This document shows positions 1 to 64,000 of a stretch of DNA of 64,000 nt, one piece after another; within the stretch, counting starts at the first letter, position 1, and every line of letters begins with the position of its first letter. The notes under the pieces were generated by a model. The model did no database searches and had not been told where the DNA came from. It was given only the letters and a program-made list of their open reading frames with translations. The stretch comes from Allacma fusca (lineage: Eukaryota > Arthropoda > Collembola > Symphypleona > Sminthuridae): assembly GCA_947179485.1 (NCBI GenBank), contig OX359245.1, positions 51,819,067-51,883,066 on the forward strand. Direction: 5' to 3'. A program made the position numbers and the translations under genes.

Positions 1-240
1 GTTCATAAATCAAATGGTTGATATTTCACAAATCGTTTCTACCCAACATTTAAATGTATTACAGAAAAGCAATGCACGTGATTTACGACATGCACATATT
101 TATTTTTTTTCGGATTATTCTGTATTTGAATTTGTTTGTGTGTCAAAGCAAATCCTTCGCTTACCCCAAAACGTCGCGGACATCAGAGTTATAAAATTCT
201 CAGTTTGTTGGAATAGCTTTGTGAAGCCGAAATACTTACA

Positions 241-271
241 ATGGAAGCCATTTATTTGATAGTGATCTCAG
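241..271 (+). pseudogene. Leader exon of the array unit (unit 1 copy; recurs in units 1-20)
   Basis: A 31-base segment reads ATG then MEAIYLIVIS plus one base. It aligns with 42282-42312, the proposed first exon of the downstream NB-ARC gene, which reads MESLFLIIIS. The differences are conservative hydrophobic swaps, which suggests the segment was once coding. The sequence after it is GCACGT where the downstream gene has a good donor, GTACGT. The array copies therefore have a GC donor, or have lost the site. The same block is at +2082 steps in the other units. In units 16 and 19 the second codon changes from GAA to GGA. Expression is unknown. Confidence 0.5.
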
Positions 272-769
272 GCACGTTAAGCCAGCACATGTTCCACATT
301 GTTTCGTCTCGGACGGTTATCCGTTCATACCAAAAGTTTGCAGTTACAAGGGTTTTCAAATACCCTTTTTGCAGCTTGAGTTAACGATTTGGTACTGATA
401 AAAGAACTAGGTTTGAAGTTAATCAGTTCTCCAAGTAGAAATGCTTCGACTTGGAGAAGTTATTTTTGCATCTAAACATGCAATCATTTCCTATTGTGTA
501 CAAGCTGATAAAGTGTCATAAGTGAGATAATTCTGATTAATAAATGACGCGTGCCTGCCCATTTATTCCGACGCCCTTTTATTTCAACAATACATCTCAA
601 TATTACAATAGAAATGTGTAATAATATTTGTGCACTTATTTTATTTGAGGAGCATATGTCAAAGTACGTTTTTTTACTCTTACATACGCTTACATATCAT
701 TGTCCCGGACTGAAGTTATTTATCAGCTCAAGGGTAGAAACTTTATAGTGGTAACGCCATTGTAGTACA

Positions 770-1161
770 TGTATTATAAATAGAACAAATAAGTGTATTA
801 AACCAGGCTATATTCCTGGCATTACTATATATACATATACTTACATGACATATGTAAGGTGTATTAATCCCATGAAATGTAGCGTGGTAAATGAATGATA
901 GGATTAACGACTGAGTTGAATAGGAAAGTATTAGTATTTATTCAGAAGGCCGAATTGGTAGAGAAGTTGGAGAGAAGAGATAGGGAAGAAGTGTGTAGTG
1001 CGGAAGTCGGAGGAAGAGTCCCGAGGTGTGGGCAAGAGAGAGTTACTCTCTGTCCCTGTAAGGTAAGGGTTGGAAGAGCAGGCTTATTCCTGTAGAGATG
1101 GGAATGAGCTGCGGTCGGGCAAGACAGAATGTAAGGGCAATTAAACCTGTCAGCACGAACA
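770..1161. mobile_element. Probable solo LTR inside the array unit (unit 1 copy; recurs in every full unit)
   Basis: A 392-bp segment begins TGTATTATAA and ends CGAACA, so it has the TG...CA ends of an LTR. It is flanked on both sides by TACA, a possible 4-bp target duplication (766-769 and 1162-1165). It contains a TATAAATA-like stretch near its start and a purine-rich tract. No internal retroelement genes are present, so it would be a fossil solo LTR. It occurs at the same place in every complete unit, so the insertion came before amplification. The family is not identifiable, and the call rests on the ends and the flanking repeat only. Confidence 0.35.
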
Positions 1162-1441
1162 TACATATATACTCAATGGATTGCAATGTAATGTATAGGT
1201 AGGTATCCGCACATAATTTAATAATGTGTTTAAAATTGTCAAGTTCGAGTCATGTTTATGTTCAAATCGCTATTTGAACCGAACGCAGCTCTGATGTAGT
1301 TCTGTTGTTGCTCATTCGCAGAAACGAATAAAATCAGGTGATGGGTGACTGGATGGACATTACAAAAACGTTTTCAATGCGTCCTAAATAAATCTGTTAG
1401 AATAGCAGAAATTCCGAAGCAACATACACCGTTTGATGGGG

Positions 1442-1893
1442 CTAAAAGACGCGAAATCCTTTAAGACGGCGATCCATTATTGTGAAGACCTATATACTAT
1501 CGTCAAAGACGTCAAGGGAGCAAGCACAAAATTTGAACTGGTAGTTCAATTTTAAGAAACTGGTATTTGGCAACTTGACGGAAAAGAGAAGGAGTCCATG
1601 GAACTATTGCATCACAAGCATCAATCCTGAATGATTTTCAAGTCACGGATAATCTCCATCAACTGGCATGGCTAAATTTTTGTCTTGACAAGCTCACTGA
1701 AGCTGTCCAAACTTTTAAAGAGACTTTGAATTTAAAATGCATTGTTTACGGAATGGAGGACTACCTCACATTAAATACTTATAAAAGTTTAGGCCAGGTC
1801 TTTGAAAAACAAGAAAATACGGAGGATGCCTATTGTATTTATAGGGATGCTCTGAGCATTGAGAAAACAATTGGAAGAGAAAACTTATTGTGA
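1442..1893 (+). pseudogene. Decayed TPR (tetratricopeptide) tail in the array unit (unit 1 copy; recurs in every full unit)
   Basis: Two open stretches in different frames have TPR character. Positions 1442-1555 read LKDAKSFKTAIHYCEDLYTI and onward to a TAA. Positions 1627-1893 are open for 88 codons and read as about two TPR units with the usual helix spacing, for example LHQLAWLNFCLDKLTEAVQ, then LNTYKSLGQVFEKQEN and DAYCIYRDALSIEKTIG. The second resembles the kinesin-light-chain/NPHP3 class of 42-residue TPRs often joined to NB-ARC ATPases. The frame change and stop between the two stretches, and the absence of an N-terminal ATPase domain in the unit, mark it as a pseudogene fragment. It is probably the 3' end of a relative of the NB-ARC gene downstream. 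In unit 4 a 12-bp deletion removes four codons here without changing the frame. Confidence 0.6.
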
Positions 1894-2070
1894 CCACTCC
1901 GAATTCAATATGGCGCAGATTCATAATTTGGGGAATTTCTGGTATCATATTTTTATCATTTTCTTTTATTGCAATTACGATGATTCAGTAATTGTAAGTG
2001 GCTAATATGCACGTATCTAAATAGCAGTAGCAAATCGCAATATGATTATCCTATATTGCGTTGTGGATAA

Positions 2071-2076
2071 AATAAA
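2071..2076 (+). promoter_or_regulatory. Polyadenylation signal AATAAA at the unit's 3' end (recurs)
   Basis: AATAAA lies about 180 bases after the TPR stop codon and just before the next unit's 5' region. This fits a gene 3' end followed by a short intergenic gap and the next leader exon. It is present in the other complete units at the same place. Confidence 0.4.
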
Positions 2077-5000
2077 GATCAAGTTCATAAATCAAATGGT
2101 TGATATTTCACAAATCGTTTCTACTCAACATTTAAATGTATTACAGAAAAGCAATGCACGTGATTTATGACATGCACATATTTATTGTTTTTCAGATTAT
2201 TCTGTATTTGAATTTGTTTGCGTGTCAAAGCAAATCCTTCGCTTACCCCAAAACGTCGCGGACATCAGAGTTATAAAATTCTCAGTTTGTTGGAATAGCT
2301 TTGTGAAGCCGAAATACTTACAATGGAAGCCATTTATTTGATAGTGATCTCAGGCACGTTAAGCCAGCACATGTTCCACATTGTTTCGTCTCGGACGGTT
2401 ATCCGTTCATACCAAAAGTTTGCAGTTACAAGGGTTTTCAAATACCCTTTTTGCAGCTTGAGTTAACGATTTGGTACTGATAAAAGAACTAGGTTTGAAG
2501 TTAATCAGTTCTCCAAGTAGAAATGCTTCGACTTGGAGAAGTTATTTTTGCATCTAAACATGCAATCATTTCCTATTGTGTACAAGCTGATAAAGTGTCA
2601 TAAGTGAGATAATTCTGATTAATAAATGACGCGTGCCTGCCCATTTATTCCGACGCCCTTTTATTTCAACAATACATCTCAATATTACAATAGAAATGTG
2701 TAATAATATTTGTGCACTTATTTTATTTGAGGAGCATATGTCAAAGTACGTTTTTTTACTCTTACATACGCTTACATATCATTGTCCCGGACTGAAGTTA
2801 TTTATCAGCTCAAGGGTAGAAACTTTATAGTGGTAACGCCATTGTAGTACATGTATTATAAATAGAACAAATAAGTGTATTAAACCAGGCTATATTCCTG
2901 GCATTACTATATATACATATACTTACATGACATATGTAAGGTGTATTAATCCCATGAAATGTAGCGTGGTAAATGAATGATAGGATTAACGACTGAGTTG
3001 AATAGGAAAGTATTAGTATTTATTCAGAAGGCCGAATTGGTAGAGAAGTTGGAGAGAAGAGATAGGGAAGAAGTGTGTAGTGCGGAAGTCGGAGGAAGAG
3101 TCCCGAGGTGTGGGCAAGAGAGAGTTACTCTCTGTCCCTGTAAGGTAAGGGTTGGAAGAGCAGGCTTATTCCTGTAGAGATGGGAATGAGCTGCGGTCGG
3201 GCAAGACAGAATGTAAGGGCAATTAAACCTGTCAGCACGAACATACATATATACTCAATGGATTGCAATGTAATGTATAGGTAGGTATCCGCACATAATT
3301 TAATAATGTGTTTAAAATTGTCAAGTTCGAGTCATGTTTATGTTCAAATCGCTATTTGAACCGAACGCAGCTCTGATGTAGTTCTGTTGTTGCTCATTCG
3401 CAGAAACGAATAAAATCAGGTGATGGGTGACTGGATGGACATTACAAAAACGTTTTCAATGCGTCCTAAATAAATCTGTTAGAATAGCAGAAATTCCGAA
3501 GCAACATACACCGTTTGATGGGGCTAAAAGACGCGAAATCCTTTAAGACGGCGATCCATTATTGTGAAGACCTATATACTATCGTCAAAGACGTCAAGGG
3601 AGCAAGCACAAAATTTGAACTGGTAGTTCAATTTTAAGAAACTGGTATTTGGCAACTTGACGGAAAAGAGAAGGAGTCCATGGAACTATTGCATCACAAG
3701 CATCAATCCTGAATGATTTTCAAGTCACGGATAATCTCCATCAACTGGCATGGCTAAATTTTTGTCTTGACAAGCTCACTGAAGCTGTCCAAACTTTTAA
3801 AGAGACTTTGAATTTAAAATGCATTGTTTACGGAATGGAGGACTACCTCACATTAAATACTTATAAAAGTTTAGGCCAGGTCTTTGAAAAACAAGAAAAT
3901 ACGGAGGATGCCTATTGTATTTATAGGGATGCTCTGAGCATTGAGAAAACAATTGGAAGAGAAAACTTATTGTGACCACTCCGAATTCAATATGGCGCAG
4001 ATTCATAATTTGGGGAATTTCTGGTATCATATTTTTATCATTTTCTTTTATTGCAATTACGATGATTCAGTAATTGTAAGTGGCTAATATGCACGTATCT
4101 AAATAGCAGTAGCAAATCGCAATATGATTATCCTATATTGCGTTGTGGATAAAATAAAGATCAAGTTCATAAATCAAATGGTTGATATTTCACAAATCGT
4201 TTCTACTCAACATTTAAATGTATTACAGAAAAGCAATGCACGTGATTTATGACATGCACATATTTATTGTTTTTCAGATTATTCTGTATTTGAATTTGTT
4301 TGTGTGTCAAAGCAAATCCTTCGCTTACCCCAAAACGTCGCGGACATCAGAGTTATAAAATTCTCAGTTTGTTGGAATAGCTTTGTGAAGCCGAAATACT
4401 TACAATGGAAGCCATTTATTTGATAGTGATCTCAGGCACGTTAAGCCAGCACATGTTCCACATTGTTTCGTCTCGGACGGTTATCCGTTCATACCAAAAG
4501 TTTGCAGTTACAAGGGTTTTCAAATACCCTTTTTGCAGCTTGAGTTAACGATTTGGTACTGATAAAAGAACTAGGTTTGAAGTTAATCAGTTCTCCAAGT
4601 AGAAATGCTTCGACTTGGAGAAGTTATTTTTGCATCTAAACATGCAATCATTTCCTATTGTGTACAAGCTGATAAAGTGTCATAAGTGAGATAATTCTGA
4701 TTAATAAATGACGCGTGCCTGCCCATTTATTCCGACGCCCTTTTATTTCAACAATACATCTCAATATTACAATAGAAATGTGTAATAATATTTGTGCACT
4801 TATTTTATTTGAGGAGCATATGTCAAAGTACGTTTTTTTACTCTTACATACGCTTACATATCATTGTCCCGGACTGAAGTTATTTATCAGCTCAAGGGTA
4901 GAAACTTTATAGTGGTAACGCCATTGTAGTACATGTATTATAAATAGAACAAATAAGTGTATTAAACCAGGCTATATTCCTGGCATTACTATATATACAT

Positions 5001-6246
5001 ATACTTACATGACATCTGTAAGGTGTATTAATCCCATGAAATGTAGCGTGGTAAATGAATGATAGGATTAACGACTGAGTTGAATAGGAAAGTATTAGTA
5101 TTTATTCAGAAGGCCGAATTGGTAGAGAAGTTGGAGAGAAGAGATAGGGAAGAAGTGTGTAGTGCGGAAGTCGGAGGAAGAGTCCCGAGGTGTGGGCAAG
5201 AGAGAGTTACTCTCTGTCCCTGTAAGGTAAGGGTTGGAAGAGCAGGCTTATTCCTGTAGAGATGGGAATGAGCTGCGGTCGGGCAAGACAGAATGTAAGG
5301 GCAATTAAACCTGTCAGCACGAACATACATATATACTCAATGGATTGCAATGTAATGTATAGGTAGGTATCCGCACATAATTTAATAATGTGTTTAAAAT
5401 TGTCAAGTTCGAGTCATGTTTATGTTCAAATCGCTATTTGAACCGAACGCAGCTCTGATGTAGTTCTGTTGTTGCTCATTCGCAGAAACGAATAAAATCA
5501 GGTGATGGGTGACTGGATGGACATTACAAAAACGTTTTCAATGCGTCCTAAATAAATCTGTTAGAATAGCAGAAATTCCGAAGCAACATACACCGTTTGA
5601 TGGGGCTAAAAGACGCGAAATCCTTTAAGACGGCGATCCATTATTGTGAAGACCTATATACTATCGTCGATGACGTCAAGGGAGCAAGCACAAAATTTGA
5701 ACTGGTAGTTCAATTTTAAGAAACTGGTATTTGGCAACTTGACGGAAAAGAGAAGGAGTCCATGGAACTATTGCATCACAAGCATCAATCCTGAATGATT
5801 TTCAAGTCACGGATAATCTCCATCAACTGGCATGGCTAAATTTTTGTCTTGACAAGCTCACTGAAGCTGTCCAAACTTTTAAAGAGACTTTGAATTTAAA
5901 ATGCATTGTTTACGGAATGGAGGACTACCTCACATTAAATACTTATAAAAGTTTAGGCCAGGTCTTTGAAAAACAAGAAAATACGGAGGATGCCTATTGT
6001 ATTTATAGGGATGCTCTGAGCATTGAGAAAACAATTGGAAGAGAAAACTTATTGTGACCACTCCGAATTCAATATGGCGCAGATTCATAATTTGGGGAAT
6101 TTCTGGTATCATATTTTTATCATTTTCTTTTATTGCAATTACGATGATTCAGTAATTGTAAGTGGCTAATATGCACGTATCTAAATAGCAGTAGCAAATC
6201 GCAATATGATTATCCTATATTGCGTTGTGGATAAAATAAAGATCAA

Positions 6247-8316
6247 GTTCATAAATCAAATGGTTGATATTTCACAAATCGTTTCTACTCAACATTTAAA
6301 TGTATTACAGAAAAGCAATGCACGTGATTTATGACATGCACATATTTATTGTTTTTCAGATTATTCTGTATTTGAATTTGTTTGTGTGTCAAAGCAAATC
6401 CTTCGCTTACCCCAAAACGTCGCGGACATCAGAGTTATAAAATTCTCAGTTTGTTGGAATAGCTTTGTGAAGCCGAAATACTTACAATGGAAGCCATTTA
6501 TTTGATAGTGATCTCAGGCACGTTAAGCCAGCACATGTTCCACATTGTTTCGTCTCGGACGGTTATCCGTTCATACCAAAAGTTTGCAGTTACAAGGGTT
6601 TTCAAATACCCTTTTTGCAGCTTGAGTTAACGATTTGGTACTGATAAAAGAACTAGGTTTGAAGTTAATCAGTTCTCCAAGTAGAAATGCTTCGACTTGG
6701 AGAAGTTATTTTTGCATCTAAACATGCAATCATTTCCTATTGTGTACAAGCTGATAAAGTGTCATAAGTGAGATAATTCTGATTAATAAATGACGCGTGC
6801 CTGCCCATTTATTCCGACGCCCTTTTATTTCAACAATACATCTCAATATTACAATAGAAATGTGTAATAATATTTGTGCACTTATTTTATTTGAGGAGCA
6901 TATGTCAAAGTACGTTTTTTTACTCTTACATACGCTTACATATCATTGTCCCGGACTGAAGTTATTTATCAGCTCAAGGGTAGAAACTTTATAGTGGTAA
7001 CGCCATTGTAGTACATGTATTATAAATAGAACAAATAAGTGTATTAAACCAGGCTATATTCCTGGCATTACTATATATACATATACTTACATGACATCTG
7101 TAAGGTGTATTAATCCCATGAAATGTAGCGTGGTAAATGAATGATAGGATTAACGACTGAGTTGAATAGGAAAGTATTAGTATTTATTCAGAAGGCCGAA
7201 TTGGTAGAGAAGTTGGAGAGAAGAGATAGGGAAGAAGTGTGTAGTGCGGAAGTCGGAGGAAGAGTCCCGAGGTGTGGGCAAGAGAGAGTTACTCTCTGTC
7301 CCTGTAAGGTAAGGGTTGGAAGAGCAGGCTTATTCCTGTAGAGATGGGAATGAGCTGCGGTCGGGCAAGACAGAATGTAAGGGCAATTAAACCTGTCAGC
7401 ACGAACATACATATATACTCAATGGATTGCAATGTAATGTATAGGTAGGTATCCGCACATAATTTAATAATGTGTTTAAAATTGTCAAGTTCGAGTCATG
7501 TTTATGTTCAAATCGCTATTTGAACCGAACGCAGCTCTGATGTAGTTCTGTTGTTGCTCATTCGCAGAAACGAATAAAATCAGGTGATGGGTGACTGGAT
7601 GGACATTACAAAAACGTTTTCAATGCGTCCTAAATAAATCTGTTAGAATAGCAGAAATTCCGAAGCAACATACACCGTTTGATGGGGCTAAAAGACGCGA
7701 AATCCTTTAAGACGGCGATCCATTATTGTGAAGACCTATATACTATCGTCGATGACGTCAAGGGAGCAAGCACAAAATTTGAACTGGTAGTTCAATTTTA
7801 AGAAACTGGTATTTGGCAACTTGACGGAAAAGAGAAGGAGTCCATGGAACTATTGCATCACAAGCATCAATCCTGAATGATTTTCAAGTCACGGATAATC
7901 TCCATCAACTGGCATGGCTAAACAAGCTCACTGAAGCTGTCCAAACTTTTAAAGAGACTTTGAATTTAAAATGCATTGTTTACGGAATGGAGGACTACCT
8001 CACATTAAATACTTATAAAAGTTTAGGCCAGGTCTTTGAAAAACAAGAAAATACGGAGGATGCCTATTGTATTTATAGGGATGCTCTGAGCATTGAGAAA
8101 ACAATTGGAAGAGAAAACTTATTGTGACCACTCCGAATTCAATATGGCGCAGATTCATAATTTGGGGAATTTCTGGTATCATATTTTTATCATTTTCTTT
8201 TATTGCAATTACGATGATTCAGTAATTGTAAGTGGCTAATATGCACGTATCTAAATAGCAGTAGCAAATCGCAATATGATTATCCTATATTGCGTTGTGG
8301 ATAAAATAAAGATCAA
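6247..8316 (+). repeat. Array unit 4, 2,070 bp, 12-bp deletion in the TPR tail
   Basis: Around 7920 the unit reads GGCTAAACAAGCTC where others have twelve more bases (TTTTTGTCTTGA) between GGCTAAA and CAAGCTC. The deletion is in frame relative to the TPR-like reading. Confidence 0.9.
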
Positions 8317-11300
8317 GTTCATAAATCAAATGGTTGATATTTCACAAATCGTTTCTACTCAACATTTAAATGTATTACAGAAAAGCAATGCACGTGATTT
8401 ATGACATGCACATATTTATTGTTTTTCAGATTATTCTGTATTTGAATTTGTTTGTGTGTCAAAGCAAATCCTTCGCTTACCCCAAAACGTCGCGGACATC
8501 AGAGTTATAAAATTCTCAGTTTGTTGGAATAGCTTTGTGAAGCCGAAATACTTACAATGGAAGCCATTTATTTGATAGTGATCTCAGGCACGTTAAGCCA
8601 GCACATGTTCCACATTGTTTCGTCTCGGACGGTTATCCGTTCATACCAAAAGTTTGCAGTTACAAGGGTTTTCAAATACCCTTTTTGCAGCTTGAGTTAA
8701 CGATTTGGTACTGATAAAAGAACTAGGTTTGAAGTTAATCAGTTCTCCAAGTAGAAATGCTTCGACTTGGAGAAGTTATTTTTGCATCTAAACATGCAAT
8801 CATTTCCTATTGTGTACAAGCTGATAAAGTGTCATAAGTGAGATAATTCTGATTAATAAATGACGCGTGCCTGCCCATTTATTCCGACGCCCTTTTATTT
8901 CAACAATACATCTCAATATTACAATAGAAATGTGTAATAATATTTGTGCACTTATTTTATTTGAGGAGCATATGTCAAAGTACGTTTTTTTACTCTTACA
9001 TACGCTTACATATCATTGTCCCGGACTGAAGTTATTTATCAGCTCAAGGGTAGAAACTTTATAGTGGTAACGCCATTGTAGTACATGTATTATAAATAGA
9101 ACAAATAAGTGTATTAAACCAGGCTATATTCCTGGCATTACTATATATACATATACTTACATGACATCTGTAAGGTGTATTAATCCCATGAAATGTAGCG
9201 TGGTAAATGAATGATAGGATTAACGACTGAGTTGAATAGGAAAGTATTAGTATTTATTCAGAAGGCCGAATTGGTAGAGAAGTTGGAGAGAAGAGATAGG
9301 GAAGAAGTGTGTAGTGCGGAAGTCGGAGGAAGAGTCCCGAGGTGTGGGCAAGAGAGAGTTACTCTCTGTCCCTGTAAGGTAAGGGTTGGAAGAGCAGGCT
9401 TATTCCTGTAGAGATGGGAATGAGCTGCGGTCGGGCAAGACAGAATGTAAGGGCAATTAAACCTGTCAGCACGAACATACATATATACTCAATGGATTGC
9501 AATGTAATGTATAGGTAGGTATCCGCACATAATTTAATAATGTGTTTAAAATTGTCAAGTTCGAGTCATGTTTATGTTCAAATCGCTATTTGAACCGAAC
9601 GCAGCTCTGATGTAGTTCTGTTGTTGCTCATTCGCAGAAACGAATAAAATCAGGTGATGGGTGACTGGATGGACATTACAAAAACGTTTTCAATGCGTCC
9701 TAAATAAATCTGTTAGAATAGCAGAAATTCCGAAGCAACATACACCGTTTGATGGGGCTAAAAGACGCGAAATCCTTTAAGACGGCGATCCATTATTGTG
9801 AAGACCTATATACTATCGTCGATGACGTCAAGGGAGCAAGCACAAAATTTGAACTGGTAGTTCAATTTTAAGAAACTGGTATTTGGCAACTTGACGGAAA
9901 AGAGAAGGAGTCCATGGAACTATTGCATCACAAGCATCAATCCTGAATGATTTTCAAGTCACGGATAATCTCTATCAACTGGCATGGCTAAATTTTTGTC
10001 TTGACAAGCTCACTGAAGCTGTCCAAACTTTTAAAGAGACTTTGAATTTAAAATGCATTGTTTACGGAATGGAGGACTACCTCACATTAAATACTTATAA
10101 ATGTTTAGGCCAGGTCTTTGAAAAACAAGAAAATACGGAGGATGCCTATTGTATTTATAGGGACGCTCTGAGCATTGAGAAAACAATTGGAAGAGAAAAC
10201 TTATTGTGACCACTCCGAATTCAATATGGCGCAGATTCATAATTTGGGGAATTTCTGGTATCATATTTTTATCATTTTCTTTTATTGCAATTACGATGAT
10301 TCAGTAATTGTAAGTGGCTAATATGCACGTATCTAAATAGCAGTAGCAAATCGCAATATGATTATCCTATATTGCGTTGTGGATAAAATAAAGATCAAGT
10401 TCATAAATCAAATGGTTGATATTTCACAAATCGTTTCTACTCAACATTTAAATGTATTACAGAAAAGCAATGCACGTGATTTATGACATGCACATATTTA
10501 TTGTTTTTCAGATTATTCTGTATTTGAATTTGTTTGTGTGTCAAAGCAAATCCTTCGCTTACCCCAAAACGTCGCGGACATCAGAGTTATAAAATTCTCA
10601 GTTTGTTGGAATAGCTTTGTGAAGCCGAAATACTTACAATGGAAGCCATTTATTTGATAGTGATCTCAGGCACGTTAAGCCAGCACATGTTCCACATTGT
10701 TTCGTCTCGGACGGTTATCCGTTCATACCAAAAGTTTGCAGTTACAAGGGTTTTCAAATACCCTTTTTGCAGCTTGAGTTAACGATTTGGTACTGATAAA
10801 AGAACTAGGTTTGAAGTTAATCAGTTCTCCAAGTAGAAATGCTTCGACTTGGAGAAGTTATTTTTGCATCTAAACATGCAATCATTTCCTATTGTGTACA
10901 AGCTGATAAAGTGTCATAAGTGAGATAATTCTGATTAATAAATGACGCGTGCCTGCCCATTTATTCCGACGCCCTTTTATTTCAACAATACATCTCAATA
11001 TTACAATAGAAATGTGTAATAATATTTGTGCACTTATTTTATTTGAGGAGCATATGTCAAAGTACGTTTTTTTACTCTTACATACGCTTACATATCATTG
11101 TCCCGGACTGAAGTTATTTATCAGCTCAAGGGTAGAAACTTTATAGTGGTAACGCCATTGTAGTACATGTATTATAAATAGAACAAATAAGTGTATTAAA
11201 CCAGGCTATATTCCTGGCATTACTATATATACATATACTTACATGACATCTGTAAGGTGTATTAATCCCATGAAATGTAGCGTGGTAAATGAATGATAGG

Positions 11301-12480
11301 ATTAACGACTGAGTTGAATAGGAAAGTATTAGTATTTATTCAGAAGGCCGAATTGGTAGAGAAGTTGGAGAGAAGAGATAGGGAAGAAGTGTGTAGTGCG
11401 GAAGTCGGAGGAAGAGTCCCGAGGTGTGGGCAAGAGAGAGTTACTCTCTGTCCCTGTAAGGTAAGGGTTGGAAGAGCAGGCTTATTCCTGTAGAGATGGG
11501 AATGAGCTGCGGTCGGGCAAGACAGAATGTAAGGGCAATTAAACCTGTCAGCACGAACATACATATATACTCAATGGATTGCAATGTAATGTATAGGTAG
11601 GTATCCGCACATAATTTAATAATGTGTTTAAAATTGTCAAGTTCGAGTCATGTTTATGTTCAAATCGCTATTTGAACCGAACGCAGCTCTGATGTAGTTC
11701 TGTTGTTGCTCATTCGCAGAAACGAATAAAATCAGGTGATGGGTGACTGGATGGACATTACAAAAACGTTTTCAATGCGTCCTAAATAAATCTGTTAGAA
11801 TAGCAGAAATTCCGAAGCAACATACACCGTTTGATGGGGCTAAAAGACGCGAAATCCTTTAAGACGGCGATCCATTATTGTGAAGACCTATATACTATCG
11901 TCGATGACGTCAAGGGAGCAAGCACAAAATTTGAACTGGTAGTTCAATTTTAAGAAACTGGTATTTGGCAACTTGACGGAAAAGAGAAGGAGTCCATGGA
12001 ACTATTGCATCACAAGCATCAATCCTGAATGATTTTCAAGTCACGGATAATCTCCATCAACTGGCATGGCTAAATTTTTGTCTTGACAAGCTCACTGAAG
12101 CTGTCCAAACTTTTAAAGAGACTTTGAATTTAAAATGCATTGTTTACGGAATGGAGGACTACCTCACATTAAATACTTATAAAAGTTTAGGCCAGGTCTT
12201 TGAAAAACAAGAAAATACGGAGGATGCCTATTGTATTTATAGGGATGCTCTGAGCATTGAGAAAACAATTGGAAGAGAAAACTTATTGTGACCACTCCGA
12301 ATTCAATATGGCGCAGATTCATAATTTGGGGAATTTCTGGTATCATATTTTTATCATTTTCTTTTATTGCAATTACGATGATTCAGTAATTGTAAGTGGC
12401 TAATATGCACGTATCTAAATAGCAGTAGCAAATCGCAATATGATTATCCTATATTGCGTTGTGGATAAAATAAAGATCAA

Positions 12481-14550
12481 GTTCATAAATCAAATGGTTG
12501 ATATTTCACAAATCGTTTCTACTCAACATTTAAATGTATTACAGAAAAGCAATGCACGTGATTTATGACATGCACATATTTATTGTTTTTCAGATTATTC
12601 TGTATTTGAATTTGTTTGTGTGTCAAAGCAAATCCTTCGCTTACCCCAAAACGTCGCGGACATCAGAGTTATAAAATTCTCAGTTTGTTGGAATAGCTTT
12701 GTGAAGCCGAAATACTTACAATGGAAGCCATTTATTTGATAGTGATCTCAGGCACGTTAAGCCAGCACATGTTCCACATTGTTTCGTCTCGGACATACCA
12801 AAAGTTTGCAGTTACAAGGGTTTTCAAATACCCTTTTTGCAGCTTGAGTTAACGATTTGGTACTGATAAAAGAACTAGGTTTGAAGTTAATCAGTTCTCC
12901 AAGTAGAAATGCTTCGACTTGGAGAAGTTATTTTTGCATCTAAACATGCAATCATTTCCTATTGTGTACAAGCTGATAAAGTGTCATAAGTGAGATAATT
13001 CTGATTAATAAATGACGCGTGCCTGCCCATTTATTCCGACGCCCTTTTATTTCAACAATACATCTCAATATTACAATAGAAATGTGTAATAATATTTGTG
13101 CACTTATTTTATTTGAGGAGCATATGTCAAAGTACGTTTTTTTACTCTTACATACGCTTACATATCATTGTCCCGGACTGAAGTTATTTATCAGCTCAAG
13201 GGTAGAAACTTTATAGTGGTAACGCCATTGTAGTACATGTATTATAAATAGAACAAATAAGTGTATTAAACCAGGCTATATTCCTGGCATTACTATATAT
13301 ACATATACTTACATGACATCTGTAAGGTGTATTAATCCCATGAAATGTAGCGTGGTAAATGAATGATAGGATTAACGACTGAGTTGAATAGGAAAGTATT
13401 AGTATTTATTCAGAAGGCCGAATTGGTAGAGAAGTTGGAGAGAAGAGATAGGGAAGAAGTGTGTAGTGCGGAAGTCGGAGGAAGAGTCCCGAGGTGTGGG
13501 CAAGAGAGAGTTACTCTCTGTCCCTGTAAGGTAAGGGTTGGAAGAGCAGGCTTATTCCTGTAGAGATGGGAATGAGCTGCGGTCGGGCAAGACAGAATGT
13601 AAGGGCAATTAAACCTGTCAGCACGAACATACATATATACTCAATGGATTGCAATGTAATGTATAGGTAGGTATCCGCACATAATTTAATAATGTGTTTA
13701 AAATTGTCAAGTTCGAGTCATGTTTATGTTCAAATCGCTATTTGAACCGAACGCAGCTCTGATGTAGTTCTGTTGTTGCTCATTCGCAGAAACGAATAAA
13801 ATCAGGTGATGGGTGACTGGATGGACATTACAAAAACGTTTTCAATGCGTCCTAAATAAATCTGTTAGAATAGCAGAAATTCCGAAGCAACATACACCGT
13901 TTGATGGGGCTAAAAGACGCGAAATCCTTTAAGACGGCGATCCATTATTGTGAAGACCTATATACTATCGTCGATGACGTCAAGGGAGCAAGCACAAAAT
14001 TTGAACTGGTAGTTCAATTTTAAGAAACTGGTATTTGGCAACTTGACGGAAAAGAGAAGGAGTCCATGGAACTATTGCATCACAAGCATCAATCCTGAAT
14101 GATTTTCAAGTCACGGATAATCTCCATCAACTGGCATGGCTAAATTTTTGTCTTGACAAGCTCACTGAAGCTGTCCAAACTTTTAAAGAGACTTTGAATT
14201 TAAAATGCATTGTTTACGGAATGGAGGACTACCTCACATTAAATACTTATAAAAGTTTAGGCCAGGTCTTTGAAAAACAAGAAAATACGGAGGATGCCTA
14301 TTGTATTTATAGGGATGCTCTGAGCATTGAGAAAACAATTGGAAGAGAAAACTTATTGTGACCACTCCGAATTCAATATGGCGCAGATTCATAATTTGGG
14401 GAATTTCTGGTATCATATTTTTATCATTTTCTTTTATTGCAATTACGATGATTCAGTAATTGTAAGTGGCTAATATGCACGTATCTAAATAGCAGTAGCA
14501 AATCGCAATATGATTATCCTATATTGCGTTGTGGATAAAATAAAGATCAA
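12481..14550 (+). repeat. Array unit 7, 2,070 bp, 12-bp deletion after the leader exon
   Basis: Around 12795 the unit reads GTCTCGGACATACC where others carry twelve more bases (CGGTTATCCGTT). This lies in the intron-like region downstream of the leader exon and is independent of the unit 4 deletion. Confidence 0.9.
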
Positions 14551-17500
14551 GTTCATAAATCAAATGGTTGATATTTCACAAATCGTTTCTACTCAACATT
14601 TAAATGTATTACAGAAAAGCAATGCACGTGATTTATGACATGCACATATTTATTGTTTTTCAGATTATTCTGTATTTGAATTTGTTTGTGTGTCAAAGCA
14701 AATCCTTCGCTTACCCCAAAACGTCGCGGACATCAGAGTTATAAAATTCTCAGTTTGTTGGAATAGCTTTGTGAAGCCGAAATACTTACAATGGAAGCCA
14801 TTTATTTGATAGTGATCTCAGGCACGTTAAGCCAGCACATGTTCCACATTGTTTCGTCTCGGACGGTTATCCGTTCATACCAAAAGTTTGCAGTTACAAG
14901 GGTTTTCAAATACCCTTTTTGCAGCTTGAGTTAACGATTTGGTACTGATAAAAGAACTAGGTTTGAAGTTAATCAGTTCTCCAAGTAGAAATGCTTCGAC
15001 TTGGAGAAGTTATTTTTGCATCTAAACATGCAATCATTTCCTATTGTGTACAAGCTGATAAAGTGTCATAAGTGAGATAATTCTGATTAATAAATGACGC
15101 GTGCCTGCCCATTTATTCCGACGCCCTTTTATTTCAACAATACATCTCAATATTACAATAGAAATGTGTAATAATATTTGTGCACTTATTTTATTTGAGG
15201 AGCATATGTCAAAGTACGTTTTTTTACTCTTACATACGCTTACATATCATTGTCCCGGACTGAAGTTATTTATCAGCTCAAGGGTAGAAACTTTATAGTG
15301 GTAACGCCATTGTAGTACATGTATTATAAATAGAACAAATAAGTGTATTAAACCAGGCTATATTCCTGGCATTACTATATATACATATACTTACATGACA
15401 TCTGTAAGGTGTATTAATCCCATGAAATGTAGCGTGGTAAATGAATGATAGGATTAACGACTGAGTTGAATAGGAAAGTATTAGTATTTATTCAGAAGGC
15501 CGAATTGGTAGAGAAGTTGGAGAGAAGAGATAGGGAAGAAGTGTGTAGTGCGGAAGTCGGAGGAAGAGTCCCGAGGTGTGGGCAAGAGAGAGTTACTCTC
15601 TGTCCCTGTAAGGTAAGGGTTGGAAGAGCAGGCTTATTCCTGTAGAGATGGGAATGAGCTGCGGTCGGGCAAGACAGAATGTAAGGGCAATTAAACCTGT
15701 CAGCACGAACATACATATATACTCAATGGATTGCAATGTAATGTATAGGTAGGTATCCGCACATAATTTAATAATGTGTTTAAAATTGTCAAGTTCGAGT
15801 CATGTTTATGTTCAAATCGCTATTTGAACCGAACGCAGCTCTGATGTAGTTCTGTTGTTGCTCATTCGCAGAAACGAATAAAATCAGGTGATGGGTGACT
15901 GGATGGACATTACAAAAACGTTTTCAATGCGTCCTAAATAAATCTGTTAGAATAGCAGAAATTCCGAAGCAACATACACCGTTTGATGGGGCTAAAAGAC
16001 GCGAAATCCTTTAAGACGGCGATCCATTATTGTGAAGACCTATATACTATCGTCGATGACGTCAAGGGAGCAAGCACAAAATTTGAACTGGTAGTTCAAT
16101 TTTAAGAAACTGGTATTTGGCAACTTGACGGAAAAGAGAAGGAGTCCATGGAACTATTGCATCACAAGCATCAATCCTGAATGATTTTCAAGTCACGGAT
16201 AATCTCCATCAACTGGCATGGCTAAATTTTTGTCTTGACAAGCTCACTGAAGCTGTCCAAACTTTTAAAGAGACTTTGAATTTAAAATGCATTGTTTACG
16301 GAATGGAGGACTACCTCACATTAAATACTTATAAAAGTTTAGGCCAGGTCTTTGAAAAACAAGAAAATACGGAGGATGCCTATTGTATTTATAGGGATGC
16401 TCTGAGCATTGAGAAAACAATTGGAAGAGAAAACTTATTGTGACCACTCCGAATTCAATATGGCGCAGATTCATAATTTGGGGAATTTCTGGTATCATAT
16501 TTTTATCATTTTCTTTTATTGCAATTACGATGATTCAGTAATTGTAAGTGGCTAATATGCACGTATCTAAATAGCAGTAGCAAATCGCAATATGATTATC
16601 CTATATTGCGTTGTGGATAAAATAAAGATCAAGTTCATAAATCAAATGGTTGATATTTCACAAATCGTTTCTACTCAACATTTAAATGTATTACAGAAAA
16701 GCAATGCACGTGATTTATGACATGCACATATTTATTGTTTTTCAGATTATTCTGTATTTGAATTTGTTTGTGTGTCAAAGCAAATCCTTCGCTTACCCCA
16801 AAACGTCGCGGACATCAGAGTTATAAAATTCTCAGTTTGTTGGAATAGCTTTGTGAAGCCGAAATACTTACAATGGAAGCCATTTATTTGATAGTGATCT
16901 CAGGCACGTTAAGCCAGCACATGTTCCACATTGTTTCGTCTCGGACGGTTATCCGTTCATACCAAAAGTTTGCAGTTACAAGGGTTTTCAAATACCCTTT
17001 TTGCAGCTTGAGTTAACGATTTGGTACTGATAAAAGAACTAGGTTTGAAGTTAATCAGTTCTCCAAGTAGAAATGCTTCGACTTGGAGAAGTTATTTTTG
17101 CATCTAAACATGCAATCATTTCCTATTGTGTACAAGCTGATAAAGTGTCATAAGTGAGATAATTCTGATTAATAAATGACGCGTGCCTGCCCATTTATTC
17201 CGACGCCCTTTTATTTCAACAATACATCTCAATATTACAATAGAAATGTGTAATAATATTTGTGCACTTATTTTATTTGAGGAGCATATGTCAAAGTACG
17301 TTTTTTTACTCTTACATACGCTTACATATCATTGTCCCGGACTGAAGTTATTTATCAGCTCAAGGGTAGAAACTTTATAGTGGTAACGCCATTGTAGTAC
17401 ATGTATTATAAATAGAACAAATAAGTGTATTAAACCAGGCTATATTCCTGGCATTACTATATATACATATACTTACATGACATCTGTAAGGTGTATTAAT

Positions 17501-20500
17501 CCCATGAAATGTAGCGTGGTAAATGAATGATAGGATTAACGACTGAGTTGAATAGGAAAGTATTAGTATTTATTCAGAAGGCCGAATTGGTAGAGAAGTT
17601 GGAGAGAAGAGATAGGGAAGAAGTGTGTAGTGCGGAAGTCGGAGGAAGAGTCCCGAGGTGTGGGCAAGAGAGAGTTACTCTCTGTCCCTGTAAGGTAAGG
17701 GTTGGAAGAGCAGGCTTATTCCTGTAGAGATGGGAATGAGCTGCGGTCGGGCAAGACAGAATGTAAGGGCAATTAAACCTGTCAGCACGAACATACATAT
17801 ATACTCAATGGATTGCAATGTAATGTATAGGTAGGTATCCGCACATAATTTAATAATGTGTTTAAAATTGTCAAGTTCGAGTCATGTTTATGTTCAAATC
17901 GCTATTTGAACCGAACGCAGCTCTGATGTAGTTCTGTTGTTGCTCATTCGCAGAAACGAATAAAATCAGGTGATGGGTGACTGGATGGACATTACAAAAA
18001 CGTTTTCAATGCGTCCTAAATAAATCTGTTAGAATAGCAGAAATTCCGAAGCAACATACACCGTTTGATGGGGCTAAAAGACGCGAAATCCTTTAAGACG
18101 GCGATCCATTATTGTGAAGACCTATATACTATCGTCGATGACGTCAAGGGAGCAAGCACAAAATTTGAACTGGTAGTTCAATTTTAAGAAACTGGTATTT
18201 GGCAACTTGACGGAAAAGAGAAGGAGTCCATGGAACTATTGCATCACAAGCATCAATCCTGAATGATTTTCAAGTCACGGATAATCTCCATCAACTGGCA
18301 TGGCTAAATTTTTGTCTTGACAAGCTCACTGAAGCTGTCCAAACTTTTAAAGAGACTTTGAATTTAAAATGCATTGTTTACGGAATGGAGGACTACCTCA
18401 CATTAAATACTTATAAAAGTTTAGGCCAGGTCTTTGAAAAACAAGAAAATACGGAGGATGCCTATTGTATTTATAGGGATGCTCTGAGCATTGAGAAAAC
18501 AATTGGAAGAGAAAACTTATTGTGACCACTCCGAATTCAATATGGCGCAGATTCATAATTTGGGGAATTTCTGGTATCATATTTTTATCATTTTCTTTTA
18601 TTGCAATTACGATGATTCAGTAATTGTAAGTGGCTAATATGCACGTATCTAAATAGCAGTAGCAAATCGCAATATGATTATCCTATATTGCGTTGTGGAT
18701 AAAATAAAGATCAAGTTCATAAATCAAATGGTTGATATTTCACAAATCGTTTCTACTCAACATTTAAATGTATTACAGAAAAGCAATGCACGTGATTTAT
18801 GACATGCACATATTTATTGTTTTTCAGATTATTCTGTATTTGAATTTGTTTGTGTGTCAAAGCAAATCCTTCGCTTACCCCAAAACGTCGCGGACATCAG
18901 AGTTATAAAATTCTCAGTTTGTTGGAATAGCTTTGTGAAGCCGAAATACTTACAATGGAAGCCATTTATTTGATAGTGATCTCAGGCACGTTAAGCCAGC
19001 ACATGTTCCACATTGTTTCGTCTCGGACGGTTATCCGTTCATACCAAAAGTTTGCAGTTACAAGGGTTTTCAAATACCCTTTTTGCAGCTTGAGTTAACG
19101 ATTTGGTACTGATAAAAGAACTAGGTTTGAAGTTAATCAGTTCTCCAAGTAGAAATGCTTCGACTTGGAGAAGTTATTTTTGCATCTAAACATGCAATCA
19201 TTTCCTATTGTGTACAAGCTGATAAAGTGTCATAAGTGAGATAATTCTGATTAATAAATGACGCGTGCCTGCCCATTTATTCCGACGCCCTTTTATTTCA
19301 ACAATACATCTCAATATTACAATAGAAATGTGTAATAATATTTGTGCACTTATTTTATTTGAGGAGCATATGTCAAAGTACGTTTTTTTACTCTTACATA
19401 CGCTTACATATCATTGTCCCGGACTGAAGTTATTTATCAGCTCAAGGGTAGAAACTTTATAGTGGTAACGCCATTGTAGTACATGTATTATAAATAGAAC
19501 AAATAAGTGTATTAAACCAGGCTATATTCCTGGCATTACTATATATACATATACTTACATGACATCTGTAAGGTGTATTAATCCCATGAAATGTAGCGTG
19601 GTAAATGAATGATAGGATTAACGACTGAGTTGAATAGGAAAGTATTAGTATTTATTCAGAAGGCCGAATTGGTAGAGAAGTTGGAGAGAAGAGATAGGGA
19701 AGAAGTGTGTAGTGCGGAAGTCGGAGGAAGAGTCCCGAGGTGTGGGCAAGAGAGAGTTACTCTCTGTCCCTGTAAGGTAAGGGTTGGAAGAGCAGGCTTA
19801 TTCCTGTAGAGATGGGAATGAGCTGCGGTCGGGCAAGACAGAATGTAAGGGCAATTAAACCTGTCAGCACGAACATACATATATACTCAATGGATTGCAA
19901 TGTAATGTATAGGTAGGTATCCGCACATAATTTAATAATGTGTTTAAAATTGTCAAGTTCGAGTCATGTTTATGTTCAAATCGCTATTTGAACCGAACGC
20001 AGCTCTGATGTAGTTCTGTTGTTGCTCATTCGCAGAAACGAATAAAATCAGGTGATGGGTGACTGGATGGACATTACAAAAACGTTTTCAATGCGTCCTA
20101 AATAAATCTGTTAGAATAGCAGAAATTCCGAAGCAACATACACCGTTTGATGGGGCTAAAAGACGCGAAATCCTTTAAGACGGCGATCCATTATTGTGAA
20201 GACCTATATACTATCGTCGATGACGTCAAGGGAGCAAGCACAAAATTTGAACTGGTAGTTCAATTTTAAGAAACTGGTATTTGGCAACTTGACGGAAAAG
20301 AGAAGGAGTCCATGGAACTATTGCATCACAAGCATCAATCCTGAATGATTTTCAAGTCACGGATAATCTCCATCAACTGGCATGGCTAAATTTTTGTCTT
20401 GACAAGCTCACTGAAGCTGTCCAAACTTTTAAAGAGACTTTGAATTTAAAATGCATTGTTTACGGAATGGAGGACTACCTCACATTAAATACTTATAAAA

Positions 20501-23500
20501 GTTTAGGCCAGGTCTTTGAAAAACAAGAAAATACGGAGGATGCCTATTGTATTTATAGGGATGCTCTGAGCATTGAGAAAACAATTGGAAGAGAAAACTT
20601 ATTGTGACCACTCCGAATTCAATATGGCGCAGATTCATAATTTGGGGAATTTCTGGTATCATATTTTTATCATTTTCTTTTATTGCAATTACGATGATTC
20701 AGTAATTGTAAGTGGCTAATATGCACGTATCTAAATAGCAGTAGCAAATCGCAATATGATTATCCTATATTGCGTTGTGGATAAAATAAAGATCAAGTTC
20801 ATAAATCAAATGGTTGATATTTCACAAATCGTTTCTACTCAACATTTAAATGTATTACAGAAAAGCAATGCACGTGATTTATGACATGCACATATTTATT
20901 GTTTTTCAGATTATTCTGTATTTGAATTTGTTTGTGTGTCAAAGCAAATCCTTCGCTTACCCCAAAACGTCGCGGACATCAGAGTTATAAAATTCTCAGT
21001 TTGTTGGAATAGCTTTGTGAAGCCGAAATACTTACAATGGAAGCCATTTATTTGATAGTGATCTCAGGCACGTTAAGCCAGCACATGTTCCACATTGTTT
21101 CGTCTCGGACGGTTATCCGTTCATACCAAAAGTTTGCAGTTACAAGGGTTTTCAAATACCCTTTTTGCAGCTTGAGTTAACGATTTGGTACTGATAAAAG
21201 AACTAGGTTTGAAGTTAATCAGTTCTCCAAGTAGAAATGCTTCGACTTGGAGAAGTTATTTTTGCATCTAAACATGCAATCATTTCCTATTGTGTACAAG
21301 CTGATAAAGTGTCATAAGTGAGATAATTCTGATTAATAAATGACGCGTGCCTGCCCATTTATTCCGACGCCCTTTTATTTCAACAATACATCTCAATATT
21401 ACAATAGAAATGTGTAATAATATTTGTGCACTTATTTTATTTGAGGAGCATATGTCAAAGTACGTTTTTTTACTCTTACATACGCTTACATATCATTGTC
21501 CCGGACTGAAGTTATTTATCAGCTCAAGGGTAGAAACTTTATAGTGGTAACGCCATTGTAGTACATGTATTATAAATAGAACAAATAAGTGTATTAAACC
21601 AGGCTATATTCCTGGCATTACTATATATACATATACTTACATGACATCTGTAAGGTGTATTAATCCCATGAAATGTAGCGTGGTAAATGAATGATAGGAT
21701 TAACGACTGAGTTGAATAGGAAAGTATTAGTATTTATTCAGAAGGCCGAATTGGTAGAGAAGTTGGAGAGAAGAGATAGGGAAGAAGTGTGTAGTGCGGA
21801 AGTCGGAGGAAGAGTCCCGAGGTGTGGGCAAGAGAGAGTTACTCTCTGTCCCTGTAAGGTAAGGGTTGGAAGAGCAGGCTTATTCCTGTAGAGATGGGAA
21901 TGAGCTGCGGTCGGGCAAGACAGAATGTAAGGGCAATTAAACCTGTCAGCACGAACATACATATATACTCAATGGATTGCAATGTAATGTATAGGTAGGT
22001 ATCCGCACATAATTTAATAATGTGTTTAAAATTGTCAAGTTCGAGTCATGTTTATGTTCAAATCGCTATTTGAACCGAACGCAGCTCTGATGTAGTTCTG
22101 TTGTTGCTCATTCGCAGAAACGAATAAAATCAGGTGATGGGTGACTGGATGGACATTACAAAAACGTTTTCAATGCGTCCTAAATAAATCTGTTAGAATA
22201 GCAGAAATTCCGAAGCAACATACACCGTTTGATGGGGCTAAAAGACGCGAAATCCTTTAAGACGGCGATCCATTATTGTGAAGACCTATATACTATCGTC
22301 GATGACGTCAAGGGAGCAAGCACAAAATTTGAACTGGTAGTTCAATTTTAAGAAACTGGTATTTGGCAACTTGACGGAAAAGAGAAGGAGTCCATGGAAC
22401 TATTGCATCACAAGCATCAATCCTGAATGATTTTCAAGTCACGGATAATCTCCATCAACTGGCATGGCTAAATATTTGTCTTGACAAGCTCACTGAAGCT
22501 GTCCAAACTTTTAAAGAGACTTTGAATTTAAAATGCATTGTTTACGGAATGGAGGACTACCTCACATTAAATACTTATAAAAGTTTAGGCCAGGTCTTTG
22601 AAAAACAAGAAAATACGGAGGATGCCTATTGTATTTATAGGGATGCTCTGAGCATTGAGAAAACAATTGGAAGAGAAAACTTATTGTGACCACTCCGAAT
22701 TCAATATGGCGCAGATTCATAATTTGGGGAATTTCTGGTATCATATTTTTATCATTTTCTTTTATTGCAATTACGATGATTCAGTAATTGTAAGTGGCTA
22801 ATATGCACGTATCTAAATAGCAGTAGCAAATCGCAATATGATTATCCTATATTGCGTTGTGGATAAAATAAAGATCAAGTTCATAAATCAAATGGTTGAT
22901 ATTTCACAAATCGTTTCTACTCAACATTTAAATGTATTACAGAAAAGCAATGCACGTGATTTATGACATGCACATATTTATTGTTTTTCAGATTATTCTG
23001 TATTTGAATTTGTTTGTGTGTCAAAGCAAATCCTTCGCTTACCCCAAAACGTCGCGGACATCAGAGTTATAAAATTCTCAGTTTGTTGGAATAGCTTTGT
23101 GAAGCCGAAATACTTACAATGGAAGCCATTTATTTGATAGTGATCTCAGGCACGTTAAGCCAGCACATGTTCCACATTGTTTCGTCTCGGACGGTTATCC
23201 GTTCATACCAAAAGTTTGCAGTTACAAGGGTTTTCAAATACCCTTTTTGCAGCTTGAGTTAACGATTTGGTACTGATAAAAGAACTAGGTTTGAAGTTAA
23301 TCAGTTCTCCAAGTAGAAATGCTTCGACTTGGAGAAGTTATTTTTGCATCTAAACATGCAATCATTTCCTATTGTGTACAAGCTGATAAAGTGTCATAAG
23401 TGAGATAATTCTGATTAATAAATGACGCGTGCCTGCCCATTTATTCCGACGCCCTTTTATTTCAACAATACATCTCAATATTACAATAGAAATGTGTAAT

Positions 23501-26500
23501 AATATTTGTGCACTTATTTTATTTGAGGAGCATATGTCAAAGTACGTTTTTTTACTCTTACATACGCTTACATATCATTGTCCCGGACTGAAGTTATTTA
23601 TCAGCTCAAGGGTAGAAACTTTATAGTGGTAACGCCATTGTAGTACATGTATTATAAATAGAACAAATAAGTGTATTAAACCAGGCTATATTCCTGGCAT
23701 TACTATATATACATATACTTACATGACATCTGTAAGGTGTATTAATCCCATGAAATGTAGCGTGGTAAATGAATGATAGGATTAACGACTGAGTTGAATA
23801 GGAAAGTATTAGTATTTATTCAGAAGGCCGAATTGGTAGAGAAGTTGGAGAGAAGAGATAGGGAAGAAGTGTGTAGTGCGGAAGTCGGAGGAAGAGTCCC
23901 GAGGTGTGGGCAAGAGAGAGTTACTCTCTGTCCCTGTAAGGTAAGGGTTGGAAGAGCAGGCTTATTCCTGTAGAGATGGGAATGAGCTGCGGTCGGGCAA
24001 GACAGAATGTAAGGGCAATTAAACCTGTCAGCACGAACATACATATATACTCAATGGATTGCAATGTAATGTATAGGTAGGTATCCGCACATAATTTAAT
24101 AATGTGTTTAAAATTGTCAAGTTCGAGTCATGTTTATGTTCAAATCGCTATTTGAACCGAACGCAGCTCTGATGTAGTTCTGTTGTTGCTCATTCGCAGA
24201 AACGAATAAAATCAGGTGATGGGTGACTGGATGGACATTACAAAAACGTTTTCAATGCGTCCTAAATAAATCTGTTAGAATAGCAGAAATTCCGAAGCAA
24301 CATACACCGTTTGATGGGGCTAAAAGACGCGAAATCCTTTAAGACGGCGATCCATTATTGTGAAGACCTATATACTATCGTCGATGACGTCAAGGGAGCA
24401 AGCACAAAATTTGAACTGGTAGTTCAATTTTAAGAAACTGGTATTTGGCAACTTGACGGAAAAGAGAAGGAGTCCATGGAACTATTGCATCACAAGCATC
24501 AATCCTGAATGATTTTCAAGTCACGGATAATCTCCATCAACTGGCATGGCTAAATTTTTGTCTTGACAAGCTCACTGAAGCTGTCCAAACTTTTAAAGAG
24601 ACTTTGAATTTAAAATGCATTGTTTACGGAATGGAGGACTACCTCACATTAAATACTTATAAAAGTTTAGGCCAGGTCTTTGAAAAACAAGAAAATACGG
24701 AGGATGCCTATTGTATTTATAGGGATGCTCTGAGCATTGAGAAAACAATTGGAAGAGAAAACTTATTGTGACCACTCCGAATTCAATATGGCGCAGATTC
24801 ATAATTTGGGGAATTTCTGGTATCATATTTTTATCATTTTCTTTTATTGCAATTACGATGATTCAGTAATTGTAAGTGGCTAATATGCACGTATCTAAAT
24901 AGCAGTAGCAAATCGCAATATGATTATCCTATATTGCGTTGTGGATAAAATAAAGATCAAGTTCATAAATCAAATGGTTGATATTTCACAAATCGTTTCT
25001 ACTCAACATTTAAATGTATTACAGAAAAGCAATGCACGTGATTTATGACATGCACATATTTATTGTTTTTCAGATTATTCTGTATTTGAATTTGTTTGTG
25101 TGTCAAAGCAAATCCTTCGCTTACCCCAAAACGTCGCGGACATCAGAGTTATAAAATTCTCAGTTTGTTGGAATAGCTTTGTGAAGCCGAAATACTTACA
25201 ATGGAAGCCATTTATTTGATAGTGATCTCAGGCACGTTAAGCCAGCACATGTTCCACATTGTTTCGTCTCGGACGGTTATCCGTTCATACCAAAAGTTTG
25301 CAGTTACAAGGGTTTTCAAATACCCTTTTTGCAGCTTGAGTTAACGATTTGGTACTGATAAAAGAACTAGGTTTGAAGTTAATCAGTTCTCCAAGTAGAA
25401 ATGCTTCGACTTGGAGAAGTTATTTTTGCATCTAAACATGCAATCATTTCCTATTGTGTACAAGCTGATAAAGTGTCATAAGTGAGATAATTCTGATTAA
25501 TAAATGACGCGTGCCTGCCCATTTATTCCGACGCCCTTTTATTTCAACAATACATCTCAATATTACAATAGAAATGTGTAATAATATTTGTGCACTTATT
25601 TTATTTGAGGAGCATATGTCAAAGTACGTTTTTTTACTCTTACATACGCTTACATATCATTGTCCCGGACTGAAGTTATTTATCAGCTCAAGGGTAGAAA
25701 CTTTATAGTGGTAACGCCATTGTAGTACATGTATTATAAATAGAACAAATAAGTGTATTAAACCAGGCTATATTCCTGGCATTACTATATATACATATAC
25801 TTACATGACATCTGTAAGGTGTATTAATCCCATGAAATGTAGCGTGGTAAATGAATGATAGGATTAACGACTGAGTTGAATAGGAAAGTATTAGTATTTA
25901 TTCAGAAGGCCGAATTGGTAGAGAAGTTGGAGAGAAGAGATAGGGAAGAAGTGTGTAGTGCGGAAGTCGGAGGAAGAGTCCCGAGGTGTGGGCAAGAGAG
26001 AGTTACTCTCTGTCCCTGTAAGGTAAGGGTTGGAAGAGCAGGCTTATTCCTGTAGAGATGGGAATGAGCTGCGGTCGGGCAAGACAGAATGTAAGGGCAA
26101 TTAAACCTGTCAGCACGAACATACATATATACTCAATGGATTGCAATGTAATGTATAGGTAGGTATCCGCACATAATTTAATAATGTGTTTAAAATTGTC
26201 AAGTTCGAGTCATGTTTATGTTCAAATCGCTATTTGAACCGAACGCAGCTCTGATGTAGTTCTGTTGTTGCTCATTCGCAGAAACGAATAAAATCAGGTG
26301 ATGGGTGACTGGATGGACATTACAAAAACGTTTTCAATGCGTCCTAAATAAATCTGTTAGAATAGCAGAAATTCCGAAGCAACATACACCGTTTGATGGG
26401 GCTAAAAGACGCGAAATCCTTTAAGACGGCGATCCATTATTGTGAAGACCTATATACTATCGTCGATGACGTCAAGGGAGCAAGCACAAAATTTGAACTG

Positions 26501-29500
26501 GTAGTTCAATTTTAAGAAACTGGTATTTGGCAACTTGACGGAAAAGAGAAGGAGTCCATGGAACTATTGCATCACAAGCATCAATCCTGAATGATTTTCA
26601 AGTCACGGATAATCTCCATCAACTGGCATGGCTAAATTTTTGTCTTGACAAGCTCACTGAAGCTGTCCAAACTTTTAAAGAGACTTTGAATTTAAAATGC
26701 ATTGTTTACGGAATGGAGGACTACCTCACATTAAATACTTATAAAAGTTTAGGCCAGGTCTTTGAAAAACAAGAAAATACGGAGGATGCCTATTGTATTT
26801 ATAGGGATGCTCTGAGCATTGAGAAAACAATTGGAAGAGAAAACTTATTGTGACCACTCCGAATTCAATATGGCGCAGATTCATAATTTGGGGAATTTCT
26901 GGTATCATATTTTTATCATTTTCTTTTATTGCAATTACGATGATTCAGTAATTGTAAGTGGCTAATATGCACGTATCTAAATAGCAGTAGCAAATCGCAA
27001 TATGATTATCCTATATTGCGTTGTGGATAAAATAAAGATCAAGTTCATAAATCAAATGGTTGATATTTCACAAATCGTTTCTACTCAACATTTAAATGTA
27101 TTACAGAAAAGCAATGCACGTGATTTATGACATGCACATATTTATTGTTTTTCAGATTATTCTGTATTTGAATTTGTTTGTGTGTCAAAGCAAATCCTTC
27201 GCTTACCCCAAAACGTCGCGGACATCAGAGTTATAAAATTCTCAGTTTGTTGGAATAGCTTTGTGAAGCCGAAATACTTACAATGGAAGCCATTTATTTG
27301 ATAGTGATCTCAGGCACGTTAAGCCAGCACATGTTCCACATTGTTTCGTCTCGGACGGTTATCCGTTCATACCAAAAGTTTGCAGTTACAAGGGTTTTCA
27401 AATACCCTTTTTGCAGCTTGAGTTAACGATTTGGTACTGATAAAAGAACTAGGTTTGAAGTTAATCAGTTCTCCAAGTAGAAATGCTTCGACTTGGAGAA
27501 GTTATTTTTGCATCTAAACATGCAATCATTTCCTATTGTGTACAAGCTGATAAAGTGTCATAAGTGAGATAATTCTGATTAATAAATGACGCGTGCCTGC
27601 CCATTTATTCCGACGCCCTTTTATTTCAACAATACATCTCAATATTACAATAGAAATGTGTAATAATATTTGTGCACTTATTTTATTTGAGGAGCATATG
27701 TCAAAGTACGTTTGTTTACTCTTACATACGCTTACATATCATTGTCCCGGACTGAAGTTATTTATCAGCTCAAGGGTAGAAACTTTATAGTGGTAACGCC
27801 ATTGTAGTACATGTATTATAAATAGAACAAATAAGTGTATTAAACCAGGCTATATTCCTGGCATTACTATATATACATATACTTACATGACATCTGTAAG
27901 GTGTATTAATCCCATGAAATGTAGCGTGGTAAATGAATGATAGGATTAACGACTGAGTTGAATAGGAAAGTATTAGTATTTATTCAGAAGGCCGAATTGG
28001 TAGAGAAGTTGGAGAGAAGAGATAGGGAAGAAGTGTGTAGTGCGGAAGTCGGAGGAAGAGTCCCGAGGTGTGGGCAAGAGAGAGTTACTCTCTGTCCCTG
28101 TAAGGTAAGGGTTGGAAGAGCAGGCTTATTCCTGTAGAGATGGGAATGAGCTGCGGTCGGGCAAGACAGAATGTAAGGGCAATTAAACCTGTCAGCACGA
28201 ACATACATATATACTCAATGGATTGCAATGTAATGTATAGGTAGGTATCCGCACATAATTTAATAATGTGTTTAAAATTGTCAAGTTCGAGTCATGTTTA
28301 TGTTCAAATCGCTATTTGAACCGAACGCAGCTCTGATGTAGTTCTGTTGTTGCTCATTCGCAGAAACGAATAAAATCAGGTGATGGGTGACTGGATGGAC
28401 ATTACAAAAACGTTTTCAATGCGTCCTAAATAAATCTGTTAGAATAGCAGAAATTCCGAAGCAACATACACCGTTTGATGGGGCTAAAAGACGCGAAATC
28501 CTTTAAGACGGCGATCCATTATTGTGAAGACCTATATACTATCGTCGATGACGTCAAGGGAGCAAGCACAAAATTTGAACTGGTAGTTCAATTTTAAGAA
28601 ACTGGTATTTGGCAACTTGACGGAAAAGAGAAGGAGTCCATGGAACTATTGCATCACAAGCATCAATCCTGAATGATTTTCAAGTCACGGATAATCTCCA
28701 TCAACTGGCATGGCTAAATTTTTGTCTTGACAAGCTCACTGAAGCTGTCCAAACTTTTAAAGAGACTTTGAATTTAAAATGCATTGTTTACGGAATGGAG
28801 GACTACCTCACATTAAATACTTATAAAAGTTTAGGCCAGGTCTTTGAAAAACAAGAAAATACGGAGGATGCCTATTGTATTTATAGGGATGCTCTGAGCA
28901 TTGAGAAAACAATTGGAAGAGAAAACTTATTGTGACCACTCCGAATTCAATATGGCGCAGATTCATAATTTGGGGAATTTCTGGTATCATATTTTTATCA
29001 TTTTCTTTTATTGCAATTACGATGATTCAGTAATTGTAAGTGGCTAATATGCACGTATCTAAATAGCAGTAGCAAATCGCAATATGATTATCCTATATTG
29101 CGTTGTGGATAAAATAAAGATCAAGTTCATAAATCAAATGGTTGATATTTCACAAATCGTTTCTACTCAACATTTAAATGTATTACAGAAAAGCAATGCA
29201 CGTGATTTATGACATGCACATATTTATTGTTTTTCAGATTATTCTGTATTTGAATTTGTTTGTGTGTCAAAGCAAATCCTTCGCTTACCCCAAAACGTCG
29301 CGGACATCAGAGTTATAAAATTCTCAGTTTGTTGGAATAGCTTTGTGAAGCCGAAATACTTACAATGGAAGCCATTTATTTGATAGTGATCTCAGGCACG
29401 TTAAGCCAGCACATGTTCCACATTGTTTCGTCTCGGACGGTTATCCGTTCATACCAAAAGTTTGCAGTTACAAGGGTTTTCAAATACCCTTTTTGCAGCT

Positions 29501-32500
29501 TGAGTTAACGATTTGGTACTGATAAAAGAACTAGGTTTGAAGTTAATCAGTTCTCCAAGTAGAAATGCTTCGACTTGGAGAAGTTATTTTTGCATCTAAA
29601 CATGCAATCATTTCCTATTGTGTACAAGCTGATAAAGTGTCATAAGTGAGATAATTCTGATTAATAAATGACGCGTGCCTGCCCATTTATTCCGACGCCC
29701 TTTTATTTCAACAATACATCTCAATATTACAATAGAAATGTGTAATAATATTTGTGCACTTATTTTATTTGAGGAGCATATGTCAAAGTACGTTTTTTTA
29801 CTCTTACATACGCTTACATATCATTGTCCCGGACTGAAGTTATTTATCAGCTCAAGGGTAGAAACTTTATAGTGGTAACGCCATTGTAGTACATGTATTA
29901 TAAATAGAACAAATAAGTGTATTAAACCAGGCTATATTCCTGGCATTACTATATATACATATACTTACATGACATCTGTAAGGTGTATTAATCCCATGAA
30001 ATGTAGCGTGGTAAATGAATGATAGGATTAACGACTGAGTTGAATAGGAAAGTATTAGTATTTATTCAGAAGGCCGAATTGGTAGAGAAGTTGGAGAGAA
30101 GAGATAGGGAAGAAGTGTGTAGTGCGGAAGTCGGAGGAAGAGTCCCGAGGTGTGGGCAAGAGAGAGTTACTCTCTGTCCCTGTAAGGTAAGGGTTGGAAG
30201 AGCAGGCTTATTCCTGTAGAGATGGGAATGAGCTGCGGTCGGGCAAGACAGAATGTAAGGGCAATTAAACCTGTCAGCACGAACATACATATATACTCAA
30301 TGGATTGCAATGTAATGTATAGGTAGGTATCCGCACATAATTTAATAATGTGTTTAAAATTGTCAAGTTCGAGTCATGTTTATGTTCAAATCGCTATTTG
30401 AACCGAACGCAGCTCTGATGTAGTTCTGTTGTTGCTCATTCGCAGAAACGAATAAAATCAGGTGATGGGTGACTGGATGGACATTACAAAAACGTTTTCA
30501 ATGCGTCCTAAATAAATCTGTTAGAATAGCAGAAATTCCGAAGCAACATACACCGTTTGATGGGGCTAAAAGACGCGAAATCCTTTAAGACGGCGATCCA
30601 TTATTGTGAAGACCTATATACTATCGTCGATGACGTCAAGGGAGCAAGCACAAAATTTGAACTGGTAGTTCAATTTTAAGAAACTGGTATTTGGCAACTT
30701 GACGGAAAAGAGAAGGAGTCCATGGAACTATTGCATCACAAGCATCAATCCTGAATGATTTTCAAGTCACGGATAATCTCCATCAACTGGCATGGCTAAA
30801 TTTTTGTCTTGACAAGCTCACTGAAGCTGTCCAAACTTTTAAAGAGACTTTGAATTTAAAATGCATTGTTTACGGAATGGAGGACTACCTCACATTAAAT
30901 ACTTATAAAAGTTTAGGCCAGGTCTTTGAAAAACAAGAAAATACGGAGGATGCCTATTGTATTTATAGGGATGCTCTGAGCATTGAGAAAACAATTGGAA
31001 GAGAAAACTTATTGTGACCACTCCGAATTCAATATGGCGCAGATTCATAATTTGGGGAATTTCTGGTATCATATTTTTATCATTTTCTTTTATTGCAATT
31101 ACGATGATTCAGTAATTGTAAGTGGCTAATATGCACGTATCTAAATAGCAGTAGCAAATCGCAATATGATTATCCTATATTGCGTTGTGGATAAAATAAA
31201 GATCAAGTTCATAAATCAAATGGTTGATATTTCACAAATCGTTTCTACTCAACATTTAAATATATTACAGAAAAGCAATGCACGTGATTTATGACATGCA
31301 CATATTTATTGTTTTTCAGATTATTCTGTATTTGAATTTGTTTGTGTGTCAAAGCAAATCCTTCGCTTACCCCAAAACGTCGCGGACATCAGAGTTATAA
31401 AATTCTCAGTTTGTTGGAATAGCTTTGTGAAGCCGAAATACTTACAATGGGAGCCATTTATTTGATAGTGATCTCAGGCACGTTAAGCCAGCACATGTTC
31501 CACATTGTTTCGTCTCGGACGGTTATCCGTTCATACCAAAAGTTTGCAGTTACAAGGGTTTTCAAATACCCTTTTTGCAGCTTGAGTTAACGATTTGGTA
31601 CTGATAAAAGAACTAGGTTTGAAGTTAATCAGTTCTCCAAGTAGAAATGCTTCGACTTGGAGAAGTTATTTTTGCATCTAAACATGCAATCATTTCCTAT
31701 TGTGTACAAGCTGATAAAGTGTCATAAGTGAGATAATTCTGATTAATAAATGACGCGTGCCTGCCCATTTATTCCGACGCCCTTTTATTTCAACAATACA
31801 TCTCAATATTACAATAGAAATGTGTAATAATATTTGTGCACTTATTTTATTTGAGGAGCATATGTCAAAGTACGTTTTTTTACTCTTACATACGCTTACA
31901 TATCATTGTCCCGGACTGAAGTTATTTATCAGCTCAAGGGTAGAAACTTTATAGTGGTAACGCCATTGTAGTACATGTATTATAAATAGAACAAATAAGT
32001 GTATTAAACCAGGCTATATTCCTGGCATTACTATATATACATATACTTACATGACATCTGTAAGGTGTATTAATCCCATGAAATGTAGCGTGGTAAATGA
32101 ATGATAGGATTAACGACTGAGTTGAATAGGAAAGTATTAGTATTTATTCAGAAGGCCGAATTGGTAGAGAAGTTGGAGAGAAGAGATAGGGAAGAAGTGT
32201 GTAGTGCGGAAGTCGGAGGAAGAGTCCCGAGGTGTGGGCAAGAGAGAGTTACTCTCTGTCCCTGTAAGGTAAGGGTTGGAAGAGCAGGCTTATTCCTGTA
32301 GAGATGGGAATGAGCTGCGGTCGGGCAAGACAGAATGTAAGGGCAATTAAACCTGTCAGCACGAACATACATATATACTCAATGGATTGCAATGTAATGT
32401 ATAGGTAGGTATCCGCACATAATTTAATAATGTGTTTAAAATTGTCAAGTTCGAGTCATGTTTATGTTCAAATCGCTATTTGAACCGAACGCAGCTCTGA

Positions 32501-35500
32501 TGTAGTTCTGTTGTTGCTCATTCGCAGAAACGAATAAAATCAGGTGATGGGTGACTGGATGGACATTACAAAAACGTTTTCAATGCGTCCTAAATAAATC
32601 TGTTAGAATAGCAGAAATTCCGAAGCAACATACACCGTTTGATGGGGCTAAAAGACGCGAAATCCTTTAAGACGGCGATCCATTATTGTGAAGACCTATA
32701 TACTATCGTCGATGACGTCAAGGGAGCAAGCACAAAATTTGAACTGGTAGTTCAATTTTAAGAAACTGGTATTTGGCAACTTGACGGAAAAGAGAAGGAG
32801 TCCATGGAACTATTGCATCACAAGCATCAATCCTGAATGATTTTCAAGTCACGGATAATCTCCATCAACTGGCATGGCTAAATTTTTGTCTTGACAAGCT
32901 CACTGAAGCTGTCCAAACTTTTAAAGAGACTTTGAATTTAAAATGCATTGTTTACGGAATGGAGGACTACCTCACATTAAATACTTATAAAAGTTTAGGC
33001 CAGGTCTTTGAAAAACAAGAAAATACGGAGGATGCCTATTGTATTTATAGGGATGCTCTGAGCATTGAGAAAACAATTGGAAGAGAAAACTTATTGTGAC
33101 CACTCCGAATTCAATATGGCGCAGATTCATAATTTGGGGAATTTCTGGTATCATATTTTTATCATTTTCTTTTATTGCAATTACGATGATTCAGTAATTG
33201 TAAGTGGCTAATATGCACGTATCTAAATAGCAGTAGCAAATCGCAATATGATTATCCTATATTGCGTTGTGGATAAAATAAAGATCAAGTTCATAAATCA
33301 AATGGTTGATATTTCACAAATCGTTTCTACTCAACATTTAAATGTATTACAGAAAAGCAATGCACGTGATTTATGACATGCACATATTTATTGTTTTTCA
33401 GATTATTCTGTATTTGAATTTGTTTGTGTGTCAAAGCAAATCCTTCGCTTACCCCAAAACGTCGCGGACATCAGAGTTATAAAATTCTCAGTTTGTTGGA
33501 ATAGCTTTGTGAAGCCGAAATACTTACAATGGAAGCCATTTATTTGATAGTGATCTCAGGCACGTTAAGCCAGCACATGTTCCACATTGTTTCGTCTCGG
33601 ACGGTTATCCGTTCATACCAAAAGTTTGCAGTTACAAGGGTTTTCAAATACCCTTTTTGCAGCTTGAGTTAACGATTTGGTACTGATAAAAGAACTAGGT
33701 TTGAAGTTAATCAGTTCTCCAAGTAGAAATGCTTCGACTTGGAGAAGTTATTTTTGCATCTAAACATGCAATCATTTCCTATTGTGTACAAGCTGATAAA
33801 GTGTCATAAGTGAGATAATTCTGATTAATAAATGACGCGTGCCTGCCCATTTATTCCGACGCCCTTTTATTTCAACAATACATCTCAATATTACAATAGA
33901 AATGTGTAATAATATTTGTGCACTTATTTTATTTGAGGAGCATATGTCAAAGTACGTTTTTTTACTCTTACATACGCTTACATATCATTGTCCCGGACTG
34001 AAGTTATTTATCAGCTCAAGGGTAGAAACTTTATAGTGGTAACGCCATTGTAGTACATGTATTATAAATAGAACAAATAAGTGTATTAAACCAGGCTATA
34101 TTCCTGGCATTACTATATATACATATACTTACATGACATCTGTAAGGTGTATTAATCCCATGAAATGTAGCGTGGTAAATGAATGATAGGATTAACGACT
34201 GAGTTGAATAGGAAAGTATTAGTATTTATTCAGAAGGCCGAATTGGTAGAGAAGTTGGAGAGAAGAGATAGGGAAGAAGTGTGTAGTGCGGAAGTCGGAG
34301 GAAGAGTCCCGAGGTGTGGGCAAGAGAGAGTTACTCTCTGTCCCTGTAAGGTAAGGGTTGGAAGAGCAGGCTTATTCCTGTAGAGATGGGAATGAGCTGC
34401 GGTCGGGCAAGACAGAATGTAAGGGCAATTAAACCTGTCAGCACGAACATACATATATACTCAATGGATTGCAATGTAATGTATAGGTAGGTATCCGCAC
34501 ATAATTTAATAATGTGTTTAAAATTGTCAAGTTCGAGTCATGTTTATGTTCAAATCGCTATTTGAACCGAACGCAGCTCTGATGTAGTTCTGTTGTTGCT
34601 CATTCGCAGAAACGAATAAAATCAGGTGATGGGTGACTGGATGGACATTACAAAAACGTTTTCAATGCGTCCTAAATAAATCTGTTAGAATAGCAGAAAT
34701 TCCGAAGCAACATACACCGTTTGATGGGGCTAAAAGACGCGAAATCCTTTAAGACGGCGATCCATTATTGTGAAGACCTATATACTATCGTCGATGACGT
34801 CAAGGGAGCAAGCACAAAATTTGAACTGGTAGTTCAATTTTAAGAAACTGGTATTTGGCAACTTGACGGAAAAGAGAAGGAGTCCATGGAACTATTGCAT
34901 CACAAGCATCAATCCTGAATGATTTTCAAGTCACGGATAATCTCCATCAACTGGCATGGCTAAATTTTTGTCTTGACAAGCTCACTGAAGCTGTCCAAAC
35001 TTTTAAAGAGACTTTGAATTTAAAATGCATTGTTTACGGAATGGAGGACTACCTCACATTAAATACTTATAAAAGTTTAGGCCAGGTCTTTGAAAAACAA
35101 GAAAATACGGAGGATGCCTATTGTATTTATAGGGATGCTCTGAGCATTGAGAAAACAATTGGAAGAGAAAACTTATTGTGACCACTCCGAATTCAATATG
35201 GCGCAGATTCATAATTTGGGGAATTTCTGGTATCATATTTTTATCATTTTCTTTTATTGCAATTACGATGATTCAGTAATTGTAAGTGGCTAATATGCAC
35301 GTATCTAAATAGCAGTAGCAAATCGCAATATGATTATCCTATATTGCGTTGTGGATAAAATAAAGATCAAGTTCATAAATCAAATGGTTGATATTTCACA
35401 AATCGTTTCTACTCAACATTTAAATGTATTACAGAAAAGCAATGCACGTGATTTATGACATGCACATATTTATTGTTTTTCAGATTATTCTGTATTTGAA

Positions 35501-38500
35501 TTTGTTTGTGTGTCAAAGCAAATCCTTCGCTTACCCCAAAACGTCGCGGACATCAGAGTTATAAAATTCTCAGTTTGTTGGAATAGCTTTGTGAAGCCGA
35601 AATACTTACAATGGAAGCCATTTATTTGATAGTGATCTCAGGCACGTTAAGCCAGCACATGTTCCACATTGTTTCGTCTCGGACGGTTATCCGTTCATAC
35701 CAAAAGTTTGCAGTTACAAGGGTTTTCAAATACCCTTTTTGCAGCTTGAGTTAACGATTTGGTACTGATAAAAGAACTAGGTTTGAAGTTAATCAGTTCT
35801 CCAAGTAGAAATGCTTCGACTTGGAGAAGTTATTTTTGCATCTAAACATGCAATCATTTCCTATTGTGTACAAGCTGATAAAGTGTCATAAGTGAGATAA
35901 TTCTGATTAATAAATGACGCGTGCCTGCCCATTTATTCCGACGCCCTTTTATTTCAACAATACATCTCAATATTACAATAGAAATGTGTAATAATATTTG
36001 TGCACTTATTTTATTTGAGGAGCATATGTCAAAGTACGTTTTTTTACTCTTACATACGCTTACATATCATTGTCCCGGACTGAAGTTATTTATCAGCTCA
36101 AGGGTAGAAACTTTATAGTGGTAACGCCATTGTAGTACATGTATTATAAATAGAACAAATAAGTGTATTAAACCAGGCTATATTCCTGGCATTACTATAT
36201 ATACATATACTTACATGACATCTGTAAGGTGTATTAATCCCATGAAATGTAGCGTGGTAAATGAATGATAGGATTAACGACTGAGTTGAATAGGAAAGTA
36301 TTAGTATTTATTCAGAAGGCCGAATTGGTAGAGAAGTTGGAGAGAAGAGATAGGGAAGAAGTGTGTAGTGCGGAAGTCGGAGGAAGAGTCCCGAGGTGTG
36401 GGCAAGAGAGAGTTACTCTCTGTCCCTGTAAGGTAAGGGTTGGAAGAGCAGGCTTATTCCTGTAGAGATGGGAATGAGCTGCGGTCGGGCAAGACAGAAT
36501 GTAAGGGCAATTAAACCTGTCAGCACGAACATACATATATACTCAATGGATTGCAATGTAATGTATAGGTAGGTATCCGCACATAATTTAATAATGTGTT
36601 TAAAATTGTCAAGTTCGAGTCATGTTTATGTTCAAATCGCTATTTGAACCGAACGCAGCTCTGATGTAGTTCTGTTGTTGCTCATTCGCAGAAACGAATA
36701 AAATCAGGTGATGGGTGACTGGATGGACATTACAAAAACGTTTTCAATGCGTCCTAAATAAATCTGTTAGAATAGCAGAAATTCCGAAGCAACATACACC
36801 GTTTGATGGGGCTAAAAGACGCGAAATCCTTTAAGACGGCGATCCATTATTGTGAAGACCTATATACTATCGTCGATGACGTCAAGGGAGCAAGCACAAA
36901 ATTTGAACTGGTAGTTCAATTTTAAGAAACTGGTATTTGGCAACTTGACGGAAAAGAGAAGGAGTCCATGGAACTATTGCATCACAAGCATCAATCCTGA
37001 ATGATTTTCAAGTCACGGATAATCTCCATCAACTGGCATGGCTAAATTTTTGTCTTGACAAGCTCACTGAAGCTGTCCAAACTTTTAAAGAGACTTTGAA
37101 TTTAAAATGCATTGTTTACGGAATGGAGGACTACCTCACATTAAATACTTATAAAAGTTTAGGCCAGGTCTTTGAAAAACAAGAAAATACGGAGGATGCC
37201 TATTGTATTTATAGGGATGCTCTGAGCATTGAGAAAACAATTGGAAGAGAAAACTTATTGTGACCACTCCGAATTCAATATGGCGCAGATTCATAATTTG
37301 GGGAATTTCTGGTATCATATTTTTATCATTTTCTTTTATTGCAATTACGATGATTCAGTAATTGTAAGTGGCTAATATGCACGTATCTAAATAGCAGTAG
37401 CAAATCGCAATATGATTATCCTATATTGCGTTGTGGATAAAATAAAGATCAAGTTCATAAATCAAATGGTTGATATTTCACAAATCGTTTCTACTCAACA
37501 TTTAAATATATTACAGAAAAGCAATGCACGTGATTTATGACATGCACATATTTATTGTTTTTCAGATTATTCTGTATTTGAATTTGTTTGTGTGTCAAAG
37601 CAAATCCTTCGCTTACCCCAAAACGTCGCGGACATCAGAGTTATAAAATTCTCAGTTTGTTGGAATAGCTTTGTGAAGCCGAAATACTTACAATGGGAGC
37701 CATTTATTTGATAGTGATCTCAGGCACGTTAAGCCAGCACATGTTCCACATTGTTTCGTCTCGGACGGTTATCCGTTCATACCAAAAGTTTGCAGTTACA
37801 AGGGTTTTCAAATACCCTTTTTGCAGCTTGAGTTAACGATTTGGTACTGATAAAAGAACTAGGTTTGAAGTTAATCAGTTCTCCAAGTAGAAATGCTTCG
37901 ACTTGGAGAAGTTATTTTTGCATCTAAACATGCAATCATTTCCTATTGTGTACAAGCTGATAAAGTGTCATAAGTGAGATAATTCTGATTAATAAATGAC
38001 GCGTGCCTGCCCATTTATTCCGACGCCCTTTTATTTCAACAATACATCTCAATATTACAATAGAAATGTGTAATAATATTTGTGCACTTATTTTATTTGA
38101 GGAGCATATGTCAAAGTACGTTTTTTTACTCTTACATACGCTTACATATCATTGTCCCGGACTGAAGTTATTTATCAGCTCAAGGGTAGAAACTTTATAG
38201 TGGTAACGCCATTGTAGTACATGTATTATAAATAGAACAAATAAGTGTATTAAACCAGGCTATATTCCTGGCATTACTATATATACATATACTTACATGA
38301 CATCTGTAAGGTGTATTAATCCCATGAAATGTAGCGTGGTAAATGAATGATAGGATTAACGACTGAGTTGAATAGGAAAGTATTAGTATTTATTCAGAAG
38401 GCCGAATTGGTAGAGAAGTTGGAGAGAAGAGATAGGGAAGAAGTGTGTAGTGCGGAAGTCGGAGGAAGAGTCCCGAGGTGTGGGCAAGAGAGAGTTACTC

Positions 38501-41500
38501 TCTGTCCCTGTAAGGTAAGGGTTGGAAGAGCAGGCTTATTCCTGTAGAGATGGGAATGAGCTGCGGTCGGGCAAGACAGAATGTAAGGGCAATTAAACCT
38601 GTCAGCACGAACATACATATATACTCAATGGATTGCAATGTAATGTATAGGTAGGTATCCGCACATAATTTAATAATGTGTTTAAAATTGTCAAGTTCGA
38701 GTCATGTTTATGTTCAAATCGCTATTTGAACCGAACGCAGCTCTGATGTAGTTCTGTTGTTGCTCATTCGCAGAAACGAATAAAATCAGGTGATGGGTGA
38801 CTGGATGGACATTACAAAAACGTTTTCAATGCGTCCTAAATAAATCTGTTAGAATAGCAGAAATTCCGAAGCAACATACACCGTTTGATGGGGCTAAAAG
38901 ACGCGAAATCCTTTAAGACGGCGATCCATTATTGTGAAGACCTATATACTATCGTCGATGACGTCAAGGGAGCAAGCACAAAATTTGAACTGGTAGTTCA
39001 ATTTTAAGAAACTGGTATTTGGCAACTTGACGGAAAAGAGAAGGAGTCCATGGAACTATTGCATCACAAGCATCAATCCTGAATGATTTTCAAGTCACGG
39101 ATAATCTCTATCAACTGGCATGGCTAAATTTTTGTCTTGACAAGCTCACTGAAGCTGTCCAAACTTTTAAAGAGACTTTGAATTTAAAATGCATTGTTTA
39201 CGGAATGGAGGACTACCTCACATTAAATACTTATAAAAGTTTAGGCCAGGTCTTTGAAAAACAAGAAAATACGGAGGATGCCTATTGTATTTATAGGGAT
39301 GCTCTGAGCATTGAGAAAACAATTGGAAGAGAAAACTTATTGTGACCACTCCGAATTCAATATGGCGCAGATTCATAATTTGGGGAATTTCTGGTATCAT
39401 ATTTTTATCATTTTCTTTTATTGCAATTACGATGATTCAGTAATTGTAAGTGGCTAATATGCACGTATCTAAATAGCAGTAGCAAATCGCAATATGATTA
39501 TCCTATATTGCGTTGTGGATAAAATAAAGACCAAGTTCATAAATCAAATGGTTGATATTTCACAAATCGTTTCTACTCAACATTTAAATGTATTACAGAA
39601 AAGCAATGCACGTGATTTATGACACGCACATATTTATTGTTTTTCAGATTATTCTGTATTTGAATTTGTTTGTGTGTCAAAGCAAATCTTTCGCTTACCC
39701 CAAAACGTCGCGGACATCAGAGTTATAAAATTCTCAGTTTGTTGGAATAGCTTTGTGAAGCCGAAATACTTACAATGGAAGCCATTTATTTGATAGTGAT
39801 CTCAGGCACGTTAAGCCAGCACATGTTCCACATTGTTTCGTCTCGGACGGTTATCCGTTCATACCAAAAGTTTGCAGTTACAAGGGTTTTCAAATACCCT
39901 TTTTGCAGCTTGAGTTAACGATTTGGTACTGATAAAAGAACTAGGTTTGAAGTTAATCAGTTCTCCAAGTAGAAATGCTTCGACTTGGAGAAGTTATTTT
40001 TGCATCTAAACATGCAATCATTTCCTATTGTGTACAAGCTGATAAAGTGTCATAAGTGAGATAATTCTGATTAATAAATGACGCGTGCCTGCCCATTTAT
40101 TCCGACGCCCTTTTATTTCAACAATACATCTCAATATTACAATAGAAATGTGTAATAATATTTGTGCACTTATTTTATTTGAGGAGCATATGTCAAAGTA
40201 CGTTGTTTTACTCTTACATACGCTTACATATCATTGTCCCGGACTGAAGTTATTTATCAGCTCAAGGGTAGAAACTTTATAGTGGTAACGCCATTGTAGT
40301 ACATGTATTATAAATAGAACAAATAAGTGTATTAAACCAGGCTATATTCCTGGCATTACTATATATACATATACTTACATGACATCTGTAAGGTGTATTA
40401 ATCCCATGAAATGTAGCGTGGTAAATGAATGATAGGATTAACGACTGAGTTGAATAGGAAAGTATTAGTATTTATTCAGAAGGCCGAATTGGTAGAGAAG
40501 TTGGAGAGAAGAGATAGGGAAGAAGTGTGTAGTGCGGAAGTCGGAGGAAGAGTCCCGAGGTGTGGGCAAGAGAGAGTTACTCTCTGTCCCTGTAAGGTAA
40601 GGGTTGGAAGAGCAGGCTTATTCCTGTAGAGATGGGAATGAGCTGCGGTCGGGCAAGACAGAATGTAAGGGCAATTAAACCTGTCAGCACGAACATACAT
40701 ATATACTCAATGGATTGCAATGTAATGTATAGGTAGGTATCCGCACATAATTTAATAATGTGTTTAAAATTGTCAAGTTCGAGTCATGTTTATGTTCAAA
40801 TCGCTATTTGAACCGAACGCAGCTCTGATGTAGTTCTGTTGTTGCTCATTCGCAGAAACGAATAAAATCAGGTGATGGGTGACTGGATGGACATTACAAA
40901 AACGTTTTCAATGCGTCCTAAATAAATCTGTTAGAATAGCAGAAATTCCGAAGCAACATACACCGTTTGATGGGGCTAAAAGACGCGAAATCCTTTAAGA
41001 CGGCGATCCATTATTGTGAAGACCTATATACTATCGTCGATGACGTCAAGGGAGCAAGCACAAAATTTGAACTGGTAGTTCAATTTTAAGAAACTGGTAT
41101 TTGGCAACTTGACGGAAAAGAGAAGGAGTCCATGGAACTATTGCATCACAAGCATCAATCCTGAATGATTTTCAAGTCACGGATAATCTCCATCAACTGG
41201 CATGGCTAAATTTTTGTCTTGACAAGCTCACTGAAGCTGTCCAAACTTTTAAAGAGACTTTGAATTTAAAATGCATTGTTTACGGAATGGAGGACTACCT
41301 CACATTAAATACTTATAAAAGTTTAGGCCAGGTCTTTGAAAAACAAGAAAATACGGAGGATGCCTATTGTATTTATAGGGATGCTCTGAGCATTGAGAAA
41401 ACAATTGGAAGAGAAAACTTATTGTGACCACTCCGAATTCAATATGGCGCAGATTCATAATTTGGGGAATTTCTGGTATCATATTTTTATCATTTTCTTT

Positions 41501-41771
41501 TATTGCAATTACGATGATTCAGTAATTGTAAGTGGCTAATATGCACGTATCTAAATAGCAGTAGCAAATCGCAATATGATTATCCTATATTGCGTTGTGG
41601 ATAAAATAAAGACCAAGTTCATAAATCAAATGGTTGATATTTCACAAATCGTTTCTACTCAACATTTAAATGTATTACAGAAAAGCAATGCACGTGATTT
41701 ATGACACGCACATATTTATTGTTTTTCAGATTATTCTGTATTTGAATTTGTTTGTGTGTCAAAGCAAATCC

Positions 41772-42026
41772 TTTGCGTAACGTTTAGGCCACGTTCTGAT
41801 AGAATAAGGGAATACGGAGGAGGCGTATTGAATTGACAAAGATACTGAGAGCATTAAGGAAACAATTTTAAGAAAACAATTGACCTTATCGCGAGGCAGA
41901 ATGGTCACTCAGAAGTTAACAATGGGGAATAATAATCAATCATACTTTTAATAATCAGTCACTGAATTATATATTAATCAATTTTCATGGTTATCGCTCG
42001 TTGAATCATGGCCTCGATAATGAAAC

Positions 42027-42073
<47 letters not shown>

Positions 42074-42281
42074 GTCCAGAAATCAAGTGTATTATATCTC
42101 GCTTTTGCTCAACATGTTTGTACATTATTAAAACAGTGTATAGGCAAGTACTATACCTTGCTAATTTTGAGATTTCTTCTGCCGTTGCAATTATTTATGT
42201 GTCCTCTCAATTCATTTGGTCACCAAAATGTTGTGGAAATCAGAGCAACAAAATGTTAGTTCAAAGGATTCTGAATTCACT
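41772..42281 (+). pseudogene. Diverged copy of the unit's TPR tail and spacer at the array's right edge
   Basis: The last partial unit stops matching after CAAATCCTT (near 41771) and is followed directly by sequence resembling the unit's TPR tail (GTTTAGGCCACG..., AATACGGAGGAGGCGTATTG, AAGGAAACAATTTTAAG). It then runs into 3'-flank-like sequence and spacer. Divergence from the array is far higher than between array units. This looks like the end of an older relative of the array unit, placed just upstream of the leader exon of the NB-ARC gene. It shows that the order 'TPR tail, spacer, leader exon' is older than the amplification. Confidence 0.6.
42037..42070. repeat. (AT)n microsatellite
   Basis: An uninterrupted run of AT dinucleotides in the spacer upstream of the leader exon. 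It is absent from the array units. Confidence 0.95.
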
Positions 42282-42312
42282 ATGGAATCGCTTTTTTTAA
42301 TCATCATATCAG
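42282..42312 (+). CDS. Predicted exon 1 of NB-ARC gene: hydrophobic leader
   Basis: ATG opens a short reading MESLFLIIIS plus one base, followed by a strong donor GTACGT at 42313. The segment aligns with a block at the same relative place in every array unit (MEAIYLIVIS), and the differences keep hydrophobic character. This is the main argument that it is coding. It ends in phase 1, which matches the exon at 44511. It would form the start of a signal peptide or membrane anchor. The alternative is a conserved non-coding element. No transcript evidence can be had from sequence alone. Confidence 0.5.
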
Positions 42313-44510
42313 GTACGTAAATCTTATTGATGGTCATTAATATACAGTGTCAAAATTACAACTTTGTAGTGTGCGTTTATACCCAATATTTTGTAGTTAA
42401 AAATATTTTAAAATATATAATATATTCTGTTGCATGATATTTTGTGGTAAAATTGACAAAGTTTCTATGATATCAAATCACATTTTGGATCCAACCATTA
42501 AATGCTGGTCGGTATTATCTCCCGAGTTTTAATATTGCATAAATGTAAATTGCTGATATCTTGAATATAATATTGAGACACCTGTGCCACCTAAAAACCC
42601 AGATTTTTGTTTCAAGGATAGCACAGTTCTTTCAATTAAATATTTATTACATTAAACGAGATTTTGGATAGCAATTCATAAAATTCTCCTGGCCCACAAT
42701 ATGGTTATTATTGGTGTTGTACATAGAAATATGCGGTGTAGATGCATGCATTCTATTTAATGGTATTTATATAGTACGTGCGTTGACATTCCGTCTAAAG
42801 CCAAAATCATGAATCGTTGGGATTCTAACCGCACCCACGATTTTTTTGAATAATTACTGCCTTTCTTTCATTGCATGATTTCCAAATTTCTGTTCAAATA
42901 GATAAAAAATACAGTTAAATACCGGCACTCAAAACTATATCTGGGGATTTGATTTCGATGCTTAAATTAGAAACTAAAATATTTTGAGTAAAAAGTAAAA
43001 CATTGAAGTTTGTGAAGTTTAAAGACTTGCACTTTGCGGTGAAACGTTATAATGTTCACTGGAGCTTTGCGTTTGTTTGCGCTTTTTCGTAAGCACCTAC
43101 ATATTAGAGGTTCATAATATCAGGTATCTTGCCCATAGAAAAGGAATTAGCGTGATTTGTATGATCATCTTTGCTTTGTTATTAGCGAATGGATGGTAGA
43201 GTATACCGGACATTATTCTTACTCCAATCCTCTAACTTTAAAAACAAAATGGCAATCTGAAACACATAATTTCAAATGGAATTTTCTATTTAGCAATTAC
43301 AAGTTTCACATTTGTCGTTACATTTATTATATTTTAATTTTCAAATCTCTTTCCATCCAAATGTTATTCAAAAAATGCCGTGCTCTTCGCTACAATAGTT
43401 GCCACAATAAAGATATTTACTTAATGATTCAAGATATTTGATCCTCCAGTTTTTTGTGTTGTTTTATATTATCATAATTTTCCTTTGAAAGGATTATATT
43501 TATTTGATAGGGTGCTCTCAGGACGCAATTATGCTGTGCCTGGAAGCTCAAAGCTTATTTTGCAGTAACAAAGAACAGAGTTGTTTCAAGCCGTTTTTTG
43601 TGTTAGAATCCTTTTTGACATGTTTTTGTATCACATTTTGATCTTTCTGGATGAAAATATAAGCTTAGTATTTATTACCCATGTATATGGTTGTTTTCAA
43701 AAACATGTAATATCATGTTTCTTTTGATTACATTTTGGACATTAGAGCTTCCTACTAATAATCCTTATGTATTTAAACAGTGTAGGTTGAAACGGCTAAC
43801 AATACGCCAAATTGTATATCTACTAATAATGCTTATACGTACCAAAACTGCATCCTAACACAAGTAGTTCTATATTCTAAGTATTCTATCTCATAGCATG
43901 CTATAACGGAGGTGAATGTAGATTTTACGCGTGGCCAAAATATTATCAAAAGCTCGATTATATCTAACAATAGGAACACAATAGAAGCGTTTGTCACTAA
44001 CCAAGCCCAGAGTTTTGCATACGTGCATCAATTCATGGGCAAATTGTGGCTCATCAAGTGGGATTCTGTGTACTTTAATGATCTGTGGCTTACGTGAATC
44101 AACAGTTCAAGTGTAATTTGGATTGGTTATGCACATAGATATATTAGTTGTTGTATCTAACTATTTTTGGATACCTGTAATACAAATAGATAAAATTATA
44201 CAAGTATTTACCTACCTTGTGATTGACACATGTACTTTAAACAAGTGTGTTCATAAAATCTGCATGTTGAACATTGTAATTTGGAGGTGGAATTGACGTT
44301 GCCTGAATACCTAACTGTTTTACGTCATGGCATCTTTACTTTTGTCATGCATTTATTATTGTATGCAAATTTTTGTCCTATATCAAATTTGGCCATAGTT
44401 GTTGATATATTATTTCGAAGCAATAAAAGTAATCCCATACATATATATAATATATGCTGCATTATTTTCCAATATTTAATATCACCAATTTATTTATTAA
44501 TTGTTTTTAG
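42313..44510 (+). other. Predicted intron 1 of the NB-ARC gene; no recognisable content
   Basis: This is 2.2 kb of AT-rich sequence bounded by GTACGT and TTGTTTTTAG. Open frames of 61-94 codons in it have no family resemblance I can see. I found no transposon ends or clear repeats. Confidence 0.45.
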
Positions 44511-44584
44511 TCCTTATGATGCTACTGGTCGTGGAAAGTTTCCTTTGGGTCACAATGCAAAGATTGGCGGCCTTTCTGATATCG
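44511..44584 (+). CDS. Predicted exon 2 of NB-ARC gene: hydrophobic segment
   Basis: A 74-base exon has a textbook acceptor (TTGTTTTTAG) and donor (G|GTAAGA). Joined to the leader in phase 1 it reads VLMMLLVVESFLWVTMQR and onward for 25 residues. It ends in phase 0, the phase in which the next exon at 46127 is open. With exon 1 it would give about 30 hydrophobic residues, a plausible signal anchor or transmembrane helix. A second frame of the same exon reads PYDATGRGKFPLGHNAKIGG, which looks like ordinary soluble protein. That frame cannot be spliced directly into the 46127 exon without meeting a stop, so I favour the hydrophobic frame without being sure. Confidence 0.5.
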
Positions 44585-46126
44585 GTAAGATAACGCACGG
44601 AAAAAACCTCGGCAAGATGCAATGTTATCCAGCAATCGTAAATGCTTTTAAATGTTGTATTTTAAGGAGCACTTAATTAAAAATAATACATAATATTTTC
44701 AAACTCTTGGAGTCTTCATTTTGAAGTGTTCCGTGACCTCATTGCATATGGCAGGGGTGAATTTGTTCCACCTCTGTAAGCAGTCACAAAATGGAAATTT
44801 TTAAAGAATCCCTAAAATATAAAAGTGGCAACTCCAAAATTACCAACCACAAATTCCAACTGTATATTATGCATTGTGAATCTGCCATGTGTTACTACAG
44901 CAGGACCTCTGGTAATATGTGCTTGGTCTAATAACAAGTTTCTGTTCCGTACGAACATCCCCAGTTCGCGCGAACTACAAGTAGTTGCTCCGGTCATTTT
45001 CTGAATATAAACAGTACATATAATTACATGCCGCCACTGAAATATTGCAATAAATATGTGTGACGATAACCGAATCTTTTATCGCACCCTGATTGCGATT
45101 TTCAACTTTGCAGTCAGTTCAAGATCATTTACAAACCTAAGAATACGCTTATGTCGGACAGGCTATACTTATAGTACTTTAAATGGAATTAACTAAATAT
45201 TAGTAATTATACGTCATTAAAACATTTAGTATGTTTCGTAAGAAAAAAGTTGTATTGTTTTAAGAAGGAATATTTTCGAATAGATTTCTTTTGTAGACAG
45301 TACATCTTCATAAAAGCGTATACTTACAAAGGGTAGGAGCAATGTAGACTAGAGAACGTTGGAGACTATAAAAGGGAACTACTGCTACTAAAGGGAATGC
45401 TGTAAGAGGAAATTCGCTGTACATATGTACATGATGAGAGCTTCTTATGTGTGATCGCATACGTAATTTTCTTCTTCAGGGGCCAGATCGGATTGTTGAC
45501 AGAACTATCAATTCCGCCCTTTCCTTCATAAATAATACATGTATGTATCTACTGGCTCATGGACGTTTACTATATTTCTAGTATTAGGATCCACGGGTAG
45601 TTCTCGTGCTTCAATGCATGCATACATTAATTTATTACTTTGCTTTACAAGTTCTGCACTGTTGGTATAACAACAACATCATTGCATTCTGCTCGTTTCA
45701 CAAACAAGGAATAATAGTAGGATCATCGTCAACGGGATTAAGGACTTTGAGAATGCAGAGAGCATGTTTGTTAGATTAATACCGGCGGGATTATACCGCC
45801 TTACTTCATAAAACCCTCCGACTGTACAATATCAGACCGAATAGTTATAGTGGCTTTCCCATACAGTGGTTTCGTCTTAGACAGCATTCTAGTTCGTATG
45901 TATATATTGGCATGTTTAAATTTCAAAATAAATAAATAAAAAACCAATACATTTACGTTATATATAATAGTAAAAATGGCATCTCCATATTTGTATTGGC
46001 AGGTATTTTGTCATCCCTCTGAAACAACTATATAGGAAATTCAACGTAAAGTTACACCCACCCGTTAAAATACAATAACTACAAGGAGATGGCTTCGTAA
46101 CTGTTAAAGTTTTTATTTTTGCATAG
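44585..46126 (+). other. Predicted intron 2 of the NB-ARC gene; no recognisable content
   Basis: This is AT-rich sequence between the GTAAGA donor and the acceptor TTTGCATAG. I recognise no genes, transposon ends or structured repeats. Confidence 0.45.
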
Positions 46127-47656
46127 GTACTGGAGAATCAAATTAGACAACCAACCGGCAGCGTTACTGGCGTTCAAGCTTACAGAGATGTATATGCTGG
46201 CATACTGGTCGTTACTATTATTCAGTCAGAAACAGCTAGTAATTTGCATAGCAATTCAAATTTGGCTACTACACCAGCATTCCAGCATACAAGACCGTAT
46301 CCCTACATTGAGGATGAGCCAACTTTTGTGGGGAGGGTCCAACTTCTAATGGACCTTGAATCCGATACAAAAAATGTCCCTTCCAGACATTTACATAGAA
46401 AAGGCTTCGTCTACTGGATAACAGGAATCGAAGGAATTGGGAAATCTAGGTTTGCCCAACAGTTCATTGAACATTTAAAGAGAAGGAAAATACGGAAAGA
46501 ATTCTTGTGGTTTGACTGCAACCACCCACAGACATTATTCGAGCAATTTACTGAAGCAGCTCAAGCAAACGGCATTCCCTTGGGACCAATAGAACAGGGA
46601 GGCATTAAGCAAATGTACAAGGAATTTAGCAATAATTATGAAATGATAATTATCTTTGACAATGTCAAGTATTATGCTGACATTGAAGAATATCTTCCTA
46701 CAAGTACTTTTGGCAAGTTTACAGTCATCGCCACATGTGGCTACTTAGATCCGGAGTTACGAAAATCCAGAGGGATGTCTCTCACATCCTTGGATAGAGC
46801 TGAGAGCAAGGAACTGTTATTGGCTGCAAATTCATCAAATACTGCACCGTTGCAGAGCACGAAATTGAACGAGGCCTGTGAAACGGCTATTCAGATTAGC
46901 AGTGGCATCCCACCCGTTTTGAAAGATTTAATTGATTTTGCATGCTCATGTGCAGAACAACAATATCCTCTCGGAAATGATGATTACAACGTGAATGCAT
47001 TTTTTGACACCTGGGCAAGAGAAAAGCATTTACTAAATTGTAACGATCTCGCTCAGGCAGAGTTAATCAATATTACCGACCGATTTACGGAAATCATGAA
47101 AGATCTTTTGACAACCATTGAGCAAAGATCTGTTGTAACATCTGAAGTTCAGCGAGGAATTGTTCAGATATTAATGTTAATGTCATTCCTGCTACCTCTG
47201 CCTAATCGTATACCCCAAGTTTTACTATCTAAGTTTCTTGACCTTGATGCGAAGATTTATCCTAAAGCTAAAAACTTGTTGAGCCAGCATTTCTTACTAA
47301 TAAATGTGTTGGATGAACCTCAGTATATACAAATTTATAGTTCAGTACAAAGTAGCTTGGCTAAGGTCTTGTGGGAAGACAAAAGAAAAGATTTTGTTGA
47401 TTTTCTGGAATCGTTTTATCCCAGAATGCAATCTTATATAGCCCAAGCTGAAGTCAAAACTAGAATCGGTCAATTAAGCATTAGTAACTGCATTCATGCT
47501 CTAAAAGAGCGGAGAGAAAAATTGAATACAGAGCCCGAGATAGATCTGGTTCAATGTTTGGTGGAAAAGGTTCAGATCATATTTCCGGAAAAGAACATTC
47601 CACTCGACAGTAGTCTCAATACTTTAGCTGAGCTCTTTGAAACCAGTGCGAGATAA
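46127..47656 (+). CDS. NB-ARC-like STAND ATPase (NLR-type), main 3' exon
   Basis: The exon opens after the acceptor TTTGCATAG and stays open for 509 codons to TAA. With exons 1 and 2 the predicted protein is 544 residues. About 60 residues into this exon comes FVGR, which often precedes the NTPase. Next is the P-loop GIEGIGKS (about residues 135-142 of the model), then Walker B IIIFDN (209-214), a sensor-like FTVIATCGY, LTSLDRAESKELL (like the L..L...EA..L motif) and SSGIPPVL at the place of the NB-ARC GLPLAL motif. A helical region follows. The last residues, SLNTLAELFETSAR, resemble the first helix of a TPR, as in the array units (LNTYKSLGQVFEKQEN). Such proteins usually act as signal-gated oligomerising ATPases in immunity or cell death. 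That role is family knowledge and is not shown here. Unlike most relatives, this copy stops at or before the repeat domain. Confidence 0.82.
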   Translation, partial: VLENQIRQPTGSVTGVQAYRDVYAGILVVTIIQSETASNLHSNSNLATTPAFQHTRPYPYIEDEPTFVGRVQLLMDLESDTKNVPSRHLHRKGFVYWITGIEGIGKSRFAQQFIEHLKRRKIRKEFLWFDCNHPQTLFEQFTEAAQANGIPLGPIEQGGIKQMYKEFSNNYEMIIIFDNVKYYADIEEYLPTSTFGKFTVIATCGYLDPELRKSRGMSLTSLDRAESKELLLAANSSNTAPLQSTKLNEACETAIQISSGIPPVLKDLIDFACSCAEQQYPLGNDDYNVNAFFDTWAREKHLLNCNDLAQAELINITDRFTEIMKDLLTTIEQRSVVTSEVQRGIVQILMLMSFLLPLPNRIPQVLLSKFLDLDAKIYPKAKNLLSQHFLLINVLDEPQYIQIYSSVQSSLAKVLWEDKRKDFVDFLESFYPRMQSYIAQAEVKTRIGQLSISNCIHALKERREKLNTEPEIDLVQCLVEKVQIIFPEKNIPLDSSLNTLAELFETSAR

Positions 47657-48009
47657 TGCAAAGAAATTTTATTGAATTTCTTTGGAATTTGGGTGTTTGA
47701 TTTTTGGAAGTTATTCTGGTGCCAACTAATAGGTCTTAGAAAATTCATATTGGGAAACAACTTCAAATTGTTGCATGCGTATTCCCTTCCTAGAATTTGT
47801 GAAATGCTTTCGTAACAATAAATATTTAAATTTTATGATCACATGTCTTCAGATTATCCAGACAAAAATACATAAACTGGTGCACACTGTTTTATATTAA
47901 TTTGTTTTCACGAGTATACTCGTGCTGATTTATTTAAAAATACAAAATCATTTACAACTCGTTTTACTTACACGATCAGATATCATATACATATGTACTA
48001 TGAAGACAC
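47657..48009 (+). other. 3' flank of the NB-ARC gene with AATAAA at 47817
   Basis: AATAAA at 47817-47822 lies about 160 bases after the stop codon and is a plausible polyadenylation signal. The rest, up to the DIRS-like element, is AT-rich with no other feature seen. Confidence 0.45.
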
Positions 48010-48137
48010 ATTTTACTTCATAATTATATATTGTATGCATTCTTGCATGCGCCAAAGACACACTTGTTTAAAGCAAAGAAGCGAAATGATTCGCGGGAAT
48101 CTCTGCTTTAACCGTGTCGCTCAACAACCGTCATTAC
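48010..48137. repeat. Left inverted terminal repeat of the DIRS-like element
   Basis: Positions 48020-48137 are the reverse complement of 52556-52672, including CATTCTTGCATGCGCCAAAG and AGAGATTCCCGCGAATCATT (the latter as read in the right copy). The outer few bases are instead complementary to the internal complementary region. Confidence 0.9.
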
Positions 48138-48284
48138 TTTCTTGTGTGTCCGTCAGGACGGTATTGCTTTGCATTTTCTCTCGACTCAATTTTCCACATC
48201 CAATTTTCTTCTTTTCCAATAGTTGTCCTAACTTAAAAACTTATATTTTCAGAATTTATAAAATTCTCAACATTCAAGGTCATC

Positions 48285-49457
48285 ATGGAAACCACAACAA
48301 CGGATCCTTCCAGGGAAAATAACTCAACCCGTGGAAGGTCAGCCCAACGGTCTCAAATATCGAGATCCCGGTCTAGTTCTGTCATCAGCCGATCGAGAAA
48401 ACGGAGACGACATAACCTACGGGAATCAAGTGACAGCTCCGATTCTCGGATGAGGAACGACATGAAGTTACTCAAGAATCAGTTGGCAGATGTGATGGAG
48501 GAACTTAAGAGGTCCCGTCGCCGTCGTAGCCCTTCATACTCTTCACGATCCGGATCGGTCCGCTCTCGCTCCTCTTACTTATCAATATTTGCGAATGGGT
48601 GTGATAACACAAATTTCACGTTGGGCAAAGCCCGCGATGACTCCGGGGAAAAACTTGTTCCGGACGCAATTGATGTATCGAGCGGTGAGGACGATATTGA
48701 GATTTTGGGGCTCCAGGAGGCAGCTAAGGTTGAGAAAACCAAGTTTGCTGACCCCATCAATGACGAACTTGCTAAAAATTGGAACGTCATAGCAACCGCC
48801 GGGTTGTCTGAGCAACATCGATCTGAGTTGGAAAAATTAATGTTCATTCCGTCCAACACGATCTTGATAGGAGCTCCGGAATTAAACCCAGAGCTAAAGG
48901 CCGGAATCAATATTTCCGATTATGTATTTAACCGAGACGTTCAATTTGCTGCTTGGCAAAAGATTATTGGCGGCGCTTTGTCAGAATTGGGTCGGTCAAT
49001 TACTGGAGCTCTATATATTAAATAGAGGGAAATATATCATCTGGATATCTCTGGATTCATCTCCCAATGCAGTCGGGCGAGTCAGATGCTTCTTCATCTG
49101 CAACATTCCGTGTCAGCTACGCGCCGACAACTAATCGTGTCGAATCTTAAACCTGAGGTGAAGAAAGTGGCTGATGAGACTACAATTGACAAATATTTGT
49201 TCAGTGCTGAATTTCAGTCGCGAATAAAAGCTCAAGAGGAATTGTCTAAAGTAGGGCGTACGATGCTTCAACAAAAATCTCAATCCTCCTTCAAATCAGG
49301 AAAACAGTCTGATAAGAAGAAGTTGGATGCTAAGGACAAATTGCCTTTAAACTTCAAGAGCCCGCTCCGGTCGTCGAAATCAACTCGTCGCCAGGGCGGG
49401 CGCCAACGATTCAACACTCGTCGGGACTTCCGTCAGAACGACAGCCGTCGACATTAA
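48285..49457 (+). CDS. Gag-like region of the DIRS-like element
   Basis: The region begins with an Arg/Ser-rich, basic N-terminal part (SRSRSSSVISRSRKRRRHN), followed by a coiled-coil-like stretch. A conserved-looking block then includes DYVFNRDVQFAAWQKIIGGA. It ends in a basic Arg/Lys/Gln-rich tail. This is the layout of DIRS ORF1 proteins, which are thought to bind RNA and form particles. The position just before the reverse transcriptase region supports the call. Part of a broken element. Confidence 0.65.
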
Positions 49458-49595
49458 ACAAGGTAGATCATGGTGGTAGGCTAAAACATTACTATCAACG
49501 CTGGCAGTATATCACAAGCGACCCATACGTTTTGGAATGTATCCGAGGAGTCAAACTACCGTTCTCACGTTTACCTGTACAACAGAAGCTTCCGT

Positions 49596-51338
49596 ATGAA
49601 AGAAACCTCTTGTCACGAGAATGATCTTTTATGGGACGCTATTGTTGACCTATTATCAAAGGGAGCAATACAGGAATACGAGCATACGGTTGGGGAGTTT
49701 ATCTCTTCAGGTTTTCTTGTCCCAAAATCTCCGGGCGGAATGAGATTTATAATTAATTTATCGCTACTCAACGAGTTCATTTCGTGCTCACATTTCAAAA
49801 TGGAGGATTTTCGAACTACTCGTCGTTTAATCACTAAAAACTGCTTCATGGCCACTATAGATCTCAAGGACGCCTATCTTTTAGTCCCAGTGAATAAAGA
49901 TTATTGGAAATTTTTACGATTCCAATTTAACGGAAAATTGTACGAATTTACCTGCTTATGTTTCGGTCTCAATATAGCACCTAGAATTTTCACTAAGATT
50001 CTTCGACCGGTAGTAGGCTACCTTCGATCTTTGGGTCATGAAAGCTGTGTTTACTTAGACGACATATTTCTGCTCGGGCGTAACGAGTACAGTTGCCTTG
50101 GTAATGTGGCTCACACAAAGTCGTTCCTTGAGTATCTTGGTTTGGTTATAAACTATGATAAATCAAACCTGATCCCATCAACTAAAATATCCTATTTGGG
50201 TTTTGTCTTTGATTCCGTAAAAATGCGTATGTTCATTCCGGAGATAAAAGTCAAGAAAACTCTGGGAATGATTTCGTCGTTCCTTGCCAGCAAATCTCTC
50301 ACTATTAGGCAGCTGGCAACATTATTGGGAGTGTTTATCTCTCAAATTCCAGCTGTTTCTTACGGTCTCTTGTATACCAAGATACTCGATTTCGAAAAAT
50401 TTCGTAGCTTAAACCAACATAATGATAATTTTAATAGTAAAATTGTTTTGTCCCATCATGCTCGTCAGGATATATTGTGGTGGCAGCAATCATTACGAAT
50501 TAACTCTGGACAAAATATTTTTTGTGATGAATTCTCCTTAGAAATATTTTCTGACGCTTCCATGTCAGGATGGGGCGCATACTGTAATTCAGTCTCTTCA
50601 CACGGATTATGGAATAGCTCTGAAGCTGATTATAGTATTAATTATTTGGAGTTGTTAGCCGCCTTTTATGGTCTGCGCTGCTTTGCCCGCTCCTACCGTA
50701 ATTGTCGTATTTTATTAAGGATTGACAACACTACTGCCATTGCATATATAAACCGCTATGGGGGAGTTCAGTACCCTAGACTAAACAAACTTGCAAGGAA
50801 AATCTGGCAATTTTGTGAATTCAGGTCTTTACATGTTTTTGCTTCCTATATTCCTTCGAAGGAAAACTGCGAGCCTGATGCTGCATCTCGTAACACGGAT
50901 TGGGAAACGGAGTGGCAATTAAATCCAACTATATTTCAACAAATTTTACGAAAAATGTCTACCTCATGCCACGTAGACCTGTTTGCATCCATGCTAAACG
51001 CACAATTTGACTGTTATGTGTCATGGAAACCTGACCCTTTTGCGTGGAAGGTGGATGCATTCACGTTCTCTTGGGAGAGCATAAAGTTTTATGCCTTTCC
51101 GCCAATCTCTCTAATACCCCGAGTGCTTCAAAAGATCATAAACGATAAAGCCAAAGTGCTGCTTATCGTACCTAACTGGAGCACTCAATCGTGGTTTCCA
51201 CTATATAAAAAATTGTTAAAGGGGGATACAATCGTTATCCCACCACAATCTAATTTGTTAATTTTTGGTAACAGAGTACATCCCCTGAACGACAAACTAT
51301 CGTTACTAGCCGGGATTTCATCCGGTCAGCTCTACTAA
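49596..51338 (+). CDS. Reverse transcriptase / RNase H / methyltransferase-like region of the DIRS-like element
   Basis: A 580-codon open region. Reverse transcriptase signatures appear in order: FMATIDLKDAYLLVPV (motif A), LCFGLNIAPRIFTKIL, and YLDD in CVYLDDIFLLG (active site). RNase H follows, with LEIFSDASMSGWGAY, INYLELLAAFYGL, LLRIDNTTAIAYINR and YIPSKENCEPDAASR supplying the acidic residues. The C-terminal part, with VDLFAS, WKPDP, VDAFTFSW and YAFPPISLIPRVLQKI, is the methyltransferase-like domain typical of DIRS elements, whose function is not settled. In the family this protein copies the element's RNA. Confidence 0.93.
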   Translation: MKETSCHENDLLWDAIVDLLSKGAIQEYEHTVGEFISSGFLVPKSPGGMRFIINLSLLNEFISCSHFKMEDFRTTRRLITKNCFMATIDLKDAYLLVPVNKDYWKFLRFQFNGKLYEFTCLCFGLNIAPRIFTKILRPVVGYLRSLGHESCVYLDDIFLLGRNEYSCLGNVAHTKSFLEYLGLVINYDKSNLIPSTKISYLGFVFDSVKMRMFIPEIKVKKTLGMISSFLASKSLTIRQLATLLGVFISQIPAVSYGLLYTKILDFEKFRSLNQHNDNFNSKIVLSHHARQDILWWQQSLRINSGQNIFCDEFSLEIFSDASMSGWGAYCNSVSSHGLWNSSEADYSINYLELLAAFYGLRCFARSYRNCRILLRIDNTTAIAYINRYGGVQYPRLNKLARKIWQFCEFRSLHVFASYIPSKENCEPDAASRNTDWETEWQLNPTIFQQILRKMSTSCHVDLFASMLNAQFDCYVSWKPDPFAWKVDAFTFSWESIKFYAFPPISLIPRVLQKIINDKAKVLLIVPNWSTQSWFPLYKKLLKGDTIVIPPQSNLLIFGNRVHPLNDKLSLLAGISSGQLY

Positions 51339-51344
51339 CCAACA

Positions 51345-52288
51345 ATGTCCCCATCCAAGCCGCAGATACTATACTCCACAGTCTGGCGGATTCAACCTGG
51401 AAACAATACGAGATTTCGTTCAAATCCTGGTCAAAGTATTGTGATCTGCACAATTTCAATATTTACGATATCACAATTCACAATACTCTACAGTTTCTTC
51501 AACAACTATATAACAATGGTCAAGGATACAGCAGCTTGAATAGTGCAAGATCCTTTCTGTCATTGGTGTCGACCGGTTCAAGTGGTTAAACAGTGGGAAA
51601 CGACCCGCTTATTTCAAGATTTATGCGCGGTATTGGTAAACAACGCCCTCCGACACCTCGTTATGACTCAACTTGGGACCCCGAAGTGGTGTTGACGTAT
51701 CTAAGAACACTGGAGCCGTTGGAAGAATTATCGTTACAATTACTCTCATTTAAAACCATTGGCCTCATAGCACTGGCTACAGCTCATCGAGTTTAAACAT
51801 TTTCTTTAATCTCAACGGATGAAATCTTCATGAAACCTACAGGTATTGAAATAAATATCTCTTCAACGGTCAAAACCAGTAAGCCTGGCGTTTTGCAACC
51901 TTCCCTGTTCCTTCCTTTCTTTCCTGAATCGCAAGCAGTGTGCGTTGCCCGTACATTGGGATGGTATCTACAAAGAACAATTCCTCTTCGATCAGCGTCC
52001 TCCACTCGTCTATTTCTAAGCGTCAATCCTCCACACAATCCTGTGACCTCTCAGACCTTAAGCAGATGGCTTAAATTAATTCTGAAGCATAGTGGTGTTA
52101 ATGACTCCGTTTATTCTGCTCACAGTTTTAGACACGCATCTACATCTGCGGCAGCTCGAAGGGGCACAAGCATAGATCCAATTCGTCGTCGAGCTGGATG
52201 GTCGGAGTCCTCTTCTACGTTTGCTCGTCACTACAATAGACCTTTGTGTTCTCAAGACCAATTTGCTCGAGCAGTGTTCAATTTATAG
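51345..52288 (+). CDS. Tyrosine recombinase region of the DIRS-like element
   Basis: The end of this region reads AHSFRHASTSAAARRG, then IRRRAGWSESSSTFARHYNR, carrying the HxxR and the nucleophile Tyr in HYNR expected of DIRS recombinases. An upstream TAHR is a candidate for the first catalytic Arg. In DIRS elements this enzyme replaces the integrase and inserts a circular DNA copy without a target duplication. Part of a broken element. Confidence 0.8.
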
Positions 52289-52385
52289 TTTATATGGTTC
52301 TCTGCTGTTACTTTGTTTCCTAGTTGATAGATTAAAATTGGTTATTTCTTGTTGGAAAATTGATGTAGAATTTTGCCCGTCTTTA

Positions 52386-52498
52386 AACATCATACAATAT
52401 ATAATTATGAGGGACGAGTCGAATGAAGTAAAATTATACGATTAAACGAACTTACCTGAAGTTCGATCGTAATTTTACGAATGAAGACTCGTCCTGAA
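52386..52498. repeat. Internal complementary region of the DIRS-like element
   Basis: The first part (CATACAATATATAATTATGA) is complementary to the outer left terminal repeat. The second (52427-52497, including AACGAACTTACCTGAAGTTC) is complementary to the outer right terminal repeat near 52669-52738. This matches the DIRS model in which the region templates the joint of the two ends during circle formation. Confidence 0.85.
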
Positions 52499-52555
52499 TA
52501 ATTACTCCCACCCAATAATTTGTCCCCACCCTAGTGACAAAATTCAGCTTTAAAA

Positions 52556-52738
52556 TAATGACGGTTGTTGAGCGACACGGTTAAAGCAGAGATTCCCGCG
52601 AATCATTTCGCTTCTTTGCTTTAAACAAGTGTGTCTTTGGCGCATGCAAGAATGCATACAATATATAATTATTCAGGACGAGTCTTCATTCGTAAAATTA
52701 CGATCGAACTTCAGGTAAGTTCGTTTAATCGTATAATT
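52556..52738. repeat. Right inverted terminal repeat of the DIRS-like element
   Basis: Positions 52556-52672 mirror the left terminal repeat. Positions 52673-52738 extend beyond it and mirror the second half of the internal complementary region. Similarity to the latter ends at about 52738, which I take as the element's right end. Confidence 0.88.
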
Positions 52739-52945
52739 ATAATACATAACTAAATATCTCCCAATATACCATTTAATATACCGCCGAAGATACCACGCCT
52801 ATATAACACCCAATAAACTACCCAATATGCCAAACTCTATAAGTATGCCACATCAGCAGGGGCACTGTAACATACATTTTGAGCAGGTCATTGTCACCTC
52901 TACATCAAACACTTCCTCAATTTTCTCTTGGAGGAACATCCTCAG
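52739..52945. other. Short spacer between the DIRS-like element and the hAT nest
   Basis: AT-rich sequence with AATATACC/AATATGCC-type short repeats. Nothing else is recognised. Confidence 0.4.
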
Positions 52946-53804
52946 CAGTGCTGCGGACAAGTTCAAGTAATACTTGAGTTTTCAAGTCAAGTTCAAGTTC
53001 GGGTCAAGTTCAAGTATGCCAATTTGTTTACTTGAATCTTTCGGGTCAGGTTTAAGTACGGACTCGGCTTAACCATGACATTTTAAGACAAGTCAGGTTC
53101 AAGTATCAACAAGTAAGGGAAATTTACTTAAACCTAAAGTCAAGTTCAAGGTCAAGTTATGGAAAGAAAAAACTTGACCATAAACTTGAGATTTCGTGGT
53201 CAAGTTCAAGTAATTTTAGATTGCGCATGCCATAAAGGACAAAATTCAAAATCAGCCCGTTTTAGGAAGGTCTTGCTTACCACACGTTGCTCATTGTTAG
53301 TTGTTAAAGCGGAAATGCTTCTCCATGAAATGAAAGAATTATCTTGATAATTCATATTGTTTCTTTGAATTAATTAGTTTTAAATTGTGGAAATAAATTA
53401 CAATATGAAATGTGCTTTGATGGCCCTTTACAATAAGCGTTTAGTAAATAAGTAAAAACTAGTTTATTAAATATTAAATTAAGAGTACTGGTAATACTCC
53501 AGTACATAGTAGAGCATCTCGGGCGGTTAAAATTTACGGGTAAGCCCGCCAAAAGCCCGGCCCGCACGGCCTTTGAGCGGGTACGGGTAAAAATTATTAC
53601 ATTTGACGGGTTACGGGCGGGTACGGTCTTTTCATCTCGGTTAAAAAAGACCGTGAAAGCCCGTAAAAGCCCGTGAGAATTTCCATTAATTGTGATTGTG
53701 AATGCAGGAGCAGCGATTGTGAATGTACATAGACTTGAATGACTTGAACGAATTTCAGAAGTTTGCAATTTTAGCTTTCAAACAAACTAAGGCGTGGTGT
53801 ACGA

Positions 53805-53845
53805 TAGAGCATCCACCCGTGGGATATTTTAGGCCCGTGCCCATC
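53805..53845. mobile_element. 41-bp terminal remnant of the middle-type hAT element
   Basis: TAGAGCATCCACCCGTGGGA and the next 20 bases match the tip of the middle element's right end, reverse complemented. It is flanked by TGTACGA on both sides (53798-53804 and 53846-53852), seven bases of a possible 8-bp target duplication. It looks like a nearly complete internal deletion of another copy. Confidence 0.5.
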
Positions 53846-53855
53846 TGTACGACTG

Positions 53856-53920
53856 TTACTAAATAACAAAGGCAGGTATGCAAGAAAATTTCTTGTATAC
53901 CTGCCTTTGTTATTTAGTAA
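53856..53920. repeat. 65-bp near-perfect palindrome
   Basis: The left arm TTACTAAATAACAAAGGCAG and following bases pair with a right arm ending CTTTGTTATTTAGTAA. The arms are 32 bases with one mismatch and almost no loop. It could extrude as a cruciform or, if transcribed, form a long hairpin. It lies inside the middle hAT element. Confidence 0.9.
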
Positions 53921-54400
53921 GTTTAATTCGCTCTTCATTACTATGGAAAATTCCGTTTAGTCTTGTTCACCTTTCAGTAAACATTTTATGGAAATGATGG
54001 TTACCTCTGTTCCAGTCAAGTAAATGTACTTGACAAGCGGTGCTACTTCTTCAGCACCGCAACCAACAACCAATCTATTGTTTATCTGCTGACCCATTTA
54101 TTCTAAATAAGCTAATCTAGGAAATTTCCACTGACCTGTACATTTCTTTCATTCACTTTATCTTACCGCCTAAACCATTGTAAATTCTAACCTTTAAGAA
54201 AATGCACATACACTTACTGGCGAGCCTTTGACGTGAACACTTCTCTGATTTTAATTCTCGTAGATTTTGTAAATAAATATACGCTCGTAGGTCAGAATCA
54301 AAAACCCAAGCCAACCTAAAGCGAAGTCTTATTTTATCCATAAATCCCATGTATCTAATTGTGGTCAAATTGTCATCCTCACAAAGTACGCATCTCATAC

Positions 54401-55056
54401 CAGAGATGTCCAAATGAAATTGCCTTCCTTCAAGCCTTCGAAGGCAATTTTTTGAAGAAATGCATTCCTTCATCCTTCTATTGAAGGAAGCCTTCAAAAT
54501 ATTTTTGCCTTCCTTCAGCCCTATTTTACGTATTAATTTAATGGCTCCAGCCTTCAGCCTTCAAAAAAAATCAGACCTCCTTCCTATTCAGCCTTCATAA
54601 CATGAAATACCATAGCCATGCATTTAAACAACCCTTTTGCAGGTAAAGCACCTGAAAATCAGGGATAAAATTTATTCAATTGAGTTCGTTTATTAAAATC
54701 AGAAACAATGAAGTAAATCTTATCGTGCATTTGTAGTGTTTTTAGTACACTCTCATTGTTGTATTTGTAACTATATATTGTAGCTCATTGCATGCGCGAA
54801 GCCTTCTAAGCAGCAGAGGGCTACTTTACATACTTCCTTCCTTCGCCTTCAGTTTTCTGTTAATAATAGGAAGGCTTTCTTCAGCCTTCCCGAATTAATT
54901 CAGCCTTCCCGAATTAATTCAGCCTTCCCGAATTAATTCAGCCTTCCCGAATTATTTCAGCCTTCCCGCCTTCCCTTCCCAACTCTCTGAAAATTGATAC
55001 TCCGCCTTCAATGAAGCCTTCATTGAAGGCTAGCCTTCGAAGGCTGGACATGTCTG
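54401..55056. mobile_element. hAT-type MITE (inner of three nested)
   Basis: The ends CAGAGATGTCCA (54401) and CAGACATGTCCA (reverse complement, ending 55056) match at 11 of 12 bases. They are flanked by a perfect 8-bp target duplication TCTCATAC (54393-54400 and 55057-55064). The interior is made almost wholly of GCCTTC/GAAGGC motifs in both orientations, including a 19-bp minisatellite. There is no coding capacity. It is inserted in the middle element and so is the youngest of the three insertions. Confidence 0.9.
54882..54970. repeat. 19-bp minisatellite (CAGCCTTCCCGAATTAATT)
   Basis: Four full copies begin at 54882, 54901, 54920 and 54939, followed by a partial one. The first three are identical and the fourth has one change. 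It is a local expansion of the inner element's GCCTTC motif. Confidence 0.95.
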
Positions 55057-56117
55057 TCTCATACTAACACGGCACATCATACAGTCCCTCTAACATCTGG
55101 GCTCATCAAGTCTAGAAGATGAATCCAGCTAGTAGTTCAAGTATTTGTAATAAGAATCCAAAAGTTAACATTGTAATAAATTCAAGAACGCCACCAGAAG
55201 TGCTTAACAAAACCGAAATAGCAGCATAAGCTTTTGTATTGCCTTCTTAATAAACAAGGTAGCTTAACGACTGCATATAACAGTCAAGAACACCAATATT
55301 TTAAAATACAGTTTTTCAGTATTTAAGATGTATGGTATTTGCGGGCGGGCTACGGGCTTTTTTTAATTTTGCAGGCCGGGCCGGGCTTTTTCGATAAACA
55401 TTAATTTCGGGCCGGGCGGGTACGGGTAAAACGTTGCGAGCCACGGGCGGGCATGGGCCTAAAATATCCCACGGGGTGATGCTCTAGTACATAGGTATGT
55501 GCATGTATGAACACTAAATAAGACTTGACACCATATACTTAAAATTCGACAGATATACAGTGAAGTTAGTTATAAGGGCTCAGCTTATAATGAGTGTATC
55601 GATATCAGGGATGCATTTGTTTGACCCCAACTTTCATTTACACAATGCTTTAGATGTTTTTGTAAGGGAAATTCCTTTATAAATTGTATAGACAATTATA
55701 TCGTTCTTTTACTGTATTCAGTATACGCTCAAAGATGTCCTCGAATTGTTTTAAATAAAAAATAGCAGTAAAATTGTTATCTGAATGCGTTTTGGTTTTC
55801 CGTCAAAATGAATGAATGATTTGTGGATACATGTTCGAAAAGTTATTTTTATAATTTTTGTGATACTTAACTTGAATTATCACTTTCAAGTCGCGTTCAA
55901 GTCATGGTCAAGTCAAGTCAAGTTTGGAACTTTAACTATATACTTAATCAAGTTCGGGTCTTACAAAGTTACTTGATTACTTGAACTTGACAAGTAAAGT
56001 AATTACACGAACGCGAGTTATCAAGTTCAGGTTTTGTCTTGAAAATTACTTGAAGTTTCGTGGTCAAGTCAAGTTCATGGTCCAGGTTTCAAATTACTTG
56101 ACCCGATCGCAGCACTG

Positions 56118-57308
56118 ATCCTAAGCATTTGTCCCAACACTTTAGGTCTAATTATATATGGCCGGGGTTGGATTTTTGCTAATTCCCCTGAAAGATTGCT
56201 TTTAAATTTCCCTGTTGAAACTTAAGTAACTGCAAGGAAGTTGTCAGCAATTCCAAATAAATCCCTGCTAAAAAAAGGTCAGCAGTTTTTGTAATCCCTA
56301 TTGGCAACCAAAATTTCCATCAAAACATCAAATCCCTGTCAAATAAGGTGAACGCCTTTCCAAATCCATCTTTACAAAAAAGATCACGCAAATTATTTTG
56401 ACAGGCCAAGAAAGTCAACGAATTTGAAAACTCAGTTTACAAAACATAATCCCTTCCTGTTGACATTTTCCTTGGCAGAATAGTTTTTCTCTGGGAAGAA
56501 TCTTCCCATGAAAATAAGAACCCTGTGACATGGTAAATAATTTCTGATTGGGTTTGGGTAAGTACTCAGCCAATAAATTACATGTGAAAATACATGAAAG
56601 TATTTTATATAAGTGCAATTTACTTCAACCATCGAGAAAAGCAATGCCAGAGGTTTCAATGTACAGATAATGCCAAATAACCAATAACCAGGATCAAAAT
56701 TTTAGTATTTTATTTTGATGTGGGAATAAAAAGAACTTTTAACAGCTAAGTTTATTTAAACGAATATCTACATATACGGCAAAAATGTTTAATTCCCTGT
56801 TTATAATACTGCTCTTGTGATATGGCCACAGAACTACCCCAAAAATATTTATATTCGTGTTTAAATAATTCCCGAATTGAATTTGAATTGAATTTACTGT
56901 AACCTGATTGCACTATCTATATTTACATTCAAAGGATACGAACATCTCTGACTACCTCCACAGGAAAGTTAGAATTGAACAAATTGCCGGTAAACGTTAG
57001 ATGTTAATATCACCGCATAAATTAAAAAAAACATTGCAAACTATTATTTAATTATCTGCATATATTGAAATGCTTCGAAATTTAAGGAAATGATTTTTTT
57101 TAGAATGGCTTGAACCTAACCCATTAGTCCAGTCTAAGAAAAATATGTTCTAAGTTCCTGATATAAAACTGTTAATTCAATCCCTTGATTGGGCCATTTC
57201 TCGTTTAGAATTGTATTAACTTTCATTAAATTCTGTAAGGAAGAAAAGGACATTACTTAAGGTCAGAATTTTAAAATCCACTATGTAAATGGATAAATGG
57301 TGAAACAA
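56118..57308. other. Intergenic region between the hAT nest and the isoprenoid-synthase-like gene
   Basis: AT-rich. Between about 56190 and 56345 the motif TCCCTG (with neighbours AAT/AAA) recurs several times, which could be the worn subterminal repeat of another DNA transposon, but I find no ends. Nothing else is recognised. Confidence 0.4.
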
Positions 57309-58971
57309 TTAGAAATTCCGGCCAAATGAAGCACTGGAAACATGGCTAAAATACGTTTGCAGATCTTCAACTGGTAATTGTGCCACCAGGTCGGAAATGT
57401 CATGACATTTTTCTTCTTCCCACTGGGCATACATCTTATGTAGTTCCATTTTCTCATAAACTCCCTTCACCTCTTCAATGTTCTCCGCCTTACTTGAGCC
57501 ATAGTTTTCCTTTAAATTATTAACAAAAATTTTAGTCGCACAATTAAATTCTGAGTTGAATCATATGTGTACTAGCAATGAATTAAACGTAAGGCAGGCA
57601 TACCAGCAAAATTTTGCGATCTTCCCAAGGCGCATACTCCAAAGCCATTGCCAACTGCCAGGTGCACATTCCGTTTACAATGTTCTGCTCAAATTTTTCA
57701 GGGTGGTAAGTTGTTCCGACCAAATCTGTTTTTGCACTGTGGACAATACCAACGAGGTTTGTAATCGCCTTCACATTTTGTAGAAGCCTAGGATCCTTGT
57801 AACCAGTCTAAAAATAAAAATATCCAATAAATGTTCACACGGGCTGACATTTGTTTTCCATTCAATTACATCTGAAAATTTGAAGTTATTACCATTAGCA
57901 TACTAGATATCACGGGTTGGTAAAAGAATCCCTGAAGCATCATTGATTTTACGCGTGTGTAAAAATCTAGTTTGTACCTTAAAAACGAAAAAAAGTATTA
58001 ATTAAATCAAATGTAAATTTCAAAATTCATAATACAAGTGTATTCTTGCCTTAACTGGTTTGAAAACCTTTCATGAGACCAGTTGATTTATGAAGAAAAA
58101 AAATATTTAAAGTCATACACATAGTGTACACTTCATAAAATTAATTATTACAGAGAGAGAGAGAGAGATTCAGAGAATGATTACAGATGGAATTGTCTTT
58201 CTTTAGTATTTTTCAAAACCAGGCTTTTCCCATAAAGCTGAGAGTGAGTGTTGAAGTTCCGTAATGTAATCATATCACTGTAGTAGCTCTTCGTTTTAAA
58301 ATATTTCTGAGAAAGCAACGCCGTGGAACTTCGGACTAAAATCCCATCACAGACTGCAGCCACTTCGTGTTTATTTCTGCTGTGCCAGGTGTCCTTCCCA
58401 TTTCTTACCTTCGTGTCGTCTATTACGTCCTCCAATATTTCATGTCCTCGTAATCCCTACACGAAGTAAATACCCTATACACATTTAAAGACCTTTCTCT
58501 TGGATATATCTTCCTTAAAAAAAATTTAACTTATACAAATTATTGGGAACCCGTACCAACTCAATGGCCCAGCCATTTACAATTGCCAAATCAAAATCCG
58601 CTTGGTCCTGTGACAAATACTTGTAAGCAAGTATGGTCTGATGTGCTCTAGAATAAATTTCAGATTTGTAAAATATATTTTGAAGAATGCTAAAAATTAG
58701 CATATAGAGTGTAATCTACAAATATTTTTTATTCTCACGCAATGAAATCCCCATGTGTCACAATTGCTTGAATTGTTTCATTTAGCCATTCAGTTATGTC
58801 TGGCATACTCTCCACTCCAGGGAGGCTCCCAATGTCTTCCAAAATTTGGGGTAGATAAGATTGGAACCTGAAGGATTCAGCATCAGTCAAAAGCTTCACA
58901 GGCTGGGTAATATTTTCTAATAGTCCATTGAAATTGTAAACACCAGAAAAATTTAGTCCAGATTGAGACAT
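57309..58971 (-). CDS. Isoprenyl-diphosphate-synthase-fold protein with degenerate catalytic motifs (complete, six exons)
   Basis: Exons on the minus strand are 58971-58739, 58647-58557, 58456-58185, 57977-57893, 57807-57604 and 57509-57309. All introns are GT-AG and all phases agree, giving 361 residues, about the length of farnesyl diphosphate synthase (FPPS). The fold match is clear across the length: HQTILAYKYL, NGWAIEL, EDVIDDTKVRNGKDTW (for DDIMDSSLTRRGQPCW), GFFYQP, GMCTWQLAMAL (for NKCSW...) and KILLENYGSS at the classic ENYG block. The key residues are changed, however. GGKxxR becomes HGDFIA (73-78), the first Asp-rich motif becomes EDVID (117-121), RRG becomes RNG, the second Asp-rich motif becomes SAKTD (251-255), and the following D..DNK becomes N..NGM. 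A standard FPPS activity is therefore unlikely. It could be an insect-style terpene synthase derived from FPPS, or a pseudoenzyme. Exon 2 might instead end six bases further on, adding VR. No targeting peptide is evident. Confidence 0.85.
58152..58168. repeat. (GA)n microsatellite in intron 3
   Basis: A short AG/GA run lies about 17 bases beyond the exon 3 donor. On the transcript strand it is a CT-rich tract. Confidence 0.85.
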
Positions 58972-59549
58972 TTTCGTTAAATGTTAAAATTTTTGCTAGC
59001 TTTACAAATCAAGAGGGTCACATATAGTTTATACATTACTAAAGATTTTAAATTTAATATTTATTTATTTTGTTTTAAACTTTTTATTAAAGCTACTGTT
59101 CAATGGATCTACACTAGAGAAAGTTCCTTGTATTATAACACAGACCTTGTCTTGAAGCAAAATCGATTTGTTCCATGACTGTTGACGCTGCTCTAGAGTT
59201 CCTCAGAATTTTTGACTGTAGTCTCAAAAGGTGCTTAAAACCTTGTAACATTTTTAAACGCAAGTTTCTATCTGCACGCCAACAGCACAACTGATTTTAA
59301 TTACAAAATGTTTTTTTCGTCACCATAAAAACATTTTATTTTTCCAGAATTTCCCCCAGTTTTCCGAACATTAGAGGGCATTCATTTGTAAAAATAAGAA
59401 ATGTGACAAAAACAAGGATTAGTGGCACCAGGAAAATTTTCCTTGAGCTTCGGCACTCATGAAAAAAAAGTTAGAATCAGTTTTATTGTGTCATTACTAC
59501 TGACTGCCTTTTTGTTGTATACTGCCAGCCAACAGTCATCAGGGTGAAC
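58972..59549. other. Upstream region of the isoprenoid-synthase-like gene
   Basis: This presumably contains its promoter, but I see no clear TATA box or initiator. AT-rich; the short open frames have no resemblance to known proteins. Confidence 0.35.
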
Positions 59550-60488
59550 CAAAGGTGTACAAATGACTCAGCCTATCCTATAGCCTTCCTATTTATAAAA
59601 TTTGAACCGAGCCTACATATATGCCTACATTTTAACCGCCGAATATGTCAGCCTATCCTACATCCTTCCTATATGGGGAGCACCATGCCAATATTAGCAT
59701 ACATTTCATTGACAAATTAGATCAACCAATTTTACACTCTTCGTATATTTTATGCTTCTCGTTGCTGACAGACTATTTAAGGGCATTTCACTCTAATTAA
59801 AAACAATGTCTCAAATTAATGGAATCGGAATAAAATAGTTCGAGTTTAGTCACCTTGGCCAAAGTCCCTAAGAAACGAACAGTGTCGATCTCGCCTTGGA
59901 TTGCTCTGGAAACAGTGGCCAAATTTTACAACGTTGATCAAAAGGGTCGTACCTTGTCATACTTAAGATTTTACAAATTAAATACCACAAGAAACATTTC
60001 TAAAGTCAGCTGAACAGTAAGACAGTTTTATGACAAGGGAAATCTATTAGCTGACTGACAACACATCTCACAATTAGTAAATCCTGTTTGAAATTTGAAT
60101 CGTGTTCAAACACAATTTTTCATTTCAGTGGTCGAGTTTATACAGTTTATACTTTACCGATTATTTTGAAGTTTTACTTTTGGTGAGATTTTAGCGCATA
60201 TCAAGGCGAGATAGCACGAACGTTTCATGCTTGGACCGCAAAATGAAACGTACAATCTGCAAGTACCAGTCGCGGATTATTCTTTAATTTTCATTTTGCC
60301 CGTTCCATATACCATTTAATAAAAATGATATGCTTCAATAGCCTGCACATATGCCTATAATTCTACGACGGCTGAGCCTGCCTATTTTGTAGGCTAGGAT
60401 TTAAGTGTATATTCTTGCACCCTATTTTACCTACAAACCTCTTTAACAAAATCATCGCACCCTATAAATAGCCTACAAATAGGCATTG
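59550..60488. mobile_element. hAT-like non-autonomous DNA transposon
   Basis: The segment is flanked by a perfect 8-bp direct repeat GGGTGAAC (59542-59549 and 60489-60496). The left tip is CAAAGGTGTACAAATG and the right tip, reverse complemented, is CAATGCCTATTTGTAGG, so the inverted repeat is poor beyond the first bases. Subterminal motifs AGCCTATCCTA and CCTTCCTAT near the left end, and GCCTATAA/TAGCCTACAAATAGG near the right, are repeated in opposite orientation. No transposase. The 8-bp duplication and the repeated subterminal motifs support a hAT-like origin, while the weak ends keep confidence moderate. Confidence 0.6.
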
Positions 60489-63414
60489 GGGTGAACATTA
60501 ATATTTTTTCTCTACGTTCTTGGAATTGTAATTATGATGCTCAATTTTGTACAGAACTTTATTTAACAATTTTGAAAATACGCCTAAAATTAGGGGAATT
60601 ACAGACGAGGATACACTTCTCTGTTCACATGGAGTGTAAACCCTGCTCAACTAGATCGAACTGTTAGGATAGAACGTTTTGCCATTATCGACCAATGTTG
60701 ACTTTCTGCGCCTGTTCAATAGAATTCGGGATGTCAGTCTGGAAAAAAAATTCTTTTCATTTCTGAAGAACATCCTAGAAATTCATTGATTCGATCAGAC
60801 GACGTCACCTTTCTCCATGACCGTCTCGCGTGCATGAAGTCAAAAATGATTCAAAAACATTTTTGCTAGACATAATAAATTAGAATTGCCCTATTTCTAA
60901 CTGTCCTAACTCTTCTGATTTAAATTTGGGTGAGCTCTTGTGACCAAGCTTGAAATACAACTTCAAGGATCGTCCGATTCAGAAATATCCTAACAACGTC
61001 GCCAAAATACGTCGTGACTTGCAAAAAAGCGATAATTCATACGTTGAAAAACACGTAAAATGACATTGATGAATTCGAGATTGAACGAGGTTTGGATTGC
61101 TTAAAAAAGCCTCACGTTTGAGTAAATTAGTTTTTCTAATTTTATTTTACCTGGTCATAACATATCTGTAATTTCTTGAGCAATTGCATTTAATTGTTTT
61201 CAATGCAGAATAAAATTCCTCTACAACAAAATGCCTTCTAAAAGTGTGTAGATTGAGTGGGTCTTGAATAACCTGGGGACATAGGTTAATGCACATCATA
61301 TAAGCATTATTGACATATTTTAATAATTACTGCACTTCAACTTTCCAGATGTTGAGCAAAAAGTGACATTGCTGTAAAATCTGTAAAAAAAATTATCATT
61401 CATATGTTCAGGTCATATTCTTTTAAACGACTTTCTGGGAAATGATGCCCTAGTCAGTTTTTACTCGATTGGTAAAGATTATGGTCAAATGCATGAAATG
61501 CATCTACAGGCGCTACACCCTGCAGCTTTTACTGGGGGGTATAGGACTGTCGCCGAATTTGTAAACAATTATTGCACATGTATTTTTTTAAATAGCTCAA
61601 AACCTGTAGGTAACGTAGTTACAAAATATCAACAATGTAATAATTATCTGTATTACAATTTGCCAAGAACTGGAAAACAGTAATCTTTATTAAGAAAATT
61701 TCTTTCAAAATTCTCTTTCCGAATATAAGTGAAAATCAGATGAGTGTGAATACACAAAAACTAAAGTAACGTATAAACTTTATACAAAAACAAGTTTAAA
61801 ACATTATTCCCCGTTCTGAATCAAATTATTTTTCAGATTTTCAAAAAAATTTAAATTGATGATTGCTACGTTCTTCCTTTGTGAATTTGGCCATGAATGC
61901 TAATAATGGAGAGGAAAGTTGAAGAAATTTCTCAGAAGAAGCAATAGAGGTGAGGAAGATGTGAGAAAAGCTAATTATCTGTTTTTAATAGGGGTGACAG
62001 GATTGTTTTTGAAAATATGATGGTCCAAGATATTTATTTCCGGGGTTTAAGTCAATGCTCGTCTGAGCAGCTTACAATGTGCCCCATTGTATCACCTGGA
62101 GATTTAGCAACTGTGTATCTAATGCCGATGCACGTAGCAACCTTGTGCATGCAATTTCATTCTCGTTATAAAAAACGCGAAACCCAAAAAAATATAGACG
62201 TATTACCTCCTAGGAGCCAAACGTTGACCCATGCAATGGTGGGTTACACCTGAGGAGTAGGTATACACTTATAGACTTAAACCCCCCAGAGGAAACTAAT
62301 TATCAAATATGAGAGAAACTGTGCACACACACTAATAAATGTGGACATTGCAGACAGGTTTTGCCATCGTGTAACTAAGGAAGCAAAACCAGGTTTTTTA
62401 TTTTGCAAATCTGAAAAACGTCCCACCAGAGTAAATATGAAAATGCATCTGGCGGCAAAATTTTTACTTTGTAAAAAATTTCATTTGAAGTTGCATTCTT
62501 GAAAACTTTTTGTTACGGTTGACACGAGTTCCTTCAAAATCAATAGGGTTCTTATTTTTGACTCAATCTACTCCTGCAAAATTTTGAAGTGTTTGGCAGT
62601 TATTGTGGCAACAGGAAAGCAGACAATTAGACACCCCGACATTGGCAGTTGAGACTTCCAGCTTTTAAAATCTCGGCCCTTTAAAATTAGGACCATCCAA
62701 CAACCAAACATGTGAGAAAAACATTATGAAGTTAAGGATATTTGATTTTCGTGTTCAGTATCGTCGGAGGATTCTAGACTTATCTGGGTGTTATGAAGAT
62801 TTAAATGTCATTCAATCTCTTGGGCTGTCTCTTCAGGGTCCTAATTTAATTTTGTCCATCTGTGAATATGATTACACCGAAACCACCCAAAAGATTTCAA
62901 CCCCGTTTTACACAGCAAAGCATATTACTACAAGCTTATTTGGGGTTTGCTTTTGGTTGAAATCCTGACCTAAAATTTTTTGAGGAAACAAAATATGAAA
63001 TCTCTAGTTCCATTCCAAATCTTACATTTTCACTTCCCCGGAAGATATTTCACACAAGAAGAGATGAAAATTTATTGCGTTACAAGGTAAACGCAAGAAT
63101 TTGCTGGGCTAAAACTAGGATATGATTAAAGTAACATCTTTACACCGGTGCTTTTATTGAAAAATATTATTACAATGATAAGCTTATTAAGTGTTTGATT
63201 ATTTTTATATGATTATGTAATAATAATTGAAAATTAAAGTAATTTTATAATATTTTGTTACTTTTACGACAGCAAATATTTGTCAAAGTTGTACTGTAAG
63301 CACACTTTTTTTGAACGCAAGAGTTCCCCCAGAATAACTTTTTCAAATGTAAGTTTTAATGTTTCAATTAATAATAGTATTAAAGATAAAGTTACAATAC
63401 AAAAGATAAAATCC
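60489..63414. other. Intergenic region between the two isoprenoid-synthase-like genes
   Basis: About 2.9 kb of AT-rich sequence. Open frames of 64-80 codons at 61489, 62017 and 62726 (plus strand) have no recognisable domains. I looked on the minus strand for leftover exons of a third family copy (ENYG, C-T-W or ATG-exon blocks) and did not find one. Confidence 0.4.
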
Positions 63415-64000
63415 TTAACCAAATAATTTGATGATTATAATATATCTTAAGAGAAAAAAAATCATACTGCCATTAAATTTTGTTTCAGATTCTGAATCAG
63501 ATCGTCGACCAAACATTGCACTGGTAACGTGACGGAAATATTTTTGCAGAGCTTTAACGGGCAGTTGTGCAACTAGTTTGGAAATTTCCTGTGTTTTTTC
63601 TTTTTCCCACACGGGATACAGCTTATGTAGCTCCATTTTTTCATAAACTGTCTTCACTTTATCCGTAACTTCGGGTCCTTTTGAGCCATAGTTGGCCTTC
63701 AAAAGATATAGGAAAAATTTTTGTTTATACATTTTCATGTAATTACTTAAAATTATGCCGGAAATCAACCAATAATGATTTCTTAAACTCTAAGCGGAAT
63801 TAATTCCTAATCCGAGCATATTCTATTTCGAAATATTTGGTTAGCGCTGTGTCGTGAAATTTCTTACACCATTGGAATTGTGTTATAGAAATTCAATTTA
63901 AGAATTTAAAAAAGAAACATTACCAGCAAAATTTTGCGGTCTTCTCTCGGCGCATGTTCCAATGCCATTGCAAATTGCCAGGTACACATCCCCTTTGCAA
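63415..64000 (-). CDS. Second isoprenyl-diphosphate-synthase-fold gene, 3' part (continues beyond the window)
   Basis: Two exons are visible: 63924 to the window end, and the terminal exon 63696-63415, joined by a GT-AG intron at the same place as in the 57309 gene. The first reads AKGMCTWQFAMALEHAP and ends KILL. The second starts ANYGSKGPEVTDKVK and continues EKMELHKLYPVWEKEKTQEI and LVAQLPVKALQKYF. Both align closely with the neighbour (GMCTWQLAMALEYAP; ENYGSSKAENIEEVK; EKMELHKMYAQWEEEK). It too has G-M where canonical synthases have N-K before CSW. Its C-terminus is about 27 residues longer and ends in a hydrophobic run, MIFFLLRYIIIIKLFG, absent from the neighbour. This may be a tail anchor or read-through of former untranslated sequence. 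It is a tandem duplicate in the same orientation, 4.4 kb upstream of the first gene. Confidence 0.8.

What the first reader, a model, noticed from the sequence alone, without database searches (positions are those of the whole stretch)
57309..58971. Complete FPPS-fold gene that has lost nearly every canonical catalytic residue
All six exons are open with coherent splice phases, yet GGKxxR, the first Asp-rich motif (EDVID), RRG, the second Asp-rich motif (SAKTD) and the D..DNK block are altered together. FPPS-derived terpene synthases of insects show changes in these motifs, but usually milder ones. This may be a new terpene-synthase-like enzyme or a non-catalytic binding protein.
Basis: partly seen in the sequence, partly recalled or inferred. 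Interest (0 to 1): 0.75.

Follow-up and report, generated by a model that had tools for sequence, protein, structure and literature searches.

The report
Degenerate farnesyl-diphosphate-synthase-like gene, tandem pair
An intact gene related to the enzyme that makes farnesyl diphosphate has lost most of the residues needed for that reaction, and a neighbouring copy suggests it is still kept by selection, so it is more likely a repurposed protein than a dead gene; comparable genes are known from cockroaches and termites.

Summary
Minus-strand 58971-57309 splices into a clean six-exon, 361-aa FPPS homologue (Pfam polyprenyl_synt 5e-19). Against canonical FPPSs it keeps 5 of 22 substrate/metal positions (human D104, D107, R112, D244, K257), plus one conservative change (D103E). 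All five IPP contacts examined are gone. No reading frame searched hides a canonical motif or a missed exon. It too lacks the DNK block. Over 87 shared codons the pair are 70% identical with dN/dS 0.20 (95% 0.07-0.38), so a long-dead pseudogene is unlikely. Ordinary prenyltransferase activity is very unlikely. Non-catalytic (favoured, 0.50) or terpene synthase (0.33) stays open: the termite FPPS-like protein EneoA, with both Asp-rich motifs disrupted, showed no activity, but termite terpene synthases of the GGPPS-like family are reported to conserve little beyond the first motif. The pan-Blattodean FPPS-like genes are the closest precedent. Species, expression, structure and the rest of the cluster could not be checked; the structure model was unusable (pLDDT 34).

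The parts
58739..58971 (-). G1 exon 1 (residues 1-77 and 2 nt of codon 78); most of the GGKxxR equivalent HGDFIA
58557..58647 (-). G1 exon 2 (rest of codon 78 to residue 108, GWAIEL region)
58185..58456 (-). G1 exon 3; Q96 equivalent L110, first Asp-rich motif equivalent EDVID, and RNG
58418..58432 (-). FARM equivalent E117-D118-V-I-D121
57893..57977 (-). G1 exon 4; KYKT equivalent SMML (K200M alignment-dependent, T201L)
57604..57807 (-). G1 exon 5; SARM equivalent and DxxDNK equivalent
57724..57738 (-). SAKTD; T254-D255 align with D243-D244
57309..57509 (-). G1 exon 6 with stop
63924..64000 (-). G2 (tandem paralogue), last 25 full codons of exon 5, cut by window end; AKGMCTW in place of DNKCSW
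63415..63696 (-). G2 last exon with stop (longer C-terminal tail after FGRR)

Best explanation
The gene is an FPPS paralogue in a tandem pair or cluster that has lost prenyltransferase chemistry and is retained as a non-catalytic isoprenoid-synthase-fold protein. Shown: intact six-exon gene; homology over nearly the whole FPPS domain; every IPP contact examined replaced; metal and diphosphate positions mostly replaced; a sister copy sharing the loss of the DNK lysine; purifying selection across the shared C-terminal 87 codons. Inferred: it still folds as an all-helical FPPS-type dimer, and it acts by binding an isoprenoid or by pairing with a canonical FPPS or its sister copy (as regulatory isoprenyl-synthase subunits do) instead of by making a product.
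For: 5 of 22 substrate/metal positions kept, 0 of 5 IPP contacts; stable across four alignment modes except K200 and the gap at D247; no alternative exon or frame found that restores motifs. dN/dS 0.197, 95% 0.07-0.38, >=0.5 in 9 of 5000 bootstraps; 61 of 87 residues identical. Neutral simulation: 0 of 1000 copies stay stop-free at 0.2 substitutions per site. Precedents: the FPPS-like clade suggested for all Blattodea, FARM and SARM disrupted, whose tested member EneoA had no IDS or TPS activity; decaprenyl-diphosphate synthase subunit 2, described as regulatory, whose mealybug homologue lacks Asp-rich motifs.
Against: Loss of ligand residues is not significantly greater than loss of other FPPS-invariant residues (5 of 21 kept against 23 of 51, Fisher p=0.12), so selective loss of catalysis with a preserved core is not demonstrated. 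D104, D107, R112 and K257 remain and could still hold some metal-diphosphate. In termites, GGPPS-like proteins, several of them active terpene synthases, conserve only FARM and one other motif. Selection was measured only at the C-terminus, between two copies, with dS near 1. The single-sequence structure model failed (pLDDT 34), so fold and dimerisation are inferred. No expression data and no identified partner.
Confidence: 0.5

Rival explanations
1. IDS-derived terpene synthase: the IPP site was dismantled because only one allylic diphosphate is ionised; E117/D118/D121 with R126 and K265 hold a reduced metal-diphosphate site.
For: Total loss of the IPP contacts examined resembles the reported signature of insect terpene synthases: LlTPS keeps 3 of 15 and PsTPS1 4 of 15 IPP-interacting residues. 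FARM is only conservatively changed. [quoted passage not shown] Tandem duplication was a major driver of the FPPS-like family in stink bugs, where terpene synthases are known.
Against: LlTPS2 keeps conserved FARM and SARM; the seven mealybug FPPS-like proteins keep a canonical FARM. Here even FARM is altered (D103E), and the first SARM Asp, K266 and (in three of four alignments) K200 are gone. In mealybug transIDS5, D-to-N changes in SARM and at the first FARM Asp abolished irregular activity, and the FARM change diminished regular activity. No NSE motif matched in the region. EneoA, the tested FPPS-like protein with both motifs disrupted, was inactive.
Confidence: 0.33
2. Recently disabled or decaying FPPS copy (pseudogene) that happens to be still open.
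For: Very long branch, 2.3 substitutions per site; many non-catalytic invariants also lost, 28 of 51; 22-28% identity to seven reference FPPS-type sequences.
Against: No stop or frameshift in 361 codons and five intact introns; pair dN/dS 0.20; at 0.1 neutral substitutions per site only 13 of 1000 copies stay open, at 0.2 none.
Confidence: 0.09
3. A prenyltransferase of unusual chemistry (irregular or other coupling) using a rebuilt site.
For: Irregular coupling activity exists in a mealybug IDS; most pocket positions are substituted, not deleted.
Against: The mealybug irregular enzyme transIDS5 has canonical FARM and SARM, and Asp mutants lost irregular activity; the second substrate site here has no basic residue left at K57, R60 or R113.
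Confidence: 0.05

Closest known systems
Pan-Blattodean FPPS-like clade (EneoA of Embiratermes neotenicus; PMC13143122)
   Same: FPPS-derived, tandem duplication suggested, FARM and SARM disrupted, retained as genes
FPPS-derived terpene synthases of insects (LlTPS/LlTPS1, LlTPS2, PsTPS1; PMC10962984, PMC12376265)
   Same: FPPS-related with loss of IPP-binding residues
   Different: LlTPS2 is reported with conserved FARM and SARM and lost 9 of 15 IPP residues; this gene also loses the first SARM Asp and the DNK block
Termite GGPPS-like terpene synthases (PMC13143122)
   Same: Duplicated IDS family, motifs other than FARM and IGM 3 not conserved
   Different: Derived from GGPPS, not FPPS; FARM conserved there, altered here
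Mealybug FPPS-like transIDS8-13 and 18 (Planococcus citri, PMC10960109)
   Same: FPPS-like paralogues with altered SARM
   Different: All seven keep a canonical DDxxD FARM
Canonical FPPS (chicken 1fps, human 4p0v, 8a6u, 6b02; species of the last two recalled)
   Same: Collinear domain; shared G56, W90, E93, D104, D107, R112, G114, W118, K257, C267, W269, Y290-G291
   Different: 22-28% identity; 17 of 22 substrate/metal positions changed
Decaprenyl diphosphate synthase subunit 2
   Same: IDS homologue without Asp-rich motifs, described as regulatory
   Different: The PDB search returned FPPS-type chains only

Membership tests
FPPS sequence family (homology) | Polyprenyl synthetase domain with best matches among FPPS | tested here: met
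   PF00348 5e-19 over 61-316; 51 of 51 PDB matches FPPS/IDS-type, one of them bifunctional FPPS/GGPPS
Functional FPPS | FARM DDxxD and SARM DDxxD | tested here: not met
   EDVID; T254-D255 with D247 lost
Functional FPPS | IPP-binding K57, R60, Q96, R113, F239 | tested here: not met
   D, A, L, N, H; residue roles recalled from human FPPS structures
Insect IDS-type terpene synthase | Substitutions in IPP-binding motifs | tested here: met
   0 of 5 contacts kept; the published 15-residue list was not available to me
Insect IDS-type terpene synthase | Retained metal-binding motifs (FARM at least) | tested here: inconclusive
   FARM conservatively changed, first SARM Asp lost
Insect IDS-type terpene synthase | Terpene product from prenyl diphosphate | not testable with these tools
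   Needs expression and GC-MS
Blattodean FPPS-like clade | Phylogenetic placement in that clade | not testable with these tools
Blattodean FPPS-like clade | FARM and SARM both disrupted, tandem with an FPPS-type gene | tested here: inconclusive
   Both altered, FARM mildly; the neighbour is another FPPS-like copy whose FARM and SARM lie outside the window
Pseudogene | Disabling changes and dN/dS near 1 | tested here: not met
   Open frame; dN/dS 0.20 over 87 codons

The most novel reading that the evidence does not exclude
A working terpene synthase (or prenyl-diphosphate lyase) of FPPS descent in which both Asp-rich motifs are altered: it ionises its substrate with a reduced EDxxD-centred metal site, without a second Asp-rich motif, an NSE motif or most diphosphate-binding lysines, within a locally duplicated family.
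Probability: 0.28. Interest if true: 0.65.

Novelty: new member of a known kind. Interest (0 to 1): 0.4.

Why it matters
FPPS is normally an essential, tightly constrained enzyme. A selected copy with nearly all of its chemistry replaced shows how far the fold can be repurposed, and with the blattodean FPPS-like genes it suggests that catalytically altered FPPS paralogues recur. It gives a concrete test of whether such copies regulate isoprenoid synthesis or make terpenes with a reduced metal site.

Tried and rejected
Missed exon or wrong frame restoring the motifs: pattern scan and profile search of three minus-strand frames gave nothing beyond the six exons. Selective catalytic loss: the excess over general loss of invariants is not significant. 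Phylogenetic placement: forcing the gene to group with 8wd5, 8a6u and 6b02 is not rejected (AU p=0.21); the other two constraints returned the unconstrained topology, so only two topologies were really compared. Arthropod origin is neither shown nor excluded. Relatives: genome contigs and viral contigs gave no useful homologue; the only locus was a Thermotoga IDS (L001). Structure: single-sequence AlphaFold2 gave pLDDT 34, pTM 0.27, not used; I found no admissible sequences for a deeper alignment, so the second job and any fold search were not made. Species: no whole genome is held for the window. 8wd5, the best structure match, has itself an altered FARM (NDIME); its organism was not shown and the one text search for it found no paper.

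Full report
What is there. On the minus strand, 58971 to 57309 holds a six-exon gene (G1) with five GT-AG introns and coherent phases, coding 361 residues. Pfam recognises a polyprenyl synthetase domain (5.1e-19). All 51 distinct PDB sequences matched at E up to 0.1 are FPPS-type or isoprenyl diphosphate synthases, one of them a bifunctional FPPS/GGPPS; the best is 8wd5 at 7.5e-33, over residues 30-333. A profile of seven FPPS-type sequences matches residues 40-329. It is therefore FPPS-type; no chain named decaprenyl synthase, and none named GGPPS alone, is in that list.

Active site. Human numbering and the roles of residues are recalled from FPPS structural work; the alignment is computed. 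Kept: D104, D107, R112, D244, K257 (5 of 22). Changed: K57D, R60A, Q96L, D103E, R113N, T167Q, Q171K, D174V, K200M, T201L, F239H, Q240S, D243T, D247G, D261N, D264N, K266M. Four MAFFT modes agree on these except K200, which one mode keeps by opening gaps of 7 and 10 residues, and D247, which that mode sets against a gap. The IPP site is gone (0 of 5 contacts examined) while part of the allylic-diphosphate and first-metal site persists. Among 72 columns invariant in six canonical FPPSs (8wd5 left out because its own FARM is altered), G1 keeps 5 of 21 ligand or metal columns and 23 of 51 others (Fisher p=0.12): the whole protein has diverged, and a specific excess at the active site is not proven.

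Is it a gene-model error or a dead gene? None of seven motif patterns, and no further FPPS-like exon, was found in the minus-strand frames of 57240-59100. The window end holds the last part of a second copy, G2 (63924-64000, cut by the window end, and 63415-63696). G2 also replaces the DNK block (AKGM). Over 87 aligned codons 61 residues are identical; differences by codon position are 18, 11, 36; dN/dS is 0.197 with bootstrap 95% 0.07-0.38 and at least 0.5 in 9 of 5000 replicates. If one lineage had been neutral since the split, the pair value should be about 0.5 or more (inference). Copies of the G1 coding sequence mutated neutrally stay stop-free in 106, 13 and 0 of 1000 runs at 0.05, 0.1 and 0.2 substitutions per site. 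A long-dead pseudogene is thus unlikely. Limits: C-terminal part only, two sequences, dS about 1.

What it does. Ordinary FPPS activity is very unlikely, since both the IPP site and the three-metal site are broken by established criteria. Two readings remain. Insect terpene synthases derived from IDSs lose IPP-binding residues: LlTPS keeps 3 of 15, PsTPS1 4 of 15 (PMC10962984, passages), and LlTPS2 lost 9 of 15 with conserved FARM and SARM (PMC12376265, passages). G1 shares the first feature but not a conserved SARM. [quoted passage not shown] On the other side, an FPPS duplication is suggested for all Blattodea; in its divergent FPPS-like clade FARM and SARM are disrupted, and the tested EneoA had neither IDS nor TPS activity (PMC13143122, section 2.2 read in full, other passages). 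Seven mealybug FPPS-like proteins keep FARM with altered SARM, and a mealybug homologue of the regulatory DPPS subunit 2 lacks both motifs (PMC10960109, passages). I favour a non-catalytic, probably dimeric binding or regulatory protein (0.50), with a terpene synthase second (0.33). Fold, dimerisation and partner are inferred; the structure model failed.

Relation to the known. It is a new member of a known kind: an FPPS-derived paralogue with degenerate catalytic motifs. Whether it belongs to the blattodean clade cannot be tested here; a small tree gives G1 a branch of 2.3 substitutions per site and does not fix its position. Searches of prokaryote and viral contigs gave no useful relatives. 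The text searches listed no paper that, from its listing or the passages read, describes this gene; the Rebholz 2023 criteria paper was not found in the library. Springtails, which I considered as a possible host group only from the neighbouring NTPase/TPR genes, have rich cuticular terpenes (PMC11321324, passages), but nothing here identifies the species.

Neighbourhood. The first 41 kb or so is a 2,082-bp tandem repeat carrying a TPR fragment; then come a 509-aa NTPase-like open frame and a retroelement with reverse transcriptase and tyrosine recombinase. None is linked to G1 by evidence.

Noticed in passing
1-about 41600 (+): Tandem array, cut by the window start, with 20 anchors of a 2082-bp unit (two spacings of 2070 bp); the 19 full units compared are 98.9-100% identical. 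Each carries a TPR fragment (Pfam TPR_12 1.8e-9 for the first) that ends in the same stop, with TPR-like sequence going on in another frame by eye, so it looks like a satellite built on a broken TPR gene piece.
   Followed up: partly
46127-47656 (+): 509-aa open frame with a P-loop NTPase region (AAA_14 and NPHP3_N below Pfam cut-offs; NCBIfam FxSxx_TPR 3e-9, below its cut-off), NB-ARC/NACHT-like, near the TPR satellite.
   Followed up: partly
49485-52288 (+): Retroelement with reverse transcriptase (RVT_1 6.6e-20) followed by a tyrosine recombinase (Phage_integrase 9e-9); DIRS-like by that combination (label recalled).
   Followed up: partly
63415-63500 (-): G2 reads on past the position of the G1 stop into a C-terminal tail ending in a hydrophobic run (MIFFLLRYIIIIKLF), possibly a membrane anchor or just an untested 3' end.
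   Followed up: no
54880-54968: 4.7 copies of a 19-bp tandem repeat, 98% matches.
   Followed up: no
PDB 8wd5 (not in the window): The best solved-structure match, named FPPS, itself has FARM NDIME and altered Q96, T167, Q171 and D174 while keeping the SARM.
   Followed up: partly
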